Assembly: GCF_963676275.1 (NCBI RefSeq)
Contig: NZ_OY781091.1
Coordinates: 1 to 64,000 of the forward strand
Direction of reading: 5' to 3'
DNA from: an uncultured Cohaesibacter sp.
GTDB taxonomy: Bacteria; Pseudomonadota; Alphaproteobacteria; Rhizobiales; Cohaesibacteraceae
DNA length: 64,000 nucleotides
The position numbers were made by a program, and so were the translations under genes. The notes under the pieces were generated by a model. It was not told the DNA's origin and did no database searches. It saw only the letters and a program-made list of their open reading frames with translations. Below are positions 1 to 64,000 of the stretch, in pieces. Each line of letters begins with the position of its first letter. Position 1 is the stretch's first letter.

Positions 1-262
1 AGGCGCTCAATATCATTTCAGACTCGATGGCCGCGGCCTCGAAATAGAATCGAAGCAGATTCAGGAAATGGAAAATCAGATGCGTTGTTTACTTTAGTGA
101 GATGTGGTAGATAACGCCTACTAGGCGAAAAGAACTACTTGCTATTAATAGTGGACTTCATGATAATTTTTCTGACCAAAACAAATAATTTTAAAATTCT
201 GATTTTATATGGTAATTTTGTTTAGAGGATGTGTTTTCATTTTGTTTTCGTGAGAAATAATT
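1..262. other. Left-edge stretch with no assigned gene
   Basis: Bases 1-97 stay open in frame 2 up to a TAG at 95-97, so this could be the 3' end of a gene cut by the window edge. The 31-residue peptide was not recognised, and other frames are also open for a while, so no call is made. From about base 100 the sequence becomes strongly AT-rich up to the ATG at 263. It probably holds the promoter of the following gene, but no convincing -35/-10 pair was picked out. Confidence 0.3.
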
Positions 263-1192
263 ATGCCTTATCCAATAGAAGACAAATTGGTAATCGCGGT
301 GTCTTCAAGTGCCCTTTTCGATTTGAAGCGACCTGATAAAATATTCAGAGATGAAGGTCATGATGCTTATAAGGAATATCAAGAAAAGAATATTGACAAA
401 CCCCTTCAAGAAGGCTTTGCGTTCTCGTTTATAAAAAAGTTTTTGCAGATTAATGAAAGAAATCGGCAGGAAAATCCAGTTGAGGTTGTGGTTTTGTCTA
501 GGAACTCGCCCACTACTGGAAAAAGGGTTTTTCGGTCGATTCGACATTATGGGTTAGATATTTCGAGAGCAGCGTTTTTACAGGGAAAGTCTCCATATGC
601 ATACATTCCTGCGTTCAACGCATCGCTCTTTTTGTCAGCCAACAAAGAAGACGTGAAAATGGCGATCGAGGCAGACTATCCAGCCGGCTTAGTTCTTCCA
701 AATCAGGTTGTGAAGGAAGAAGAAAGTGACGAACTACGAATCGCGTTCGACTTCGATGGAGTGATTGCTAACGATCAATCAGAAGCCGTTGTGCAGGAGT
801 TCGGATTAACGTCGTTTCACCAGCAGGAGGATGAGCAGTCTAGTATTCCCCTGCTTTCCGGTCCCCTTGCAGGGTTTTTCAAAAAAATTTCTAAATTACA
901 AAACATTGAAATTAAAAAGGAAAAGGAAGAAGTCGGCTATAGGCGATTTATTCGAACGGCGATAATTACGGCTAGGAATTCTCCGGCGCATGAAAGGGTT
1001 GTTACAACTCTTGAGGCGTGGGGAGTAAATCCTGATGAGACCTTCTTCTTAGGAGGTATGAAAAAGGCAAGAATTTTAGAAGTATTCAAGCCGCATATGT
1101 TTTTTGACGATCAGCGCTCACATTTAGATCAGAATGTAGACGGCGTATCTCTAGTTCACATCCCCTTTGGTATTGCAAACCGGGAAAGCTAA
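263..1192 (+). CDS. Cytosolic 5'-nucleotidase (NT5C1-type family)
   Basis: Predicted 309-residue cytoplasmic 5'-nucleotidase of the NT5C1-like family, which removes phosphate from nucleoside monophosphates. Visible HAD-type signatures are DFDGVIAND near residue 162 (nucleophile and acid aspartates), TARNSPAHERV near residue 236 (motif II), and a late lysine followed by FFDDQ near residue 276 (motifs III and IV). The N-terminal half carries the family's SSSALFDL and LSRNSP stretches. Its codons are visibly richer in A and T than those of neighbouring genes, and its 3' end overlaps the convergent hydrolase gene by 4 bases. The family call is firm; the preferred nucleotide cannot be read from sequence. 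The base composition suggests recent acquisition. Confidence 0.85.
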   Translation: MPYPIEDKLVIAVSSSALFDLKRPDKIFRDEGHDAYKEYQEKNIDKPLQEGFAFSFIKKFLQINERNRQENPVEVVVLSRNSPTTGKRVFRSIRHYGLDISRAAFLQGKSPYAYIPAFNASLFLSANKEDVKMAIEADYPAGLVLPNQVVKEEESDELRIAFDFDGVIANDQSEAVVQEFGLTSFHQQEDEQSSIPLLSGPLAGFFKKISKLQNIEIKKEKEEVGYRRFIRTAIITARNSPAHERVVTTLEAWGVNPDETFFLGGMKKARILEVFKPHMFFDDQRSHLDQNVDGVSLVHIPFGIANRES

Positions 1193-1995
1193 TACCCCAG
1201 CAAGCTCTCTACCGCCCTGATCAGCAAGTCCAGATCTTGCGGGCGGGAAAGACGATGGTCGCCATCCTTGACCAATGTCAGCTTGACGTCGTCTCTTGCG
1301 AGGCGGGCGACCAGATCGACCGAGGACTGCCAGGGCACCGTATCGTCTTGCACCCCTTGCAGGATATGCAGCGGACAGCCGGTTTCGATCATGGCATCGC
1401 CAAGCAGATGGGCCTTGCCATCCTCGATCAGTCTGGCCGTGATCTGATAGGGATCATCATCATAATCGCTGGGACGCAGGAAAATGCCCGTTGCCGCCAA
1501 TTCCGCTTTGGCGGCATCATCGAAATTGTCCCACATCAGCGCCTTGGTCATGTCGATGGCCGGAGCAATCAGGACGAGCCCCTTGATGCGGCTCTGTTCA
1601 ATCCCCACTCTTGCGATATGGGCTCTGGTGAGCAACAGTGCCAGCCAGCCGCCCATCGATGAACCACAGACAATCTGCGGCCCTTCGGTCTTCTGATCAA
1701 AAATCGCGAGGCTTTCCTCCAGCCAACGCGAGATGGTGCCGTCAAGAAAATCGCCGCCCGAAATGCCATGGCCGGAATAGTCAAAGCGGGTGCAGGCCGC
1801 GCCCTTGTCTGCGGCCCAGCCATCAAGCGCCAATGCCTTGTCGCCTTCCATGTTGGATTTGTAGCCATTCATCCAGAACAGTCCGGCCACGTCCGGCCGA
1901 CTGGCCGCGCGCTGCCTGTAGGCAATTTCGCGGGGATGGTCATCCCCATCAGAAGGGTTTCCGACAAGGAGTGTTTGCTTTTGGGGGGCTGACAT
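1189..1995 (-). CDS. Alpha/beta hydrolase (ABHD10-like serine hydrolase)
   Basis: A 268-residue alpha/beta-hydrolase fold protein. The nucleophile elbow is GSSMGGW, the acid is probably the Asp in GVQDDTVPW, and the histidine lies in DGDHRLS near the C-terminus, giving a complete Ser-Asp-His triad. The overall pattern (FDYSGHG, then the elbow, then GLVLIAPA) resembles the ABHD10/YcfP-like thioesterase or esterase group. The start at 1995 was chosen because a GGAGA ribosome site precedes it; an upstream in-frame ATG at 2082 lies inside the divergent gene and has no support. No signal peptide, so cytoplasmic. The substrate is unknown. Confidence 0.8.
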   Translation of the reverse strand: MSAPQKQTLLVGNPSDGDDHPREIAYRQRAASRPDVAGLFWMNGYKSNMEGDKALALDGWAADKGAACTRFDYSGHGISGGDFLDGTISRWLEESLAIFDQKTEGPQIVCGSSMGGWLALLLTRAHIARVGIEQSRIKGLVLIAPAIDMTKALMWDNFDDAAKAELAATGIFLRPSDYDDDPYQITARLIEDGKAHLLGDAMIETGCPLHILQGVQDDTVPWQSSVDLVARLARDDVKLTLVKDGDHRLSRPQDLDLLIRAVESLLGY

Positions 1996-2080
1996 TGCTA
2001 TGTCTCCAGAAAAGGAAATCGATAGGCTCCGCCTGCGAGCGCAGCGGCGGCAATGCCAGTTACATAGCGCGGTGGACCGC

Positions 2081-3259
2081 ATGACGAAAGCCCCAACAAT
2101 TCTTCAGGTTATCCCTTGGCTCGATTCCGGCGGCGTGGAGCGCGGAACGGTGGATATCGCTGCAGCGATCACGGCGGCAGGTGGCCGGGCGCTGGTGGCC
2201 GCCGAGCCGGGCCGTTTGGTGCCGGAGCTGGAAGCGGCCGGCGGCCAGCTTCTGCCGCTCAGGGGCAAGAGCAAGAATCCCTTCACGATCCTCTATTCCA
2301 ATGCAAGGGCGATCGAGCAGATGATTCGCAGTGAAGGGGTGGATCTGGTTCATGCCCGCTCACGCGCCCCCGCCTGGAGCGCCCTGATAGCCGCACGGCG
2401 AACCGGAGTGCCATTCGTTACCACCTATCATGGCGCCTATAGCCAGAAGGGCAGGCTGAAGGCCTTTTACAATTCGGTGATGGCCAAGGGCGATATCGTG
2501 ATCGCCAACTCCCACTATACCGCGCGGCTGGTCATCGGGCGCAATCCGGACGCGGAAAATCGCACCATGACCATCCATCGCGGTGTCGATATGGCGCAAT
2601 TCGACCCCTGCAAGGTCACGCCAGAGCGCATTAAGGCCCTTTCAAGCCGCTGGAAGCTGGATCAGAGACCCGTCATCATTCTGCCCTCGCGCTTGACCCG
2701 CTGGAAGGGGCAGAGCTTCATCCTTCCTGTCATGGGCGCGCTCAAGAAGGCGATGGGCCCCGCTTTCCAGCTGCTGCTGATCGGTGATGAACAGGGCAGG
2801 GAAGCCTATGTTGCCGAACTGGACCGCCTGATCGCCAACCATGATCTGACCGATTGCGTTAAGCGCGTTGGCCATTGCAGCGATATGCCCGCCGCCTATG
2901 CCCTTGCCAGCATGGTCATCGTGCCCAGTCAGGATGCCGAAACCTTCGGCCGCTCCGCCGCCGAAGCGCTGGCCATGGGCAAGCCGACTCTGGTGGGAGA
3001 TCTGGGGGCTCAGCCCGAAGTGGTTGCCGCGCCGATGGATGTGGCGCAGGAGCAATGGATTGCCAGCGTCATCAGACATGATGATCAGGCAGCCTGGCAA
3101 CAGGCCATCGCCCAGACGCTGGTCATGCCAGAGGAGCAAATCCAGCAGATCGCCCCTTATGCGCGGCGACTGATCGATGCCTGCTTCTCGCTCAAGTCGA
3201 TGGGCCAGCAAACTCTCAATGTCTATGACCGTCTGTTGGGATGCAAATTGGCGGATTGA
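2081..3259 (+). CDS. Glycosyltransferase family 4 protein
   Basis: A 392-residue GT-B fold glycosyltransferase. The N-terminal acceptor domain opens with ILQVIPWLDSGGVERG, typical of GT4 enzymes, and the C-terminal nucleotide-sugar domain has a GRL-like segment (ILPSRLTRWKG) and the E-x7-E region around ETFGRSAAEALAMGKP. It would add a sugar to a lipopolysaccharide, capsule or glycolipid acceptor at the cytoplasmic face of the inner membrane. The start at 2081 matches the family N-terminus; an in-frame ATG at 2000 would run through the neighbour's ribosome site. It stands alone, so neither donor nor acceptor can be named. Confidence 0.85.
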   Translation: MTKAPTILQVIPWLDSGGVERGTVDIAAAITAAGGRALVAAEPGRLVPELEAAGGQLLPLRGKSKNPFTILYSNARAIEQMIRSEGVDLVHARSRAPAWSALIAARRTGVPFVTTYHGAYSQKGRLKAFYNSVMAKGDIVIANSHYTARLVIGRNPDAENRTMTIHRGVDMAQFDPCKVTPERIKALSSRWKLDQRPVIILPSRLTRWKGQSFILPVMGALKKAMGPAFQLLLIGDEQGREAYVAELDRLIANHDLTDCVKRVGHCSDMPAAYALASMVIVPSQDAETFGRSAAEALAMGKPTLVGDLGAQPEVVAAPMDVAQEQWIASVIRHDDQAAWQQAIAQTLVMPEEQIQQIAPYARRLIDACFSLKSMGQQTLNVYDRLLGCKLAD

Positions 3260-3308
3260 TCCCAAAGGGCTGCCGGAACGATTCCAAGCGGTGGCTGGAT
3301 GAGAAAAA

Positions 3309-3343
3309 GAAAAAGCCTGATCCACCGGATCAGGCTTTTTGCT
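3309..3343. terminator. Bidirectional intrinsic terminator
   Basis: Near-perfect hairpin AAAAAGCCTGATCC / GGATCAGGCTTTTT with a very short loop, flanked by A and T runs on both sides. It sits between two convergent genes (glycosyltransferase and focA) and can end transcription in both directions. Confidence 0.85.
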
Positions 3344-3365
3344 TTCTAGCATGGCGCTTCAATAT

Positions 3366-4226
3366 CTAGTGCTTTTGTGGGCGCAGATAGATGAACCAGT
3401 AGATCAGACCAACCAGCACACCGCCACCAATGATATTGCCAATGGTGACCGGGATCAGGTTGTTGATGACGAAATGGCCCCATGTCAGATCGGCGAAGTC
3501 CGCCGCCGTGGTACCCGTTGCTGCCCAGAATTCGGGGCCTGCCAGCGTCTTGGTCATGATTGCCATCGGGATCTGGAACATGTTGGCGACACAGTGCTCG
3601 AAGCCGGAGGCAACAAACATGGCCACCGGCAGCGTGACGGCGAGCAGCTTGTCGGTGACAGAGCGACCGGCATAGGACATCCAGACACCAAGGCAGACCA
3701 TGACATTGCACATGGCACCAAGGGCGACCGCCTGAAAGAAGCCGTGATGCAGCTTGTGCTGGGCGATATGCATATAGTTGAGGCCAAGCGTTCCGCTGCC
3801 CTGCTCATAATGCCGCGCAATCTGCATGATGGCGACCAGACCGATGGCGCCGACAAAGTTGCCTGCATAGACGATGACCCAGTTTTTGGCGAGCTGCCCC
3901 CAGGTGATCTTCTTGCTGGCCTTGGCGATGACTGTCAGCACGGTGCTGGTGAACAGATCGCCACCATTGATGACAACCAGCATCAGCCCCAGACTGAAGG
4001 CGAGACCACCGATGAATTTGTTGGCACCCCAGCCGATATCACCATTGCCGTTGGTAACCACCGTATAGAAAATGAAGGCAATGCCGATGAAGGCGCCGGC
4101 CGTGATGGCCAGCACGAAAGTCGTCAGCGGTTGCTTGGTTGCTTTATAGACACCAACATCTTCGGCTTTCTTGGCCATTTCGGCGGGCATCAGGGCGTCG
4201 AACTGAAATTGAGGTGTTTCGGACAT
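3366..4226 (-). CDS. focA: Formate channel FocA (FNT family)
   Basis: A 286-residue formate/nitrite transporter family protein with about six membrane spans. Segments match E. coli FocA closely: KLHHGFF, MVCLGVWMSYAGRS and VASGFEHCVANMF, the last holding the family's pore histidine. FocA forms a pentameric inner-membrane channel that moves formate either way according to pH. The start at 4226 places Met before the SETPQFQFDAL cytoplasmic N-terminus; an in-frame ATG at 4295 would add an unrelated basic segment. No pflB or formate dehydrogenase is adjacent, so it is an orphan here. A degenerate FNR-like site lies about 110 bases upstream, consistent with oxygen-responsive control. Confidence 0.92.
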   Translation of the reverse strand: MSETPQFQFDALMPAEMAKKAEDVGVYKATKQPLTTFVLAITAGAFIGIAFIFYTVVTNGNGDIGWGANKFIGGLAFSLGLMLVVINGGDLFTSTVLTVIAKASKKITWGQLAKNWVIVYAGNFVGAIGLVAIMQIARHYEQGSGTLGLNYMHIAQHKLHHGFFQAVALGAMCNVMVCLGVWMSYAGRSVTDKLLAVTLPVAMFVASGFEHCVANMFQIPMAIMTKTLAGPEFWAATGTTAADFADLTWGHFVINNLIPVTIGNIIGGGVLVGLIYWFIYLRPQKH

Positions 4227-4562
4227 GGAATAGACTTTTACGCTGTTTGGATTCCGGTTAGGATGCCAGCTCCCGCAATGAACAGGCATCCGCAATGAAT
4301 GTGCAGGCTCTTTATCATACTATCGTCGCATATCGTTGACATTCGTCATCGAAGACATGTTTATTTTGCATAGCAGAACTTTTCGACCTGCGATATTGCC
4401 AAGCGAGCCCGATAATTTGCCAGAACTCAACATTAGCTTGTGAAAGGATAGAGGTTTCTGCCTGCTATCTCCGTTCCTGATCCATGGCAGGGCTTGAAAG
4501 GCAGCGCAAGCTGCGTCATATGTATTTTACGCCATTGTTGCAATAAACAGGAGATTACGACC
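4227..4562. other. focA-infC divergent intergenic region
   Basis: A 336-base spacer between divergent focA and infC. On the minus strand it holds the degenerate FNR-like site at 4336-4349. On the plus strand TTGAAA (4494-4499) followed 17 bases later by CATATG is a possible infC promoter that would leave a short leader of about 35 bases. No coding sequence was recognised. Confidence 0.4.
4336..4349 (-). promoter_or_regulatory. Degenerate FNR/FixK-like site upstream of focA
   Basis: TTGACATTCGTCAT keeps the TTGA-N6-TCA core of the FNR consensus TTGAT-N4-ATCAA but differs at the inner positions and at the last base. It is centred about 116 bases before the focA start, much as the perfect box sits before feoA. 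It is weak evidence on its own. Confidence 0.3.
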
Positions 4563-5099
4563 ATTCGCCGCCCAAATAGAGCGCAAGCGCCCCGCGAAAC
4601 GGGACCGCGCATCAATAACCAAATCCGTATTGACGAAGTGCAGCTCATCGATGATGAGGGAAATAACCATGGATCCACTCCGACCAGACAAGCGCTAGAA
4701 ATGGCAGCTGAAGCCGGTCTGGATCTGGTTGAGATCTCACCGAACGCGAAGCCACCGGTTTGCAAGATCATGGATTATGGCCGGTACAAATATCAGGCTC
4801 AGAAGAAAGCTGCGGAAGCGCGCAAGAAACAGAAAGTCGTCGACGTCAAGGAAGTCAAGATGCGACCGAACATCGACACTCACGATTATGAAGTGAAGAT
4901 GCGTGCTGCCAACCGCTTTATCGAAGATGGAGATAAGGTCAAGTTTACGTTGCGATTCCGTGGTCGTGAGATGGCTCACCAGAGTCTGGGCATGGAACTG
5001 CTTCAGAAAGTCAAGGCAGAGATGATCGAGCGCACCAAGGTCGAGCTGGAACCCCGCCTCGAAGGCCGCCAGATGATCATGATCCTCGCGCCGAAATGA
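4563..5099 (+). CDS. infC: Translation initiation factor IF-3 (ATT start codon)
   Basis: IF-3, about 178 residues, binds the 30S subunit, keeps subunits apart and checks start codon and initiator tRNA. The N-domain starts at [20 protein letters not shown] and runs through the conserved [17 protein letters not shown]; the C-domain contains [14 protein letters not shown]. The start is assigned to ATT at 4563, nine bases after a CAGGAG ribosome site (4548-4553). It gives the usual alphaproteobacterial N-terminus, and the only upstream in-frame ATG (4494) lies before that ribosome site. An AUU start is known for E. coli infC, where IF-3 represses its own translation, so the same feedback is likely here. 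A terminator follows at once. Confidence 0.95.
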
Positions 5100-5125
5100 G
5101 CTTTTCCTGGGCTCAGTTCAATTCA

Positions 5126-5156
5126 AAAACCCGGACCATATGATCCGGGTTTTTTA
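5126..5156 (+). terminator. Intrinsic terminator of infC
   Basis: Hairpin AAAACCCGGA / TCCGGGTTTT with a short AT-rich loop, followed by a T run. It lies 27 bases after the infC stop and separates it from tspO. Confidence 0.85.
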
Positions 5157-5268
5157 TTGTGCCAGTGCAAAAAGGGTGCGAATTGCCGCAAGGGGAACAA
5201 AAAGCCTTGTCAGGATTTTGGCCAAAGGGCCCTCTTCGTAGAGCAGGCACAACAAGCAGGAGCGCACT

Positions 5269-5727
5269 ATGAAAAGATCTCACTGGATCACCTATGCCAT
5301 CTTTCTGATGATCTCGGTCGGAGGCGGACTCCTTATCGGGGCGAACAATATTCCCGGCCCATGGTATCAGTCGCTGGCAAAGCCGTCCTTCACGCCGCCC
5401 AACTGGTTGTTTGCACCGGCCTGGACCATTCTCTACATCCTGATCGGCATTGTCGGAGCGCGCGTTTTTCGCGACCCTCAAAGCAAAGACCTGTTTGGCA
5501 TCTGGTTGGCGCAGATGGTCATGATTTTTGCCTGGAGCCCGCTTTTCTTCTCGTGGCAGAATCTGGAAGCAGCCTTCGCAATTATCATTATTTTGCTGTT
5601 GCTGATTATCAACTTTATCATGTCGGCCAGACATAGGGATGGACTGTCCGCTCTGTTCTTCGTTCCTTATGCCTTGTGGGTCGCCTATGCGTCCTGTTTG
5701 AACGGTGCAATTGCCTTCATGAATTGA
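5269..5727 (+). CDS. tspO: TspO/MBR family tryptophan-rich sensory protein
   Basis: A 152-residue inner-membrane protein with five predicted spans. It shows the TspO signature PGPWYQSLAKPSFTPP followed by NWLFAPAWTILY, and repeated tryptophans. TspO proteins bind porphyrins and related ligands; in Rhodobacter TspO affects oxygen-dependent control of pigment genes. A GGAG site at 5254-5257 precedes the ATG with good spacing. It sits alone between two terminator or promoter regions inside the translation block, so context gives no specific role. Confidence 0.9.
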   Translation: MKRSHWITYAIFLMISVGGGLLIGANNIPGPWYQSLAKPSFTPPNWLFAPAWTILYILIGIVGARVFRDPQSKDLFGIWLAQMVMIFAWSPLFFSWQNLEAAFAIIIILLLLIINFIMSARHRDGLSALFFVPYALWVAYASCLNGAIAFMN

Positions 5728-6040
5728 GGCCGCTTGTCGTTAAGCAAGGGGTGGACTGCAGGATTTGATGCCGGATGGCAGATTCTTTGATCTTTCCTCT
5801 TGATTCCCTTGGCGCGCATCGTTATAACCCGCCAATCTGTGAGCGATCCGGTCTGTCTTCTGCTTGAGGATGGCAGGGTTGCATGCAGGGAAAGTGACTC
5901 GCCCGGCCGATATTAGGGCTGCCGTGGGGAGTTTGAAATGCTCATTCCGGGATGGCCGGTTGATCTGCCTTCGGGTTGATATCCGTCCTCTTCGAGCTTT
6001 ATCAAGAACAACAATCCGCCAAGGATTTCAGGAGAGCAAA
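5728..6040 (+). other. Promoter region and long 5' leader of rpmI-rplT
   Basis: A 313-base non-coding stretch. The first part holds a good promoter (5800-5828). The remaining roughly 205 bases form a long leader before rpmI. The rpmI frame is open upstream to a TTG at 5864, but that extension has no ribosome site and the encoded residues are unlike any L35, so it is taken as untranslated leader. A leader of this length before L35/L20 genes is compatible with L20 autoregulation, but no specific fold was worked out. Confidence 0.45.
5800..5828 (+). promoter_or_regulatory. Sigma-70-type promoter for rpmI-rplT
   Basis: TTGATT at 5800-5805 and TATAAC at 5823-5828, separated by exactly 17 bases. 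Transcription would start near 5835. Confidence 0.6.
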
Positions 6041-6238
6041 ATGCCCAAGCTGAAAACAAAATCCGGTGCCAAGAAGCGCTTCAAGGTTACCGGTACTGGC
6101 AAGGTCGTATCCGCACAGGCTGGCAAGCAGCACGGTATGATCAAACGCACCACCAAATTCATCCGCAAAGCACGTGGCACCACCACTCTCAGCGAGCAGG
6201 ATGCAAAAATCATCAAGCAGTACCTGCCTTACAAATAA
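6041..6238 (+). CDS. rpmI: 50S ribosomal protein L35
   Basis: A 65-residue basic ribosomal protein with the invariant start [14 protein letters not shown] and a Lys/Arg-rich body ending in the typical IIKQYLPYK. It belongs to the large ribosomal subunit. The ATG at 6041 follows a CAGGAG site. It is the first gene of the rpmI-rplT operon, 45 bases before rplT. Confidence 0.97.
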
Positions 6239-6283
6239 GCCAGAGAATCTTGAGAACAGCATTCTGGTATAGGAGATAGAATA

Positions 6284-6643
6284 ATGGCACGTGTAAAACG
6301 CGGTGTAACGGCTCATTCCCGTCACAAGAAGACCCTCAAGGCAGCCAAAGGTTATTATGGCGCCCGTCGTTCAACCATTCGCATTGCTAAACAGGCAGTT
6401 GAAAAGGCCGGTCAGTACGCTTACCGCGACCGCAAGACCAAGAAGCGCAACTTCCGCGCTCTCTGGATCCAGCGCATCAACGCCGCAGTTCGCGAACAGG
6501 GTCTGACCTATGGACGATTTATCGACGGCCTCAACAAGGCTGGCATCGAGATCGACCGCAAGGTTCTTTCGGATATGGCAATCCATCAGCCAGAGGCTTT
6601 TGCAAGCCTGGTTGAAAAAGCCAAATCCTCTGCTGCCGCCTAA
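6284..6643 (+). CDS. rplT: 50S ribosomal protein L20
   Basis: A 119-residue L20 with the usual N-terminus [16 protein letters not shown] and the globular end [24 protein letters not shown]20 binds 23S rRNA early in 50S assembly and in many bacteria represses its own operon by binding the mRNA leader. It follows rpmI with a GGAG-like site in front. A terminator about 120 bases downstream separates it from pheST. Confidence 0.97.
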
Positions 6644-6765
6644 GGCGCGTTCCGTTTGAGAAGCATCGCTTTTCGAAGGAATGCGTGTTGAGGCCGAAAT
6701 TCAGGCAATCCCGCAAAGGGCATTGCATTGGTTTCGTATCGGCGCACGCAAATTTTTCAAGGTTC

Positions 6766-6802
6766 AAAAACCCGCGTCGAGTTGTCGAGGCGGGTTTTTA
6801 TT
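6766..6802 (+). terminator. Intrinsic terminator after rplT
   Basis: AAAAACCCGC ... GCGGGTTTTT hairpin with a T-rich tail. It lies within the 304-base rplT-pheS spacer. The remaining part up to 6947 must hold the pheS promoter or leader, but no clear promoter or phenylalanine leader peptide was seen. Confidence 0.8.
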
Positions 6803-6947
6803 TGTCTACAGGGGGATTGGCGGGATTAAGTGAGGAAAAGACCCTTTATTGTGCCTGCCAATCTGTTAAAACGCACACAGCTAGTCTCGTAGGGTAATGA
6901 AGCCCGGCCAGACCGGTCCATACGGAATGGTCCAAAACGGAATGATC

Positions 6948-8030
6948 ATGTCGGAACTCAAATCACTCGAGCAGGAGATCTCCGCCGCCATTGAAGCGGC
7001 AAGCGATGAGCCTGCACTGGAAGAAGTCCGCGTCTCGGCCCTTGGAAAGAAGGGCAAGATCTCGGAGCTGATGAAAACGCTGGGCAAGATGAGCCCGGAA
7101 GAGCGCAAGGAAATGGGCCCCGCCCTCAACGGCCTCAAGGCTCGTGTTGGCGACGCCATTGGCGCACGCAAGGAAATCCTCAAGGATCAGGCCCTCAACG
7201 CGCGCCTCAAGAGCGAAACCGTTGACGTAACCCTGCCCACCCGCATGGGCTCTCCCTTCGAAGGCCGGGTTCATCCGATTGCTCAGGTGACCGACGAGCT
7301 GACCGCAATCTTCGCCGACATGGGCTTTGCCGTCGCCGAAGGGCCGGATATCGAGGAAGATTTCTACAATTTCACGGCGCTCAACTTCCCGCCCGATCAT
7401 CCCGCGCGTCTGGAGCATGACACCTTCTTCCTGCCCGTCGATGCCGAGGGTAACCAGAAGGTTCTGCGCACCCATACCTCGCCGGTCCAGATCCGCACCA
7501 TGACCTCTCAGGAGCCTCCGATCCGCGTCATCTGTCCGGGCCGCACCTATCGCTGCGACAGTGACCAGACCCATACCCCGATGTTCCATCAGGTTGAAGG
7601 CCTCGTTATCGAGGAAGGCATCCATATGGGGCATCTGAAATGGACACTGGAAGAATTCTGCAAGGCCTTCTTCGAGGTCGACAGCGTCAAAATGCGTTTC
7701 CGCGCCTCCCATTTCCCCTTCACCGAGCCTTCCATGGAAGTGGATATCGGCTGCCAGCGCGTCGGCAACGAACTGCGCATCGGCGAGGGTGATGACTGGC
7801 TTGAGATTCTGGGCTGCGGCATGGTGCATCCCAATGTGCTGCGCAACTGCGATCTCGATCCGGACCGCTATACCGGCTTTGCCTTCGGCATGGGCATCGA
7901 CCGCATTGCCATGCTGAAATATGGCATGCCCGACCTCAGAGCCTTCTTCAATGGTGACAAGCGCTGGCTCGATCACTATGGCTTCCGTCCCCTTGATATT
8001 CCTTCGCTGGTAGGAGGGCTTTCCTCATGA
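6948..8030 (+). CDS. pheS: Phenylalanine-tRNA ligase alpha subunit
   Basis: The catalytic alpha subunit of the alpha2-beta2 phenylalanyl-tRNA synthetase, about 360 residues. An N-terminal coiled-coil arm ([16 protein letters not shown]) binds tRNA; class II motifs follow, including the motif 2 region [12 protein letters not shown] and motif 3 [14 protein letters not shown]. The start is set at 6948 (MSELKS), which gives the normal N-terminus with an ACGGA site before it; an ATG at 6942 is equally possible. It overlaps pheT by four bases (ATGA), so the subunits are translationally coupled. Confidence 0.96.
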
Positions 8031-10447
8031 AATTCACACTCTCCTGGCTGAAGGATTATCTCGAGACCGATGCGTCGCTGGAAGAAATTCTCGAAAAGCT
8101 CACCATCATCGGCCTTGAGGTCGAGGAAGTCATCGACAAGGCGGCTGAGCTGAAGGATTTCACCGTCGCCCATGTCGAGGAAGCGGTGCAGCATCCGGAC
8201 GCAGACCGCCTGCGTGTCTGCAAGGTCAATACCGGCAAGGAAGTGCTGCAGATCGTCTGCGGCGCACCCAATGCCCGCGCCGGTATCAAGGTCGTTCTGG
8301 CCCAGAATGGGTCTGTCATTCCGGCCAACGGCATGAAGCTGAAGCCGACGGTGATCCGTGGTGTCGAATCCAACGGCATGATGTGTTCCGAGCGCGAAAT
8401 GGGCATTTCCGATGAGCATAACGGCATCATCGAACTGCCGGAAGACGCCCCGATCGGCGAGCCATTTGCACCTATTCTCGGCCTTGATGATCCGGTGATC
8501 GATATCGCCATCACGCCCAACCGCGGCGACGCGCTGGGCGTTTATGGGGTCGCCCGCGATCTGGCCGGTGCCGGCGTTGGCACGCTCAAGGAGCATCATC
8601 CGGCAGCAATCGCTGGCGGCTTTGACAGCCCGCTCAATGTGACCCTGAAAGAAGAGGGCGAAGATCCGATCTGCCCGATCTTTACCGGGGTCTATATCAA
8701 GGGCGTTGCGAATGGCCCGAGCCCGGACTGGCTGCAGGCCCGCCTGCGCGCCATCGGCCTCAGACCGATCAACGCGCTGGTGGACATAACCAACTATATT
8801 TCCTACGACCGTGGCCGCCCGCTGCATGTCTATGATGCCGACAAGGTCAAGGGCGACATCCATGTGCGCCTTGGCAAGCCGGGCGAAAAGATGGTTGCGC
8901 TCGATGGCAAGGAATATGAGATCAAGGACGGCACGGATGTCTGCGTCATCGCCGATGACAGCGGTCCGATTGGCTTTGGTGGTGTCATGGGTGGCGAAAG
9001 CACCGGCTCCCAGCCTGAAACAACCAACGTTTTTGTCGAATGCGCCTGGTTCGATCCGATCAAGACCGCCCGCGCTGGCCGTGCTCTGGGTATTCAGTCC
9101 GACGCCCGCTATCGTTTCGAGCGCACCGTTGATCCCTCCTTCGTCATTCCCGGCGGCTATCTGGCAGCCCAGATGGTGATGGATCTGTGCGGTGGCGAAC
9201 CTTCCAAGATGGTTATCGCCGGTGAAGCGCCGATTGAAGACAAGATCATCGACTTCCCGCTCTCCGAAGTGAAGCGTCTGGCAGGTCTCGATGTGCCTGA
9301 ACTGGAAATCAAGACCGTGCTTAAGCGTCTCGGCTTCTGGGTGTCCGGTGTTGGTGATCATGTCAAGGTTGCTGTACCGACCTTCCGTCCCGACATCCAT
9401 GGCAAGGCTGATATCGTTGAAGAAGTGGCCCGTATCGTCGGTGTGGACCGCGTTCCTGCCGCCGCTCTGCCGCGCCTCAATGCGGTAACCCAGCCTCCGC
9501 TCACCGAGCGCCAGAAGCGTATTCGCAATGCCCGTCGCCATCTGGCGGCCCGTGGCATGGTCGAAGCCGTGACATGGTCTTTCGTTGACAAGAAGCTGGC
9601 CGAACTGTTCGGCGGCGGCAAACCGGAACTGGCTCTGACCAACCCGATTTCTGCCGATCTTTCCGACATGCGGCCAAGTCTTCTGCCCGGTCTGCTGCTG
9701 GCTGCCCAGCGCAATGTCGACCGCGGTTTCGATGATCTGGCCCTGTTCGAGGTTGGCCAGATCTTCCTTGGTGACAAGCCCGAGGACCAGTTCACCCACG
9801 CCACCGGCATTCGCCGTGGGGCCGTGCAGATCATCGGCAATGGTCGTGATTGGCGCGATCCGGCCAAGACGGCCGACGTCTTTGACGTGCGGGCCGATGC
9901 TCTGGCCGTGCTCGAAGCCATGGGGCTCAACAGTGCCAACCTGCAAATCGTTGCTGGCGGTCCGGACTGGTATCACCCCGGCCGTTCGGGCAAGATCCAG
10001 CTCGGCCCGAAAGTGGTGCTGGGCACCTTTGGTGAACTGCATCCCAAGATCCTTGACGAACTCAAGGTCGACGGTCCGGTCTGCGCCTTCGAAATCACCA
10101 TCGAAGCCGCTCCAGAGCCGAAGAAGAAGGCAGCCAAGTCCCGTGCGGCGCTGCAGCTTTCCGATCTTCAGCCGCTAAGCCGTGACTTTGCCTTTGTCGT
10201 GGCTCAAGACGTGACGGCAGCAGCTATTCTCAAGGCTGCGGCCAGCGCCGACAAGAAGCTGATCACCAATGTCAGCCTGTTCGACGTCTATGAAGGCGAA
10301 CATATGGAGCCGGGCAAGAAGTCCGTTGCTTTCGAAGTGACCCTTCAGCCCAAGGACAAGACCATGACGGACGAGGATCTCGAAGCGATCTCCAAAAAGA
10401 TCGTGGCAGCCGTTGCCAAGGCAACCGGCGGCGAGCTGCGCGGCTGA
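8027..10447 (+). CDS. pheT: Phenylalanine-tRNA ligase beta subunit
   Basis: A beta subunit of 806 residues, normal for the family. In order it has an N-terminal catalytic-like segment ([13 protein letters not shown]), an EMAP-type tRNA-binding OB fold (residues about 40-150), the B3/B4 editing domain, B5, and a C-terminal ferredoxin-fold anticodon-binding domain. A short Lys/Ala-rich insert ([10 protein letters not shown]) precedes that last domain. It edits Tyr-tRNA(Phe) and positions tRNA for the alpha subunit. Its start overlaps the pheS stop. Confidence 0.96.
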
Positions 10448-10465
10448 TCTGATGTAAGAAACCAT

Positions 10466-10500
10466 AATCCCGCGACCATTCTGGCCGCGGGATTTGTTTT
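10466..10500 (+). terminator. Intrinsic terminator of pheST
   Basis: AATCCCGCG ... CGCGGGATT stem with an inner GGCC/GGCC-like part, followed by TTGTTTTT. It lies 20 bases after the pheT stop. Confidence 0.8.
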
Positions 10501-10526
10501 TCTGGCTTCCATGGGGGGAGAAAGCC

Positions 10527-10919
10527 ATGCATGACATTGTCGATTCCTACGCCATGGGCGATACGCCCGAGTTGGCCGATGAACTGCTGGCTCTGGTCCT
10601 TGCGGGCAAGAAGACGGCGGCCTGCGATTCCCTGCAATTGATGCAGCAGGACGATATCCCCATGCCTGTCACAGGCGACAAATATATGCTGCTGGATGGT
10701 CGCCAAAGGCCCGCAGCGGTGATCGAGATCACCGATGTCTTTCTTTGCCGCTTTGACGAAGTCGACGAGGATTTTGCGCGCGCCGAAGGGGAGGGAGATC
10801 TCTCCTATGCTTACTGGCGGCAGGGTCATCAGGATTATTTTACCCGCAATGGCGGCTATTCACCCGACATGACGCTGGTCTGCGAGCGCTTTCGCCTGCT
10901 TGAAATCCTTGATCGATAA
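10527..10919 (+). CDS. ASCH domain-containing protein
   Basis: A 130-residue protein built almost entirely of one ASCH (PUA-like) domain. The characteristic AGKKTAA turn follows the first helix, and the conserved strand pattern VIEITDVFLCRFDEV and FTRNGGYSPDMTLVCERF is seen. ASCH domains are proposed to bind RNA, and E. coli YqfB of this group is an amidohydrolase on N4-acetylcytidine; which applies here is unknown. The start at 10527 is set by a GGGGGGAG site six bases upstream. Confidence 0.8.
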   Translation: MHDIVDSYAMGDTPELADELLALVLAGKKTAACDSLQLMQQDDIPMPVTGDKYMLLDGRQRPAAVIEITDVFLCRFDEVDEDFARAEGEGDLSYAYWRQGHQDYFTRNGGYSPDMTLVCERFRLLEILDR

Positions 10920-11028
10920 TCGCGCTGCCTTATCTTGTCTATATTGTTCATATCCTCCCCTGCTCTTTGCCAAATGCTTGAGAATCGCTGACTCTGGCCT
11001 CTCCGGGAAAATGAAAACAGGTCAGATC

Positions 11029-11691
11029 ATGGATAGTCCCTTTGTGGTGCGCAAAGACGAGAAGGAAGAGACATTGGACGAGGGTGCAAGGCGTGACCTG
11101 CTGATCCAACTGGTCCGGCAAGATGATCAGCTGATGGAGCTGCTTGCAGGGCTTCGCGCGCTTGATCTGCCCGATTGGCGGCTGGTATCCGGCGCCATCT
11201 ATCAGACCGTCTGGAACCGGCTGACCGGACGCCCGCAGGGCCATGGCATCAAGGATTATGATATCGCCTATTTCGAGCCTGAAGACCGTTCATGGGAGGC
11301 AGAAGACAGGGTCATCCGCATGGTCGATGACGCCTTGCCCCTATGGCAGGGGCGCATGGAAGTGCGCAATCAGGCGCGGGTGCATCTGTGGTATGAAAAG
11401 AAGTTCGGCGGCCCCTATCCGGAACTTAAATGCACCGACCAGAGCCTTGAGAATTATATGTGTACCACACATGCGGTGGCTGTGCGTCTGGAAGCCGACG
11501 ACAGCCTGTCCGTTGCGGCTCCCTTTGGCCTTGAGGATATCTTCTCGCTCACCATCCGCCCCTGCCATGCATTGGAGAGCAACCGCACCCATTATGCGGA
11601 AAAGGCGAGACGCATGTCCCGCCTTTGGCCAGAATTGAAAATCCTTGATTGGGAAACCGGAGAGCCGGTGCGGCCCGAGCAGCTTTGCTGA
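11029..11691 (+). CDS. Nucleotidyltransferase-like protein (NTP_transf_6 type)
   Basis: A protein of about 220 residues of the uncharacterised nucleotidyltransferase-like family (formerly DUF925). Recognisable are LVSGAIYQTVWNRLTG, then the acidic pair IKDYDIAYFEP that would coordinate metal, then VRNQARVHLWYEKKFGGPYP and TTHAVAVRLE. The biochemical role of the family is not established. The start is uncertain: ATG at 11029 gives a family-like N-terminus, and ATG at 11011 is also in frame. It follows the ASCH gene by about 110 bases and may share its transcript. Confidence 0.75.
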   Translation: MDSPFVVRKDEKEETLDEGARRDLLIQLVRQDDQLMELLAGLRALDLPDWRLVSGAIYQTVWNRLTGRPQGHGIKDYDIAYFEPEDRSWEAEDRVIRMVDDALPLWQGRMEVRNQARVHLWYEKKFGGPYPELKCTDQSLENYMCTTHAVAVRLEADDSLSVAAPFGLEDIFSLTIRPCHALESNRTHYAEKARRMSRLWPELKILDWETGEPVRPEQLC

Positions 11692-11739
11692 GCATCGCTT
11701 CGCGCAAGGGCAAATGTCGCCATCGGGCGCTTCATGCTG

Positions 11740-11979
11740 TCAATGAGCCTTGACGCTTTCCCAGACCTGCGTTTCGCAGGAAGCCTTTTGCGAACAGTTG
11801 CATTTGGCCGAACCGCAGGGCGAGGCTACCGCAGGCAGCGCCCGAATGCGGCCACGGGATTCAAGCATATGCAACATGCCCTCGACTGCTGCCGGAGCAA
11901 CGCCGAAATGAATGGCAATGTCGGAGGTGTTGGCCCTGCCCTTTTCGCGCAGATAGCGATTGACGTCTGACAAAATCAT
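11740..11979 (-). CDS. feoC: FeoC-like transcriptional regulator
   Basis: A 79-residue winged-helix protein of the FeoC family. An N-terminal helix-turn-helix (MILSDVNRYLREKG to HMLESRGRI) is followed by a cysteine cluster C-x4-C-x-C-x5-C at residues 55-68, which in FeoC relatives can bind an iron-sulphur cluster or protect FeoB from proteolysis. It overlaps the feoB stop by four bases and is the last gene of the feoABC operon. Confidence 0.85.
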   Translation of the reverse strand: MILSDVNRYLREKGRANTSDIAIHFGVAPAAVEGMLHMLESRGRIRALPAVASPCGSAKCNCSQKASCETQVWESVKAH

Positions 11980-14312
11980 AGCGAACTCCTGACCAGCTTG
12001 CCTGGGCCCTGTTGCGTATTGCGATTGATGAAATGCATCAGGGTGACAACGAAGGCCACGACGGCCACCGTGATGATCATCCAGATGATCGAACTTTGCG
12101 GATGACGGGCTATGGTACCGGCCTGATAGGCAAAGACGCTGGTGCAATATCCCAGCATGGTGGTCCAGCCGATACCGAACAGGGTCCATTTGCGCCCGAT
12201 CTCGCGGAACAGCGCGCCAACGGCCGCCACGCATGGCACATAGAGCAGGATCAGCAGCAGATAGGCAAAGGCACCGACCTTGCCATCAAAGCGGCTCAGC
12301 ATGGCCGAGAAGGTGCTGTTGTCGACCTCCAGCTCTGCTGCCGCAACATCATAGTTGGAGACATCGCCAATGCTGATGCCGAGCGGGTCGGCAAAGGCAC
12401 CGGCCAGATCCATCAGGTTGGCAGGGACGGTTGCGAACGCCTCCGAAATGCCGCCGAAGAAATCAAAGCCTTCCTCTTCCGCTGCGGCAAGATCTTCGTC
12501 CGTTGCGTCAATCTGGCTATAGAGCGAATTGAGGGTTCCTACCACCGCTTCCTTGGCGAAAATACCGGTAAACAGCCCCACTGTGGCAGGCCAGTTGGCC
12601 TCCGTGATGCCGAGCGGCTCGACAATCGGGGTCAGGCTCTTGCCGATATTAGCAAGCACCGAATGCTCGCTGTCATCATGCCCGAAGCTGCCATCCGTTC
12701 CCATCGAATTGAGAATGCTGAGCACGAAGACCACCGAGACAATCACCTTGCCCGCGCCGGTGATGAACTGCTTTACCCGGTCCCATGTGCGGATCAGCGC
12801 CGAGGAAAGATTGGGCAATTGATAGGGCGGAAGCTCCATCAGGAAGGGCAGAGCCTTGCCACCAAACACCGCCTTCTTGAGCACCAGACCGGTAAAGACG
12901 GCAAAGAGAATGCCGATGATATAGAGCAGAAACACCAGATTTTGCCCGCCAACGGGGAAGAAGGCCGCAGCAAAAAGCGCATAAACAGGCAATCGGGCGC
13001 CGCAGGACATGAAGGGCGACATCAGCGCGGTTACGATGCGGTCACGCGGATTGTCCAGCGTGCGCGAGGCCATGATGGCCGGTACGCTGCAGCCGAACCC
13101 GAGCAGCATCGGCACAAAGCTCTTGCCGGGCAAACCGATCGCGATCATCGCACGGTCGACCACGAATGCGGCGCGCGCCATATAGCCGCTATCTTCCAGA
13201 AAGGTGAGAAACAGAAACAGGAAGGCAACCACCGGTATGAAGGTTGCCACGGTCTGGATGCCAACCCCGATGCCATTGGGCAATATGGCGATCAGCCAGT
13301 CCGGCAGCCCGGCGCTTGCCATCCAGTGCGCCGGACCATCGACGATCACGGTCCCGGCCAGAATATCGAAAAAGTCGATAAAGGCGCTGGCCAGATTGAT
13401 GGTCAGAAGGAACATCACATACATGATCAGGAGGAAGATCGGAATACCCAGAACCCGGCTGAGCGCAATGGCGTCAATGCGCTCGGTCCATGTCAGGGGA
13501 ACCTGTCTGATATGGCGGATGGCGCTTCTGGCCAGTTCATTGGCAAATCCGTAGCGACCATCGGCAATCAGCAGATCGGCATCTTCATCATCCTGCTCGG
13601 CAAGCTGGGACAATTCGCGATCCAGCAATGCTCTCGCCCTGTCGTCCAGAAAGGAGAGGGCCTTGCCATCCCCGCCAATGGATTTCACGGCCAGCCAGCG
13701 ACTGTCGACATGATTGGCCGCAGCAATGTCAGCATAAGCATGGTTCAGGCGCTCAAGAACGCCTTCCAGCTCCGGCGAATAGTCGATGCTTGCATCGCTG
13801 ATCACCTGCTCTTTTGCTGCCACCTCAATGAGGTCCTTGAAAGGAATCTGGCTGTCACGGCCTCTACGCTCGACTGCGATGACGGGAACATGCAGTCTTT
13901 CCGAAAGGACCTTGGCGTCAATCTCGATGCCATCCTTGCGCGCGACGCTCAGTTTGGTCAGCGCGATGATCATCGGTACCCGCATGTCGATCAATTGCGA
14001 GGTCAGAAAAAGATTGCGTTCCAGATTGGCTGCGTCCACCACATTGACGATCAGATCGGCCTCGCCTTCAAGGATATAATCCCGGGCGATGACCTCATCC
14101 AGTCCGCTGGTGTAGCTGGTATCAAGTGAATAGGTGCCGGGGAGATCGACAATAACGACCTCATTGCCATTATGGCTATAATGGCCTTCCTTGCGATCAA
14201 TAGTGACGCCGGGCCAATTGCCCACCTTTTGGCGTGCGCCGGTCAAGGCATTGAAAAGCGTGGTCTTACCGCAATTGGGATTCCCCGCAAAAGCTATGCG
14301 AATGTTGGACAT
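11976..14312 (-). CDS. feoB: Ferrous iron transporter FeoB
   Basis: A 778-residue inner-membrane Fe2+ transporter. It has an N-terminal G domain, a helical GDI-like linker, and a membrane domain with two Gate segments (for example GFGCSVPAIMASRTL and ACGARLPVYA-type motifs). G1 is GNPNCGKT (10-17) and G3 is DLPG (56-59). The expected G4 motif NxxD is replaced by TKLS at 119-122, so the two guanine-recognising side chains are missing; this may alter nucleotide specificity. The start at 14312 gives the normal MSNIRIAFAGNPN. It lies downstream of feoA and is coupled to feoC. Confidence 0.95.
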   Translation of the reverse strand: MSNIRIAFAGNPNCGKTTLFNALTGARQKVGNWPGVTIDRKEGHYSHNGNEVVIVDLPGTYSLDTSYTSGLDEVIARDYILEGEADLIVNVVDAANLERNLFLTSQLIDMRVPMIIALTKLSVARKDGIEIDAKVLSERLHVPVIAVERRGRDSQIPFKDLIEVAAKEQVISDASIDYSPELEGVLERLNHAYADIAAANHVDSRWLAVKSIGGDGKALSFLDDRARALLDRELSQLAEQDDEDADLLIADGRYGFANELARSAIRHIRQVPLTWTERIDAIALSRVLGIPIFLLIMYVMFLLTINLASAFIDFFDILAGTVIVDGPAHWMASAGLPDWLIAILPNGIGVGIQTVATFIPVVAFLFLFLTFLEDSGYMARAAFVVDRAMIAIGLPGKSFVPMLLGFGCSVPAIMASRTLDNPRDRIVTALMSPFMSCGARLPVYALFAAAFFPVGGQNLVFLLYIIGILFAVFTGLVLKKAVFGGKALPFLMELPPYQLPNLSSALIRTWDRVKQFITGAGKVIVSVVFVLSILNSMGTDGSFGHDDSEHSVLANIGKSLTPIVEPLGITEANWPATVGLFTGIFAKEAVVGTLNSLYSQIDATDEDLAAAEEEGFDFFGGISEAFATVPANLMDLAGAFADPLGISIGDVSNYDVAAAELEVDNSTFSAMLSRFDGKVGAFAYLLLILLYVPCVAAVGALFREIGRKWTLFGIGWTTMLGYCTSVFAYQAGTIARHPQSSIIWMIITVAVVAFVVTLMHFINRNTQQGPGKLVRSSL

Positions 14313-14316
14313 GACT

Positions 14317-14439
14317 GGTCTCAATATACAACGATATCGACCGCTGCCCCGGTCTGGGCAACGCTGGGAATATATCGGTCTGTTTGGTCTTGGATTGGTC
14401 TTTGACGGTCTTGGCTATTTGTCTAGCGGTCTTCGGTCT
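14317..14439. repeat. Cluster of short GGTCT-containing direct repeats
   Basis: Eight copies of GGTCT occur at 14317, 14351, 14377, 14386, 14397, 14407, 14428 and 14435. The middle ones are spaced 9-11 bases apart and are embedded in a looser unit TTGGTCTTGG. They fill the feoA-feoB spacer and run into the feoA 3' end. The function is unknown. Confidence 0.5.
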
Positions 14440-14662
14440 CGATTGTGACACCCATTGTGTCCGACTTGCGCAAGGACAGGGCACTGCCGCGCACCTTGAT
14501 TTCAATGGGATCTCCCAGTGGTGCGATGCGCATGACCGTGAATTCGGCACCGCGCGTCAGCCCCATGGCCATCAATTGCTGCTTGTAGGCCCGGTCGGAA
14601 ATATCCAGCTTGGCGATACGACCATGATCTCCAATCGTGAGATCATTAAGAGTAGCAATCAT
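14423..14662 (-). CDS. feoA: Ferrous iron transport protein A
   Basis: A 79-residue cytoplasmic SH3-like FeoA protein. Features are the family pattern KQQLMAMGLTRGAEFTVMRIAPLGDPIEIKVRGSALSLRKSD. FeoA is required for FeoB-mediated Fe2+ uptake, probably by contacting the G domain. It is the first gene of feoABC, with an FNR-type box and an iron-regulator-like palindrome upstream. The 110-base gap to feoB is unusually long and repeat-rich. Confidence 0.93.
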   Translation of the reverse strand: MIATLNDLTIGDHGRIAKLDISDRAYKQQLMAMGLTRGAEFTVMRIAPLGDPIEIKVRGSALSLRKSDTMGVTIETEDR

Positions 14663-14737
14663 CTACATACTCCATTTCTTCACTTGGATCGGACGCTCTG
14701 TCGACTTCCCCAACGGCAGATGTTCGAATATTTGAGA

Positions 14738-14754
14738 ATGACTTGCAAAGTCAT
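14738..14754 (-). promoter_or_regulatory. Palindrome resembling a Fur-family operator before feoA
   Basis: ATGACTTGCAAAGTCAT is a perfect 7-base inverted repeat around GCA, 76 bases upstream of the feoA start and overlapping where an FNR-dependent promoter would lie. Its ATGA...TCAT frame recalls Fur or Mur boxes. The assignment to a regulator is inference. Confidence 0.45.
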
Positions 14755-14778
14755 CCTGCTAATTGGCGTCAATGTCAA

Positions 14779-14792
14779 TTGATTTACATCAA
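14779..14792 (-). promoter_or_regulatory. Perfect FNR/FnrL/FixK box upstream of feoA
   Basis: TTGATTTACATCAA matches the consensus TTGAT-N4-ATCAA at every defined base. It is centred about 123 bases before the feoA start. FnrL-dependent feo expression is known in Rhodobacter, so activation of Fe2+ uptake under low oxygen is expected. Confidence 0.75.
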
Positions 14793-14915
14793 AAGCTGTA
14801 AAAAACTTGAAAAAAAGATGCCAATTATTGATGAATCGTTTGATAACGACTAAGGATTTAAGTGTATATGCTTATGAGTATTTGTATTTATTCTAAAGTA
14901 ACTTGAAAGCCCCGT

Positions 14916-15407
14916 TCATCCGTGAACAAGTTCTTCCAGATCCACGCCATGATATTGTTTGGTTTGGTCAAGAACAACATGGCTGGCGATCTGCATCTTG
15001 CCGCCCACCTGAACCAGCAGATCTTCGGTAACCGCATGGTAGCGCTGGATATCGGTGCAGACAAAGCGCACCAGATAATCGAATGAACCGCTCATTTTCA
15101 GGCATTCCACCACATCGGGCAATTCTGCGATCGCCTTCTCGAAGGTGGCAAAAATGGAATGATCGTGATCCCGGATCGTGATGGTTGCGATCACCGTGAC
15201 ATGGCGGCACAGCGCCTCCAGATTGATCAGGCCCAGATAGCCGCTGATCAGTCCGATATCTTCAAGCCGCTTGACCCGCTGAAGGCAAGGACTGGGCGAC
15301 AGTCCCACGATTTCCGAGAGAGCCTTGTTGGTGATACGGGCGTTTTTCTGAAGCTCATCCAGAATATGCAGATCAATTCGATCGAGCTTTGAGCTTTTGC
15401 GCGGCAC
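14916..15407 (-). CDS. Lrp/AsnC family transcriptional regulator
   Basis: A regulator of about 163 residues. The N-terminal helix-turn-helix is LDRIDLHILDELQKNARITNKALSEIVGLSPSPCLQRVKRLE; the C-terminal RAM domain (VTVIATITI to GSFDYLVRFV) binds amino acids and drives oligomerisation. A GTG at 15407 is chosen as start because AGGA lies nine bases upstream; an ATG at 15455 would add 16 residues and has no ribosome site. It is divergent from the TRAP binding-protein gene and may regulate it. Confidence 0.85.
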   Translation of the reverse strand: MPRKSSKLDRIDLHILDELQKNARITNKALSEIVGLSPSPCLQRVKRLEDIGLISGYLGLINLEALCRHVTVIATITIRDHDHSIFATFEKAIAELPDVVECLKMSGSFDYLVRFVCTDIQRYHAVTEDLLVQVGGKMQIASHVVLDQTKQYHGVDLEELVHG

Positions 15408-15713
15408 GCTTATAGATCCTTGTTTGTGACAGGAATACGAAACATTATTCCACAATTGGCTAACTAGTTACAGGAAATTGCGGGTTAATCAAACCAAGTC
15501 AGTGCGATAATGCGGCGCAGGTTATCAGGTAATCCACTCATTTGTGCGAGATATAAACCAAAATACCATATCAAAAATGCCTGCTCTGGGATTTGTATGA
15601 GGAAATAAAATGGTTGGGCATGACCAGATCTTGCGCTTGTATCGAGGCCGTGCAAGCATGCCTTGCAAAATAATAATATTTTCTCGTTCATTTCACAGTC
15701 GGAGGATTTTTTA
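15408..15713. promoter_or_regulatory. Divergent control region with TGCAAG-N5-CTTGCA dyad
   Basis: A 306-base spacer between the Lrp-type gene and the TRAP binding-protein gene. At 15651-15667 a perfect 6-base dyad TGCAAG-N5-CTTGCA is followed by an AT-only stretch, and then by the ribosome site GGAGG at 15701-15705. The dyad is a candidate operator; no promoter hexamers were assigned. Confidence 0.4.
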
Positions 15714-16826
15714 ATGAGAAAAGGTGGATCACTTGATCGCCGTTCGGTCTTGACCGGGCTGGCGGTTGGTGGCGCGGCGACGCTGGCCAGTCCAGCTGTT
15801 GTCAGAGCAAACGATTCGATCGTTTGGAAGATGCCCATGTCCTGGCCCAAGCAGTTGCCCGGTGTCGGGATCAATGGTGTCCGCTTTGCCGAGCGCGTCG
15901 GCAAGATGTCAGGCGGTCGCCTGACGATCAAGGTTTTCGGAGCTGGCGAGCTTGTGCCGCCGCTTGAAGTTTTCGACGCCGTGTCCAGTGGCGCTGCCGA
16001 AATGGGGCATGCAACCTCCTATTATTGGCAGGGCAAGGATCCATCCTTCCATTTCTATACCGGTGTACCCTTCGGCCTCACCCAGATCGAGCATGCTGCC
16101 TGGCTGCGGTTCGGCGGTGGGCAGGAGCTCTGGGAACGCGCCTATGAACCTTTCAATGTCATCCCCTTCTATGCTGGCGCTTCGGGCACACAGGCCGGTG
16201 GCTGGTTTGCCAAGGAGCTCAAGAGCCTCGACGATCTCAAGGGGCTGAAGATGCGCATCGCCGGTCTTGGCGGTGAAGTGCTGCGCCGCCTTGGCGCGTC
16301 GGTCATCATGCTGCCTGCAACCGAAATCTTCTCCGCCTTGCAGAATGGCACCATTGATGCGGCTGAATGGGTCGGACCATGGAACGATCTGGCCTTCGGC
16401 CTCTACAAGGTCGTGCCGAACTATTATATGCCTGCATTCCATGAACCGGGCGCTGGACTTGAGGTCATCGTCAACAAGGACAAATATGCCGAATTGCCCG
16501 AGGATCTTCAGGAAATCATCAAGGTCGCCGCGCAGGCTACCTCGCTGGAGACCATGGCTGATTATCAATATAACAATGCCATGTCGCTGAGGCCCCTACT
16601 GGCCAAGGAAGGCGTCAAGCTGCGCAAATTCCCCGATGAAATGATGATGGCCATGGCAAGGGAATCCGCCGTGGTGCTCAAGGAAATCGCCGAGACCTCG
16701 CCTCTGGCTGGCGAGATCTATGACAGCTTCATCAAATATCGCAATATCGCAAACGAATATATCATCGATGCCGAATGGGAAATCGTGCGCGTGCGCAACA
16801 TGGCAATCGAAAAGGGGCTGATCTAG
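15714..16826 (+). CDS. TRAP transporter substrate-binding protein (TakP/DctP type)
   Basis: A 370-residue periplasmic TRAP-family binding protein. The N-terminus LDRRSVLTGLAVGGAATLASPAVVRA looks like a Tat-type signal peptide with twin arginines. The mature protein shows the DctP pattern, including GLKMRIAGLGGEVLRRLG and the WVGPWNDLAFG segment typical of the TakP (2-oxo acid) subgroup. No TRAP membrane subunits (small Q or large M) lie next to it, so it must pair with subunits coded elsewhere or act alone. A terminator follows. Confidence 0.88.
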   Translation: MRKGGSLDRRSVLTGLAVGGAATLASPAVVRANDSIVWKMPMSWPKQLPGVGINGVRFAERVGKMSGGRLTIKVFGAGELVPPLEVFDAVSSGAAEMGHATSYYWQGKDPSFHFYTGVPFGLTQIEHAAWLRFGGGQELWERAYEPFNVIPFYAGASGTQAGGWFAKELKSLDDLKGLKMRIAGLGGEVLRRLGASVIMLPATEIFSALQNGTIDAAEWVGPWNDLAFGLYKVVPNYYMPAFHEPGAGLEVIVNKDKYAELPEDLQEIIKVAAQATSLETMADYQYNNAMSLRPLLAKEGVKLRKFPDEMMMAMARESAVVLKEIAETSPLAGEIYDSFIKYRNIANEYIIDAEWEIVRVRNMAIEKGLI

Positions 16827-16870
16827 TCTTTTCGTATCGATCCGGGGCTGGTTGGCCGCGGAAATTGTAT

Positions 16871-16897
16871 AAACCCGGTCCTTTGCGGCCGGGTTTT
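16871..16897 (+). terminator. Intrinsic terminator after TRAP binding-protein gene
   Basis: AAACCCGG / CCGGGTTT hairpin with a T run, 45 bases after the stop codon. Confidence 0.8.
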
Positions 16898-16987
16898 TGC
16901 ATTTTGACTGGATATTTTACCCAAGCCATGACATAGGCAACAAAAAGTCTCTTCTCTCATGGAAGAGCTAAGGGTATAAGCGCTGCC

Positions 16988-18793
16988 ATGACCAAACAAG
17001 CATTAGACAAAATCCGCAACTTTGCCATCATTGCTCACATTGATCATGGCAAATCCACGCTCGCCGACCGGCTGATCCAATATACCGGCGGCTTGAGCGA
17101 ACGCGAAATGCGCGAGCAGGTGCTCGACAGCATGGATATCGAGCAGGAACGCGGCATCACCATCAAGGCCCAGACCGTTTCGCTCAAATATGAGGCCGAC
17201 AACGGCAAGACCTACACGCTCAATCTGATGGACACCCCGGGCCATGTCGACTTTGCCTATGAGGTGAGCCGTTCGCTGGCCGCCTGCGAAGGCTCCCTGC
17301 TTATCGTGGACGCCTCTCAGGGGGTCGAGGCACAGACTCTGGCCAATGTCTATCAGGCCATCGACAATGATCATGAAATCGTGCCGGTGCTCAACAAGAT
17401 CGATTTGCCTGCCGCAGAGCCGGAGCGCGTGCGCGCCCAGATCGAGGATGTCATCGGCATTGATGCGTCCGAGGCCATCGAGGCCAGCGCCAAATCCGGT
17501 ATCGGCATCAAGGAGACGCTTGAGGCCATCGTCCATCGCCTGCCAGCGCCGCAGGGGGATGTGGACGCCCCGCTGAAGGCCATGCTGGTGGACAGCTATT
17601 ATGACGTCTATCTCGGCGTCGTGGTCATCGTGCGCATCATCGATGGGGAGCTCAAGAAAGGCGACCGCATCCGCATGATGGGCACCAATGCCGCCTATGA
17701 CGTGGACCGGATCGGGATTTTCACGCCAAAGATGGTCGATGTCGCAGTGCTTGGCCCCGGCGAGGTCGGTTTTCTCATTGCCTCGATCAAGGAAGTGGCC
17801 GACACCCGCGTTGGTGATACCATCACCAATGTCAGGCGTCCTTGCCAAACCATGCTGCCGGGCTTCCGCCCTGCCCAGCCGGTTGTCTTCTGCGGTCTCT
17901 TCCCGGTCGATGCCAATGATTTCGAGGATCTGCGCTCGGCGATGGGCAAGCTGCGTCTCAATGATGCCAGTTTCTCCTTCGAGATGGAGACCTCGGCAGC
18001 GCTCGGTTTCGGATTCCGCTGCGGCTTCCTTGGTCTGCTGCATCTGGAAATCATTCAGGAGCGCCTCTCCCGCGAGTTCGACCTCGATCTCATCGCCACT
18101 GCGCCAAGCGTCGTCTATGAGATGGAAATGACCAATGGCGAGATGATCACCCTGCATAATCCCGCCGACATGCCCGATGTCGTGCGCATCCGCGAAATTC
18201 GCGAGCCATGGATCAAGGCAAATATCATGACGCCGGATGAATATCTCGGTGCCATCCTCAAGCTCTGTCAGGAGCGCCGCGGCGTGCAGACCGACCTGTC
18301 CTATGTCGGCTCCCGTGCCATGGTGCAGTATGATCTGCCGCTCAACGAAGTGGTTTTCGACTTTTACGATCGCCTGAAATCCATCTCGAAGGGCTATGCC
18401 AGCTTTGATTATCAGCTCGCTGATTATCGCGCCGGAGATCTGGTCAAGATGTCGATTCTGGTCAATGACGAACCGGTTGATGCGTTGTCCGTGCTGGTGC
18501 ATCGCTCTCAGGCGGAAATTCGCGGTCGCTCCATGTGCGAAAAGCTCAAAGAGCTGATCCCGCGCCATATGTTCAAGATCCCCATTCAGGCCGCGCTCGG
18601 TGGCCGGGTGATCGCGCGCGAAACCATTTCGGCAATGCGCAAGGATGTGACCGCAAAATGTTATGGCGGCGATGCCACCCGCAAGCGCAAGCTGCTGGAG
18701 AAGCAGAAAGCGGGCAAGAAGAAGATGCGCCAGTTCGGTAAGGTGGAGATTCCGCAGGAAGCCTTCATCGCCGCGCTGAAGATGGATAGCTGA
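16988..18793 (+). CDS. lepA: Elongation factor 4 (LepA)
   Basis: A 601-residue translational GTPase, the standard LepA length. G1 is AHIDHGKST, the switch II segment is DTPGHVDF and G4 is NKIDLP; domains II, III and V and the LepA-specific C-terminal domain (ending [24 protein letters not shown]) follow. LepA acts on ribosomes during initiation or on stalled complexes and helps growth under stress. In many genomes lepB follows, but here a terminator and an opposite-strand gene follow instead. Confidence 0.97.
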
Positions 18794-18819
18794 GCGAGCA
18801 AGCTGTCAGCAGCAGGATA

Positions 18820-18848
18820 AGCGGGCCCCATGCGGGCCCGTTTGCTTT
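18820..18848 (+). terminator. Intrinsic terminator of lepA
   Basis: CGGGCCC ... GGGCCCG stem with a short loop, followed by TTTGCTTTTT. Confidence 0.75.
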
Positions 18849-18898
18849 TTGCGGTATGTTTGAGAAAAAGCCCGACAGGCCATGCAAGCGGGAGGGGC

Positions 18899-19819
18899 TT
18901 ATTGTGCCGCCACGCAGTAGGTCTGCATTGCAAGTCGCTTGGACTTGGAGCGTTCCACGGTCACCCTGTTGCGCCCATTGCGCTTGGAATGATAGAGCGC
19001 GGTATCGGCCCGTTTGAGCAGGGCGTCAACATCATCGCCCGGATGATAGAGCGCCACTCCGAAGCTTGAGGTGATTTCGATGGTGTTGCTTCCGGCGATG
19101 ATGGGCGTCGATTCGATTTCTTCCCGGATGCGATTGGCAGAACAGGCCGCATCATAAAGGCTGTGGTCCGGAATGATGATCGCGAATTCTTCTCCACCGA
19201 GCCGACCGCTCAGCTTGCTTTCCGTCTGGGCAATTCTGGCGACGGTTCGAATGACTTCATCTCCCACATCATGCCCGAAGCGATCATTGACCGATTTGAA
19301 ATGGTCGATGTCGAACATGATGGCGCAAATCGGATTGTCTTCGCCCTGCTTCTCGATAAGGGCGTGGGTCTTTTCCAGAAAGGCCCGTCGATTGTAAAGA
19401 TTGGTCAGGGAATCGCGATTGGCCAGCTGGACCAGCTGCTTTTGCAGGGTAACAACCCGTTCGGCCACGCGCAGACGCGCAAGCAGGATATCTTCCTGCA
19501 GTGGCTTGTGCAGAAAGTCGTCCGCGCCGCTATCCAGCGCTTCCACCAATATATGGGCATTCACATGCTCGGAAATTGCGACGACATACATTGTCTTTCG
19601 CTGGGCTGCCAGAATGCGACAATTCCAGCAAATATCCAGTCCTTCTGAATCTGCCAGATTCAGGGATACGATGACAACGTCGATATCTGGTGTTTTTTGG
19701 ACAAATTCCCAAGCGCTATCGCTCTGGGAGAATGCAAAGACCGTTTCATTCCGCTTCTCCAGAATCGAGCTTATCGCTTCGCGGTCTTCGTTATTGTCCT
19801 CAACCAGTAAAATTCTCAT
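18899..19819 (-). CDS. Diguanylate cyclase with a degenerate receiver domain
   Basis: A 306-residue protein with an N-terminal receiver-like domain (1-120) and a GGDEF domain (about 130-295) whose active site reads GGEEF at 208-212, so c-di-GMP synthesis is expected. In the receiver the acidic pair ED (7-8) and the lysine K105 remain, but the phosphoacceptor position at the end of strand 3 is Ser52 (VVIVSLNLAD) instead of Asp. Canonical phosphorylation therefore looks impossible. No RxxD inhibitory site is seen five residues before GGEEF. The start at 19819 gives the usual MRILLVEDN. Confidence 0.88.
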   Translation of the reverse strand: MRILLVEDNNEDREAISSILEKRNETVFAFSQSDSAWEFVQKTPDIDVVIVSLNLADSEGLDICWNCRILAAQRKTMYVVAISEHVNAHILVEALDSGADDFLHKPLQEDILLARLRVAERVVTLQKQLVQLANRDSLTNLYNRRAFLEKTHALIEKQGEDNPICAIMFDIDHFKSVNDRFGHDVGDEVIRTVARIAQTESKLSGRLGGEEFAIIIPDHSLYDAACSANRIREEIESTPIIAGSNTIEITSSFGVALYHPGDDVDALLKRADTALYHSKRNGRNRVTVERSKSKRLAMQTYCVAAQ

Positions 19820-20091
19820 CCGGTCTTTAACGCCTTCTTGCCATTGGTTTTCTGGTTTTTCACGTGGTGGCGCTCGTGAGCCGTGAACCGAGCATTGGAA
19901 GGAGCCTAATCGGAACTTCAAAAGAAATTCTGAACAGACTGAATATTTTGCGTCTTGGGAGGGTTAAACCGAAATATGATAAAGAAATTCTTGAATATCA
20001 CCTGATCAGGCAAGGTTTTTGGGTCTTGTCATGTGAATAGGGCAGAGTATAGGGCCTGATATTTTCCACAGTGACAAAATTGTCAGAAAGC

Positions 20092-20673
20092 CTAAATGCC
20101 CGGTTCCATGGTCTGGAGAAAGCGATCCGCTTCCACAAGAGCCCTGTCGCGCTTGAAGCGCAGGCGTTGCAAATCCCATCTCAGACCGTCCATATCGAGA
20201 GACAATTGTCTGAGGCGCTTGCCCTTGTCCGAGGCCTTCTTGTCCGCACGCAGACTGTCTCTTTCCCGTTGTATCCGGGAAAGATCATGCTCTGCTTCGG
20301 CGATTTCCGTTTCGATGTCATGCAACGAACTGCCTCGCAAATAGCCGCGCATGAATTCCGCTTCGCTCGCGGGCGGGCAGATGTGACGGTAGTTATAGCC
20401 ATTTCGCCCAACTGAAAAACCATTGGTCGGTGTGCAATAGCTGCCCAGACCCTTTTGATAGCCCTGTTCATAGAGTGGCTTGTCGGGAACGATGTCATAT
20501 TTGGCGCAGGCCTTGGCATGATCCGCCAGCCGGCTGGCCTCCCGCCCTTCCATCGCATCATTTGCGCCCACGCTGCTCCAGTCGCCCGAGATGCATTCTT
20601 CCTTAGAGAGACTGGCGCAGCCAGCCAGTAGGGGCAGGAGCAGGAGCAGGCTTGGAAGGCAACGCATTTTCAT
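20092..20673 (-). CDS. DUF2799-type lipoprotein
   Basis: A 193-residue putative lipoprotein. The signal peptide ends in the lipobox LLAGC, placing the mature protein at the membrane. The body contains CISGDWSSVGANDAMEGREASRL and DKPLYEQGYQKGLGSYCTPTNGF, features of DUF2799 proteins, followed by a charged, probably coiled-coil C-terminus. The function is unknown. The start at 20673 is followed by a second in-frame ATG at 20667. It is divergent from mepA. Confidence 0.75.
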   Translation of the reverse strand: MKMRCLPSLLLLLPLLAGCASLSKEECISGDWSSVGANDAMEGREASRLADHAKACAKYDIVPDKPLYEQGYQKGLGSYCTPTNGFSVGRNGYNYRHICPPASEAEFMRGYLRGSSLHDIETEIAEAEHDLSRIQRERDSLRADKKASDKGKRLRQLSLDMDGLRWDLQRLRFKRDRALVEADRFLQTMEPGI

Positions 20674-20755
20674 TTCTCGTCTTGTTGCAGGATTGCGGTT
20701 GGGGATCGACAAAAATTGGTCAAAAAATTCTGGCAAGCCCTGCCGGGAATGCTCT

Positions 20756-20779
20756 GCTTGACACCGGTTTGTGTCAAGC
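20756..20779. promoter_or_regulatory. Perfect inverted repeat between DUF2799 gene and mepA
   Basis: GCTTGACAC-N6-GTGTCAAGC, a perfect 9-base dyad, lies in the divergent spacer about 93 bases before mepA. It contains a TTGACA hexamer on each strand and could be an operator overlapping divergent -35 regions. Confidence 0.45.
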
Positions 20780-20871
20780 CTGAAAGATATATTATTTGCG
20801 GTCCACATATGGTTAACAATTTATATATAGGATCGCAATCATCTGAAACCTTATTGAGGTGGAGCTGCATC

Positions 20872-21945
20872 ATGCAGTCTGATTTTGCGCAAATGAAGAC
20901 CAACCGCGATGAAAAGTCATCTACGAGAAAAGGCCGCATCCGGCGTCATCTGGGCGGCAGCCTGATGCTGGTTGCCGGATCTCTGGCAATGACAGCCATG
21001 GCCGCGAGCTTTGATGTGGCGGTTGCGCAAACGCCGGCAAAGACGCTGTTTGGCAAGGTGAAGCTGCCTGCCAATCTTCAGGCCCGGGCCCTTGGTTCCT
21101 ATGCCAAGGGGTGTCAGGCTGGTGCGGTTGCTCTGCCGGTGGATGGACCGGCCTGGCAGGCGATGCGCCTGTCACGCAACCGCAACTGGGGGCAACCGGT
21201 TCTGATCGATTTTCTTGAGAAACTGGCCGCTGATGCCAAAGCCTATGACGGCTGGAACGGTCTGCTGGTCGGCGACATTGCCCAGCCGCGCGGAGGGCCG
21301 ATGTCTTCCGGCCATGCTTCGCATCAGATCGGGCTGGATGCCGATATCTGGTTGCGGCCAATGCCTGATCGCCGCTTTTCCATGGATGAGCGGGAATCCG
21401 TTTCGGCCATCTCGATGCTCAAAGACGGCACCCGCACCGTAGACCCGAAGAAATTTACGCAGGCCCATTTCCGCCTGATCAAACGCGCAGCGTCAACGCC
21501 GGGCGTCGCCCGCATCTTTGTACATCCCGGTATCAAGCAGGCCTTGTGTTCCATGGCTGGCAATGACCGCGACTGGTTGCGGCAGGTCCGTCCGTGGTAT
21601 GGCCATTATTATCATTTCCATGTTCGCCTTGCCTGTCCTCCCGGCAGCACCGGCTGCAAGGATCAGGCTCCGCCGCCTGCCGGAGATGGGTGCGGCAAGG
21701 ATTTGGCTTGGTGGCTTTCCGATGCGCCCTGGACGCCCAAGAAGCCCGACCCGAAAAAACCGCCAGTCAAGAAACGGCCCGTTACTCTGGATGATCTGCC
21801 CGATGCCTGCCGGGCCGTTCTGGCGGCTCCCGATAAGCCCGGAGCCAAGGTGGCGTCTGCCTTGGTTGGCAGCGCAGCCTATGTGCCGATTGAAGCCGAA
21901 CAGATCCTGAAGGCGCTGCCAAAGCCAAGACCGCTTTATTATTAG
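20872..21945 (+). CDS. mepA: Penicillin-insensitive murein endopeptidase MepA
   Basis: A 357-residue exported LAS-type (M74) zinc peptidase that cuts the D-Ala-mDAP crosslinks of peptidoglycan. A signal peptide with basic N-region and hydrophobic core (GGSLMLVAGSLAM) precedes the enzyme. Zinc and catalytic residues are in SSGHASHQIGLD (His148, Asp156) and HYYHFHVR (His248, His250). The chain is longer than the roughly 270 residues of E. coli MepA because of a Lys/Pro-rich linker and C-terminal extension after residue 285. The start at 20872 follows a GGAG site. Confidence 0.93.
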   Translation: MQSDFAQMKTNRDEKSSTRKGRIRRHLGGSLMLVAGSLAMTAMAASFDVAVAQTPAKTLFGKVKLPANLQARALGSYAKGCQAGAVALPVDGPAWQAMRLSRNRNWGQPVLIDFLEKLAADAKAYDGWNGLLVGDIAQPRGGPMSSGHASHQIGLDADIWLRPMPDRRFSMDERESVSAISMLKDGTRTVDPKKFTQAHFRLIKRAASTPGVARIFVHPGIKQALCSMAGNDRDWLRQVRPWYGHYYHFHVRLACPPGSTGCKDQAPPPAGDGCGKDLAWWLSDAPWTPKKPDPKKPPVKKRPVTLDDLPDACRAVLAAPDKPGAKVASALVGSAAYVPIEAEQILKALPKPRPLYY

Positions 21946-21995
21946 ATCTTGGGATTGTTGTTGCGCTCAAGCGCGCTTGCTTTTCTTTGAACAGT

Positions 21996-22026
21996 AACCC
22001 GGTAAGGTCTCTTGCCGGGTTTTTTA
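21996..22026 (+). terminator. Intrinsic terminator of mepA
   Basis: AACCCGGTAAG / CTTGCCGGGTT hairpin with a TTTTTT tail, about 50 bases after the stop. Confidence 0.85.
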
Positions 22027-22053
22027 CCATGTGGCTTGTTGTTTCTTCCAGCG

Positions 22054-22695
22054 CTACTGGCCGGGACAGCGCACACCCGTGCCCCCCAGCCCGCAATAGC
22101 CATCGGGATTCTTGCCCAGATATTGCTGGTGATAGGCTTCGGCATAATAGAAGGGGCCGCTGGCACGGATTTCGCTGCTGACAGGCCCATGGCCCTGTTT
22201 GGCAAGGGCCTCCTGATAATCCCGGCAAGAGCGCTCGGCCTCTTCCTGCTGTTCAGGCCCGTAGCAATAGATCGCCGAGCGATATTGCGTGCCGATGTCA
22301 TTGCCCTGTCGCATGCCTTGCGTCGGATCATGATTTTCCCAGAAGATCCTCAGCAATGATTTGAACGGCAGCTTGGCCGGATCATAGACAACCAGCACGG
22401 TTTCGGCATGGCCGGTTGCGCCGCTGCAAACTTCTTCATAGGTCGGATTAGGCGTATATCCGCCACTATATCCCACAGCCGTGACATGCACGCCATCCGC
22501 CTGCCAGAAGAGGCGTTCAGCTCCCCAGAAACAGCCCATACCAAATTGCACCTGCTCGCATTTTGCCGGAAAGGGCGGATGCAGCGGCGCACCAAGCAGG
22601 AAATGGGTTCTGGCTGTCTCAATCGGGCTGGAACGACCGGGCAGGGCGTCCTCTCTGGTCGGCATCGTCACCTTTGCGCGTTGAAATCCGAACAT
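22054..22695 (-). CDS. msrA: Peptide methionine sulfoxide reductase MsrA
   Basis: A 213-residue MsrA that reduces the S form of methionine sulfoxide. The catalytic cysteine is in [13 protein letters not shown], followed by [24 protein letters not shown], and resolving cysteines lie in the C-terminal [13 protein letters not shown]. This is the longer form common in alphaproteobacteria, with an N-terminal extension before the core. No msrB is adjacent. Confidence 0.95.
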
Positions 22696-22776
22696 GGAAA
22701 TATCCTCTGTAGCGAAGAAACTGCAAGAAACGGGCTGCGCCCATATGGCCCTTCTCGCCTGAGCGGCTTGTTGTCC

Positions 22777-23112
22777 TTATAGGCGGGAACGTTCAATGCG
22801 GATCACTCTGGGCCGCCGCTTTCTGCCCAGATAGACAAAGAGCAAACCGATCAGGCCTACCACCAACCAGGCAGGAGCCATCAGGATCCATTGAATGAGA
22901 GGGTCCCAGATCAGAGGATGCATATTGCGCTGAATGACCGCCTGCGCCAGATTAAGGCTCTCGCGACTGATTTCGAACCAGGTTTCTCCCAGTGATTTCA
23001 TGACAATCGCATTGGCCGCGATCGAGCGCACACCATCGAGCACAAGGGCCAGCAGCGCCAGAGCACATATCCAGAGTCCGACAAAGGAAATAATAAACCG
23101 AATGACTTTCAT
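22777..23112 (-). CDS. Small membrane protein of unknown function
   Basis: A 111-residue protein with two hydrophobic segments, one at the N-terminus (IRFIISFVGLWICALALLAL) and one near residues 75-95 (APAWLVVGLIGLLFVYLG), ending in an Arg-rich tail. Alphaproteobacterial proteins of this size and layout are usually annotated as hypothetical inner-membrane proteins. It lies upstream of msrA on the same strand but 80 bases away. No function can be assigned. Confidence 0.6.
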   Translation of the reverse strand: MKVIRFIISFVGLWICALALLALVLDGVRSIAANAIVMKSLGETWFEISRESLNLAQAVIQRNMHPLIWDPLIQWILMAPAWLVVGLIGLLFVYLGRKRRPRVIRIERSRL

Positions 23113-23446
23113 CGAACCAGCCTTTCCAAGCCTGCTCCTGCCGCCTGCGCGACAGTTCCTTCTCTGCAATCAATCATGGAGAATGAATGCTTAACTATCA
23201 TATTGGATATAACCTAAATTTAAAATTTGAACATTTTACGGTGATCGACAAAATTGGCAATGAAAGCCACGATATGGCCCGCAAGGAGAGCCGCTTTAAG
23301 CCGATGCTACAGGGCAAATGTGATTTTCTCTGGCGGCAAGCAGCGCCAAGAGAGGCTCTAATCGTAAGAATTCAAAGGGAAATTGGACTTTTCCGGTGGT
23401 TTGGCAAGGAAGCTGTGTGTTCTGTCAACAGATTGTCGTCAAGTGG

Positions 23447-23475
23447 CTTGCGTTCCCGCATTTTTTGGCTATAGT
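23447..23475 (+). promoter_or_regulatory. Promoter of tRNA-Ser
   Basis: CTTGCG at 23447-23452 and TATAGT at 23470-23475 with a 17-base spacer, about 20 bases before the tRNA 5' end. Confidence 0.6.
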
Positions 23476-23495
23476 GCGCCCACACTTTCGGGTAC

Positions 23496-23585
23496 GGAGA
23501 GGTGGCCGAGTGGTCGAAGGCGCACGCCTGGAACGCGTGTAGGCGGGTAACCGTCTCCAGGGTTCGAATCCCTGTCTCTCCGCCA
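23496..23585 (+). tRNA. tRNA-Ser (GGA anticodon)
   Basis: A 90-base class II tRNA. The 7-bp acceptor stem is GGAGAGG with TCTCTCC, the anticodon stem CACGC/GCGTG encloses loop CTGGAAC (anticodon GGA, reading UCC/UCU), a long variable arm follows, and the T loop is TTCGAATC. The 3' CCA is encoded. Confidence 0.97.
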
Positions 23586-24344
23586 TTTCCCAAGCAAGAA
23601 ATTGCAATTTATATAAATAAATTCAATGGCTTGCTGCCCCACCCCGCCCGCAAGATTACATCCGTGAATGTGTCGTTATCCAAGCAAAAAGCCGCAGTCA
23701 CTGCGAATTTTGGGCCTGCCTATTGTGCTGGCTTTGTCCGATTAACAACCGTTGCTTCGCCATAGCGAACCCTTGCCGAGCTGAAACGGCCAAAGCCAAT
23801 GCTTTTCCCTTATTTGGTGCCCACTTCAAATAGCGTAAGCAAGATGCTCTGTTGTGGATGCGGGGCTGCTGTCCTTGATGAACCGCCCGGTCGGTTTCTC
23901 GGTGGAGTAGAATTCGCTAGACGCAAAAGTTGTTCTTCTTTTATGCGCAAAATCAGAAAATAAAATCCTGAAAACGGGATAATGATTTTCCTCTCCTGTT
24001 TTGCAGTTTCGAGCCTCTGAGTTGGTTCGGTTCGTTCTTGCGCCGAAGCGCAAAGGTCTCTCTTTGAAAACTTCGTGATTTCAATTTGTTAGCTTTCTTG
24101 AGCGCGCGGGCGGTGGGCTTGGCTGTAGCGCCGAGATGGGCCTCTGCCTTTTTTCTATGCCGCTATTTTGTCCTCAAAACTCGTTTCTCGACCGAAGCGG
24201 CAGTGGTGGTGCTGAGGGGTTGTTAAGTCAATTGCAACTTCTGGGATGGATCTTTTGATTAGAAACACACAAATCTCCCTTAGAAAAAATTCGCCCTCCT
24301 TTCCTTCAGAACGCGCTGTTCTCTTCAAGTGCGAAAGAAAAGCT
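23586..24344. other. 759-base region between tRNA-Ser and chemoreceptor gene
   Basis: No convincing gene. A 75-codon minus-strand frame (23826-24053) has no recognisable motif or ribosome site. A small perfect hairpin TTGCGC-CGAA-GCGCAA sits at 24038-24053 without a T run. The chemoreceptor frame is open upstream to 24246, but the extension looks non-coding. The stretch may be a decayed gene or a long regulatory region; no copy of the tRNA 3' end was noticed. Confidence 0.35.
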
Positions 24345-26030
24345 ATGAAAAAACTGTTTCATTCGATCTCCAGTAAACTCTATACTCTGGTTGCCTTTTT
24401 TACCGTCTCCTTTGTGGCGATGCTGACCTATCAGCTCATAACGCTTTACGGCAATCTGGATGGATTCAAGCGCAACGAGCTTAAAAGCGTTGTTGAGATC
24501 GCCTACAATGTAACCCAGCATTTTTATGACATGTATCAGGACGGTACCCTGAGTGAAGATGATGCTGCGGAGCAGGCAAAAGCCGCTTTGCGCAAGATGT
24601 ATTATGAAGGCAAGGAATATATCTTCGTCTTGGATAATCAGGGCGTGATGCTGGTTTATCCGCCGAGCAAAAAGGTTGAAAACCAGAACCTCATGGAAAC
24701 CACGGACAGCAATGGCAAGTTTCATGTCAAGGCGATCGTGAATACCGTGTTGGCGAATGGCGACGGTTTTGTTCCCTATGCTTGGATCAATCCCAAAGAC
24801 AATGTCTATTATGACAAGATCAGCTACGCCAAAGAATTTCGCCCGTGGGGTTGGGCCATTGGCACCGGTGTTTTGACAACCGATGTTGATCATGCTTTCA
24901 GGAATGCGGCGATCAAGAGTGCAGGCTTTGCGGCTGTCATCGTGTTGATCGCCGCCGGGCTTGGCTTCTTCCTTGCGCGCTCCATCGCCAAACCGGTTGC
25001 TGCGCTGAATGGCAATATCCTTTCCATCGCCAATCATGAGCTTGATATCGAGATTGATGGTAAAAATCGCGGTGATGAAATTGGTGAAATGAGCCGTGCT
25101 GTCGAAACCTTCCGCATCAACGCCATCGAACGTGCACGGCTGGAAAATGCGGAACGGGAACGGGATGCAAATCGGCTCAAAATGGTTGAGCAAACCAATC
25201 AACTCATTGAATCTTTCCAGCAGCAAGTGGCCGAGAATCTGTCGATCGTTTCTGACCGGACCAATGAGATGGAAGCCGCAGCTGCCCAGCTCAGCGACAT
25301 CGCGCTGGAGACGGAGCAGAGCTCTTCTCAGGCGGATAGCTCATCCAATGATGCGACCAACAATGTTGAAACGGTTGCCTCGGCAGCGGAAGAACTGACG
25401 GCGGCGATCAACGAAATCATGCAGCAGGCCGAACGCAGCCGTGACGTTGTGGCCGAAGCCACCAAGGACGCCAAGACGTCCAACGAGAAGGTTGCCGAGC
25501 TGGATGAAGCGTCGCGCAAGATCGGTGAGGTGGTCAGCCTCATTCAGGCGATTGCAGAGCAAACCAACCTGCTTGCGCTCAATGCCACCATCGAGGCGGC
25601 AAGGGCTGGCGCTGCGGGCAAAGGCTTCGCGGTTGTGGCTGCTGAAGTCAAGGAGCTTGCGAACCAGACCTCGAAGGCAACCGAAGAGATTGGTTCACTG
25701 ATCAATGCCATTCAGGATTCCAGTCGCGAAACCGTTGCGTCCATTGCCAAAATCGATGCCGTGATGGAAAAAGTGGATGGCTACACATCCGCCATTGCCA
25801 CAGCGGTTGAGCAACAGGGCGCGGCGACCGGAGAAATCGCTTCCAACGTGCAGCAGGCCGCTTTCAGCACCAAGTCAGCCTCCAGCAATATGCGCGATGT
25901 CATGGGCAAGGCGCAGCTGACGACGCGGTCGGCGGAAACGGTCAGGGATGCCAGTGGTGAGTTGAAAAGCAGCACGGATATTCTCAAGCGTCAGATCGAA
26001 GACTTCATCAACAATGTGTCTGTTGCGTAA
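24345..26030 (+). CDS. Methyl-accepting chemotaxis protein with Cache sensor
   Basis: A 561-residue chemoreceptor. The first transmembrane helix is at about residues 10-32, then a periplasmic single-Cache (sCache_2-like) domain with [21 protein letters not shown] and [11 protein letters not shown], a second transmembrane helix near 190-210, a HAMP domain, and the long signalling coiled coil whose hairpin tip reads [26 protein letters not shown]. It signals through CheA/CheW. No C-terminal CheR-binding pentapeptide is seen. The start at 24345 begins directly before the membrane helix. Such Cache domains often bind small organic acids, but the ligand is unknown. Confidence 0.9.
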
Positions 26031-26136
26031 GGAACAATTGCTCTCGCCGTTTGCGGCGGTGGGAGCAGACCCTCTTTCGGTCTGTGTGCTGGCTGTCCGA
26101 TCGCAGGGAGAGACAGATAGATAGCGCTGGAACAAA

Positions 26137-26174
26137 AAGGGCCACGGCGAGAGTGCAAACAAGCCGTGGCCCTT
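26137..26174 (-). terminator. Intrinsic terminator of the thiolase-reductase operon
   Basis: Perfect 12-base stem AAGGGCCACGGC / GCCGTGGCCCTT with a 14-base loop. Read on the minus strand it is followed by TTTTTGTT, 25 bases past the thiolase stop. Confidence 0.85.
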
Positions 26175-26199
26175 AAGGTGTGTGATATACAGGAGAAAT

Positions 26200-27408
26200 T
26201 TAGGAAACGCGGCGCAGAATAACAGCCGTCCCCATACCACCACCAATGCAAAGCGATGCGAGACCAAGCTCAAGCTCTTCGCGCATCATGCCGTAGAGCA
26301 AGGTGGTCGTGATGCGTCCACCAGATGCGCCCAGCGGATGGCCAAGAGCAATGGCGCCGCCCGTCACGTTGGTTTTGTCTTCGAACCAGTCCATGGAAAC
26401 GCCATGGTCTTTGCTCAGCCCTTTCATGACGGCAATGGCCTGTGCGGCAAAGGCTTCGTTCAGCTCGAGGCGCTGCATGTCTTCCAGCTTCAGACCAGCG
26501 CGCGAGAGTGCCTGCGTGATGGCAGGAACCGGACCATAGCCCATGATGGATGGGTCAACGCCACCCTGACCATAGGCCACCAATTCTGCCAATGGTTTGA
26601 GGCCATGTGCCTTCACGGCTTCTTCTGATGCCAGCACAAAGGCGACGCCGCCGTCGTTGATGCCGGAGGCATTGCCAGCGGTTACGGTGCCGTCTGGCTT
26701 GAAGGCTGGTTTCAGTTTGGCCATTTTCTCCATGGAAGCGTCGCCACGGGGATATTCGTCACGGGCAAAGCTGACTGTTTCCCTGCGGAGTTTGACCTCT
26801 ACTGGCGTGATTTCCGCATCAAACAAACCATCCTGAACCGCGGCATAGGCGCGCTGTTGGCTGCGCAAGGCGAAAGCGTCCTGATCTTGCCGCGAAATGT
26901 CGAATTTCTCGGCCAGATTTTCCGCAGTGATGCCCATATGGTAGTTGTTGAAGACGTCCGTCAGACCGTCATTGACCATGGTGTCGATGAGGGTTTGAGG
27001 GCCCATCTTGTGGCCGGTCCGGCTTTTGCCCGGAAGCGCAAATGGAGCCTGCGACATGCATTCCATACCTGCGGCGACAACAAGGGACGCATCGCCTGCC
27101 TTGATGTGGGACGCAGCGTCCATGATGGTTTTCATGCCAGAGCCACAGATCATGTTGACGGTGTAGGCTGGAACCGTTTTGGGAACGCCTGCATAGACGG
27201 AGGCCTGACGGCCCGGACCCATGCCCTGAGCGCCGCCCAGAACGTTGCCGACGATGACTTCGTCCAGAAGCTCAGGCTTCACTTTTGCCTGATCGAGTGC
27301 GGCTGCGATGGCTGCGGCGCCGATGCGGGCTGCAGGCAAGCTGGAGAGCGTGCCCAGAAAGCTGCCCATGGCGGTGCGCTTGGCACCTACGATATAGATT
27401 TTTGTCAT
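26200..27408 (-). CDS. phaA: Acetyl-CoA C-acetyltransferase (thiolase)
   Basis: A 402-residue biosynthetic-type thiolase that condenses two acetyl-CoA to acetoacetyl-CoA. The acyl-binding cysteine is Cys88 (NMICGSGMK), the conserved asparagine motif is LNEAFAAQ, the histidine is in ALGHPLGASG and the second cysteine is in LCIGGGMG. It lies 10 bases downstream of the acetoacetyl-CoA reductase gene, so the two form one operon. No PHA synthase or phasin gene is nearby; across the divergent promoter lie enzymes that would take the product on to butyrate. Confidence 0.93.
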   Translation of the reverse strand: MTKIYIVGAKRTAMGSFLGTLSSLPAARIGAAAIAAALDQAKVKPELLDEVIVGNVLGGAQGMGPGRQASVYAGVPKTVPAYTVNMICGSGMKTIMDAASHIKAGDASLVVAAGMECMSQAPFALPGKSRTGHKMGPQTLIDTMVNDGLTDVFNNYHMGITAENLAEKFDISRQDQDAFALRSQQRAYAAVQDGLFDAEITPVEVKLRRETVSFARDEYPRGDASMEKMAKLKPAFKPDGTVTAGNASGINDGGVAFVLASEEAVKAHGLKPLAELVAYGQGGVDPSIMGYGPVPAITQALSRAGLKLEDMQRLELNEAFAAQAIAVMKGLSKDHGVSMDWFEDKTNVTGGAIALGHPLGASGGRITTTLLYGMMREELELGLASLCIGGGMGTAVILRRVS

Positions 27409-27418
27409 GGTTGTTGCC

Positions 27419-28153
27419 TCAGATTACCAGACCGCCGTCGACTTTCAGCACCTGACCGGTGATGAAGCGGGCGCGGTCACTGGCGAGGAAAAGGACGCCC
27501 TGCGCGATGTCTTCGGCTTCGCCCATATGGCCAAGCGGGGTCTTGCTTTCCATGTAGGCGATGACTTTTTCCGGCAGATCTGCGGTCATCGGTGTTTTGA
27601 TGAAGCCCGGGGCAACGCAGTTTGCACGAACCTGAGCGCCTTTGCGGGAGAATTCCTTGGCCCAGCTTTTGGTCATGGCGATGACGCCAGCCTTGGTGGC
27701 GGCATAGTTGGTCTGGCCGATATTGCCGTCGGTTCCCACCACAGAGGACATGGTGATGATGGAGCCTGCGCCATTTTCTATCATGATCGGAGAGACGAAC
27801 TGGGTCATGTTGAAAACGCCCTTGAGATTGACGTCAATGACCATGTCCCAGTCTTTTTCGCTCATACGGTCGAGCAGACCGTCACGGGTGATGCCGGCAT
27901 TGTTGACCAGAACGTCGATTTTGCCGTTCTCTGCTTTGACTTTTTCAACGAAGGCGGAAATGGCGTCGCGATCACAAACGTTCAGTGAAACGGCTTCAAC
28001 AGTGGAGAATCTCTCTTTATAATCGGCCATTGCATCAATATTCATGTCGCATGCGTAAACTTTTTTTGCGCCTTCTGCTGCGAATGTTTCAACGATACAA
28101 CGACCGATGCCCTGAGCACCGCCGGTTACAATGCAAACCTTTTCCTTAAGCAT
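27419..28153 (-). CDS. phaB: Acetoacetyl-CoA reductase (PhaB/FabG-type SDR)
   Basis: A 244-residue short-chain dehydrogenase. The nucleotide motif is TGGAQGIG near residue 10, NNAG near 87, and the catalytic Ser-Tyr-Lys is in SSVVG ... YAATKAG. Coupling with a thiolase gene points to reduction of acetoacetyl-CoA to (R)-3-hydroxybutyryl-CoA rather than a general FabG role, although FabG function cannot be ruled out from sequence. It has no Arg after the second Gly-rich strand that would mark strict NADPH use; the residue pattern ACDMNID instead carries Asp, which favours NADH. Confidence 0.85.
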   Translation of the reverse strand: MLKEKVCIVTGGAQGIGRCIVETFAAEGAKKVYACDMNIDAMADYKERFSTVEAVSLNVCDRDAISAFVEKVKAENGKIDVLVNNAGITRDGLLDRMSEKDWDMVIDVNLKGVFNMTQFVSPIMIENGAGSIITMSSVVGTDGNIGQTNYAATKAGVIAMTKSWAKEFSRKGAQVRANCVAPGFIKTPMTADLPEKVIAYMESKTPLGHMGEAEDIAQGVLFLASDRARFITGQVLKVDGGLVI

Positions 28154-28454
28154 AATTCCACCTTCTACACTTGTTTGTCATGCGACAATTTCTTGCAAAT
28201 ATGTCGTGACCAAAATTATTGGCATGAAAAGCCGAGAATGATTATAGACAGCTGAGCAAAACAAAATTGTAGAAATGGGATTAGCAAAGCGCTGAAGCGG
28301 AGCGCATGGCGTGGTGATAGCGGCGCGCATTGGCAAGAATGCGGATTAAAACGCATTTTTGCAGAGGCCCTCTGTTGCGGCTTGTTCGGGGCAATGCTGT
28401 TTTGTATTGTCGCACTGGCAGCGGGACTTTGCTGCGCCTGGATGAGGACGAAGA
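28154..28454. promoter_or_regulatory. Divergent control region between phaB and LysR gene
   Basis: A 301-base spacer. CGACA and TGTCG half sites 13 bases apart lie near 28180-28205, and CCAA-N5-TTGG near 28212. Either could be bound by the neighbouring LysR-type regulator, but neither matches a named consensus well. No gene was found in it. Confidence 0.35.
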
Positions 28455-29366
28455 ATGCTTGATAAGTTGGTCTATTTCTTGAGTGTGGTGCGAACCGGTT
28501 CATTTTCCGATGCTGCGCGCCACTATGGCATCTCCGCCAGTGCGGGAAGCCGCTGGATCATCGAGCTGGAAGAAAAGCTAGGCGTTAGCCTGCTCAAGAG
28601 ATCAACGCGCAAAGTGGTGGCGACGGAAGCGGGCCAGCATCTTTATGATCGGTTCAATGGGGTGAATGCCGAAATCGAGGATATCTTCTCCGAATTGCAG
28701 CATTTTGGCCAAGAAGAGCGCGGCACCATCGTTGTCGCCTCCACGCCTTTATATGCGCGGCGCTTTCTTGCACGCATTGTTGGAGAATATTTGCTTGATC
28801 ATCCCAAAGTCAGTTTCCGGATCATTGAAACGGCGTTTGACGTGGACATGGTCGAGGATGTCGATTTCTTCGTTCGGGCCAATGCCACTTATGACGGATT
28901 TCAGGAAAAAGACAGCCTTTTGATCCGCCGCTCCCTGCAGCGCTACCCTCTCGTTGCTTGCTGTTCGCCGCAATATGCCGAGCGTTATGGCATACCACAA
29001 GCCCCTCAAGAGCTGTCCAAACACAACTGCCTGTTTGCCCATACTCTGGTGGGGGGGAACAAATGGGTGTTTGAGTATCAAGGCGAATATACGACGGTTA
29101 AGATCGCGCGGACGGTCGAAGTGGACGACAGCGAGATCATCAAATCCATTGCGTTGACGGGTGGAGGGATCGCCTATCTGCCTTTGATGATGCTGCGCGA
29201 TGAATTGGCGGACGGCAAGCTGATCTCCATCCTTGGCGACTATCTGAATGCGGAGTTTGAGCTCAATCTCTATTATCGCCAGAGAAAACAGATGCCGCTG
29301 TTATGCACCAATTTCAAGGATTATATGATCAAGAGAACCCGCGAAATCGGCGAACTTGAGCCATAA
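28455..29366 (+). CDS. LysR family transcriptional regulator
   Basis: A 303-residue LysR-type regulator with the N-terminal winged helix LVYFLSVVRTGSFSDAARHYGISASAGSRWIIELEEKLG and a periplasmic-binding-like effector domain from residue 90. It sits between the thiolase-reductase operon and the CoA-transferase operon and probably controls one or both in response to a metabolite. It was placed by context only; the effector is unknown. Confidence 0.9.
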   Translation: MLDKLVYFLSVVRTGSFSDAARHYGISASAGSRWIIELEEKLGVSLLKRSTRKVVATEAGQHLYDRFNGVNAEIEDIFSELQHFGQEERGTIVVASTPLYARRFLARIVGEYLLDHPKVSFRIIETAFDVDMVEDVDFFVRANATYDGFQEKDSLLIRRSLQRYPLVACCSPQYAERYGIPQAPQELSKHNCLFAHTLVGGNKWVFEYQGEYTTVKIARTVEVDDSEIIKSIALTGGGIAYLPLMMLRDELADGKLISILGDYLNAEFELNLYYRQRKQMPLLCTNFKDYMIKRTREIGELEP

Positions 29367-29408
29367 TTGGTCAGCTTCGGGCGCCAATGTTCGATATTCC
29401 TGCCAAAT

Positions 29409-29426
29409 ACGGGATCATTATCCCGT
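29409..29426. repeat. Short perfect dyad ACGGGAT-N4-ATCCCGT
   Basis: A 7-base perfect inverted repeat with a CATT loop, 43 bases after the LysR stop and about 125 before the CoA-transferase start. It lacks a T run, so an operator (LysR sites often have short dyads of this size) is as likely as a weak terminator. Confidence 0.4.
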
Positions 29427-29549
29427 TTGTGCAATTGTCTTTTGGATGATTGTCTATTCCCTACTTTTGTGAAGTTTTTTAGCATTGCGCCGCAATAAAA
29501 AAGGGCGCATTCGTATTTTTACTTGCGTCCTAAATTAAGGGGTCGAAAC

Positions 29550-31118
29550 ATGCAAGTAAAAATCATGACTCCAGACCAAGCTGCAGATCTCATTCAAGAT
29601 GATGATCGGGTTATTCTGGGAGGTTTTATTGGCGCGGTTGTTCCGGAAACCATTGAAATAGCGATTAAGGACAGATTCTTAACGACAGGGTGTCCCAAAA
29701 ATCTGGAGCTATATTTCACTGCCGGGCAGGGAGACGGAAAGGACCGGGCGAATAACCATCTCGCACATGAAGGTCTCGTGAAAAAAGTCATCGGTGGTCA
29801 CTGGGGACTTATCCCGAAATTGCAGGATCTGGCCAACCGAAACCTGATTGAGGCCTATAACCTGCCACAAGGTGTCATCGCGCAACTGATCCGTGACAGC
29901 GCGGCGGGTAAACCCGGCACGCTCTCCCATGTCGGCCTGGGCACATTCGTTGATCCCCGTATCGAAGGTGGCAAAATCAACGAGGCCACCAGCAAGGACA
30001 TTGTTTCGGTTCTGCAAGTCGGCGGCAAAGACTATCTCTTCTATGATCGCCTTGATGCCAACGTTGCGCTGCTGCGGGGTACCACGGCAGACAAACATGG
30101 CAATATCACCATGGAAGACGAATGCCTGTTCCTTGAGAATCTGGCTGCTGCGCAATTGGTTTCCAATATGGGCGGCAAGGTGATCGTGCAGGTCAAGCGC
30201 CTCGTTGAATATGGTGAGCTGGATCCGCAGCAGGTGCGCATTCCCGGCATTCTGGTGGACGCCGTTGTCGTTGCCAGTGGCGGCGAGCATATGCAGACCT
30301 TTGCAGAGCATCTCAATCCAGCCTATTGCGGGCGTGGATCAAGAGGCGGCGAAAAGGCCAAAGCCCATAAGCTGGACGCCAAGAAAATCATTGCGCGCCG
30401 GGCCGCGCTGGAGCTGCGCGAAGGGGCTGTGCTGAATTATGGAATTGGCGTGCCTGAAGTGATCGCCGAGGTGACTGATGAAGAAGGCGTGACCGACAAG
30501 ATGATTGCGACTGTTGAGCCGGGTGCGATTGGCGGAACGCCTGCCGGAGGTCTCAGCTTTGGCGCATCAGCCTTCCCTGATGCCGTGATTACGCAGGATC
30601 AGATGTTTGATTTCTATGATGGCGGCGGTGTTGATCAGGCCTTTCTCGGATTGGCCGAGGCCGACCAGTTCGGCAACATCAATGTTTCGCGCTTCGGGCC
30701 GACCATCGCAGGCTGTGGTGGTTTCATCAACATCACGCAAAATGCCAAGGAAGTCTGCTTCTGCGGCACCTTCACTGCCGGCGGTTTCAAATTTGAAACC
30801 GGTGACGGAACCCTCAAGATTACCCATGAAGGGCGGATCAAGAAGTTCCTCACGCAGGTTCAGCAGATTACCTTCTCGGGTGAGCAGGCCAAGCAGAATG
30901 GCAAGCCGGTGCTGTATATCACTGAACGGGCTGTCTTCAAGCTTTCCAAGGAAGGGCTTGAGCTGATCGAAATCGCGCCGGGCGTTGATCTTCAGAAAGA
31001 CGTGCTGGATCAGATGGACTTCAAACCAATCGTAAGCCCGGATTTGAAAGAAATGGACGCGCGCCTTTTCATCGATGAGCCTATCGGGCTGACACTTCGT
31101 TCCCCAGTATCCGTGTAA
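29550..31118 (+). CDS. Acyl-CoA:acetate/propionate CoA-transferase (family I)
   Basis: A 522-residue fused alpha-beta family I CoA-transferase, the size of propionate CoA-transferase (Pct) and YdiF. The catalytic glutamate is Glu323 in TVEPGAIGGTPAGG, and the oxyanion glycine loop is near GGFIGAVVPE. It moves CoA between short acyl-CoAs and free acids, for example butyryl-CoA plus acetate to butyrate plus acetyl-CoA. The start at 29550 follows AAGGGGT; a frame extension to 29523 is unsupported. It is the first gene of an operon with (R)-hydratase and enoyl-CoA reductase. Confidence 0.88.
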   Translation: MQVKIMTPDQAADLIQDDDRVILGGFIGAVVPETIEIAIKDRFLTTGCPKNLELYFTAGQGDGKDRANNHLAHEGLVKKVIGGHWGLIPKLQDLANRNLIEAYNLPQGVIAQLIRDSAAGKPGTLSHVGLGTFVDPRIEGGKINEATSKDIVSVLQVGGKDYLFYDRLDANVALLRGTTADKHGNITMEDECLFLENLAAAQLVSNMGGKVIVQVKRLVEYGELDPQQVRIPGILVDAVVVASGGEHMQTFAEHLNPAYCGRGSRGGEKAKAHKLDAKKIIARRAALELREGAVLNYGIGVPEVIAEVTDEEGVTDKMIATVEPGAIGGTPAGGLSFGASAFPDAVITQDQMFDFYDGGGVDQAFLGLAEADQFGNINVSRFGPTIAGCGGFINITQNAKEVCFCGTFTAGGFKFETGDGTLKITHEGRIKKFLTQVQQITFSGEQAKQNGKPVLYITERAVFKLSKEGLELIEIAPGVDLQKDVLDQMDFKPIVSPDLKEMDARLFIDEPIGLTLRSPVSV

Positions 31119-31143
31119 GACAGCTTCACCGGATTTCTGGCTT

Positions 31144-31196
31144 CGGGAGGCCCATTCGTATCCTCCCCCCCCCTTAAATGACAGGTGGGCCTCCCG
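31144..31196 (+). repeat. Intercistronic 11-bp hairpin enclosing a C9 tract
   Basis: CGGGAGGCCCA (31144-31154) and TGGGCCTCCCG (31186-31196) are perfect complements. The 31-base loop contains nine consecutive C. It lies between the CoA-transferase and hydratase genes and could stabilise or separate the two mRNA parts. It lacks a T run. Confidence 0.6.
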
Positions 31197-31230
31197 ATCT
31201 CCCTTTAAAGAAAGAAACACGAGACTTCCA

Positions 31231-31650
31231 ATGAGTTACACCTTGGAGCAGCTTTCTATCGGCCAGAAAGCGTCGTTTGAAAAGACGATCAGTGAGGCCG
31301 ATATTCAAATGTTTTGCGGGATCAGTGGTGACATAAATCCCGTTCATGTCAGCAGTGTTGCTGCCAGCAAAAGCGTTTTTGGCAATCGAGTGGCCCACGG
31401 AATCCTCGTATCAGGACTGACATCTGCAGTGCTTGGCATGCAATTGCCTGGTCCCGGCACCATCTATATGGGGCAGGATTTGCGGTTTGTTGCTCCGGTC
31501 TATATCGGTGACACGATCACCGCTGAGGTAGAGGTTGTCGAGATCCTTGCAGAGAAAAGGATTGTAAAGCTGAAGACGACCAGCACGAAACAGGACGGAA
31601 CCGTCGTCATATCGGGAATGGCAACGGTTCGCCCGCCGGAAAAGTCCTGA
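31231..31650 (+). CDS. phaJ: (R)-specific enoyl-CoA hydratase (MaoC/PhaJ type)
   Basis: A 139-residue hot-dog fold hydratase. The hydratase 2 motif is complete: Asp and His of SGDINPVHVS, followed by RVAHGILVSGL. These enzymes interconvert (R)-3-hydroxyacyl-CoA and trans-2-enoyl-CoA with short chains. Here it would dehydrate (R)-3-hydroxybutyryl-CoA to crotonyl-CoA, the substrate of the reductase encoded next. Its stereochemistry fits the PhaB-type product from the divergent operon. Confidence 0.88.
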   Translation: MSYTLEQLSIGQKASFEKTISEADIQMFCGISGDINPVHVSSVAASKSVFGNRVAHGILVSGLTSAVLGMQLPGPGTIYMGQDLRFVAPVYIGDTITAEVEVVEILAEKRIVKLKTTSTKQDGTVVISGMATVRPPEKS

Positions 31651-31701
31651 TTGCTCACCATCCAAAGATAAGTCAAACTCTTCCAATCATCAGAGAAACT
31701 C

Positions 31702-32889
31702 ATGATTATTCAACCAATTATCAAGGGGCAGGTTGCAAAATCCTGTCACCCCCTCGGGTGCGCAACGGCCGTCAAAGACCAAATCGCCTTTGTTCGTCAG
31801 GCAGAGCAGATCGCCAACGGACCAAAGAAGGTTCTTGTGCTGGGAGCATCTTCGGGCTTCGGGCTTGCCTCGCGTATTTCATTGGCGTTTGGTGGTGCCA
31901 AGGCTGATACCATCGGTGTTGCCTTTGAGCGCGGGCCATCTGAAAAGGGTATTGGCACGGCAGGTTGGTACAACCTGATCAGCTTTGAGAAAGAAGCCAA
32001 AAAGGAAGGCCTTATCGCCAAGAATTTCGTCGGTGATGCCTTCTCGCCAGAGGTTCGCAAGTCTGTTGTTGATTTCATCAAGACCGAATTTGGTGGCAGC
32101 GTTGACCTTGTCGTCTATTCGCTGGCAACAGGAGTGCGCCCCGATCCTCAGAGCGGGGAACTCATTCGCTCTTCCATCAAGGCCATTGGCGAGCCGATCA
32201 CGGGCTACACGGTCAATCTTGAGAAAGACTGCTTTGAAGAAAGCACGCTCGGGGCGGCGACTGAAAAGGAAATCGAAGATACCGTCAAGGTTATGGGCGG
32301 CGAAGATTGGGAAGAATGGATCAACTATCTTTCCGATGCAGGCGTGCTGGCTGAAGGATGTCAGACCTTTGCCTATTCCTATATCGGTTCCCAGCTGACC
32401 TACCGCATCTATCATGAAGGCACATTGGGGCAGGCCAAGGCTCATTTGCAGAAAACATCCGATGCGCTGGACGCCAAGCTCCAAGAGATCGGCGGTCAGG
32501 CCCATGTGGCTGTTTGCAAGGCACTGGTGACCAAGGCCAGTGTATTCATTCCCGCTTTCTCTCCCTACATTCTCGCCCTTTTCCGGGTGATGAAAGCCAA
32601 GGGACTGCATGAAGGCTGCAGTGAGCAGATGCAGCGTCTCTATAGGGATTGTGTCTACCGCAAGGATGGAAAGGTCCTGACCGATGAGAACCGTTTGGTA
32701 CGGGTCGATGATTGGGAGCTGCGTGACGATGTGCAGGAAGAGGTCCGCAAGATTGTCGCTGAAATGACCCCTGAAAATTTCAAGGAGTTGGGGGATTATG
32801 AGGGCTATAAAAGTGACTTCCTCAAGCTCAACGGTTTCGATCTTGACGGTGTGGATTACGCTCAGGACATAGATATAGAAGCGATGTGA
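31702..32889 (+). CDS. Trans-2-enoyl-CoA reductase (TER/FabV family)
   Basis: A 395-residue NADH-dependent enoyl reductase. It has the family's start MIIQPIIKGQV, the nucleotide motif LVLGASSGFGLASR, IGTAGWYN, KVMGGEDWEEW and the active site Y-x8-K (Tyr237, Lys246), ending in NGFDLDGVDY. Members either reduce crotonyl-CoA to butyryl-CoA irreversibly (TER) or act on enoyl-ACP (FabV). The operon with a CoA-level hydratase and CoA-transferase favours the TER role. It is followed by a terminator. Confidence 0.9.
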   Translation: MIIQPIIKGQVAKSCHPLGCATAVKDQIAFVRQAEQIANGPKKVLVLGASSGFGLASRISLAFGGAKADTIGVAFERGPSEKGIGTAGWYNLISFEKEAKKEGLIAKNFVGDAFSPEVRKSVVDFIKTEFGGSVDLVVYSLATGVRPDPQSGELIRSSIKAIGEPITGYTVNLEKDCFEESTLGAATEKEIEDTVKVMGGEDWEEWINYLSDAGVLAEGCQTFAYSYIGSQLTYRIYHEGTLGQAKAHLQKTSDALDAKLQEIGGQAHVAVCKALVTKASVFIPAFSPYILALFRVMKAKGLHEGCSEQMQRLYRDCVYRKDGKVLTDENRLVRVDDWELRDDVQEEVRKIVAEMTPENFKELGDYEGYKSDFLKLNGFDLDGVDYAQDIDIEAM

Positions 32890-32928
32890 ATTCAGCGCCG
32901 CTTCATTCGTAATTATACGCAAATTTAC

Positions 32929-32962
32929 AAGAGTGCCGTGCATTGCGCGGCACTCTTTATTG
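32929..32962 (+). terminator. Intrinsic terminator after enoyl-CoA reductase
   Basis: AAGAGTGCCG / CGGCACTCTT stem with a 9-base loop and a short T-rich tail, 40 bases past the stop. Confidence 0.75.
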
Positions 32963-33101
32963 GTAATTACCGCAATTGGTCGGTTATTTCGTTTTTAACA
33001 AAAGACCTTCCCAAATTCGGGACGGTGACTTCCTTGATTTGGGTATATGAATACTAAGTGAAAATAAAAGTATCGGAAAATAAGTCTTAGGGAGGCTCTC
33101 A

Positions 33102-34304
33102 ATGTTCCGAAAATCTGTAATCGAGATTGTGGTATTCATGACATACGCGTTCTTTGCCATGTCATGGGTGGCTGGCAACATGATGACCAAGGACATTATG
33201 TCTTTCTATCATGTTGAGGGTGTGACCGCCGCAACATGGATGACCAACGCAATCACAATCGCCAAAATCATTGGCAACCTTTGTGCCGCCTGGTTTTTGA
33301 CTAAGCTGGGGCCAAAGAAAGCTTTTGCTTTTGCCTCTATCCTGATTGTTGCCGGTATTATTGGAGCGTTCGTTTCAAACTATCCTATGTATGTCGTCAC
33401 TCGACTGATTATGGGTTTCGGCGGGGCATTTGTTATCGTCTATATGAACCCGGTCGTCATGAACTACTTCTCCAAGGGTGAGCTTCCGATTGTCAACGGT
33501 ATCAACGCTGCTGCCTTCAACACGGGCAACCTGTTGGCAATTCTCTTTACCGGTTCTCTTTTGGCCCAGTTGGGCACTTGGCAAAATGTGGTCATCGGTA
33601 TTTCCGTTGTCAGTTTCGTTCTGCTTGTTATCTGGATGATTTTCTCGGAAGATTTTGAGCTTTCCAGCAGCAAAGACGGCAAAGCAAAGAAAAGCTATGG
33701 CCTTGGCGATGGTGTCAAGGATCCTGTCAACTGGTTCCTGCCATTCGCCTATTCCGGCGTGTTGTTCTGCTACATCTCCGTGTTTGCCATTTTCCCGATG
33801 GTTCCAAACTTTGCAGCTGAAGCCAAGTATCTGTCTTCCATTCTGATCGCTGCGGGTATGGTCGGTACTGTCGTTGGTATCATCGTCGCCAAACGCTTCA
33901 CCACACGTGTTCCGGTTCTGCGCTGGTCGGGTCTTTTCATGACCATCTTTGCCGCCATCATGGCGTTCACCAGCAATGCCGCGATCGCCTACAGCTGTGC
34001 GTTCCTTGCAGGCTTCTTCATGTTCGTTCCGATGACCAGCCTTGTTACCTTGCCATACGAACTGCCGGGCATGAATCCGGGCCGTATCGCCGTCGTCTTT
34101 GCCATGTTCTGGTCCGTATCCTACATCATCGAAACCATCCTGATGTATATCTCCGGCCGTATCGCTGATGCCACCGGCGATATCATGATCTCAGCGATTT
34201 TCGCGATTGTCTGCTCTGCAACCCTGTTTGTTGCTAGCTTCCTGCTTCCGGAACCCAGCAAGCAAAAAGCAGTGGCTGATGCTTCTGCTGCGCCTGCTGA
34301 ATAA
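33102..34304 (+). CDS. MFS transporter
   Basis: A 400-residue inner-membrane carrier of the major facilitator superfamily with about 12 spans. The loop between helices 2 and 3 reads WFLTKLGPKKAFAF, a degenerate form of the MFS motif GxLaDrxGrkxxl, and the second half repeats the pattern near AKRFTTRVPVLR. It belongs with the esterase gene 19 bases downstream. Next to a short-chain acid pathway, export or import of an organic acid is a reasonable guess, but the sequence does not reveal the substrate. Confidence 0.8.
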   Translation: MFRKSVIEIVVFMTYAFFAMSWVAGNMMTKDIMSFYHVEGVTAATWMTNAITIAKIIGNLCAAWFLTKLGPKKAFAFASILIVAGIIGAFVSNYPMYVVTRLIMGFGGAFVIVYMNPVVMNYFSKGELPIVNGINAAAFNTGNLLAILFTGSLLAQLGTWQNVVIGISVVSFVLLVIWMIFSEDFELSSSKDGKAKKSYGLGDGVKDPVNWFLPFAYSGVLFCYISVFAIFPMVPNFAAEAKYLSSILIAAGMVGTVVGIIVAKRFTTRVPVLRWSGLFMTIFAAIMAFTSNAAIAYSCAFLAGFFMFVPMTSLVTLPYELPGMNPGRIAVVFAMFWSVSYIIETILMYISGRIADATGDIMISAIFAIVCSATLFVASFLLPEPSKQKAVADASAAPAE

Positions 34305-34323
34305 GTGAAGGGAGATATTCGAG

Positions 34324-35259
34324 ATGCGTGAAGTTAGTCCAAAACTGGTCGGTTATCTGAAAGACCTCAATGCGACCGTTGCCCAGCTTGTAGCCGCAGG
34401 CTTCAAACCCAACGCAACCAACGCCCGCGAAGGTCTGGCCAATCTGACCAAAACCTATGTGACCAATATTCCTGCGGTCTCCAAAATCCAGGACGATGTC
34501 ATTCCGGCAGAAGGATTTCACGTTCCGGTCCGCATTTATAACCCTGCTCCGGACGAAGAGCTTCCGGTGGTCATCTATTACCATGGTGGCGGTCACATGT
34601 GCGGTAGCGTTACGGTCTATGATCCGATTTGCCGCAAGGTTGCTTTGGCAACCAGACATATCGTCATCGCTCCGGAATATCGTCTTGCGCCTGAATGTCC
34701 ATATCCGGCCGGTGTTATCGATGCCTATGCAACGCTAAAAGGTGCTTTTGCGGTGCTGGCAGCCAATGGCATGAAGTTCAAGCGGGAAGTCTCTATCGTC
34801 GGGGATTCCGGCGGCGGTGCTCTCTGCGGCGCGGTTGCGGGCATGGCGCAGTTTGACGTTAGCGTCAAGATCAAGAAGCAGTTCATGATCTATCCAAGCC
34901 TTGATTACACCATGGACTCCAAGTCCATGGAAGAGAATGGCGTCGGATATTTGCTGCAGGCTGGCAAGATTGCCTGGTATTTCGACAATTACCTCAAAAA
35001 TGGCGAATGCCGGAAATCTGTCTCTCCACTCTATGGTGACTTCACGAAGAATCTTCCCGAGACCTTTGTTGTCACCGCAGAATTCTGCCCATTGCGGGAC
35101 GAAGGCAAAGCCTACTATGAAAAAGTGCGCTCGGCGGGCGTTGCTGCAACCCACGTCAATATGGATGGAATGATCCATACTTTCATGAATATGGAAGATC
35201 TGGTGGAAGAAGAATGCGCATTTGTCTATGACAAAATGAACAGCTTCCTGAATAGCTAA
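34324..35259 (+). CDS. HSL-type alpha/beta hydrolase, catalytic Asp replaced
   Basis: A 311-residue hydrolase of the hormone-sensitive lipase (group IV esterase) family. The oxyanion motif is HGGG (87-90), the nucleophile elbow GDSGGG with Ser162, and the histidine His285 in GMIHTF. The usual acid sits in DPLRDEG, but here the residue is Cys255 (EFCPLRDEG), so the canonical Ser-Asp-His triad is incomplete; Asp259 of RDEG remains. Activity may be altered or lost. It shares an operon with the MFS carrier and ends at a strong terminator. Confidence 0.85.
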   Translation: MREVSPKLVGYLKDLNATVAQLVAAGFKPNATNAREGLANLTKTYVTNIPAVSKIQDDVIPAEGFHVPVRIYNPAPDEELPVVIYYHGGGHMCGSVTVYDPICRKVALATRHIVIAPEYRLAPECPYPAGVIDAYATLKGAFAVLAANGMKFKREVSIVGDSGGGALCGAVAGMAQFDVSVKIKKQFMIYPSLDYTMDSKSMEENGVGYLLQAGKIAWYFDNYLKNGECRKSVSPLYGDFTKNLPETFVVTAEFCPLRDEGKAYYEKVRSAGVAATHVNMDGMIHTFMNMEDLVEEECAFVYDKMNSFLNS

Positions 35260-35290
35260 GGCCATTCACAAGTATTGGAACTAATAGTCT

Positions 35291-35321
35291 GTCCATCCCT
35301 TTTCAGGGATGGACTTTTTTT
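35291..35321 (+). terminator. Intrinsic terminator after HSL-type hydrolase
   Basis: GTCCATCCCT / AGGGATGGAC, perfect 10-base stem with a short loop and TTTTTTT tail. Confidence 0.9.
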
Positions 35322-35471
35322 GTCCAGGCACTGTTGCCGGTCATTGGTCAGATCGGGCTTGGCGCGCGTCGGGGATGGTCTGTTGCGCATACCTGCAGCC
35401 GCTCACAATCCGCCGGATCTAAGAATATCTCCGTAGGGACACGGGTGACGCGCCCCTTGCACCGGATGCCG

Positions 35472-36344
35472 TTAGCAGCCGGCCAGAACGAAGCGGGAAA
35501 AGCGAAGGGCCTCGCGCGCGTCGTTATCCATCTGCTCGTCGGAGGCATTGTTGCTGAGGTCCCGCCAGACGCGAATGTCGCGTCCGACTTCGCCACCGGT
35601 TTTGACAAAGGGCTCCATGACAACAGTTCCTTCATAGCCGATTTCCCGCAGGGCCGTGCCGATTTCATGCCATGGAAGCCGTCCCTTGCCGGGCACCCGA
35701 CGGTTGTTTTCGCCCGTGTGGAAGTGGCCAAGAAGCGGGCCTGCCGTCCGAATGGCGGCGCTGAAACTGTCCTCCTCGATATTCATATGGAAGGTATCCA
35801 GCATAACCTTTACGTTGGATTTGCCGGTTTCGGTCACAAATCGAACGCCCTCTTCGGCTGTGTTGATAACATGATTTTCAAAGCGGTTGAGCACCTCAAT
35901 GCACAGGTTGATGTCGAGATCAGCGGCAAAATCGGCAAGGCTGGAAATCCCTTCGACACCACGGGCCCAGTCGCCTTCCTTATCCAGCGGCTTGTTGAAG
36001 TCCACCGGCCAATAGGAATGCAGCGCGCCACCTATGCTATGAATATCCAGCTTGGCGATATTGCTCAGGGTTTCTTCGAAAAATGCCCGCCCCGCCTTGC
36101 GCACATCCGCATCCGCAGAAGAAAGATTGCATGTTTCCTTCGGCCCAAGCCCTGCGGTCATGATGATGCCGTTGTCACGGGCACAACGCCCTATTTCGTC
36201 CAGATGGGCAGGACTGAAGCTGTTGACATGGTGTGCGGCGATCTCAATCACATCAAAGCCAAGCTTGGCCACCCGCTCGATATAGGGAAGGCAGTCCGCC
36301 CCCCATGAATTTTCCCAGTAAGAATAATAAATGCCGAATTTCAT
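35472..36344 (-). CDS. Ketose 3-epimerase (D-tagatose/D-psicose 3-epimerase family)
   Basis: A 290-residue TIM-barrel epimerase. The four metal ligands of the family are visible: Glu in IEVLNRFENH, Asp in MLDTFHMNIEE, His in GHFHTGENNR and Glu in VMEPF. The N-terminus MKFGIYYSYW and GPKETCNLSSAD are typical of D-tagatose/D-psicose 3-epimerases, which invert C3 of free ketoses. It is the last gene of the operon starting at the sugar-binding protein, so it probably acts on the imported sugar or its keto form. Confidence 0.87.
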   Translation of the reverse strand: MKFGIYYSYWENSWGADCLPYIERVAKLGFDVIEIAAHHVNSFSPAHLDEIGRCARDNGIIMTAGLGPKETCNLSSADADVRKAGRAFFEETLSNIAKLDIHSIGGALHSYWPVDFNKPLDKEGDWARGVEGISSLADFAADLDINLCIEVLNRFENHVINTAEEGVRFVTETGKSNVKVMLDTFHMNIEEDSFSAAIRTAGPLLGHFHTGENNRRVPGKGRLPWHEIGTALREIGYEGTVVMEPFVKTGGEVGRDIRVWRDLSNNASDEQMDNDAREALRFSRFVLAGC

Positions 36345-36501
36345 GATTTCCTCCTTGTAAGCGGCAATTTGGCGGCACCGCGCTCCGGTCCGGGCTCATC
36401 CGGATACCGGAATGCCGGTTTCCCTGTGCTGCAATTGGCCTCTTATTCCTGTTGACGAAAGCCTTCTGAATGAATCGCCTCGTCACTGTGCATTCCATGT
36501 T

Positions 36502-37146
36502 TCAAGTTGCCCGGTAATGAATGTCTGCCTTGCGGCTTTTCGCGATCACCAGATGTCCGTTGGGAAGATCGTTGCTCTCGAGCTTGCGTGTGATTTCTTC
36601 ACCCGAAAGCCCGAAACCTTTCCATCTGGCATAAAGGCGCGATCGGAGCTCCTCCTCAAGGACATCGACAAACACCGTCAGATCGAAATAGGGCGCAAGG
36701 CTGTTCCATGGACTTTGATCGAGCAGCAGATAGTTGCCTTCCACGATGATCAGTTCCACTTCCGCAGGAATGATCCTCGCGCTGCCGCGGGAAATTTCCA
36801 GTTCCCGATCAAAAACAGGCACAGCAACCGTTTCCTCTTCCCCATCCTTGAGCCGTTGCAGAATGGAGCGCAGTCCGCCAACATCGAACGTGTCAGGCGC
36901 ACCCTTCCAGGGAAGGCGATCCATGTCGCGCAAGACGGCATCATCAAAGTGGAAGCCATCCATCGGCAAGATCGCAATCTTGCCCGGATGCAACGCATTG
37001 AGGGCTTCAAACAAAGCCTCCGCTGTTGTGCTTTTGCCAGAACCAGGCGCCCCGACAATGGCAAGAAAAATTCTCTTTCCACCTTTGCCCATCGCATCCT
37101 GAGCCATGGTCACCAGATCGGAAAGCTGGTCAAAAATTCTGGTCAT
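36502..37146 (-). CDS. P-loop sugar kinase-like protein (FrcK/YggC type)
   Basis: A 214-residue P-loop kinase of the PanK/PRK-like family. Walker A is GAPGSGKST, followed by LPMDGFHFDD and LIIVEGNYLLLD, the standard layout of FrcK and YfdG/YggC-type nucleoside or sugar kinases. In Sinorhizobium, frcK lies in the fructose ABC transporter operon. Its position after two permease genes and before the epimerase suggests it phosphorylates the imported sugar. Confidence 0.82.
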   Translation of the reverse strand: MTRIFDQLSDLVTMAQDAMGKGGKRIFLAIVGAPGSGKSTTAEALFEALNALHPGKIAILPMDGFHFDDAVLRDMDRLPWKGAPDTFDVGGLRSILQRLKDGEEETVAVPVFDRELEISRGSARIIPAEVELIIVEGNYLLLDQSPWNSLAPYFDLTVFVDVLEEELRSRLYARWKGFGLSGEEITRKLESNDLPNGHLVIAKSRKADIHYRAT

Positions 37147-37229
37147 TATTCGGACGCACCCACCTGTTTCAGCTCCGTTGTTTTCTCCGGTCTGATGACC
37201 GTATCGGGGCTGGTTCCATCTGTTGATTT

Positions 37230-37257
37230 TCAGGGCCGCGGCAAGCCGAAGCCCTGA
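37230..37257 (-). repeat. Hairpin between permease and kinase genes
   Basis: TCAGGGC / GCCCTGA arms enclose a second small CGGC/GCCG stem. It straddles the permease stop region side of the 118-base spacer and has no T run on the minus strand. It may protect the upstream transporter mRNA. Confidence 0.45.
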
Positions 37258-37264
37258 ATAAGTG

Positions 37265-38272
37265 TCAGCTTCTGGCCTTGTTGCGCCTCAGGAAGCTTAT
37301 GAATATCCTGACCAGATCCGAGCGCAGCACCATCACCGCAACAAGGAACAGCCCCCAGACTGCGGTGGCCAGATGCTGGTTGGCACCGATGAGATTGAGG
37401 CCCGATGACAGGATCTGGAGGATGAACAGGGAAATGATCACCGGGATCACGTTGCCCTTGCCGCCAAATGGATCAATACCACCGAGGAAACATGCCAACA
37501 CGGTGATCAGCAACAAAGCCTCTCCATGTCCCACACGCACCGAGTTGAAGCGGGCTGCCATCAGAATTCCGGCGATTGCGCAGAGCAAGCCGGACAAGGC
37601 ATAGATCAACACAAGGGTACGCTTGGTGTGCAGGCCCGCATATTCAGCCGCAAGAGGGTTTGACCCGGTCATGTAAACCGAGAAGCCATGCCGGGTCCGC
37701 TTGAGCAGGACATGCCAGATGAAGGCGATGGTGCCAAACAAGATCAATGGCACCGGCAATCCAAGCAAGGTCCCATGCCCAATGACGCGCATATAGTTGG
37801 GAAAGCCGGAAATGTCGCCACCGCGGGTCAAAAATTCCCCCAGCCCCTGCAAGAAGACCATCATGGCAAGAGAGACAAGAATGGGGTGAGCCCCGACATA
37901 GGCGATGATGAAGCCGATGATCGCCCCGGCGAGCACGCCGACACATATCGCAAACAGGCACCCCAGAATAAAGGCACCGACACCGGCATCCGGCCCACCA
38001 AACTGGAGCAGCGTCCAGGCAAGAGCCAGACCGGACATGTTTGCGGTAAAGACCACTGCCAGATTGAAGCCACCCGAGACGATGGGCGCCAGCATGGCGA
38101 GAGTCAAAAGCCCCAGAAGCGGCATCTGAAAGCCCATGGAATCCAGATTTGCCAGCGTCAGGAACTGCGGCGAAGCAAGGCTGAAAGCGGCTGCCACAAC
38201 GATCAGGATCACGATCAGACCCGATGTTTCCTTATCCATATTTTGCAAGAATGCAGATCGCCAATTGCTCAT
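37265..38272 (-). CDS. Sugar ABC transporter permease (RbsC family), subunit 2
   Basis: A 335-residue permease with 8-10 hydrophobic spans and the conserved cytoplasmic pattern GSNPLAAEYAGLHTKR near residue 215, typical of ribose/xylose/AI-2-type permeases. It overlaps the other permease gene by four bases (ATGA), so the two subunits are probably translated in equal amounts. Having two different permeases recalls Lsr and Rha-type importers. Confidence 0.9.
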   Translation of the reverse strand: MSNWRSAFLQNMDKETSGLIVILIVVAAAFSLASPQFLTLANLDSMGFQMPLLGLLTLAMLAPIVSGGFNLAVVFTANMSGLALAWTLLQFGGPDAGVGAFILGCLFAICVGVLAGAIIGFIIAYVGAHPILVSLAMMVFLQGLGEFLTRGGDISGFPNYMRVIGHGTLLGLPVPLILFGTIAFIWHVLLKRTRHGFSVYMTGSNPLAAEYAGLHTKRTLVLIYALSGLLCAIAGILMAARFNSVRVGHGEALLLITVLACFLGGIDPFGGKGNVIPVIISLFILQILSSGLNLIGANQHLATAVWGLFLVAVMVLRSDLVRIFISFLRRNKARS

Positions 38273-39264
38273 TGTCCACGCTCCTGTCTATGTCCGAATA
38301 GGTTGGAAAAATCCATGTTCGAGGTGGAAATCGCGATGACAATCGCTGCGCCGATGATCATCTGGAAGGCGAAGGGCGAAACCCCAAGCAGGTTCAGGCC
38401 ATTTTGTGTGATGGCGACAAACATGACACCGAGCACACAGCCAAGGATTGAGCCCTTGCCGCCGCCAAGACGCGCGCCGCCCAGAACCACTGCTGCCAAT
38501 ACATCCATGTTGCGAGTGAAGAGCGCATTGGGCACGACTTCCTGCACGATATTGATCTGCATGAGCCCGGCGATGCCGGCCATCAGTCCCATCCAGCCAA
38601 AGGCAAGCGCCTGCATTGCTGCGATATTGACCCCGGCGCGCGCGGCACCTTCTGGGTTGTCGCCGAAGGCATAGAGCTGACGCCCCAGATTGGTGTGACG
38701 CAACAGGAACCAGGTCGCAAAGACACAGACCAGCATGACGCCGACGGCCAGATTGAGCTCGGCCCAGGAACCATCCGCAGACTGATGTTCGAAAATGAAG
38801 ATGCGGTCGGTCACCCAGTCCGGCAGATCATAGATCGAGCGGCCGCGGGTGAAGAACATCAAAAGTCCAAAATAGGCATTGTAGGTCGCAATCGTCACCA
38901 CGATGGTCACGATACGGAAGGTATGGATGAAATACATGTTGATCAGACCCAGCAGGATACCGATCACGCCGCAGGCCAGAAAGCCGAACACCCAGTTTCC
39001 TCCGCCCATCGCAAACATCAGTTCCATGCCGACATACTGGACGACAGAGGAGGCAACCGCGAAGGAAATATCGATGCCGCCAGCAATCAGCACCACCAGA
39101 AGGCCGACGGCCCAGATCAGATTGATGGCATTGTTGTTGAGCAAGGATGTAATATTGCTGAGGGTGAGAAACTTGTCCGTGCTAAGGGCAAGGCCGATGC
39201 AAATCAGCAGAAGGACCACACCGACACGAACTTCGATTTTATTGTCGCGATACAGTCTATGCAT
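38269..39264 (-). CDS. Sugar ABC transporter permease (RbsC family), subunit 1
   Basis: A 331-residue inner-membrane permease. It has the family motif GDNPEGAARAGVNI and the GGARLGGGKGS loop. It overlaps the ATPase gene by eight bases and the second permease by four, showing a tightly packed operon. It would form the membrane channel as a heterodimer with the next product. Confidence 0.9.
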   Translation of the reverse strand: MHRLYRDNKIEVRVGVVLLLICIGLALSTDKFLTLSNITSLLNNNAINLIWAVGLLVVLIAGGIDISFAVASSVVQYVGMELMFAMGGGNWVFGFLACGVIGILLGLINMYFIHTFRIVTIVVTIATYNAYFGLLMFFTRGRSIYDLPDWVTDRIFIFEHQSADGSWAELNLAVGVMLVCVFATWFLLRHTNLGRQLYAFGDNPEGAARAGVNIAAMQALAFGWMGLMAGIAGLMQINIVQEVVPNALFTRNMDVLAAVVLGGARLGGGKGSILGCVLGVMFVAITQNGLNLLGVSPFAFQMIIGAAIVIAISTSNMDFSNLFGHRQERGQ

Positions 39265-40762
39265 AGATCCGCTCCTCGAGCTGCGGCACGCTCACCTCGC
39301 GAGGGTCATATTCGCCCACGATGCGACCATCGGCCATATGCAGAATGCGGTCGGAATGGAACATCACTTCCGTGACTTCGTCGGAGATCAACAGGATGGC
39401 GAGGCCATTCTCGGCAAGATCCTGAACGATCTTGAAAATGCCCGCACGCGCGCCGACATCAACGCCGACCGTTGGACTGTCCAGAATGAGCAGTCGGGGC
39501 TCTGTCGCAAGCCACTTGGCCAGAACCACCTTCTGCTGGTTGCCTCCTGAAAGGCTCGAGATGGGATCTTCCTGATCGCCGATCTTGACGCCAAGTTCTG
39601 CGATCCATTTATCGACCAGATCCCGCTTCTTGCTGTTCGAAATCAGCGGAACAGCCATGAGCAGCTTCTGAAGCACGGAAATCACAGTGTTGTCGGCAAT
39701 AGACTGTTTTTGCAAAAGCCCCAGCGTCAGCCGGTCTTCCGACACATAGGCCAAACCCTGACGGATGGCGTCGCGGATGGATCCGGGTGAATAGGCTTTG
39801 CCCTCGAGCTGCATCGAGCCTTTCGAGGGATGGCGCATGCCCATGAGCACATGCGCAAGCTCGGTGCGCCCGGACCCGATGAGACCCGTTAGCCCCACCA
39901 CTTCGCCGGCACGAATGACAAAGGAGACATCCTCGAACTCACCGGGGCGGCTCAACCCATCGATTTCGAAGACAGGTTCGGCATGGCTCATGTCTCGCGA
40001 TGAAACTTCATTCTGGATGAGCTTGCCGGTCATCAGCTCGCCAAGGCGGGCCTGTGTCATGTCTTTGGTGTCGTAAACGCCAACCAGTTTGCCATCTCTC
40101 AGAACTGTCACGCGAGAGGCAATTTCAAGAACTTCGGCAAGGCGGTGGCTTACGAAAACCACAGCGACACCATCGGCAGACAATTTGCGCACAATCTCCA
40201 GAAGCTTGTCGGTTTCCGATTTCGTCAGCGATGCCGTCGGCTCGTCCATGAAGATAAGACGCGCATCATTCATGAGCGCTCGTGCGATCGCAACCACTTG
40301 TCGCTGGGCGATTGGCAGCTCTTCCAGCGGAAGCGTCAAATCCAGTTCAACACCCAGACGCTTCAGAACCGCAGCGGCCCGTTCGCCCATTTGCCGGGTA
40401 TGTATGGGGCGGATGGCCAATCCGACCATATCGTCAAAGGTGATATTTTCCTGAACACTCATATGGGGGAATAGGGCGAGGTCTTGCCAGATGACCGACA
40501 CGCCCATGGCGCGGGCTCTGGTCGGGGTAATCGAACTGAGCTTCTGGTCGAACAGCTCAATAAGGTCGGCACTTTCGGGCTGATAGACGCCCGTTATCAC
40601 TTTTATGAGGGTGGATTTCCCACATCCGTTCTCGCCTGCGAGGCAATGCACCTCTCCCGCCAGAACTTCGAAATTCACATTATCGAGCGCTTGAAGTCCG
40701 CCAAACGCCTTGGAGACACCTTTGAGGCACAGAGCTAGCGGCTCTGTCTTGGCATTGGTCAT
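39257..40762 (-). CDS. Sugar ABC transporter ATP-binding protein (RbsA family)
   Basis: A 501-residue protein with two fused nucleotide-binding domains. The first has Walker A GENGCGKST and Walker B LIFMDEPTASL, with signature LPIAQRQ in place of LSGGQ. The second has the degenerate GLIGSGRTEL at the Walker A position and a good signature LSGGNQQK, as is usual for CUT2 sugar ATPases. The start at 40762 (MTNAKTEP) is preferred over an in-frame ATG at 40792. It follows the binding-protein gene. Confidence 0.93.
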   Translation of the reverse strand: MTNAKTEPLALCLKGVSKAFGGLQALDNVNFEVLAGEVHCLAGENGCGKSTLIKVITGVYQPESADLIELFDQKLSSITPTRARAMGVSVIWQDLALFPHMSVQENITFDDMVGLAIRPIHTRQMGERAAAVLKRLGVELDLTLPLEELPIAQRQVVAIARALMNDARLIFMDEPTASLTKSETDKLLEIVRKLSADGVAVVFVSHRLAEVLEIASRVTVLRDGKLVGVYDTKDMTQARLGELMTGKLIQNEVSSRDMSHAEPVFEIDGLSRPGEFEDVSFVIRAGEVVGLTGLIGSGRTELAHVLMGMRHPSKGSMQLEGKAYSPGSIRDAIRQGLAYVSEDRLTLGLLQKQSIADNTVISVLQKLLMAVPLISNSKKRDLVDKWIAELGVKIGDQEDPISSLSGGNQQKVVLAKWLATEPRLLILDSPTVGVDVGARAGIFKIVQDLAENGLAILLISDEVTEVMFHSDRILHMADGRIVGEYDPREVSVPQLEERIYA

Positions 40763-40835
40763 TTTTTTGAACCTTCGAAAGATGAGGCGCACGCGACAAA
40801 TTGAAACGGCGCGCGCGCCTGCTGAGGGGAGAGGT

Positions 40836-41828
40836 TTACAGGCCCATATCAGCCAGTCCGTCCACAGTATCTTTGTTCACTTCAAGCAGGTTGTCGGTGA
40901 TGATGTCACGACCTTCCGTATCCGGATGAATGACACCAAGTCCCGGAATGTCCGCGCCGTCTTTGACTTCTTCGCCACCGGCAAGCATCTTGCCCATGGT
41001 TACGAATACTTCGCCAGCCTGTGCCGGGTTCCACATGAAGCCACCGGTCAGGATGCCTTTATGCACCATCTTGCGGCCCTGTCCCGGAGAGAATGGGCCA
41101 AGCACGAAGATTTCGCCGGTTTTGCGACGTTCCTCGATTGCACGAGCTGCCCCGATTGGCCCTTGGCTACCAAAGGCGAGGAAGCCCTTGAGATCAGGAT
41201 TGGCGGCGATCAGATCGAGAGCCGTAGAGCGGCTGTCATCAACATTTTCTGCAACGCCATAGCGATCGCCGATCAGTTCGACATCCGGACGATTGGCTTT
41301 CATCCATTCGATGGCGGCGTCAGCCCAGGCATTGTGCAGAGGCACGGTCAGCGAGCCAACATAGACGGCATATTTGCCGGGTCCCTTGATATTTTCGGAC
41401 AGAAGCTTCGCATGCGCTTCGCCAAACCCCTTGGCAGAGGCCAGCTCGAAGTTCCAGTCCACATTCTTCAGGCCGGGGCCTTCATGTGATACAACGATAA
41501 TGCCTGCGTCGCGCGCTTTCTTCAAAACCGGTTCGAGAGCGGATTCATCGTTCGGCACCACGCCGATCACGTCGACACCCTTGGCGATCAGGTCCTCGAT
41601 TGCCTGCACCTGCAGAGCCGGGTCGGCGGAAACCGGGCCGATCATCTCGGCATCAACACCAATTTCGGCTGCCCGCTTCTTGATGCCCATTTCCATTGCG
41701 TTGAACCAGGGGATGCCACCAATTTTCACAACGACACCCATGGTCGGATTGTCGGCTGCGCACACGCCACTGATCATGCCGAAGGCCATGGCAGCCCCGG
41801 CAATGCAACTTAAAAGTTTATTTTTCAT
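40836..41828 (-). CDS. Sugar-binding protein of ABC importer (CUT2)
   Basis: A 330-residue periplasmic protein with a clear signal peptide (KNKLLSCIAGAAMAFGMISGVCAA). The mature fold is of the ribose/AI-2/rhamnose-binding type, with AEMIGPVSADPALQVQAIEDLIAKG and DVIGVVPND. Similar alphaproteobacterial proteins are often named autoinducer-2 binding, but the adjacent kinase and epimerase favour a true sugar ligand. It is the first gene of the importer operon, with two LacI-type operators in its promoter region. Confidence 0.88.
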   Translation of the reverse strand: MKNKLLSCIAGAAMAFGMISGVCAADNPTMGVVVKIGGIPWFNAMEMGIKKRAAEIGVDAEMIGPVSADPALQVQAIEDLIAKGVDVIGVVPNDESALEPVLKKARDAGIIVVSHEGPGLKNVDWNFELASAKGFGEAHAKLLSENIKGPGKYAVYVGSLTVPLHNAWADAAIEWMKANRPDVELIGDRYGVAENVDDSRSTALDLIAANPDLKGFLAFGSQGPIGAARAIEERRKTGEIFVLGPFSPGQGRKMVHKGILTGGFMWNPAQAGEVFVTMGKMLAGGEEVKDGADIPGLGVIHPDTEGRDIITDNLLEVNKDTVDGLADMGL

Positions 41829-41883
41829 AGCTTAATATCCTCCCAGATGTAAGAGTTGGCCTCGATTCTGCTTAAGGCCAATT

Positions 41884-41898
41884 ACAATCGATTGTGCA
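41884..41898. promoter_or_regulatory. LacI-type operator O1
   Basis: The perfect palindrome ACAATCGATTGT lies 56 bases upstream of the binding-protein gene. Extended to the right it contains ATCGATTGTGCA, whose complement TGCACAATCGAT recurs exactly in O2. Confidence 0.65.
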
Positions 41899-41956
41899 AC
41901 TTTAGAAAAGTCTGATTACCACCTCCAATGGCAAGCAAACAAAAAATTCATCCTCC

Positions 41957-41971
41957 TGCACAATCGATATT
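41957..41971. promoter_or_regulatory. LacI-type operator O2
   Basis: TGCACAATCGAT followed by ATT repeats the O1 sequence in inverse orientation, about 76 bases away and near the divergent lacI-type gene. CG at the centre of the palindrome is typical for LacI-family operators, and two sites allow looping. Confidence 0.6.
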
Positions 41972-42029
41972 TCACATCAAGCCAAAATTGCTCTAGAATG
42001 TCAATATTGTTTGTTCCACAATCAGAAGT

Positions 42030-43055
42030 ATGACGATGAAGCGCACGCCGAAAAGCACGATTTATGACATTGCCCAGAAGGCGAATGCCTCACCCTCGAC
42101 AGTGAGCGCAGCCCTGAACGGAACATGGAAAACACGCCGAATCCGCGCAGAAACAGCGCAAAGGATCATCAAGATTGCTCAGGATTTCGGCTATTCGACA
42201 AATCTGCAAGCAAGAGGGCTGCGCACGGCAAAGTCCGGTCTTACCGCTTTGCTGATGCCTGACTATAATCGCTTTTTCTCCAGCCTCGCCGAGGCATTTT
42301 CCTCCAAAGTCAGACAAATGGGCCTGTGCCCGGTGATTGTTTCCACAGACCGTGACCATGACGAAGAGCTGTCAACTGTGGCCAAACTCGCTTCCTACGC
42401 GATTGATTCCCTGTTCATTGCCGGTGCTTCCTGCCCCGAAGAAATCAGCCAATACTGTCAAAAGGCGCAAATCGACCATATCTTTATCGACCAGCCCTGT
42501 GCGCTGGCGGCCTCTGTCACAACAGACAATGTCTGGGGCGCGCGACAGCTCACCAGCGAGATTCTTGCTTCCCGTATGCCGTCGGGCGACCCGATGCGGG
42601 ATGAGCCCTATTTTATCGGCGGAGACTGCCATCTTCCTGTTACGGCAGGGCGCATCGAGGGTTTCAGGCAGGAATTGCAGAGCCAGCTGGGCGGTTCGCA
42701 TGACCATCAGATCATCGCGTCAAGTTATGACGCCGACTATGCGGAGCAGGCGATCAGGTCGCTATACGGCAAGATCGGCGGCTTGCCCAGCGCACTTTTC
42801 GTAAACTCCATCTCGTCGTTTGAAGGGATCTTGCGGTTTCTGCTCGACCTTCCGGAGGAAGAGGTTCGTGCCTGTTCGATGGGATGCTTCGACTATGAGC
42901 CGTTCGGTGAGTTGCTTCGCTTCCCCGTGCATATGATACGCCAACGCCATCGGGCCCTGATCTCCACGGCATTTGAGCTGCTGGAGACAAAGGCGGAGCC
43001 CGGTACGCTGATAAAGGTCGAGCCCAAACTCTTCAGCGCTCGCAACAAGCAATGA
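42030..43055 (+). CDS. LacI family transcriptional regulator
   Basis: A 341-residue repressor. The helix-turn-helix and hinge are STIYDIAQKANASPSTVSAALNGTWKTRRI ... FGYSTNLQARGLRT, and the rest is a sugar-binding core. It is divergent from the ABC importer operon, with two matching operators between them, so it probably represses that operon until the imported sugar or its phosphate binds. The insertion WKTRR in the normally short loop after LNG is slightly unusual. The start may be 42030 or 42036. Confidence 0.92.
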   Translation: MTMKRTPKSTIYDIAQKANASPSTVSAALNGTWKTRRIRAETAQRIIKIAQDFGYSTNLQARGLRTAKSGLTALLMPDYNRFFSSLAEAFSSKVRQMGLCPVIVSTDRDHDEELSTVAKLASYAIDSLFIAGASCPEEISQYCQKAQIDHIFIDQPCALAASVTTDNVWGARQLTSEILASRMPSGDPMRDEPYFIGGDCHLPVTAGRIEGFRQELQSQLGGSHDHQIIASSYDADYAEQAIRSLYGKIGGLPSALFVNSISSFEGILRFLLDLPEEEVRACSMGCFDYEPFGELLRFPVHMIRQRHRALISTAFELLETKAEPGTLIKVEPKLFSARNKQ

Positions 43056-43074
43056 TGGCCTTTAAGGCCATCAT
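43052..43074. terminator. Palindrome between convergent lacI-type and fucK genes
   Basis: ATGATGGCC-N5-GGCCATCAT, a near-perfect dyad that includes the stop codon of the LacI-type gene and lies 16 bases from the fucK stop. It is a plausible bidirectional terminator, though the T run is short. Confidence 0.5.
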
Positions 43075-43089
43075 GCCCGCGCGGACCCC

Positions 43090-44505
43090 TCAACCTTCGG
43101 GTAACGTGACATGGCAGGGCGGATTGAAGGCGCGTCGCGCTTCGTCGGCGGATTGATAAAGCCCCGCACCCGATAAAGCGAACATGGAAGCGCCAAGAAC
43201 TGTCGTCTCGGCTTCATCCAGCACATTGATCGGAATACCCAGCGCATTGGCCTTGAGCTGGGTCCAGAACTGGTTTCGCGTCCCCCCGCCAACCATTGTC
43301 AGCTGAGAGGCCTTGAAGTTGCCAACCTGTTCGAGAATGGACAGGCCATTCTGCAGCTTGAGCACCAGACCGTTGAGTGCCGCACGAACCAGTGAGCCCC
43401 GATCTACATCAAGCGACAGTCTGGACATGGTCCCGTTGCCAATGAGCATGTCGGGATCGATCTCTACGCCATGACAATCTTCAGGCGCGTCCATCGCTTC
43501 CTTGATCATCACCTCATAGACATTGCTTCCGGAAACGCCGCTATACATTGTCCGTGCGAACCATTCGATGACGGCCGAGGCGATATATTGATAGCCCGGA
43601 TTATAGTGGCCGCGCATCACGTCCCACTCACAGGTGAAGGGAGTCTTGAAAATCTCGCTTGTCGGAATCTCGATGCTTGGGCAACGGGCCATCAGAATTT
43701 CCCATGTCCCCGAGGACAGAACGGGCTGCTCCGGCGTCGCGCCTGCTCCAAAGATGGCAAATTGTGTGTCATGGCCTGCCGATATGACCGGAGTGCCAGC
43801 AATCAAGCCCATCATGTCAGCGCTCTCCTTGAGAAGAGGCCCGACGACTTCACCCGGATAGATGGTTTCGGGAAAGAGCGATTTCTGCACCCCGACGGTG
43901 TCCAGTATCTCCTGGCTGTAATCTTGCGTCCGGTAATCAGTCAACTGCGATGTGCCAACCATGGTCGCGTCATTGGTGAAGCGCCCGGTAAGCAAGTGGG
44001 TAAAAAGCGAGCTGACAAACATGAAATGGGAGGCGCTGTCGAGCAACTCGGGATGATTCTCCCGAAACCAGATGAATTTGTTGAAAGTGTTGAAGGAGAA
44101 GAATCCCACGCCGCTGATCGCACTGACCCGTTCGGGATTGATATAGCGATCCATATAGCTCATGGGCTCGATCGTCCTTGAGCATTTCCAGCTGATGATG
44201 GGATAGATCAGCTTTCCCGATGCATCAAGAAAGGTGCCGTCAGCACCGAATGTCGTTACCGTAACCGCCTTGATCCGTTCGGGCGCAACGACCTTGATGA
44301 CCTCTCTGGCGCAGCGAAACAGCTTTTCGCAAAGGGCTTCAAAGGACCAGTAATGCCAGTCCTCATGGTCGGGATCCGGATAGGTCGTGTTTTTCTCCGA
44401 TGCGCGCGCAATCACCTTGCCGCTGGCGCTGACTGCAATGGCCCGCACATTGGTGCTGCCACAGTCCAGCACCAATACGGCTTCTTCTTTTGTCTCGTCG
44501 TTCAT
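43090..44505 (-). CDS. fucK: L-fuculokinase
   Basis: A 471-residue FGGY-family kinase. Many segments match E. coli FucK: VLDCGSTNVRAIAV, TTFGADGTFLD, YPIISWKC, ISGVGFFSFNT, ISAGHDTQFAIFGAGA and VLSSGTWEILMARC. FucK phosphorylates L-fuculose and also D-ribulose. fucA and a DeoR-type regulator lie nearby. No L-fucose isomerase (fucI) or fucose permease (fucP) is in the window, so the source of the ketose is open. Confidence 0.92.
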   Translation of the reverse strand: MNDETKEEAVLVLDCGSTNVRAIAVSASGKVIARASEKNTTYPDPDHEDWHYWSFEALCEKLFRCAREVIKVVAPERIKAVTVTTFGADGTFLDASGKLIYPIISWKCSRTIEPMSYMDRYINPERVSAISGVGFFSFNTFNKFIWFRENHPELLDSASHFMFVSSLFTHLLTGRFTNDATMVGTSQLTDYRTQDYSQEILDTVGVQKSLFPETIYPGEVVGPLLKESADMMGLIAGTPVISAGHDTQFAIFGAGATPEQPVLSSGTWEILMARCPSIEIPTSEIFKTPFTCEWDVMRGHYNPGYQYIASAVIEWFARTMYSGVSGSNVYEVMIKEAMDAPEDCHGVEIDPDMLIGNGTMSRLSLDVDRGSLVRAALNGLVLKLQNGLSILEQVGNFKASQLTMVGGGTRNQFWTQLKANALGIPINVLDEAETTVLGASMFALSGAGLYQSADEARRAFNPPCHVTLPEG

Positions 44506-44572
44506 TTTCCTCCCCCTGTCTGCATCTTGCCTGCAGCCTAAAACGAATATGAAACCAACGCCGTCTCCCCGT

Positions 44573-45298
44573 TCATGTAGTTCGTTTCAAAGCTCCATGG
44601 ATGCCTTGTTCATCCACCCTGCAGTGAATGGAATTCAATTCATTGATGAGCATAAAACCGCCCCGTCCCACCTTGCTGGTATCACACAGCAGGGCGTGGG
44701 TATTGCTGGCGCGCAGCATCGCCTTTTTCACCCCCACATTCAGGGCATTGCTATCCCAGGCGCCGCTCTCGGGCAGAAACCCGGCGCATGAGTGGAAGCA
44801 GATGTCGGCATGAAAATCGAGAATATTGCTCACCGTGATCGACCCCAGAAACGCCCCGTATTTTTCATAATATCGACCTCCGATGCCAATGACCTTGATG
44901 TTGGATTTCTGGACCAGATCAAACACGATCCGGACGGAATTCGTCATCACGGTCAGGGGAATATCGGGCAAGGCGCGGGCCAGATACCAGCAGCTGGAGC
45001 TTGGATCGAGAAAGATCCTGTCGCCTTCCTTGACGAGAGAAATGGCCCTGTCCGCCATTTTGGCCTTGGCATCGGCATTTTCGGATTGGCGGGAGCCAAA
45101 GGCCAATACCTCATCATTGTCGAGCAGCGAGCAGGCGCCGCCATGGGTGCGCCGCAGGTAGCCCGCCTCCTCCAGAACTCTCAGATCCCGGCGAACCGTC
45201 TCGACCGCCACGCCAAACTGTTCGGACAAATCATTCACGCTGACAGACCCGAGATGGTCAACGCGATTCACAACAGCCTTCAATCGATCAGATAACAT
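44573..45298 (-). CDS. DeoR family transcriptional regulator (FucR-like)
   Basis: A 241-residue DeoR-type regulator. The N-terminal helix-turn-helix is VSVNDLSEQFGVAVETVRRDLRVLEEAGYLRRTHGGA; the C-terminal domain binds a sugar phosphate (DPSSSCWYLA and CDTSKVGRGGF). It lies between fucK and fucA and probably controls both through sites in the 257-base divergent region. The distance to fucK is 67 bases, so both may share one transcript. Confidence 0.9.
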   Translation of the reverse strand: MLSDRLKAVVNRVDHLGSVSVNDLSEQFGVAVETVRRDLRVLEEAGYLRRTHGGACSLLDNDEVLAFGSRQSENADAKAKMADRAISLVKEGDRIFLDPSSSCWYLARALPDIPLTVMTNSVRIVFDLVQKSNIKVIGIGGRYYEKYGAFLGSITVSNILDFHADICFHSCAGFLPESGAWDSNALNVGVKKAMLRASNTHALLCDTSKVGRGGFMLINELNSIHCRVDEQGIHGALKRTT

Positions 45299-45312
45299 GA
45301 AATCCTCAAATG

Positions 45313-45403
45313 GGCATATTCGGTCATTGCCATTGGAAGCCAGACAACCTTCTTTGAGACAAGACTGCCAGCAATTTGAGCGACATTCAATTGGAAATAT
45401 GCC
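45313..45403. promoter_or_regulatory. Inverted GGCATATT / AATATGCC pair upstream of fucR and fucA
   Basis: GGCATATT at 45313-45320 and its complement AATATGCC at 45396-45403, both inside the divergent spacer. They are candidate operator halves or separate sites for the DeoR-type regulator; eight bases is short enough for chance to matter. Confidence 0.35.
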
Positions 45404-45555
45404 TATTTTGCCAGGAATTGCAGTTATTATCTAGCCAATCGCGAATTTCTTTCGACCACAACCAATGTGTCGCAAGTCGGCCAATCTTCTTGCTTCCGCA
45501 CAATTCTGGTGTTAAAACGGTCAAAATCAGTCATTAAATTTGTGTGGGGGGAAAC

Positions 45556-46206
45556 ATGCACGACACTGTTGAGAACCGTCAGGCGATAATCGATGCCTGC
45601 ATCGAAATGAATGCAACAGGCCTCAATCAGGGCACCGCGGGCAATATCAGCCTGCGCTGTGGTGACGGCATGCTGGTGACACCATCCGGCGTTGCCTATG
45701 ATCAAATGAAGCCCGAAGACATCGTCTATGTCAGTGCAAATGGTGAATATGGGCAAAATCAGGTGCCATCCAGTGAATGGCGCTTTCATCTGGCCTCCTA
45801 TCAAACAAGGCCGGAAGCCAATGCCGTGGTCCACAATCACGCCATCAACGCAACATGTATTTCCATCCTCAATCGGCCAATTCCGGCAATTCACTATATG
45901 GTTGCGGTTGCTGGTGGCTATGATATTCCGGTGGTGGACTATGCAACCTATGGCACGCAGGAATTATCGGATCTGGTGACCGCAGGCCTAAAAGACCGGG
46001 CAGCCATTCTGCTGCGTCACCATGGCATGATCGCGACGGGAGAAAGCCTCGCAAAAGCGATGTGGCTGGCCAATGAAGTGGAAGCCCTTTCCAAAATGTA
46101 TCTGAATCTGCTGCAGGTCACCGACACCCCGCCGTTGCTCTCGCACGAACAGATCGATACGGTCCTTGAAAAGATCAAAGGCTACGGTCTTCGAGAAAAG
46201 CCCTGA
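45556..46206 (+). CDS. fucA: L-fuculose-phosphate aldolase
   Basis: A 216-residue class II zinc aldolase that splits L-fuculose 1-phosphate into dihydroxyacetone phosphate and L-lactaldehyde. Matching E. coli FucA are GLNQGTAGNISLR, VPSSEWRFHLASYQTRPEANAVVHNHA (zinc histidines), ISILNRPIPAIHYM and LLRHHGMIA. The start at 45556 follows GGGGGGA. It is divergent from the DeoR-type gene. It could also cleave D-ribulose 1-phosphate in D-arabinose breakdown. Confidence 0.93.
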   Translation: MHDTVENRQAIIDACIEMNATGLNQGTAGNISLRCGDGMLVTPSGVAYDQMKPEDIVYVSANGEYGQNQVPSSEWRFHLASYQTRPEANAVVHNHAINATCISILNRPIPAIHYMVAVAGGYDIPVVDYATYGTQELSDLVTAGLKDRAAILLRHHGMIATGESLAKAMWLANEVEALSKMYLNLLQVTDTPPLLSHEQIDTVLEKIKGYGLREKP

Positions 46207-46477
46207 AGAGATGAAAAGCTGATATGCGATTATATTTGGGGGGCGCAATTATCGTGTCTCTTGTAAAGAGTATAAAGGTAATATCCAGACCGAAAATCCA
46301 CTCAGATCACCTGTATTGTTTGCACGAATTGCTTCTGAGCGCCGCATGAAGGGATTGTGAAAGCCTTCGATATATCAAAATATCGAAATTTCAGCTTTGC
46401 GATCTTGTTGGAATGGATAGATAGACGCGCAATCATATGCCCGCGTCTATCCCTGTGCGAAACCGAGCTCTTATGCT

Positions 46478-47380
46478 CTAGACACCCATTCTTTTCAGGA
46501 CATCGTCAACAAACTGCTTGGCGCGCGGAATGTCGCTCTCGTCAAGATGCTCGATGATGATCGGAATATTGGGATGTAATTTGCCCAGACGTTTGACGTA
46601 GAGTTCGTAATTCAGGATCCCCAAGCCGGACGCAGGCAATTCCACTGCTCCTGCTCCGCGGAAGGTATGTGCTTCTGAAGCATCGATCGTGGCGTGTTTC
46701 TCACCCAGATTCTCAGCAAGCTTGCAGTCCTTGGCATGAGCAATCTTGATCCGGTCTCCCAATGCATTGAACATCTTGTTCAATGTCTCATCCATATGCC
46801 GGATGGTGTAATCGTCATAATAGTTGGTTGGATCCATCAGCAGTCCAAGGCCGGGATGCGGCAGATCTGCGAACAGACGGAGGATTTCATCGACTGATCC
46901 AATCACGTTGTTGACATAGTTTTCGACAAGGAAAACGGCACCATGATCGTAGGCTTCCTGCGCCAATTCGGCGATCACTGCAAGGGCTTCCTCATAGCCC
47001 TCCTCGGTCTTGTTCCGGTCATCATGCACCCAGTCGCTCTCGATATTATATGTGCCGGTCTCGGAAATCACGTAAGGCGTTCCCAGATCGCGCGCATGGC
47101 GAATGATTTCCTTGAGGTAACCAACCCGCCTTGCCCGTTCGGCCTTGTCGGGATGGATGATGTTGGTATAGCCCGAAATCGCACAGATCGGCAGGTTGGC
47201 ATCGCGAAAGGCATCGCGGACCTTGTGGCATTTTTCCTTGGTGATTGTGCCAGCGCTGAAATCCATGTCCTTGAAGGCCAGATCAAGCTGCACGGTGCTG
47301 AAACCATGCCCTTTGATTTTCTCGATAACCGTGTTCAGGTCATAGGGGAAATATCCGCTGAATATACCGACAGGTATCAT
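46478..47380 (-). CDS. Sugar phosphate isomerase/epimerase (TIM barrel)
   Basis: A 300-residue xylose-isomerase-like TIM barrel protein. Likely metal ligands are Glu in VLVENY, Asp in GLLMDPTNYYDD, His in IKIAHAKDC and Glu in IIIEHLDESD. It follows the Gfo/Idh/MocA oxidoreductase gene by 37 bases. Pairs of this kind act in inositol-like and 3-keto sugar pathways, where the oxidoreductase makes a keto sugar and the barrel enzyme isomerises or epimerises it. The actual substrate is unknown. It is the last gene of the deoC operon. Confidence 0.82.
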   Translation of the reverse strand: MIPVGIFSGYFPYDLNTVIEKIKGHGFSTVQLDLAFKDMDFSAGTITKEKCHKVRDAFRDANLPICAISGYTNIIHPDKAERARRVGYLKEIIRHARDLGTPYVISETGTYNIESDWVHDDRNKTEEGYEEALAVIAELAQEAYDHGAVFLVENYVNNVIGSVDEILRLFADLPHPGLGLLMDPTNYYDDYTIRHMDETLNKMFNALGDRIKIAHAKDCKLAENLGEKHATIDASEAHTFRGAGAVELPASGLGILNYELYVKRLGKLHPNIPIIIEHLDESDIPRAKQFVDDVLKRMGV

Positions 47381-47417
47381 TGTTTCTCACTCCCTTGGTT
47401 GTAATGATATGGCTTGA

Positions 47418-48539
47418 TTACGTCAGCAGGTCTTTTTCGATTTCGGCCAAGGCGACGGTTCTCTCCTCCTCGATTGACCGATAGCACGCCTCGACGCAGG
47501 CGAGCGTCTTGAGATTGTCCGCCCCCGAAATTTCGGGTTCGGATCCCTGTTCCACCGCACACAGGAGCTGGCTCATCGTGCCTTCAAAGGCATCGGGGAA
47601 CCAGACGCGGTTTAGTGCTGGCTTAATCCAGCCCTTTGGCATTTTCGAAGAGGTAAAGGACATGGTGCTGGGTTTGAGCACCGGGTAATCGAACCAGAAG
47701 ATATTGCCCTGCGCGATACCCTCAGTGCCAACAACACGCCACTTGATATAATAGTCATCCTCGGCGTCACCGCCCGGTCCGGCCCAAACATCATCAAGGC
47801 TTGTCGCCATGAAATCATCGGCATATTTGAAGGTATATTGCGAAATGCCGTCACGATGCGGGAATGTGGTGCGAGGGTCTTTCCGGACCACGCAGGTGGC
47901 CTTCTCGGGATCACCGAACAGATAGCGGAAGCTGTCGATATGATGAATGCCCATATTGAGAATTTCGATCCGGTCATATTTGCGCAGAAAGGCCTGCCAG
48001 TCCGGGATCGCCCGCATTTCGATCGTCGCCAATACTCGTTCACCAAGCAGTCCCCTGTTAAGCAGGGTCTTCAGGGCGCGGATCGAGGGGTCGTAACGCA
48101 TGTTCGAATTCACGCCGAGCGGAATGCCCGCCTTTTTGCAAAGAGCAACGATCTCCTTTGCTTCGGCGAGATTCATGGCGAGCGGCTTCTGGCACAGGAT
48201 ACCCTTGATATGGCTGGTCTGGGTGATGGCTTCCTTGATGATCGCCAATTGTTGATCTGGCGGAACCGCGACGTCGAGAATTTCGATCTCCGGGTCATGC
48301 ACCACTTCCTGCCAGGTGTCGTAAACCTTGGGAATACCGCGCGTGGCAGCCACTTCTTCACTCTGGGCACGATCCAGCGAGGCGATTGCATGCGGATTGA
48401 AGCCAGCCTTATTGTAGGAGACCAGATGGCAGTCTCGCATAATGAAGCCCGCGCCCAGACATCCGATCCGGTAATCCTTGCGCTCTGGCAAAACAGGATC
48501 GATATTGAGGTCAAACGGTAGAATGGATGCTTGTGTCAT
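47418..48539 (-). CDS. Gfo/Idh/MocA family oxidoreductase
   Basis: A 373-residue NAD(P)-dependent sugar dehydrogenase. The Rossmann motif is IGCLGAGFIMRDCH, the family motif reads LCQKPLAMN (EKP in most members, here QKP), and the catalytic histidine region is NMGIHHIDSFRYLFG. The Glu to Gln change in EKP is a mild oddity near the catalytic lysine. It overlaps the RbsD-like gene by four bases and so belongs to the same operon. Confidence 0.87.
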   Translation of the reverse strand: MTQASILPFDLNIDPVLPERKDYRIGCLGAGFIMRDCHLVSYNKAGFNPHAIASLDRAQSEEVAATRGIPKVYDTWQEVVHDPEIEILDVAVPPDQQLAIIKEAITQTSHIKGILCQKPLAMNLAEAKEIVALCKKAGIPLGVNSNMRYDPSIRALKTLLNRGLLGERVLATIEMRAIPDWQAFLRKYDRIEILNMGIHHIDSFRYLFGDPEKATCVVRKDPRTTFPHRDGISQYTFKYADDFMATSLDDVWAGPGGDAEDDYYIKWRVVGTEGIAQGNIFWFDYPVLKPSTMSFTSSKMPKGWIKPALNRVWFPDAFEGTMSQLLCAVEQGSEPEISGADNLKTLACVEACYRSIEEERTVALAEIEKDLLT

Positions 48540-49054
48540 GATGATCTCCTGTTTTCGTCGCTCAAGGCCGGAACATAGCCTTCTTCAATCATCTTGCGCC
48601 GCTCGACATATGCCGGCAGAATCTTGATGTTTGGCTGGTTGAACCATGCGAACGGGTCGGTGCTGGCGACCAGAGCGATATTGGCCCAGGCGTTGAAAGA
48701 TCCGGACCGGATGATCACCTTGGCTTTCGGGGCCATTTCCTCTACGAGTATTTCGTGCGTTGTTCCTTTGAACAGGGCTCCTGCACCGGTGTAGATTGTC
48801 TGCAGCTCCTTGTAGAGATCTGGATGACGGTCACGAACGTCTGTTGCGAAATGCACTTCCTCCACAAAGATCTCCTTGCGCAGCACGCGCAGAATATCCA
48901 GAACATCCGGCAGGCCTTCATAAAAGCCGAGGTCAATCCGGTTGGCTGACGAAGGGATAGGGAAACCGGCGTCGGTAACAAGGACCAGATCGGAATGCCC
49001 CAATGTCGCAAGGGCCTGTGCCAACTCAGGATGCAAAATCCTATTTGGAATCAT
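48536..49054 (-). CDS. RbsD/FucU family sugar mutarotase
   Basis: A 172-residue protein of the RbsD/FucU family, which interconverts pyranose forms of ribose or fucose anomers. Family features are ILHPELAQALATLGHSDLVLVTDAGFPIP near the N-terminus, with the catalytic His, and VIRSGSFNAWANIAL. It is about 30 residues longer than E. coli RbsD, with an extra C-terminal part (YVERRKMIEEGYVP). The start at 49054 is preferred over 49087 because a GGAGGAG-like site lies just before it. It is coupled to the oxidoreductase gene. Confidence 0.87.
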   Translation of the reverse strand: MIPNRILHPELAQALATLGHSDLVLVTDAGFPIPSSANRIDLGFYEGLPDVLDILRVLRKEIFVEEVHFATDVRDRHPDLYKELQTIYTGAGALFKGTTHEILVEEMAPKAKVIIRSGSFNAWANIALVASTDPFAWFNQPNIKILPAYVERRKMIEEGYVPALSDENRRSS

Positions 49055-49217
49055 TTTTGTCTCCTCCTCTTTTCGCGCGCACCGCATGGTGCGGGACGAT
49101 AAAATTCATGTCTTGATGCGCAGCTCGGATGCTCTCTCAAAGCAAACCAGTCCCATTATCTCCTTGAGATACAGGGAGATTTGGTCACTTCCGGTTGGTT
49201 TACGCATCGCGGGATAG

Positions 49218-50165
49218 CTATTTTCTATTCTTCGCGCTCTGAGACTGTCGCGTTTGAGCCTGCAAGATGGCATTGACCTCATCACGGGTGTGATAGGAGG
49301 GAACCGTCTCCCAGCGCGTGCAGCATAATGCGGCAACAACAGATCCGAATTCTGCCGCTTCCTTGAGGCCTTTGCCTTCGGCGAGACCAACAGCCAGAGA
49401 TGCATTGAAGGAATCTCCTGCGCCGTTGCTATCGACCGGATCGATTTTGAACGGTGCAATTTCGAATGAATCTTGCGATGTAAAGCCGACGACACCTTTT
49501 TCGCCAAGCGTCATGACCACCGAACCACAGCCGGTTCGCATCAATCGGTTGGCGACCTCTTCGTTTGAAATATGCGCATTCGGATCAAGCCCGAGCGCCA
49601 CGCGTGCTTCGGTTTCGTTCGGTGTCAGGATATCGATGCAAGACAGATCAAGGCCTGTCAGATTCTGCGCCGGTGCGGGGTTCAGGATGGTCGTCAAGCC
49701 AGCTTCTTTTGCCTTTTTCAAGCCCCACAGAGCAGTCGGCAAGGGAATTTCAAGCTGGGCAAGAGCGACCTTGGCACCCTCCAGCAATTCTCTGTTATTG
49801 TCGACATCCTGCTCGACAAACAGGCTGTTGGCCCCCATGTCGACCACGATGATATTGTGTCCAGGATCATCCTTGATAATGAAGCCTGCGCCTGTGGCCA
49901 GCTTATCGGTCTGGCGCACACCACTGACGCCGACACCTTCGACTTCCATCAAATCAAGAAACTCATCGCCAAAGGCATCCTTGCCGACAACACCGATAAA
50001 CTCCACCATGCTCCCCAGACGTGCGGCCTGAACAGCCATGTCAGATCCCTTACCGCCGAATGTCTGGCGAAAATCACGCCCCAGAACGGTTTCCCCGACC
50101 AGCGGGATCCTTTGTGTGGTCATGACCAAAGCCTTGGCGTAGCTTCCAAAAACAATAACGGACAT
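49218..50165 (-). CDS. Ribokinase-family (PfkB) sugar kinase
   Basis: A 315-residue PfkB-type kinase. The first signature is GGKGSDMAVQAARLG, slightly off the ribokinase GGKGANQAV, and the catalytic motif is DSNGAGDSFNA with the aspartate base. NPAPA and LTPNETEA are also present. The neighbour encodes a DeoC-type aldolase, so phosphorylation of deoxyribose or a related sugar (as by DeoK) is as likely as ribose. It is 148 bases downstream of deoC, across a long hairpin. Confidence 0.88.
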   Translation of the reverse strand: MSVIVFGSYAKALVMTTQRIPLVGETVLGRDFRQTFGGKGSDMAVQAARLGSMVEFIGVVGKDAFGDEFLDLMEVEGVGVSGVRQTDKLATGAGFIIKDDPGHNIIVVDMGANSLFVEQDVDNNRELLEGAKVALAQLEIPLPTALWGLKKAKEAGLTTILNPAPAQNLTGLDLSCIDILTPNETEARVALGLDPNAHISNEEVANRLMRTGCGSVVMTLGEKGVVGFTSQDSFEIAPFKIDPVDSNGAGDSFNASLAVGLAEGKGLKEAAEFGSVVAALCCTRWETVPSYHTRDEVNAILQAQTRQSQSAKNRK

Positions 50166-50193
50166 GTTTCTATCCTTTCAAAAACGCCTCAGT

Positions 50194-50302
50194 CCGGTTG
50201 CCGGCTGGGAACTTGAACAAGAAGGCTGTCATTAAGAAGAGTTCGCTTGGCTGCTCTATCTAAATGTTTGGCGCTTCTTCTTGTTCCCATACCGGCGACC
50301 GG
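50194..50302. repeat. Long imperfect inverted repeat between deoC and ribokinase genes
   Basis: The left arm 50194-50212 begins CCGGTTGCCGGC and ends TGGGAAC. The right arm ends at 50302, and its complement begins CCGGTCGCCGGT and continues ATGGGAAC. The GAACAAGAAG that follows also recurs in the complement. Arms of about 29 bases are separated by about 60 bases, so the spacer RNA can fold into one long hairpin. Confidence 0.6.
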
Positions 50303-50313
50303 TCGGGAGGCGG

Positions 50314-51015
50314 CTAGTAAGCGTCGATGTCGCCTGCGGTGCCGGAAATGATCTCCGGACCAGAGCTCGTGCCTACCAGTTCTGCGCCGGCCTTGAACAA
50401 TGAAATCATCTTTTCGCGTGTATTGACCTTGCCGGACACTTTCACACGACAAGGCGCCTTTATGTTGGCTTTGAGGATGGCGACATCTTCTTCTGTCGCA
50501 AGGCACCCACCCTTGCCCCAGCCTGAAGACTGCTTGACCCAGTCAATTCCGGCTTCACATGCCAGTTGTGCAGCCTTGGCCTTCAGATTGGCATCGGTGA
50601 TATATCCAAATTCAAGCATGGCCTTGATCTTCATGCCCTCGGCATGGGCCGCACGCGCCATTTCCGTGAGTTCACGTGCATATCCCTCGACATCGCCGCC
50701 GAGCAGGAGGCCAGGATTGGGCGGGAAGTCAAATTCGTCAGCGCCTTCTTTTGCCAGCATGCGCACCACCGCGAGCTTCATTTCCAGCGTGTCATTTGCC
50801 ATCGGGAAATTCACCGTGGAGGCGACGCGGACGCCCGTACCTTTCAGGACATCCTTGGCCAGCGCAACAAAACAGGGAGCGACCATTGCTGCATCAAATT
50901 CATATTTGGCGCAGGTTTCGACATGGACCAGAAGATCTTTCTTGGTGAGATCTGGATTGACGTTCGTATATTGAATGGCCTTGGCGACCTGTTTGGGATC
51001 ATTGAAATCGATCAT
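50314..51015 (-). CDS. deoC: Deoxyribose-phosphate aldolase family protein
   Basis: A 233-residue class I aldolase of the DeoC family. The Schiff-base lysine is in WVKQSSGWGKGG, the helper lysine in CRVKVSGKVNT, and the aspartate in GADEFDFPPNPG. DeoC cleaves 2-deoxyribose 5-phosphate to acetaldehyde and glyceraldehyde 3-phosphate. Around the aspartate and in MLEFGYI it differs from typical DeoC, so a related substrate is possible. It is the first gene of an operon with kinase, mutarotase, oxidoreductase and isomerase. Confidence 0.87.
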   Translation of the reverse strand: MIDFNDPKQVAKAIQYTNVNPDLTKKDLLVHVETCAKYEFDAAMVAPCFVALAKDVLKGTGVRVASTVNFPMANDTLEMKLAVVRMLAKEGADEFDFPPNPGLLLGGDVEGYARELTEMARAAHAEGMKIKAMLEFGYITDANLKAKAAQLACEAGIDWVKQSSGWGKGGCLATEEDVAILKANIKAPCRVKVSGKVNTREKMISLFKAGAELVGTSSGPEIISGTAGDIDAY

Positions 51016-51322
51016 GCGGTAAACTCCATTCTTATCTCGATTTGCGAAGTTGGAATTGATGCTAACAGCCGTTCGATTTTGGTAGGATGGGCGCGTTTCC
51101 CAAAAAAATGGACAAGATTCTCATCCTGCGCATCCCTCTGAAAAGAAAGAATTTTTTACCGCATGCAAAAGGGAGTGATAGGCTAGGACTTTCGTATGAT
51201 GGGGTGTGATTAAGGCCTCCTGAAAGCCGACATGCATGGCCGATGACCATCGCTGGAAACTATGATTTTCATTGGTTTAATGAATTGTTTTATATGTGTT
51301 TTTGAGGTGCGCTAACGGGGGT
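51016..51322. other. Promoter region of deoC operon
   Basis: A 307-base spacer upstream of deoC and downstream of the AraC-type gene. It must carry the deoC operon promoter, and AraC binding sites are expected. No clear repeat, terminator or small gene was recognised. Confidence 0.4.
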
Positions 51323-52183
51323 TCACCAATGTTCCGATGCACGGAAGTTCCGAGGCGACTGCCCGGTTCGCTTTTTGAAGTCCCGTGAAAAATACAATGG
51401 ATCGGAATATCCAACCTTGCTTGCAATGACGGTGATCGGATCCGAGGTTTCGATCAAAAGTCTCTTTGCCTGCGCGATACGATAGTCGCGAAGCCAGTTG
51501 AGCGGTGTTTTGTTGAAGGCAGACCGAAACAGGCGAAACAGATGCGATTTACTGACCCGGCACTCGGCTGCAAGCTGCTCGATGTCCCAATGATCGTTAT
51601 AGTGAATATGGATTTGCGCCATCAAACGGCCCAATCCCTTGTGAGATGAGACCTCGGGCTCCAGCAGGCGATTGCCGCGACTCTCCAGCAGATATTCTAT
51701 CAGTTTTGCCACAACCCGGTCGCAGCATGCCTGACTGGCAAGAGATGCCGTGCTTAAATAGGACAATGCCGCCTCAAAAAGCGCACGGATTTCGTCTGGC
51801 CGGTCGAAATGAAAAACCGGATCATTTTGGATGTTCAACACAGCCATCAGGCGCGACAGGTTCGGACTGTCCAGACGGAGCCACAAAAGCTCCCAAGGAT
51901 CATCAGGGGCAGGCCGATGAGCGTGAGGCTCCCTGACGGGAAGCCAAACCAGTTGTGAGGGGCCAACTTTGAAGCTGCGTCCTTCAAAGGTTACGCAGCC
52001 GCCCCCTTTCAGACAAAACAGAAATTCATGGCCCGGCACATCCTTGCGGTCAATCGAGTGATCCGGCCCGGTGCGAATATGGCCAGCCCGAAGAATTTGA
52101 TAGGCAAACAAGCCGAGCCAGCCGTCGTGAGCAGCATAATGTGAGCGGAGAATCTGCGTTTCCCGAGCCTCTGAAGACAGCAT
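51323..52183 (-). CDS. AraC family transcriptional regulator
   Basis: A 286-residue AraC/XylS-type regulator. An N-terminal cupin-like effector domain (HEFLFCLKGGGCVTFEGRSFKVGPSQLVWLP) is followed by two helix-turn-helix units at the C-terminus (WDIEQLAAECRVSKSHLFRLFRSAFNKTPLNWLRDYRI and ASKVGYSDPLYFSRDFKKRTGQSPRNFR). It lies upstream of the deoC operon in the same direction and is its probable activator. Confidence 0.92.
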   Translation of the reverse strand: MLSSEARETQILRSHYAAHDGWLGLFAYQILRAGHIRTGPDHSIDRKDVPGHEFLFCLKGGGCVTFEGRSFKVGPSQLVWLPVREPHAHRPAPDDPWELLWLRLDSPNLSRLMAVLNIQNDPVFHFDRPDEIRALFEAALSYLSTASLASQACCDRVVAKLIEYLLESRGNRLLEPEVSSHKGLGRLMAQIHIHYNDHWDIEQLAAECRVSKSHLFRLFRSAFNKTPLNWLRDYRIAQAKRLLIETSDPITVIASKVGYSDPLYFSRDFKKRTGQSPRNFRASEHW

Positions 52184-52458
52184 CTAAATATCCGCACCCC
52201 ATGTCACCAAAAACAGACCTGTCCAATTTACTCCGCAAATGGCAATGAATCAAAGGGCTGCTGGCCGTTATACTGGACAAGGTTGCATAATATTTATCAC
52301 AATCTGTTCAATGTCAGCTTCAAAGGGGCAGGTCGAAGATCTCACATCTGTAGGGGATGACCGGTATTTGCCCGATCATGACGGTTCCCAACTGCTTCAA
52401 TGGCAGATTTCGGTGCTGGTATCTGAACGAGCCCCTGTTTTCTCCATCGGGCAGCCAT

Positions 52459-53166
52459 TCACGAGATTTGGAGAAAGTCTTGATAATTCTCCCCCGTGCC
52501 TGCGCAGAAATCGAACGCCGGTCCTGAGCAGCCTTCACCAATGGCATAGACCGTCAGGCCTGCCGCATGGGCTGACCTTGCTCCGGGCAGGGAATCCTCG
52601 AAGGCACAGACATCCTTCGGGTCGAGATCAAGCGCGCGCACTGTTGTCAGGTAGGGAAGCGGGTGTGGCTTCCCCTTGGGCAGTTCTGATCCCGAAACAA
52701 TGGTTTCAACCTTGTCGGTGATGCCAAGTTCTGCCATTGCGCTCACGATATGGCGGCGCGGAGAGGAGGAGCAAATGGCAATCCTCTGGCCCGCTTTGTG
52801 CAGCTCCATGAGCAAATCGGCTGCCCCTTCAACGGGGAAGCGCATTTCAGGGAGCAAAATATCGGCCCGCGCACCGATCTGGTTTCCAATTTCTGTCTTC
52901 TCGTCCTGCGACAAGGGGCGGCCAAACACTTCATCGAGAAAATCAGAGAGCCCTCTACCGACATGGGCATTCAAAACCGCTTTGGCCGGTGTGATGCCAT
53001 GGCGCGCGAGTATCATCACTTTCGCCTCTTCCCAGACATGTTCTGAATGAACCAGCGTACCATCCAGATCAAAGATCGAGGCCCTGAAAGAGGCAAGTTC
53101 ACGGAACATGCTGCTCGATAATTGATCGGCTTTACTAGGCTTTGACGGCATGGGGGATGCTTTCAT
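52459..53166 (-). CDS. HAD superfamily (subfamily IA) phosphatase
   Basis: A 235-residue HAD hydrolase. Motif I is FDLDGTLVHSE, motif II is ICSSSPR, the lysine is in GSELPKGKPHPLPY and motif IV is CAFEDSLPGARSA. The layout is that of beta-phosphoglucomutase and small sugar phosphatases such as YniC. It lies 80 bases downstream of an importer ATPase on the same strand, so it could dephosphorylate an imported sugar phosphate. The N-terminal 20 residues before MFRELASF may not be translated. Confidence 0.85.
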   Translation of the reverse strand: MKASPMPSKPSKADQLSSSMFRELASFRASIFDLDGTLVHSEHVWEEAKVMILARHGITPAKAVLNAHVGRGLSDFLDEVFGRPLSQDEKTEIGNQIGARADILLPEMRFPVEGAADLLMELHKAGQRIAICSSSPRRHIVSAMAELGITDKVETIVSGSELPKGKPHPLPYLTTVRALDLDPKDVCAFEDSLPGARSAHAAGLTVYAIGEGCSGPAFDFCAGTGENYQDFLQIS

Positions 53167-53246
53167 GATGACTGATATGGCGCCCGGCGTGCGTTACCCG
53201 ATGGAGCCAGAAAATATACAAAGGCTTGTATTGACATCGCGCTGGC

Positions 53247-54317
53247 TTATGCATCGCAGGGAACCAGCCTCAGATCTGCAATGGAAATATCGATGCCCAC
53301 CGTCTGGCCGACTGAAATTGGCTGGCCTACAGCCGGGTTTATGATGAACAATTCGCCGAAGTCTCCCTGAACCGTATATTGGATCTCATTGCCGAGATAA
53401 GCGGCGTAGGTCACTTCACCTTGAAATGGAACATTCTTGTTTACCGGATCAAGCCGAAGATGGTGCGGGCGCAGAACAGCCTGAGCCTGTCCCTTGAGAC
53501 TGGTGCCGATTGGGACATGGATCTGTTTGCTTCCCAACCGGATTTCGGTGCTTGCCTTATCGGTTGAGAGGATATCGCAATTGACGAGGTTGGAATCGCC
53601 GATGAAGTCGGCAATGAAGGCGGAATTGGGCCGCTCGTAAAGATCATGCGGCGTACCTTCTTGTGCGATCTCGGCATTTTTCATCACGATGATACGGTCC
53701 GAGACGGCCATGGCCTCTTCCTGATCGTGGGTTACATAAACCGCTGTCAGGTTGAGTTCCTGCTGGATCTTGCGAATCTCTTCCCGCACATGGCGGCGCA
53801 GTTTGGCGTCAAGGTTCGACAGCGGTTCGTCGAGGAGCAACACTTCCGGTTCCAGAACGACGGCGCGGGCGACCGCAACGCGCTGCTGCTGACCGCCAGA
53901 GAGTTCGCTGGGCAGGCGTGCGCCAAAGCCCTCAAGGCCGACCATCTTCAGGCCCTCTCCGGCTTTCTCTGCGGCCTGCTTCTTCGGCATGCCGTTGACC
54001 GTCAACCCATAGGCGACATTTTCTGCCACTGTCATGTGGGGAAAGAGCGCATAGGACTGAAAGACCATCGATACCTTGCGATAGGTTGCCGACAGATGTG
54101 TTACGTCCTCGCCGCCAATGATGATCCTGCCTTCTGTCGCGCTTTCGAGCCCTGCAATGAGGCGCAAGGTTGTGGTCTTGCCGCAGCCGCTTGGCCCAAG
54201 CAGGGTCACCAGCTGGCCCGGTTCAATCGACAGATTGAGCTGCTTTATCGCTGTCACTGCCCCATATTTCTTGACGACTTTCTCGAAATATACGGAGCCT
54301 TTTTGAAACTGTTCCAT
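53247..54317 (-). CDS. ABC transporter ATP-binding protein (AfuC/FbpC type)
   Basis: A 356-residue ATPase. Walker A is GPSGCGKTTT, the signature LSGGQQQR, Walker B VLLLDEPLSNLD, and the switch histidine lies in VTHDQEEA. A C-terminal TOBE-like regulatory domain follows from about residue 285. The family covers iron (FbpC), sugar phosphate (AfuC), phosphonate and spermidine importers. It lies 22 bases after the permease gene. The start at 54317 (MEQFQKGS) is preferred to 54362. Confidence 0.92.
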   Translation of the reverse strand: MEQFQKGSVYFEKVVKKYGAVTAIKQLNLSIEPGQLVTLLGPSGCGKTTTLRLIAGLESATEGRIIIGGEDVTHLSATYRKVSMVFQSYALFPHMTVAENVAYGLTVNGMPKKQAAEKAGEGLKMVGLEGFGARLPSELSGGQQQRVAVARAVVLEPEVLLLDEPLSNLDAKLRRHVREEIRKIQQELNLTAVYVTHDQEEAMAVSDRIIVMKNAEIAQEGTPHDLYERPNSAFIADFIGDSNLVNCDILSTDKASTEIRLGSKQIHVPIGTSLKGQAQAVLRPHHLRLDPVNKNVPFQGEVTYAAYLGNEIQYTVQGDFGELFIINPAVGQPISVGQTVGIDISIADLRLVPCDA

Positions 54318-54339
54318 GATTTTCTCCAGAATTATGTCC

Positions 54340-56514
54340 TCAGGCGGCTTCGACGCGATCACTTCGGCGCAACTTTCTGCGGCCGATGATGAGCTGCATC
54401 AGCAGGATTGCAAACAGCATGGTGACGATGAGCACGGCGGAATAGGCGATGGCCAAGCCGAATTCACCATTCTCGACCCGTCCGACAATGAACGATGTGG
54501 CCATGTTGTGGTTGGCGCTGACAAGGAAGATCACCGCGCTGACAGACGTGATGGAGCGCACGAAACTGTAGGTGAGCGCAGCCAGAATGGCCGGTCCCAA
54601 CAGCGGAGCGATCACGCGCCTGACGGTGGTAAAGCTGTTGGCCCCAAGGGTGATCGAGGCTTCATCAAGGCTCTTGTCGAGCTGCGACATGGCGGCAATC
54701 CCGCCGCGCACGCCAACCGGCATGTTGCGGAACACAAACACAATGATCAGGATGATGCCCGTTCCGGTCAACTCGATGGGCGGGAAGTTGAAGGCCATGA
54801 TATAGCTGACGCCGATCACCGTGCCCGGAATGGCGAAACTGAGCATGGTGCTGAACTCGAAGGCATTCTTGCCCGCAAATTTCTGGCGAACCAGCAGGTA
54901 GGCAGTGGCCAGTCCAACGAGCGCTGTCAGCGGTGCGGCGATGGTCGATATGGTCAGCGTGGTGAAGAAGCTGTCCCAGGCAACACCTGTCCAGCGGATG
55001 CCATTGGTGAAGTCGATGGAGAAGCCCCTGACATAGTGGTGCAGGGTGAAGCTGTGATCATAGCCCCAGAGTTTCACCAGGCTGCCGAAGAAAATCATCA
55101 CATAGACGATTGCGGTGAAGGCAGCCCAGGGCAGGGCGGTGGCGTAGCAGGTCCATTTGAGTCCCTTGTTGAGCGCTGCATGGCGACCGGAATCGGCCTT
55201 GCCCGTGACCGTTGCGTAGGACTTGTTGCCCAGCCACTTGCGCTGAACCAGAAAGGCCGAAAGTGTCAGGGTCAGAAGGGCGATGGAGAGAATAGCCGCC
55301 TTTGGCGGGTCGGCAACGGCCCCCACGATGGCAAAATAGATTTCCGTCGACAGCACATTGAAGTTGCCTCCCAGAACCAGCGGGTTGCCGAAGTCGGCGA
55401 TGCTTTCAATGAAGCCGAGCAGGAAGGCATTGGCAAGGCCGGGGCGCATCAGCGGCAGCGAGACATGGCGGAAGGTCTGCCAGCGGTTGGCATTAAGGGT
55501 CTGCGAGGCCTCTTCCATGGAAGGGCTGATGCCTTCCACCACCCCGATCAGTACCAGAAAGGCGATCGGCGTGAAGGAGAGAAGCTGCGCCAGATAGATG
55601 CCGCCAAAGCCGTAGATCCAGCGAGCGGGTTCAATGCCGAGCATGTCGGCCAGCAATTGTGTGATGGTGCCAGAGCGCCCGAACAAGAGAATAAGCGCCA
55701 GACCGATAACGAAGGGCGGGGTGATAATCGGAATGATCGTAAGAACGCGCAGGAGCTTTTTGGCCTTGAAATCCGTTCGCGTGAAGATGAGAGCAAAGGC
55801 CAAGCCCAGAAGCGTCGTGCCAGCCCCGGTCAGCGCACCCAGAATGACAGAGTTGATGGCTGGCCCGCAGGAGCCGCCGACAAGGCAGCCAAGGCCCCAG
55901 ATGTCGGCCGAGAAGAAGCGTGGGAAGAAGGCCGTCAGCGACCAGCCGCCGTCGTCAATCTCGAAGGCCCGGATGAGGATATGAACCACAGGGAAGAAGA
56001 CGAAGATACCGACAAGCGTAATGATCAGCCCGATGAGGCCGACAATGAAGGCATCGCCTCTGCCCTTCCCCATTGAGGATATTGAGGTGGTCAATACGAA
56101 AAGAAGCGCCAGCAGAACCACCAGCGCACCAGCCCCCAGCCCAATCTGGCCGCTCGCCCCTCCGAGAGGCTCGAACAGGCCGGAGAGAAAGCGCGGCCCG
56201 CTGCGCACGATGCTGAGGCCCTGCACGGCTGACAGGATCAGGCCCGAAGCAGCAGCAAGGCCCATGCACTTTGCCTTGGCAACAGCCGACATGGGAGCGA
56301 GCAGCAATCCGCCGATCACCAGCATGGCAATCGCGGGAGCCAGAAGATATGCCTTGCCATACAGGAGAACCTGCAACAAAGCCGGGGCGGTGTAAGCATC
56401 GGTAAAGGTGCTGATCCATTCGAAGGACCAGAAGGGATCATCGAGGCTGTACCATGGCAACAGGCAATAACCTATCGCGCCCACAATCAGCCAAAGGCCG
56501 TTTGTGCGTGACAT
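54340..56514 (-). CDS. ABC transporter permease, fused two-domain (AfuB/FbpB type)
   Basis: A 724-residue inner-membrane protein with two permease cores and extra N-terminal spans. Each core has the EAA loop: MEEASQTLNANRWQTFRHVSLPLMRPGL in the first and LDEASITLGANSFTTVRRVIAPLLGP in the second. The length is near AfuB (about 690) and much more than common FbpB (about 500-560). The start at 56514 (MSRTNG) is preferred. It is the second gene of the importer operon. Confidence 0.9.
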   Translation of the reverse strand: MSRTNGLWLIVGAIGYCLLPWYSLDDPFWSFEWISTFTDAYTAPALLQVLLYGKAYLLAPAIAMLVIGGLLLAPMSAVAKAKCMGLAAASGLILSAVQGLSIVRSGPRFLSGLFEPLGGASGQIGLGAGALVVLLALLFVLTTSISSMGKGRGDAFIVGLIGLIITLVGIFVFFPVVHILIRAFEIDDGGWSLTAFFPRFFSADIWGLGCLVGGSCGPAINSVILGALTGAGTTLLGLAFALIFTRTDFKAKKLLRVLTIIPIITPPFVIGLALILLFGRSGTITQLLADMLGIEPARWIYGFGGIYLAQLLSFTPIAFLVLIGVVEGISPSMEEASQTLNANRWQTFRHVSLPLMRPGLANAFLLGFIESIADFGNPLVLGGNFNVLSTEIYFAIVGAVADPPKAAILSIALLTLTLSAFLVQRKWLGNKSYATVTGKADSGRHAALNKGLKWTCYATALPWAAFTAIVYVMIFFGSLVKLWGYDHSFTLHHYVRGFSIDFTNGIRWTGVAWDSFFTTLTISTIAAPLTALVGLATAYLLVRQKFAGKNAFEFSTMLSFAIPGTVIGVSYIMAFNFPPIELTGTGIILIIVFVFRNMPVGVRGGIAAMSQLDKSLDEASITLGANSFTTVRRVIAPLLGPAILAALTYSFVRSITSVSAVIFLVSANHNMATSFIVGRVENGEFGLAIAYSAVLIVTMLFAILLMQLIIGRRKLRRSDRVEAA

Positions 56515-56618
56515 TGTTTTCTTCCCTCTTTGAAATGGCAACGCATTGTCTGCCAAGTCAGGGCACCGGGAGACCGGCACCCTGACAATCTGGCAGACAC
56601 AGGTTCCTGTTCAGACCA

Positions 56619-57638
56619 TCAACTGGCTGGTTTGACTTCCTTGTCCCAACGGTTCAACAGGCGCTTGCGCGTCTCGGAAGCCCCGTAGGTGGCAAAGTCA
56701 TAATCGATAAGCTTGATGGTTTCGAGGGCGGGGGACTCGGGCGGTACGGTTGCCTTGCTGTTGGAAGGAACGTTGTATACGCCGACTTCCGGACCACGGG
56801 ACTGGGCTTCGGCGCTCAGAACGAACTCGACCCATTTCTTGGCCGCGTCGACGTTGCGAGCCCCTTTGATGATGCTGACACCGCCAACCTCATAGCCGGT
56901 TCCTTCGCAGGGCGGCACGATCTTCAGCGGGAAGCCGGCTTTGGCCAGTTTCACCATGTCATGCATGAAGCCGATGGAAATGCCGGTCTCGCCGCGTGCT
57001 GCTGCCTTTGAGGGAGCCGAACCGGACTTGGTATACTGGTTCACATTCTCGCCAATCTCGGCCAGAAGTTTGAAGGCATCATCTTCGCCGAACAGCTGAA
57101 CCAGAGTGGCAAGCTCGGTATAGGCCGTACCGGAACTGTTCGGGTTGGCGACCTGAATTTCACCCTTGTAGGCAGCATCCTTGAGGTCATGCCAGCAGGA
57201 GGGAGGCTTGATGCCCTTGTCCTTGAGCACATCCGCATTATAGGCGATACCAAGCGCACCGGCATGAATGCCGATTGTCTTGCCGTCCGAAATGTCGGCC
57301 ATGTTGACGGCCCAGCCAAGCAGATCTGTCGGCGCGACGCCGGACGGCTGGGTGAGATCTTCAGCCGCTGCGATCAGATGCGGGTCGCCTGTGCCACCCC
57401 ACCAGACGTCGATTTTCGGGTTGCCGACCTCGGCGCGGATCTGGGCCAGAGTTTCACCGGTCGACTTGCGAACCATGGACACGTCGATCCCGGTGGCCAC
57501 TTCAAAATTGTTGGCCATCAGGTCACACCAGTCCTGCTCGTTCGAGCAGACGACATTCAGTTTGTCTGCAGCAAGCGCTCCGCCTGCATAAAGGCCAAGC
57601 GTAAGGGTTGCAGCGCCAAGCAGCATCTTCTTTTTCAT
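56619..57638 (-). CDS. ABC transporter substrate-binding protein (AfuA/FbpA type)
   Basis: A 339-residue periplasmic binding protein with signal peptide MKKKMLLGAATLTLGLYAGGALAA. Typical patterns are LNVVCSNEQDWCDLMANNFE, DVWWGGTGDPH and GIAYNADVLKDKGI. The mature protein lacks an obvious tandem tyrosine pair used by FbpA to bind ferric iron, and the adjacent HAD phosphatase and two-component system suggest an AfuA-like ligand such as a hexose phosphate. The start at 57638 follows GGAGG five bases upstream. Confidence 0.87.
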   Translation of the reverse strand: MKKKMLLGAATLTLGLYAGGALAADKLNVVCSNEQDWCDLMANNFEVATGIDVSMVRKSTGETLAQIRAEVGNPKIDVWWGGTGDPHLIAAAEDLTQPSGVAPTDLLGWAVNMADISDGKTIGIHAGALGIAYNADVLKDKGIKPPSCWHDLKDAAYKGEIQVANPNSSGTAYTELATLVQLFGEDDAFKLLAEIGENVNQYTKSGSAPSKAAARGETGISIGFMHDMVKLAKAGFPLKIVPPCEGTGYEVGGVSIIKGARNVDAAKKWVEFVLSAEAQSRGPEVGVYNVPSNSKATVPPESPALETIKLIDYDFATYGASETRKRLLNRWDKEVKPAS

Positions 57639-57756
57639 ATGATCCTCCCGATCAAGAAAATTGACTTCCTGCCTTTCGAACCATTGTCTCATCCCGAATT
57701 CGAAAGGACTTGCCTGAAGCCTACAAGGCGCCAATGGCCCGGAGCGACCATTGGCC

Positions 57757-57814
57757 GGTTAACAAAACCCGGCGCCAACCTGTTTCGTGTTAACAATGTT
57801 ACATTTGTTTAAAG
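57757..57814. promoter_or_regulatory. TGTTAACA-type direct repeats in divergent promoter
   Basis: GGTTAACAA at 57757-57765, then three tandem 9-mers TGTTAACAA, TGTTACATT and TGTTTAAAG at 57788-57814. The GTTAAC copies are 31 bases apart, about three helical turns. Tandem direct repeats are the usual target of OmpR-type regulators. The spacer separates the importer operon from the response-regulator gene. Confidence 0.45.
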
Positions 57815-57937
57815 ACTCGATCTAAGTTGAAACCAAATCACTGAGGACAAGCTACCTCGATTGAGGCAGAATGACACAAGCCCTGCTGTGCAGCTCAGTG
57901 GCCCATAGGATCATTCCATTTTTCGGGAGGAGAATAA

Positions 57938-58681
57938 ATGGAAGATTTCACGGAGAGGAGAGCGCGGATCGCCATCGTGGATGACGACCCGACGATAAGG
58001 CAGTCCCTTTCCGACCTCTTGTTTGCAAATGGGTTCGAGCCTGTTCCCTTGCGCGGAAGCCATGACTATTTCGCTCTGGGGGCAGACCCCAAACTGGATC
58101 TGGCTTTGATCGACTTGCGGCTCGACGGCGAGTCCGGGTTGACCCTGACAATGACCATTCGCCAGAGACAGGATTTGCCGGTCGTCATGCTGACCGGGGT
58201 CGGTGACGAGACCGACAAGATTGTCGGGCTGGAAACCGGAGCGGATGATTACATTCTGAAGCCCTTCAATCCACGCGAACTGGTCGCACGGGTGCGTGCC
58301 GTATTGCGTCGCTACGGCCACAATATCGGTCATGTTCTGCCCTCTTCTTCGGCGGCGGAAAATATGGATTTCGGCGACAAGCTGCTGGATCGGGAAAGCC
58401 GCCAGCTGTTCGACGCGGCTGGAGACGAGGTCCACCTCACGAATGCCGAATATCGCTTGCTCGAATATCTGCTTCTGCATCCCAACGAGATCATTCCCCG
58501 GCCGCGCCTGCTGGCCGAAATCGGCAGTGATCTGTCGCAATATGTCGATCGCACGATCGATGTGCTGATCCTGCGCCTCAGGCGCAAGATCGAGAGCGTG
58601 CCTTCCAAGCCGGTGCATCTGCAAACCCGACGCGGGCAGGGCTATATCTTCGTGCCCCACCCGCAAGGAGATGCGCGGTGA
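57938..58681 (+). CDS. OmpR-type response regulator
   Basis: A 247-residue two-component regulator. The receiver has the acidic triplet DDD at 15-17, phosphoacceptor Asp59 (LALIDLRLDG), and lysine in YILKPFNPRE; the C-terminal winged helix has LTNAEYRLLEYLLLHPNEIIPR and VDRTIDVLILRLRRKIE. Its stop overlaps the start of the sensor kinase gene. The divergent AfuABC-type importer is the likely target. Confidence 0.95.
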   Translation: MEDFTERRARIAIVDDDPTIRQSLSDLLFANGFEPVPLRGSHDYFALGADPKLDLALIDLRLDGESGLTLTMTIRQRQDLPVVMLTGVGDETDKIVGLETGADDYILKPFNPRELVARVRAVLRRYGHNIGHVLPSSSAAENMDFGDKLLDRESRQLFDAAGDEVHLTNAEYRLLEYLLLHPNEIIPRPRLLAEIGSDLSQYVDRTIDVLILRLRRKIESVPSKPVHLQTRRGQGYIFVPHPQGDAR

Positions 58682-61242
58682 TGGCTTTTTTCCGCCATCT
58701 CGACATCAAGGGGCGATTGTGGACTGCGTTGGCGCTGTTATCCCTGTCGACGATCAGTGTCGGCATCATCGCATGGATCGGTCTTGACCGGGCCGACAGC
58801 GAGATGCAGTCGCTCCATCGCCAGACTCTGGCACAGGTTGCCAAGTCACTCGAATTGTCCAAGCAATCTTCCGACATCGCAACCTCTGCTCCGTTCCTGC
58901 TCAACTACCGTTCGCAATACAGGATCGAGCGCGAAGGACAGACCCTGATCGAGAAGCTGGAACATATCGTCAGCAACTGGCCCACACTGGCCGGTGGTCT
59001 ATCCTCGCCCGTCTATGCTTTCGAGAGTGAAATCACCGACGCCATTGGCGAGATGTATACGGCGGTGCGAGATCTGATCCGCGCCGCCGGCGGCCTCAAT
59101 TACGAGCGCAACGTCACGCAGATCCGCTTTGAGTCGATCCGCAAGCTCGAACGGGTCTTTTATGATCAGGCAACCGATCCGGATCAGAATGACAGCTACC
59201 GCCGGACATGGTTTCTGCTGCAGGCGCAAAGCAATGCCCTCTCAGGTGCTGCCCATTCAAAAAACCTGCTCGGTGTTGGAGAATATCAGAGGCGGAACCA
59301 GTCCCTGCTGATGCGCCTCGAGAAGGCGAAGTCAACGCCTCAGCAGGCGCAATTTGCCAAGAAGCTAAACTGGCTTGCGGACGGAAAGCAGGGGCTGTTC
59401 GAGGTTCGCCGTCGTGAGCTGACACACAATCTCAACGCCCAGAATGCCCTGTTCCGCATCCGGCTGAAGGCAGTCTTCATCAACGATCTGTCTGCGCGCT
59501 TTGCACGCAATGCCGAGGATTTCCTCTCGCAAGGACGGCTTCAAACCTCGAGCAAGCTGAGCGTGACCAAGGCGCTGATCATGCTCGCCGGCGTCCTGAG
59601 CATCAGCATTGCGCTCGCTGCGGCCTTTTTCGTCTCACGCTATGTCACGGCCAACATTGAGGCCATCACCAGCGCCATGGTTCGACTGGCACAGGGGGAC
59701 CGCAGTTCCAAGCTGACCCTGAAGATCTCGGCCAACGACGAAATTGCCAAGCTCATCCAGTCCTTTCGCATGTTCCGGGCCAACACGCTTCGGCTCGACC
59801 GCTCCCACCGCCAGTTGAACCGCAAGAATGCTCTGTTCGAACGGGTGTTCGACAATATCAATGACGGGGTTGCGATCACCTCGGAAGACGGGCGTCTCAA
59901 CGCCGCAAATGCCAGTTTTGGCACTATCCTGAAACTGCCCGCAGGCCGGGCTCTGCGCAATGAGCTGCTATGGGGCATATTCAAGGACACCGTTTTTGCC
60001 AAGGACGCGATTGAGGCTCGCGAACGGATGCAGAGCGGAGATTTCGTCATCCTGACCGGGACGGATGGTTCAATCATCGAAGTGCGCCACAGTCCGCTCG
60101 CCCACGGCGGAAGGGTCTGGCTTTTCTCCGATGCCACGGAACGCAAGAAAATGGAGGAGCGCGTCGCCCAGATCCGACATATCGAAGGCCTCGGCAAAGT
60201 GAGTGGGGAGGTGGCCCACGATTTCGGAAATGTTCTCTCCAGCATATCGGCCAACATTCATCTGTTCCAACAAGATCCGGATGGGGCAAACGCCCTTGAA
60301 TTCATTGATCGTATCAACAATGCGACGGAGATAGGGACCTCTCTGGTGCAACGTCTTCTGGCCTTTGCTCGCAAACAGGCGCTGTCGCCGGAACTGGTCG
60401 ATCTGGAACTGCTGGTCGAGGGGCTGTCCGATCTCATCAGCATCGGTCTCAAGGATGGCGTCGAGCTTGAAACACATATCAAGGATAGCCCCCTGATCGT
60501 CAGGGTCGATCCGGGTCAACTCGAAAATGCCATTCTCAATCTGTGTCTCAACAGCAATCAGGCGATTGGTTCAGCGGGCAAGATTGACTTGATCGTGCGC
60601 GCCTCATCTGAAGGCAATGCGGTGATTGAAGTCAGCGACAATGGCGTCGGCATGAGTGCGACCATCAAGGAGCGGGCCTTCGAGCCCTTCTATTCGGATC
60701 GCCCCGACGGCTCGCTCGGAACTGGTCTCGGATTACCCATGGTCTATGGTTATATCAAGCAAAGCGGGGGGGACATTGAAATCGAGAGCGCTCCGAATGA
60801 GGGCACGACGATCCGCTTGTTTCTGCCGCTCGTCGATCAAACCTTTGAACAGAGCGCTCGCACCTGCGAGGGCATGCGTGCTTTGGTGATCGAAGACGAT
60901 CCTGCGGACCGAAAGGCTGCCCTGGAAATCCTGTCGGGCCTTGGCATCGAAAGCGAAGCAATTACCACTTTCAATGGAGGGCAGACGGCCATCCGCTCTG
61001 ACCGTGCCTATGACTTCATCTTGTCCGACCTTCATCTGGACGATGGCAGGGAAGCTTGGCCACTGGTTCGGATGAGCATGGAAGAACGACCTGAAACGCT
61101 GTTTTTCATCGTGTCTGGCCACCTTCCCCGGCAGCATCCATTTTCCGCAGACCAAGCCCTTGTCAGTTGTTTCGCCAAGCCGCTCACCAAAGATCTCGTG
61201 ATAACGGCGCTGGCACAATCAAGACCCCGACGCGCAGGATGA
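58678..61242 (+). CDS. Hybrid sensor histidine kinase
   Basis: An 854-residue membrane-bound hybrid kinase. Transmembrane helices at about 15-35 and 298-320 enclose a long, mainly helical periplasmic domain. Then come HAMP, a PAS domain (VFDNINDGVAITSEDGRLNAANASF), an H-box GEVAHDFGNVL (His near 513), an N-box NLCLNSNQAIG, G-boxes, and a C-terminal receiver with Asp in FILSDLHLDDG. The large sensor domain may read occupancy of the periplasmic binding protein, as in TorS/TorT-type systems. The start is GTG 58678 (seven bases after AAGGAG) or ATG 58681. Confidence 0.93.
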   Translation: MMAFFRHLDIKGRLWTALALLSLSTISVGIIAWIGLDRADSEMQSLHRQTLAQVAKSLELSKQSSDIATSAPFLLNYRSQYRIEREGQTLIEKLEHIVSNWPTLAGGLSSPVYAFESEITDAIGEMYTAVRDLIRAAGGLNYERNVTQIRFESIRKLERVFYDQATDPDQNDSYRRTWFLLQAQSNALSGAAHSKNLLGVGEYQRRNQSLLMRLEKAKSTPQQAQFAKKLNWLADGKQGLFEVRRRELTHNLNAQNALFRIRLKAVFINDLSARFARNAEDFLSQGRLQTSSKLSVTKALIMLAGVLSISIALAAAFFVSRYVTANIEAITSAMVRLAQGDRSSKLTLKISANDEIAKLIQSFRMFRANTLRLDRSHRQLNRKNALFERVFDNINDGVAITSEDGRLNAANASFGTILKLPAGRALRNELLWGIFKDTVFAKDAIEARERMQSGDFVILTGTDGSIIEVRHSPLAHGGRVWLFSDATERKKMEERVAQIRHIEGLGKVSGEVAHDFGNVLSSISANIHLFQQDPDGANALEFIDRINNATEIGTSLVQRLLAFARKQALSPELVDLELLVEGLSDLISIGLKDGVELETHIKDSPLIVRVDPGQLENAILNLCLNSNQAIGSAGKIDLIVRASSEGNAVIEVSDNGVGMSATIKERAFEPFYSDRPDGSLGTGLGLPMVYGYIKQSGGDIEIESAPNEGTTIRLFLPLVDQTFEQSARTCEGMRALVIEDDPADRKAALEILSGLGIESEAITTFNGGQTAIRSDRAYDFILSDLHLDDGREAWPLVRMSMEERPETLFFIVSGHLPRQHPFSADQALVSCFAKPLTKDLVITALAQSRPRRAG

Positions 61243-61291
61243 GGACACGCTGATGACAACTGAGCGCCTCGCCATGCTGCCATCAGGTTGA

Positions 61292-62524
61292 TCACATTGA
61301 TGCAGCTTGTCCGGCTTGTGTCATCGCACTTGCATTTTCACGTCCTGCCGTCCCGACAACAGAGGGGGCACTTGCGCGCTTGCGTTTTTTTGCCGAAATC
61401 ATCCACCAGGCAAGACTATATTGAACGGCTATGCCAAGCAGCAGGAGTGTTGTCGATTCAACTTCATCAATTGACAGCGTGGCATGCAGCGCCGCGAGGC
61501 AAACCACCAGCAGCGAACCGGTGACAAAGCTTGTCAGACTGGCTTGGCCAAGGATTGCAAAATGGCGAAAACCACCGCTGCAGAGAAGCTTGCCAATCCA
61601 GCGCGTATTGGCAATGAAATAGCCCAAGGCCAGAATATGCAAGAGGCGCAGGAATGCGAGATTATCCTTCGTCATGTCATAGACGAAATTTGGAACGAAA
61701 TCAAAGCGGGGAAGCTCGACACGCCCTGTCACCTGCCACCAAAGGCTCGCCCCCAAAAAGGCGACGCAGCCTAGATATAGGGTAGGAATGAAAGGCACCA
61801 GCTTTAGGCCTTGTTTCTTGCGTATCCCCACCATCAAGCCGATAACGAAAAGCAATTGCCAGCCAAAGGGATTTATGAACCACCGCGCGCCGGTCGGCCA
61901 ACCGGGCATGTAGAGCGTGAAAATATGGGTCGCAAGCCACAGCAAGGCCGACAGCCAGAATAGCGCGGACAAGCGCCTGCGGCCTATCAGCAACAGCGCG
62001 GGCAACATCAGCAGAAGCAAGACATAAATAGGCAGAATATTGAAATAGCCCAGTTGGTAGCTCAGGAGAAACAGACCAATTGTTGCCTCTACCGGGTGCT
62101 CGAGGAAGGGAAGAATGTGCAATTCCTTGATAAGAGGATAGACCGGCAGGGCCTGCGCAAGTGCGATCATAAACGCGATAACCGTTATGATCGAAAGCAC
62201 GTGGGAGCCATAGATGACCGCAGCGCGCTTCCAGATTTTCAGGCTGGTCTGTTTGATTTTTCCGTCCCAGAAGGCGCCTGAATAGGCCAGCCCCGCCGCG
62301 ATTCCCGACATCAGAATGAAGGCTTCTGCAGCGTCGGAAAAACCGAAATTGCGAATGGTATAAGACGCCCAGATATTCATTGGCGCGTGGTCGATGAAGA
62401 TCGTTATCAAAGCCAATCCGCGCAGAACGTCAATGCGGATATCCCGTTTTGAAGGTTGGCTATTCAAGTAGGATGAATGCGTTTTCACCTGTTTGCACCT
62501 TGAGAGATTTCGGCAACTCCCCAT
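61292..62524 (-). CDS. OpgC domain membrane protein
   Basis: A protein of about 410 residues with 10 predicted membrane spans and the OpgC-family start DIRIDVLRGLALITIFIDHAP. OpgC in Rhodobacter adds succinyl groups to osmoregulated periplasmic glucans; other members are acyltransferase-3-like proteins of unknown target. The first residues are uncertain: neither the ATG at 62524 nor a GTG shortly after has a strong ribosome site. It is not linked to opgGH here. Confidence 0.85.
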   Translation of the reverse strand: MGSCRNLSRCKQVKTHSSYLNSQPSKRDIRIDVLRGLALITIFIDHAPMNIWASYTIRNFGFSDAAEAFILMSGIAAGLAYSGAFWDGKIKQTSLKIWKRAAVIYGSHVLSIITVIAFMIALAQALPVYPLIKELHILPFLEHPVEATIGLFLLSYQLGYFNILPIYVLLLLMLPALLLIGRRRLSALFWLSALLWLATHIFTLYMPGWPTGARWFINPFGWQLLFVIGLMVGIRKKQGLKLVPFIPTLYLGCVAFLGASLWWQVTGRVELPRFDFVPNFVYDMTKDNLAFLRLLHILALGYFIANTRWIGKLLCSGGFRHFAILGQASLTSFVTGSLLVVCLAALHATLSIDEVESTTLLLLGIAVQYSLAWWMISAKKRKRASAPSVVGTAGRENASAMTQAGQAASM

Positions 62525-62831
62525 ACGGGGAGAAACCAGAGTTGAGCGCGTCAGATATCGGAATATACTGAAAAAGGCGACTTAAAAATGGCGTGTGATT
62601 GTGACAACACACAGTCTCGCGACGCAGAGAGAGACTGCAAAGGTCAGATTTCGCCTTTTGTGTTGAAAATCATGCGCTTAGAGGAGATTTTTTCTCCATC
62701 CGACAACCTGTCGGCCGGCCTCCGGCAATGCTGTGCCTATTCTCGATTGGCGGCAATCAGGACGCCACCTTTAAGCGGATACCGAGGGCCGATGATCGCC
62801 CTTGCGCCGATTTTGTGCATTTCTGCAGATT
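62525..62831. other. Spacer between OpgC-like and LysR genes
   Basis: A 307-base spacer. Small hairpin-capable stretches (GGAGATTTTTTCTCC near 62681 and CCGACA-N5-TGTCGG near 62700) may act as a terminator for the LysR gene. A 90-codon plus-strand frame (62588-62860) shows no motif or ribosome site and is not called. Confidence 0.35.
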
Positions 62832-63788
62832 CTAGCCACCACAAGGTTCTTCCTTGTTGATTCTCTGCGTGAATTCCAAAAACTCGTGAATGGCGGGCTT
62901 GGCTTCTGCCGGGCGCCAGTAAAGGCCAAGCGTTTCCAGCGCGCAGACGCAGCTTTCCGGCGCATTCAGCTTGGCGATTTTGCCATCGTCAATCCATTGA
63001 CAAGCAATGCTTTCGGGGAGGTAGGAAATGGCTTCTGTATTCCGCAGCATTGCATAGATGACCTCTGAAGAGCGCGACAATGCATGCAATTCGTTCATAT
63101 GCTGCCACCCCATTTTCTTGATGAGAGACTCATATTGTTTGCGAACGAGGGTCGCCACATGATTGGGTAACCACACGGCATCACGTAAATCTTCTTCGCT
63201 CACGCGGGCCTTCTGAGCCAGAGGATGATCCGGGCCGCAAACGATAGCCAGACTATCCTTGAATAAAGGCAGGAATTCCCAACCACCATAGACAACGCCG
63301 GTTTGGCGGCAGGCGATCAGGTCATATTCACCGCTGGAAAAACTCATATCGAGCCTGCGGCCGATCACTTCTTCTATTTGAAAACGAATTTGGTTTCTCT
63401 TGGTGACAAATCGAGGCAAGGCCTTGCTCAGGACAGCCTCGAAGGCGGCCATTGTCACGGCAATTCTGACAAGCGCGCTTTCGCCATTGTAATGAGCGAC
63501 AACCGTTTCAGTTCCATCTTCCACCGCGTTGATAATGCGTCTTGCTACCGCAGCCAGATCCAAAGCGATCGGGGTTGGCTCTATGCCTTTCGCATGTCGA
63601 AGAAAGAGCTTTGTTTCCAGCAAGGTCTCAAGGTCGCACACCAATTGCGACATGGCTGGCTGGGCAATGCCGATCGCTGCGGCAGCGCGTCCCATATGGC
63701 GCATGTCGACGAGGCGAACCAAAGCCAGCATATGTCTGAGTTTGACTTTGTTGGTAAGGCGATTGAACAGGGTTGTCGAGCTAAGCAT
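62832..63788 (-). CDS. LysR family transcriptional regulator
   Basis: A 318-residue LysR-type regulator. The winged helix is LRHMLALVRLVDMRHMGRAAAAIGIAQPAMSQLVCDLETLLETKLF and the effector domain begins near residue 105 (ALVRIAVTMAAFEAVLSKALPRF). This resembles the GbpR/CbbR-like group that controls sugar or aromatic uptake. It is divergent from an exported protein at the right edge of the window and probably regulates it. Confidence 0.9.
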   Translation of the reverse strand: MLSSTTLFNRLTNKVKLRHMLALVRLVDMRHMGRAAAAIGIAQPAMSQLVCDLETLLETKLFLRHAKGIEPTPIALDLAAVARRIINAVEDGTETVVAHYNGESALVRIAVTMAAFEAVLSKALPRFVTKRNQIRFQIEEVIGRRLDMSFSSGEYDLIACRQTGVVYGGWEFLPLFKDSLAIVCGPDHPLAQKARVSEEDLRDAVWLPNHVATLVRKQYESLIKKMGWQHMNELHALSRSSEVIYAMLRNTEAISYLPESIACQWIDDGKIAKLNAPESCVCALETLGLYWRPAEAKPAIHEFLEFTQRINKEEPCGG

Positions 63789-63884
63789 TCTTCATAAGAA
63801 TTCCTTATCAAGGTGCCCCATATTTTATTTTTAATTATCTCCCAGGTCAAGCTAACCTGTGGTTGGAGAAAATGGGAGGAGCTA

Positions 63885-64000
63885 ATGAATTACTTGATGA
63901 GAGCGTCAAAACGCTCTGTCATCAAAACGGCACTTTGCGCCTTTTGCGCAGCCGTTTTGACAAGCAGCATCATTCCGCAGACATCGGCTTTCGCGGCTGA
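63885..64000 (+). CDS. Exported protein, cut by window end (likely binding protein)
   Basis: The first 38 codons of a gene that runs past the window. GGGAGGA (63874-63880) sits before the ATG. The peptide has a basic N-region (MRASKRSVIK), a hydrophobic core and a cleavable end (SAFAA), that is, a complete signal peptide. A periplasmic solute-binding protein would fit its place next to a LysR regulator, but that part is not visible. Confidence 0.7.
   Translation, partial: MNYLMRASKRSVIKTALCAFCAAVLTSSIIPQTSAFAA

Follow-up and report, generated by a model that had tools for sequence, protein, structure and literature searches.

The window analyzed here is a 64,000-nucleotide stretch of DNA from an uncultured Cohaesibacter sp. 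(contig NZ_OY781091.1, positions 1 to 64,000). Within positions 26200..35259, a cassette of eight genes forms two divergent operons around one lysR gene. The genes, with families assigned by Pfam and NCBIfam profiles, and the operator-like sequences are as follows.

26200..27408, minus strand: thl, thiolase, acetoacetyl-CoA ↔ 2 acetyl-CoA (Thiolase_N/C)
27419..28153, minus strand: sdr, (R)-3-hydroxybutyryl-CoA/acetoacetyl-CoA short-chain dehydrogenase (SDR; adh_short_C2; Tyr150/Lys154)
28265..28284, minus strand: candidate operator copy upstream of sdr-thl, with 3 mismatches
28455..29366, plus strand: lysR, regulator of the LysR type, encoded where the two operons diverge (HTH_1 and LysR_substrate)
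29417..29436, plus strand: operator-like element ATTATCCC-N6-GCAATT (T-N11-A type), exact, conserved upstream of coaT
29550..31118, plus strand: coaT, YdiF/FadX-type acyl-CoA:carboxylate CoA-transferase (CoA_trans; Glu323)
31231..31650, plus strand: maoC, (R)-specific enoyl-CoA hydratase (MaoC_dehydratas; D34-x-N-P-x-H39)
31702..32889, plus strand: ter, trans-2-enoyl-CoA reductase (TER/FabV fold family; Tyr237-x8-Lys246)
33102..34304, plus strand: mfs, MFS carrier (MFS_1)
34324..35259, plus strand: abh, HSL-family alpha/beta hydrolase, an esterase (Abhydrolase_3; HGGG, GDSGGG, His285)

The original prediction listed the first seven of these genes, and the open reading frame positions and profile matches agree with it for the thiolase, (R)-type SDR, LysR regulator, CoA-transferase, MaoC hydratase, enoyl-CoA reductase, and MFS carrier. 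The residues it cited—Cys88, Glu323 (numbered from the ATG at 29550, the listed reading frame starting at the TTG at 29523), and Tyr237-x8-Lys246—were verified in the translations. The esterase gene, which starts 19 bp after mfs, had been overlooked.

The thiolase scored 464 bits against TIGR01930 (cut-off 241), with Cys88 lying in NMICGSG (from residue 85) and with NEAFA, GGAIALGHP, and CIGGG motifs also present. The SDR exceeds the cut-off for the FabG subfamily NF009466, but not that for acetoacetyl-CoA reductase (TIGR01829). Its Asp36 after beta-2, a residue that we take to mark NAD(H)-type SDRs, is retained in 11 of the 11 homologues compared, and the enzyme probably uses this type of cofactor; the reductase would use NADH, judging from its family. 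The CoA-transferase has YdiF (2ahu) as its best solved relative and scored 401 bits against the FadX model, under the cut-off of 750, and the esterase scored 254 bits against LipP1, under the cut-off of 350. The MFS and HSL-esterase families do not disclose a substrate; solved structures searched for that of the carrier gave weak matches only, none informative, and the solved relatives of the esterase, being carboxylesterases and lipases, pointed to none.

The element upstream of coaT has its sole exact match in the 5.03-Mb genome at this position. Across 10 searched genomes, the 10 exact matches all lie inside cassettes or cassette fragments, with no further regulon members found by exact matching, and 19 one-mismatch matches lie outside them. 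Copies with one to three mismatches were observed upstream of sdr in five Vibrionaceae, as were related copies upstream of mfs in five Vibrionaceae; at three or fewer mismatches, none was found upstream of mfs in three Cohaesibacter and G755, or upstream of sdr in G012 and G014. The confinement of the exact matches to cassettes and fragments is in keeping with the proposed LysR control, in which the regulator would presumably bind to the element; the missing copies count against it. Control by FNR was also considered and was dropped: the intergenic regions of seven blocks share no FNR-like box and contain a few two-mismatch matches at scattered positions, so that anaerobic use can only be presumed.

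Distribution of the cassette

All eight genes, in identical order and orientation, are found in 3 of 18 Cohaesibacter genomes (G012, G014, and the present one, G000) and, out of 41 loci inspected in Vibrionaceae, at four, where LysR occupies the same position with 64–68% identity. In every full block, thl and sdr make up an operon that diverges from the remaining genes beside it. Conservation of this arrangement in two other Cohaesibacter and four Vibrionaceae indicates that the genes have not been gathered by chance. Furthermore, in Cetobacterium somerae (L043), a fish-gut anaerobe of another phylum, six of the genes (thl, 55% identity; sdr, 63%; coaT, 54%; maoC, 53%; mfs, 36%; abh, 58%) occur with Bcd-EtfB-EtfA in the place of TER, and with a GntP permease in the same cluster. 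The block is therefore not an alphaproteobacterial specialty, being common to Vibrionaceae and, in another form, Fusobacteriota, and horizontal sharing among these groups is proposed.

Several partial arrangements were also observed. The G804 cassette reads sdr//lysR-coaT-mfs-abh, with maoC, ter, and thl missing from it and a cassette-type TER (63%) encoded elsewhere in the genome; in the G901 cassette, GntP adjoins lysR. Thirteen Vibrionaceae loci have abh with ter as its sole partner. Among Proteobacteria other than Vibrionaceae, the mfs-abh pair occurs without coaT at four loci, three of which come from a single family (f225), and in three of the four it adjoins a 3-hydroxybutyrate dehydrogenase; two of these dehydrogenases exceed the cut-offs of both PRK12429 and TIGR01963, and the third exceeds that of PRK12429 alone.

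With respect to PHA synthase, the statement that none is nearby holds locally, but not genome-wide: the only PhaC match in this genome lies at G000:C1:2293519, distant from the cassette, and PhaC is encoded in 18 of 18 Cohaesibacter genomes. A PHB storage operon was rejected as a reading since phaC is neither in nor near the cluster. Degradation of the PHB polymer by the organism itself was rejected as well, attack on it being unlikely because no match to the secreted PHB-depolymerase model TIGR01840 exceeds the cut-off in the 18 Cohaesibacter genomes (6 of 18 give weak matches). PHB breakdown, which had been named as an outcome refuting the original prediction, comes close to the context favored below, in which butyrate is still the predicted product.

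Predicted dismutation of (R)-3-hydroxybutyrate

From the observed gene content, order, conservation, element, and paralogue relations, we infer a substrate, direction, cofactor use, mode of transport, and regulator binding. The eight genes may constitute a LysR-controlled, horizontally shared cassette for the uptake and dismutation of (R)-3-hydroxybutyrate (3HB), a reading to which we assign a little less than an even chance. The substrate would probably enter as a short ester or oligomer, with the MFS carrier importing 3HB or such an ester or oligomer and the esterase liberating 3HB from it. The CoA-transferase would then activate 3HB, with acetyl-CoA or butyryl-CoA as the CoA donor. In the oxidative branch, the SDR and thiolase would turn one part of the 3HB into acetyl-CoA, yielding NADH, and in the reductive branch MaoC and TER would consume that NADH in dehydrating and reducing the other part to butyryl-CoA. 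Butyryl-CoA would hand its CoA to the next 3HB with release of butyrate, giving a redox-neutral net conversion of 2 3HB to butyrate and 2 acetate. Genes for activation (coaT) and for the oxidative (sdr and thl) and reductive (maoC and ter) branches are indeed encoded together, and the all-(R) stereochemistry would have a simple origin, PHB monomers themselves being (R)-configured. Fermentation of 3HB to acetate and butyrate is known, with its stoichiometry, for Ilyobacter polytropus (PMC3035301, PMC10096456).

The scheme requires reduction at the CoA level. In an unrooted tree of 48, the cassette clade and 4eue are split from the rest with support of 0.996 (0.91 when 4ggo is added), and a FabV group of eight separates at 1.0; a site comparison gave 9 TER-like, 4 FabV-like, and 12 other positions, with only four reference proteins in all. 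The reductase thus groups with CoA-type TERs, away from canonical FabV, which makes a CoA-level role likely, and the slot is occupied in Cetobacterium by Bcd/EtfAB, a CoA-level enzyme. That the protein is instead a FabV for membrane fatty-acid synthesis, within an only loosely related gene group, would fit its score over the FabV model NF043048 (517 versus 400 bits) and the enoyl-ACP reductase name of its best solved relative. However, the genome encodes two FabI copies, so that the reductase is probably not needed as enoyl-ACP reductase, although it may act as a backup; 9 of 18 Cohaesibacter, one of these nine only 64% complete, have no TER/FabV match; and 17 of 17 Vibrionaceae tested hold a separate family copy at 49–53%, the five placed in the tree all falling with FabV. 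Together with the tree and the sites, these observations make a FabV role, another of the refuting outcomes originally named, very improbable.

A natural, all-(R), CoA-level set predicted to make butyryl-CoA and release butyrate, as first proposed, is thus upheld by gene content, TER grouping, and the Bcd/EtfAB exchange. Less secure is the one-way direction. Fermentation of sugar-derived acetyl-CoA to butyrate, with the CoA-transferase recycling acetate, the MFS carrier exporting butyrate, and the esterase accessory, would draw on the complete set of required enzymes, including the releasing CoA-transferase, on the same evidence for CoA-level reduction, and on the thl-sdr operon adjoining the others in all full blocks. 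It is nevertheless rather unlikely: the esterase and carrier are conserved and elsewhere paired with a 3HB dehydrogenase, the FNR box is not conserved, and GntP, a permease that we assume to be linked to 3HB, occurs twice (for this link, a literature search gave no support, judging from search results alone). The G804 cassette, devoid of maoC, ter, and thl, fits 3HB oxidation better than butyrate synthesis, although its TER encoded elsewhere may mean that the reductive branch has merely moved. The mfs-abh context, GntP, and the G804 variant together favor 3HB uptake and dismutation. Counting against it are the origin of three of the four mfs-abh loci in one family, the element copies missing from some blocks, and, here too, the lack of a conserved FNR box. 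The ter-abh pairs in 13 Vibrionaceae loci, unexplained by a pure 3HB-ester role, are better suited to an esterase acting on another short acyl ester or, as a thioesterase, on butyryl-CoA, in a cassette for crotonate, acetoacetate, or mixed C4–C5 acids. The LipP1-type resemblance and the promiscuity of the HSL family point the same way, but abh and mfs are also found beside a 3HB dehydrogenase without adjoining ter, and this reading appears improbable.

More broadly, although with greater reservation than for the 3HB reading itself, the locus may exemplify a marine proteobacterial dismutation cassette for (R)-3HB or its oligomers, with a swappable crotonyl-CoA-reducing slot, filled by TER in Proteobacteria and by Bcd/EtfAB in Fusobacteriota, and hence a natural TER-dependent butyrate route. 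If so, 3HB fermentation would have a genetic basis beyond strict anaerobes, in culturable marine bacteria, and searches keyed to clostridial Hbd/Crt/But would have missed butyrate formers among some Cohaesibacter, Vibrionaceae, and Cetobacterium. In the sediments of the sea and in the guts of animals, bioplastic monomers would then end up as acetate and butyrate. The cassette may also bear on the effects that feeding PHB has on gut bacteria of farmed aquatic animals.

Comparison with known systems

Judged on search results alone, the literature held nothing evidently relevant on a natural TER/PhaJ butyrate route, or on butyrate formation by Cohaesibacter, Photobacterium, or Cetobacterium. At the level of metabolism, the 3HB/crotonate fermentation of Ilyobacter polytropus matches what is predicted for the cassette in substrate, products (acetate and butyrate), and stoichiometry; the cassette is set apart by its all-(R) chemistry, by TER at the reducing step, and by its location in Proteobacteria. 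A plasmid cluster of Fusobacteria bacterium ZRK30 (CP102406.1) likewise holds a CoA-transferase and MaoC together, along with GntP and Bcd-EtfBA, but differs in an extra enoyl-CoA hydratase; nothing in the 21.6 kb compared matches the thiolase, the SDR, mfs, or abh. In the cluster on plasmid p2 of Cetobacterium somerae (NZ_CP143321.1), thl, sdr, coaT, maoC, mfs, and abh orthologues lie together. It differs from the cassette in having Bcd-EtfB-EtfA for TER, a TetR-type regulator for LysR, and an added GntP permease.

The clostridial Thl-Hbd-Crt-Bcd/Etf-But route passes through the same C4 intermediates, save for stereochemistry, and also ends in release by a CoA-transferase; in the cassette, however, the hydroxyacyl step is (R) and not (S), and the YdiF/FadX-type CoA-transferase has a putative But-like role. 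Engineered phaA-phaB-phaJ-ter pathways to butanol or butyrate convert acetyl-CoA into butyryl-CoA with four classes of enzyme that the cassette also encodes. Unlike them, the cassette is natural, comes with a regulator, a CoA-transferase, a carrier, and an esterase of its own, contains a FabG-like SDR with an NAD-type Asp, and probably runs from 3HB. A set of enzymes familiar mainly from engineering thus appears here in a natural cassette, proposed to convert 3HB to butyrate and acetate, and the engineering logic would then have a natural counterpart with matching CoA-transferase, carrier, esterase, and regulator.

The gene block and its distribution

All of the genes named in the original prediction of an acetyl-CoA-to-butyrate route were found by ORF calls and family models, and its stated residues were confirmed in a residue check. 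These genes encode a thiolase (thl), an (R)-type SDR (sdr), a LysR regulator (lysR), a CoA-transferase (coaT), a MaoC hydratase (maoC), a trans-2-enoyl-CoA reductase (TER; ter), and an MFS carrier (mfs). An eighth gene, encoding an HSL-type esterase (abh) and absent from that account, starts 19 bp after the carrier gene. The window is positions 1–64000 of a 5.03-Mb single-contig genome, G000, and includes the following features.

23496–23585, tRNA-Ser(GGA), sole tRNA of the window, 2.6 kb ahead of the block
24246–26030, chemoreceptor-like gene (read by eye), adjoining thl
26200–35259, the block: thl and sdr (minus strand); lysR, coaT, maoC, ter, mfs, and abh (plus strand)
35472–36344, minus strand, D-psicose 3-epimerase (above the NCBIfam cut-off), directly after the block

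The gene set proved to be conserved in related genomes, the arrangement of all eight (order and orientation) being retained in 3 of 18 Cohaesibacter genomes (G000, G012, and G014; 79–98% protein identity for the latter two) and in four Vibrionaceae. Among the 18 Cohaesibacter, only these three gave a match to the esterase with an E value of 1e-60 or lower. With the esterase as the probe in a phylum sample of 398 genomes, neighborhoods were fetched for the eight best other matches; one of these, from G755 (Vibrionaceae), contains the full block (63–75% identity). The block is real, conserved, and larger than originally described.

With respect to its surroundings, the chemoreceptor-like gene has a 96% identical neighbor at the equivalent place in G012, and none was found near the block in G014. 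Beyond the epimerase lie a nucleoside/nucleotide-kinase-family gene and apparent ABC sugar-transport genes (by eye), all on the minus strand. The tRNA gene is a possible integration site.

Some esterase match occurs in 101 of 197 Vibrionaceae genomes, 41 loci of which were examined, namely G755 and 40 others, mostly top-scoring (G870, G899, G852, G932, and G832 were left out despite scores above the lowest two fetched).

Cassette variants at the 41 Vibrionaceae loci
Full block: 4 (G755, G846, G945, G847)
Five genes up to the contig end: 1 (G839)
lysR-coaT-ter-mfs-abh plus divergent GntP permease: 1 (G901)
sdr // lysR-coaT-mfs-abh, without maoC, ter, and thl: 1 (G804)
mfs-abh only: 2 (G929; G934, at contig end)
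ter-abh pair only: 13 (L092, L093, L096, L098, L099, L104–L108, L110–L112)
lysR-abh // sdr: 1 (G921)
Esterase without other cassette genes: 18

Relationship of the reductase to TER and FabV

The window reductase scores above the cut-offs of FabV models. In an unrooted tree of 48 proteins with four solved references, FabV entries 5xi0 and 3s8m and six canonical copies were set apart from the remaining proteins (support 1.0). The 31 cassette-type reductases, Cohaesibacter solo copies among them, formed one group (0.998), next to which lie Clostridium acetobutylicum TER 4eue (0.996) and then Treponema denticola TER 4ggo (0.91). Of 25 sites that are identical in the two reference TERs and shared with neither FabV, the window reductase has the TER letter at 9, the FabV letter at 4, and another at 12; the six canonical copies have 0–2 TER and 18–24 FabV letters.

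A second TER/FabV copy (49–53% identity) is present in all 17 Vibrionaceae tested, and the 5 of these placed in the tree all fall in the FabV group. G000 contains two FabI (51% and 50%), one adjoining apparent FabA and FabB (by eye), and no match to TER/FabV was obtained in 9 of the 18 Cohaesibacter. Across the class, TER is very rare: besides G000 itself, 1 of 384 genomes gave a match, a fragmentary one of 19 bits; among non-genus relatives, it was found in 1 of 43, at 48%.

Additional copies were also observed. G000 carries a solo second TER, 71% identical, near a HutF-like amidohydrolase (C1:4477857–4479035; L019); solo copies also occur in G001–G004, G007, and G010, and that of G012 contains a TAG stop. 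Third TER/FabV copies (54–55%) in G846, G945, and G755 (L151, L152, and L153) sit in the cassette-type group together with the G804 copy.

A shared upstream element

Alignment of the intergenic regions of seven blocks showed that ATTATCCC-N6-GCAATT precedes coaT in both classes—exactly in the window (29417–29436), G755, G846, G847, G945, and G804, and with one mismatch in G012, G014, and G901. Upstream of sdr, copies have 1–3 mismatches in G755, G846, G847, G945, and G804; the window copy (28265) has 3, and none at up to 3 mismatches was found in G012 and G014. Because shuffled windows give approximately 4 such matches per 64 kb, the weak window copy counts through its position alone. Copies upstream of mfs have 2 mismatches each in G846, G847, G945, and G804 and 1 in G901; none (up to 3 mismatches) was found in G755 or the three Cohaesibacter.

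A whole-genome search of ten genomes (last base A or T, up to one mismatch) yielded 38 matches, versus 11 for the reversed control pattern. All 10 exact matches, spread over 8 of the genomes, and 9 of the 28 one-mismatch matches lie inside cassettes or their fragments. Since the pattern was built from some of the searched cassettes, their matches are expected; the informative part is that there are zero exact matches outside. The T-N11-A form of the element fits that of LysR boxes. No FNR-like box was conserved in the seven blocks' intergenic regions.

Direction, substrate, and comparison with known systems

A CoA-level, butyrate-releasing role for the cassette is quite likely, and its chemistry permits both the originally proposed fermentation of acetyl-CoA to butyrate and the dismutation of 3-hydroxybutyrate (3HB), the equation of which (2 3HB → 2 acetate + butyrate) is given in PMC10096456. 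Dismutation is somewhat favored, with 3HB as the substrate predicted from gene context, because mfs and abh are conserved and adjoin a 3-hydroxybutyrate dehydrogenase gene elsewhere, that is, in three (G544, G725, and G649, not G743) of four Proteobacteria loci outside Vibrionaceae and without coaT, three of the four being from one family. GntP permeases, which are hydroxy acid importers, have been added to the cassette twice (in Cetobacterium and G901), and the G804 cassette keeps the activation and oxidation genes without the reductive branch, a cassette-type TER (63%) lying outside it in that genome; both points also favor dismutation. The all-(R) stereochemistry would be what PHB monomers require. 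An Asp typical of NAD-type SDRs is kept in all 11 SDR homologues printed, so NADH made by the SDR could feed TER; although counted in favor of dismutation, this residue suits either direction. Counted against 3HB dismutation are the 13 Vibrionaceae loci with ter-abh pairs on their own and the lack of any secreted PHB depolymerase above the cut-off in the 18 Cohaesibacter. Fermentation of acetyl-CoA is the less preferred reading, and dismutation of 3HB the preferred one.

Beside the mfs-abh pair, G544 encodes a hybrid sensor kinase with an NahK/ErcS-like C-terminus (L064:11615–14959), and similar-looking long proteins (by eye) occur at the other three loci (L065, L066, and L068); as a guess, the kinase is possibly a short-chain acid sensor. 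A Salinivibrio plasmid (L166:7998–14607) encodes a cassette-like SDR (66%) near FabI, an acetate/propionate kinase, and a bifunctional enoyl-CoA hydratase/phosphate acetyltransferase; this set may represent a further route for C4 acids that yields ATP.

Searches of open-access literature brought up no paper evidently describing a natural TER-based cassette, a weak sign of novelty. The Cetobacterium somerae plasmid p2 (Fusobacteriota; plasmid collection) encodes orthologues of six of the eight cassette proteins (thl 55%, sdr 63%, coaT 54%, maoC 53%, mfs 36%, and abh 58% identity), but has an acyl-CoA dehydrogenase, EtfB, and EtfA in place of the enoyl reductase, a TetR-like regulator rather than LysR, and an extra GntP permease. 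A second fusobacterial plasmid carries CoA-transferase, enoyl-CoA hydratase, GntP, MaoC, Bcd, and EtfBA genes together. Across these gene sets, TER and acyl-CoA dehydrogenase/EtfBA seem to fill one and the same slot, that of the reducing step, and this argues that the window reductase acts on CoA esters.
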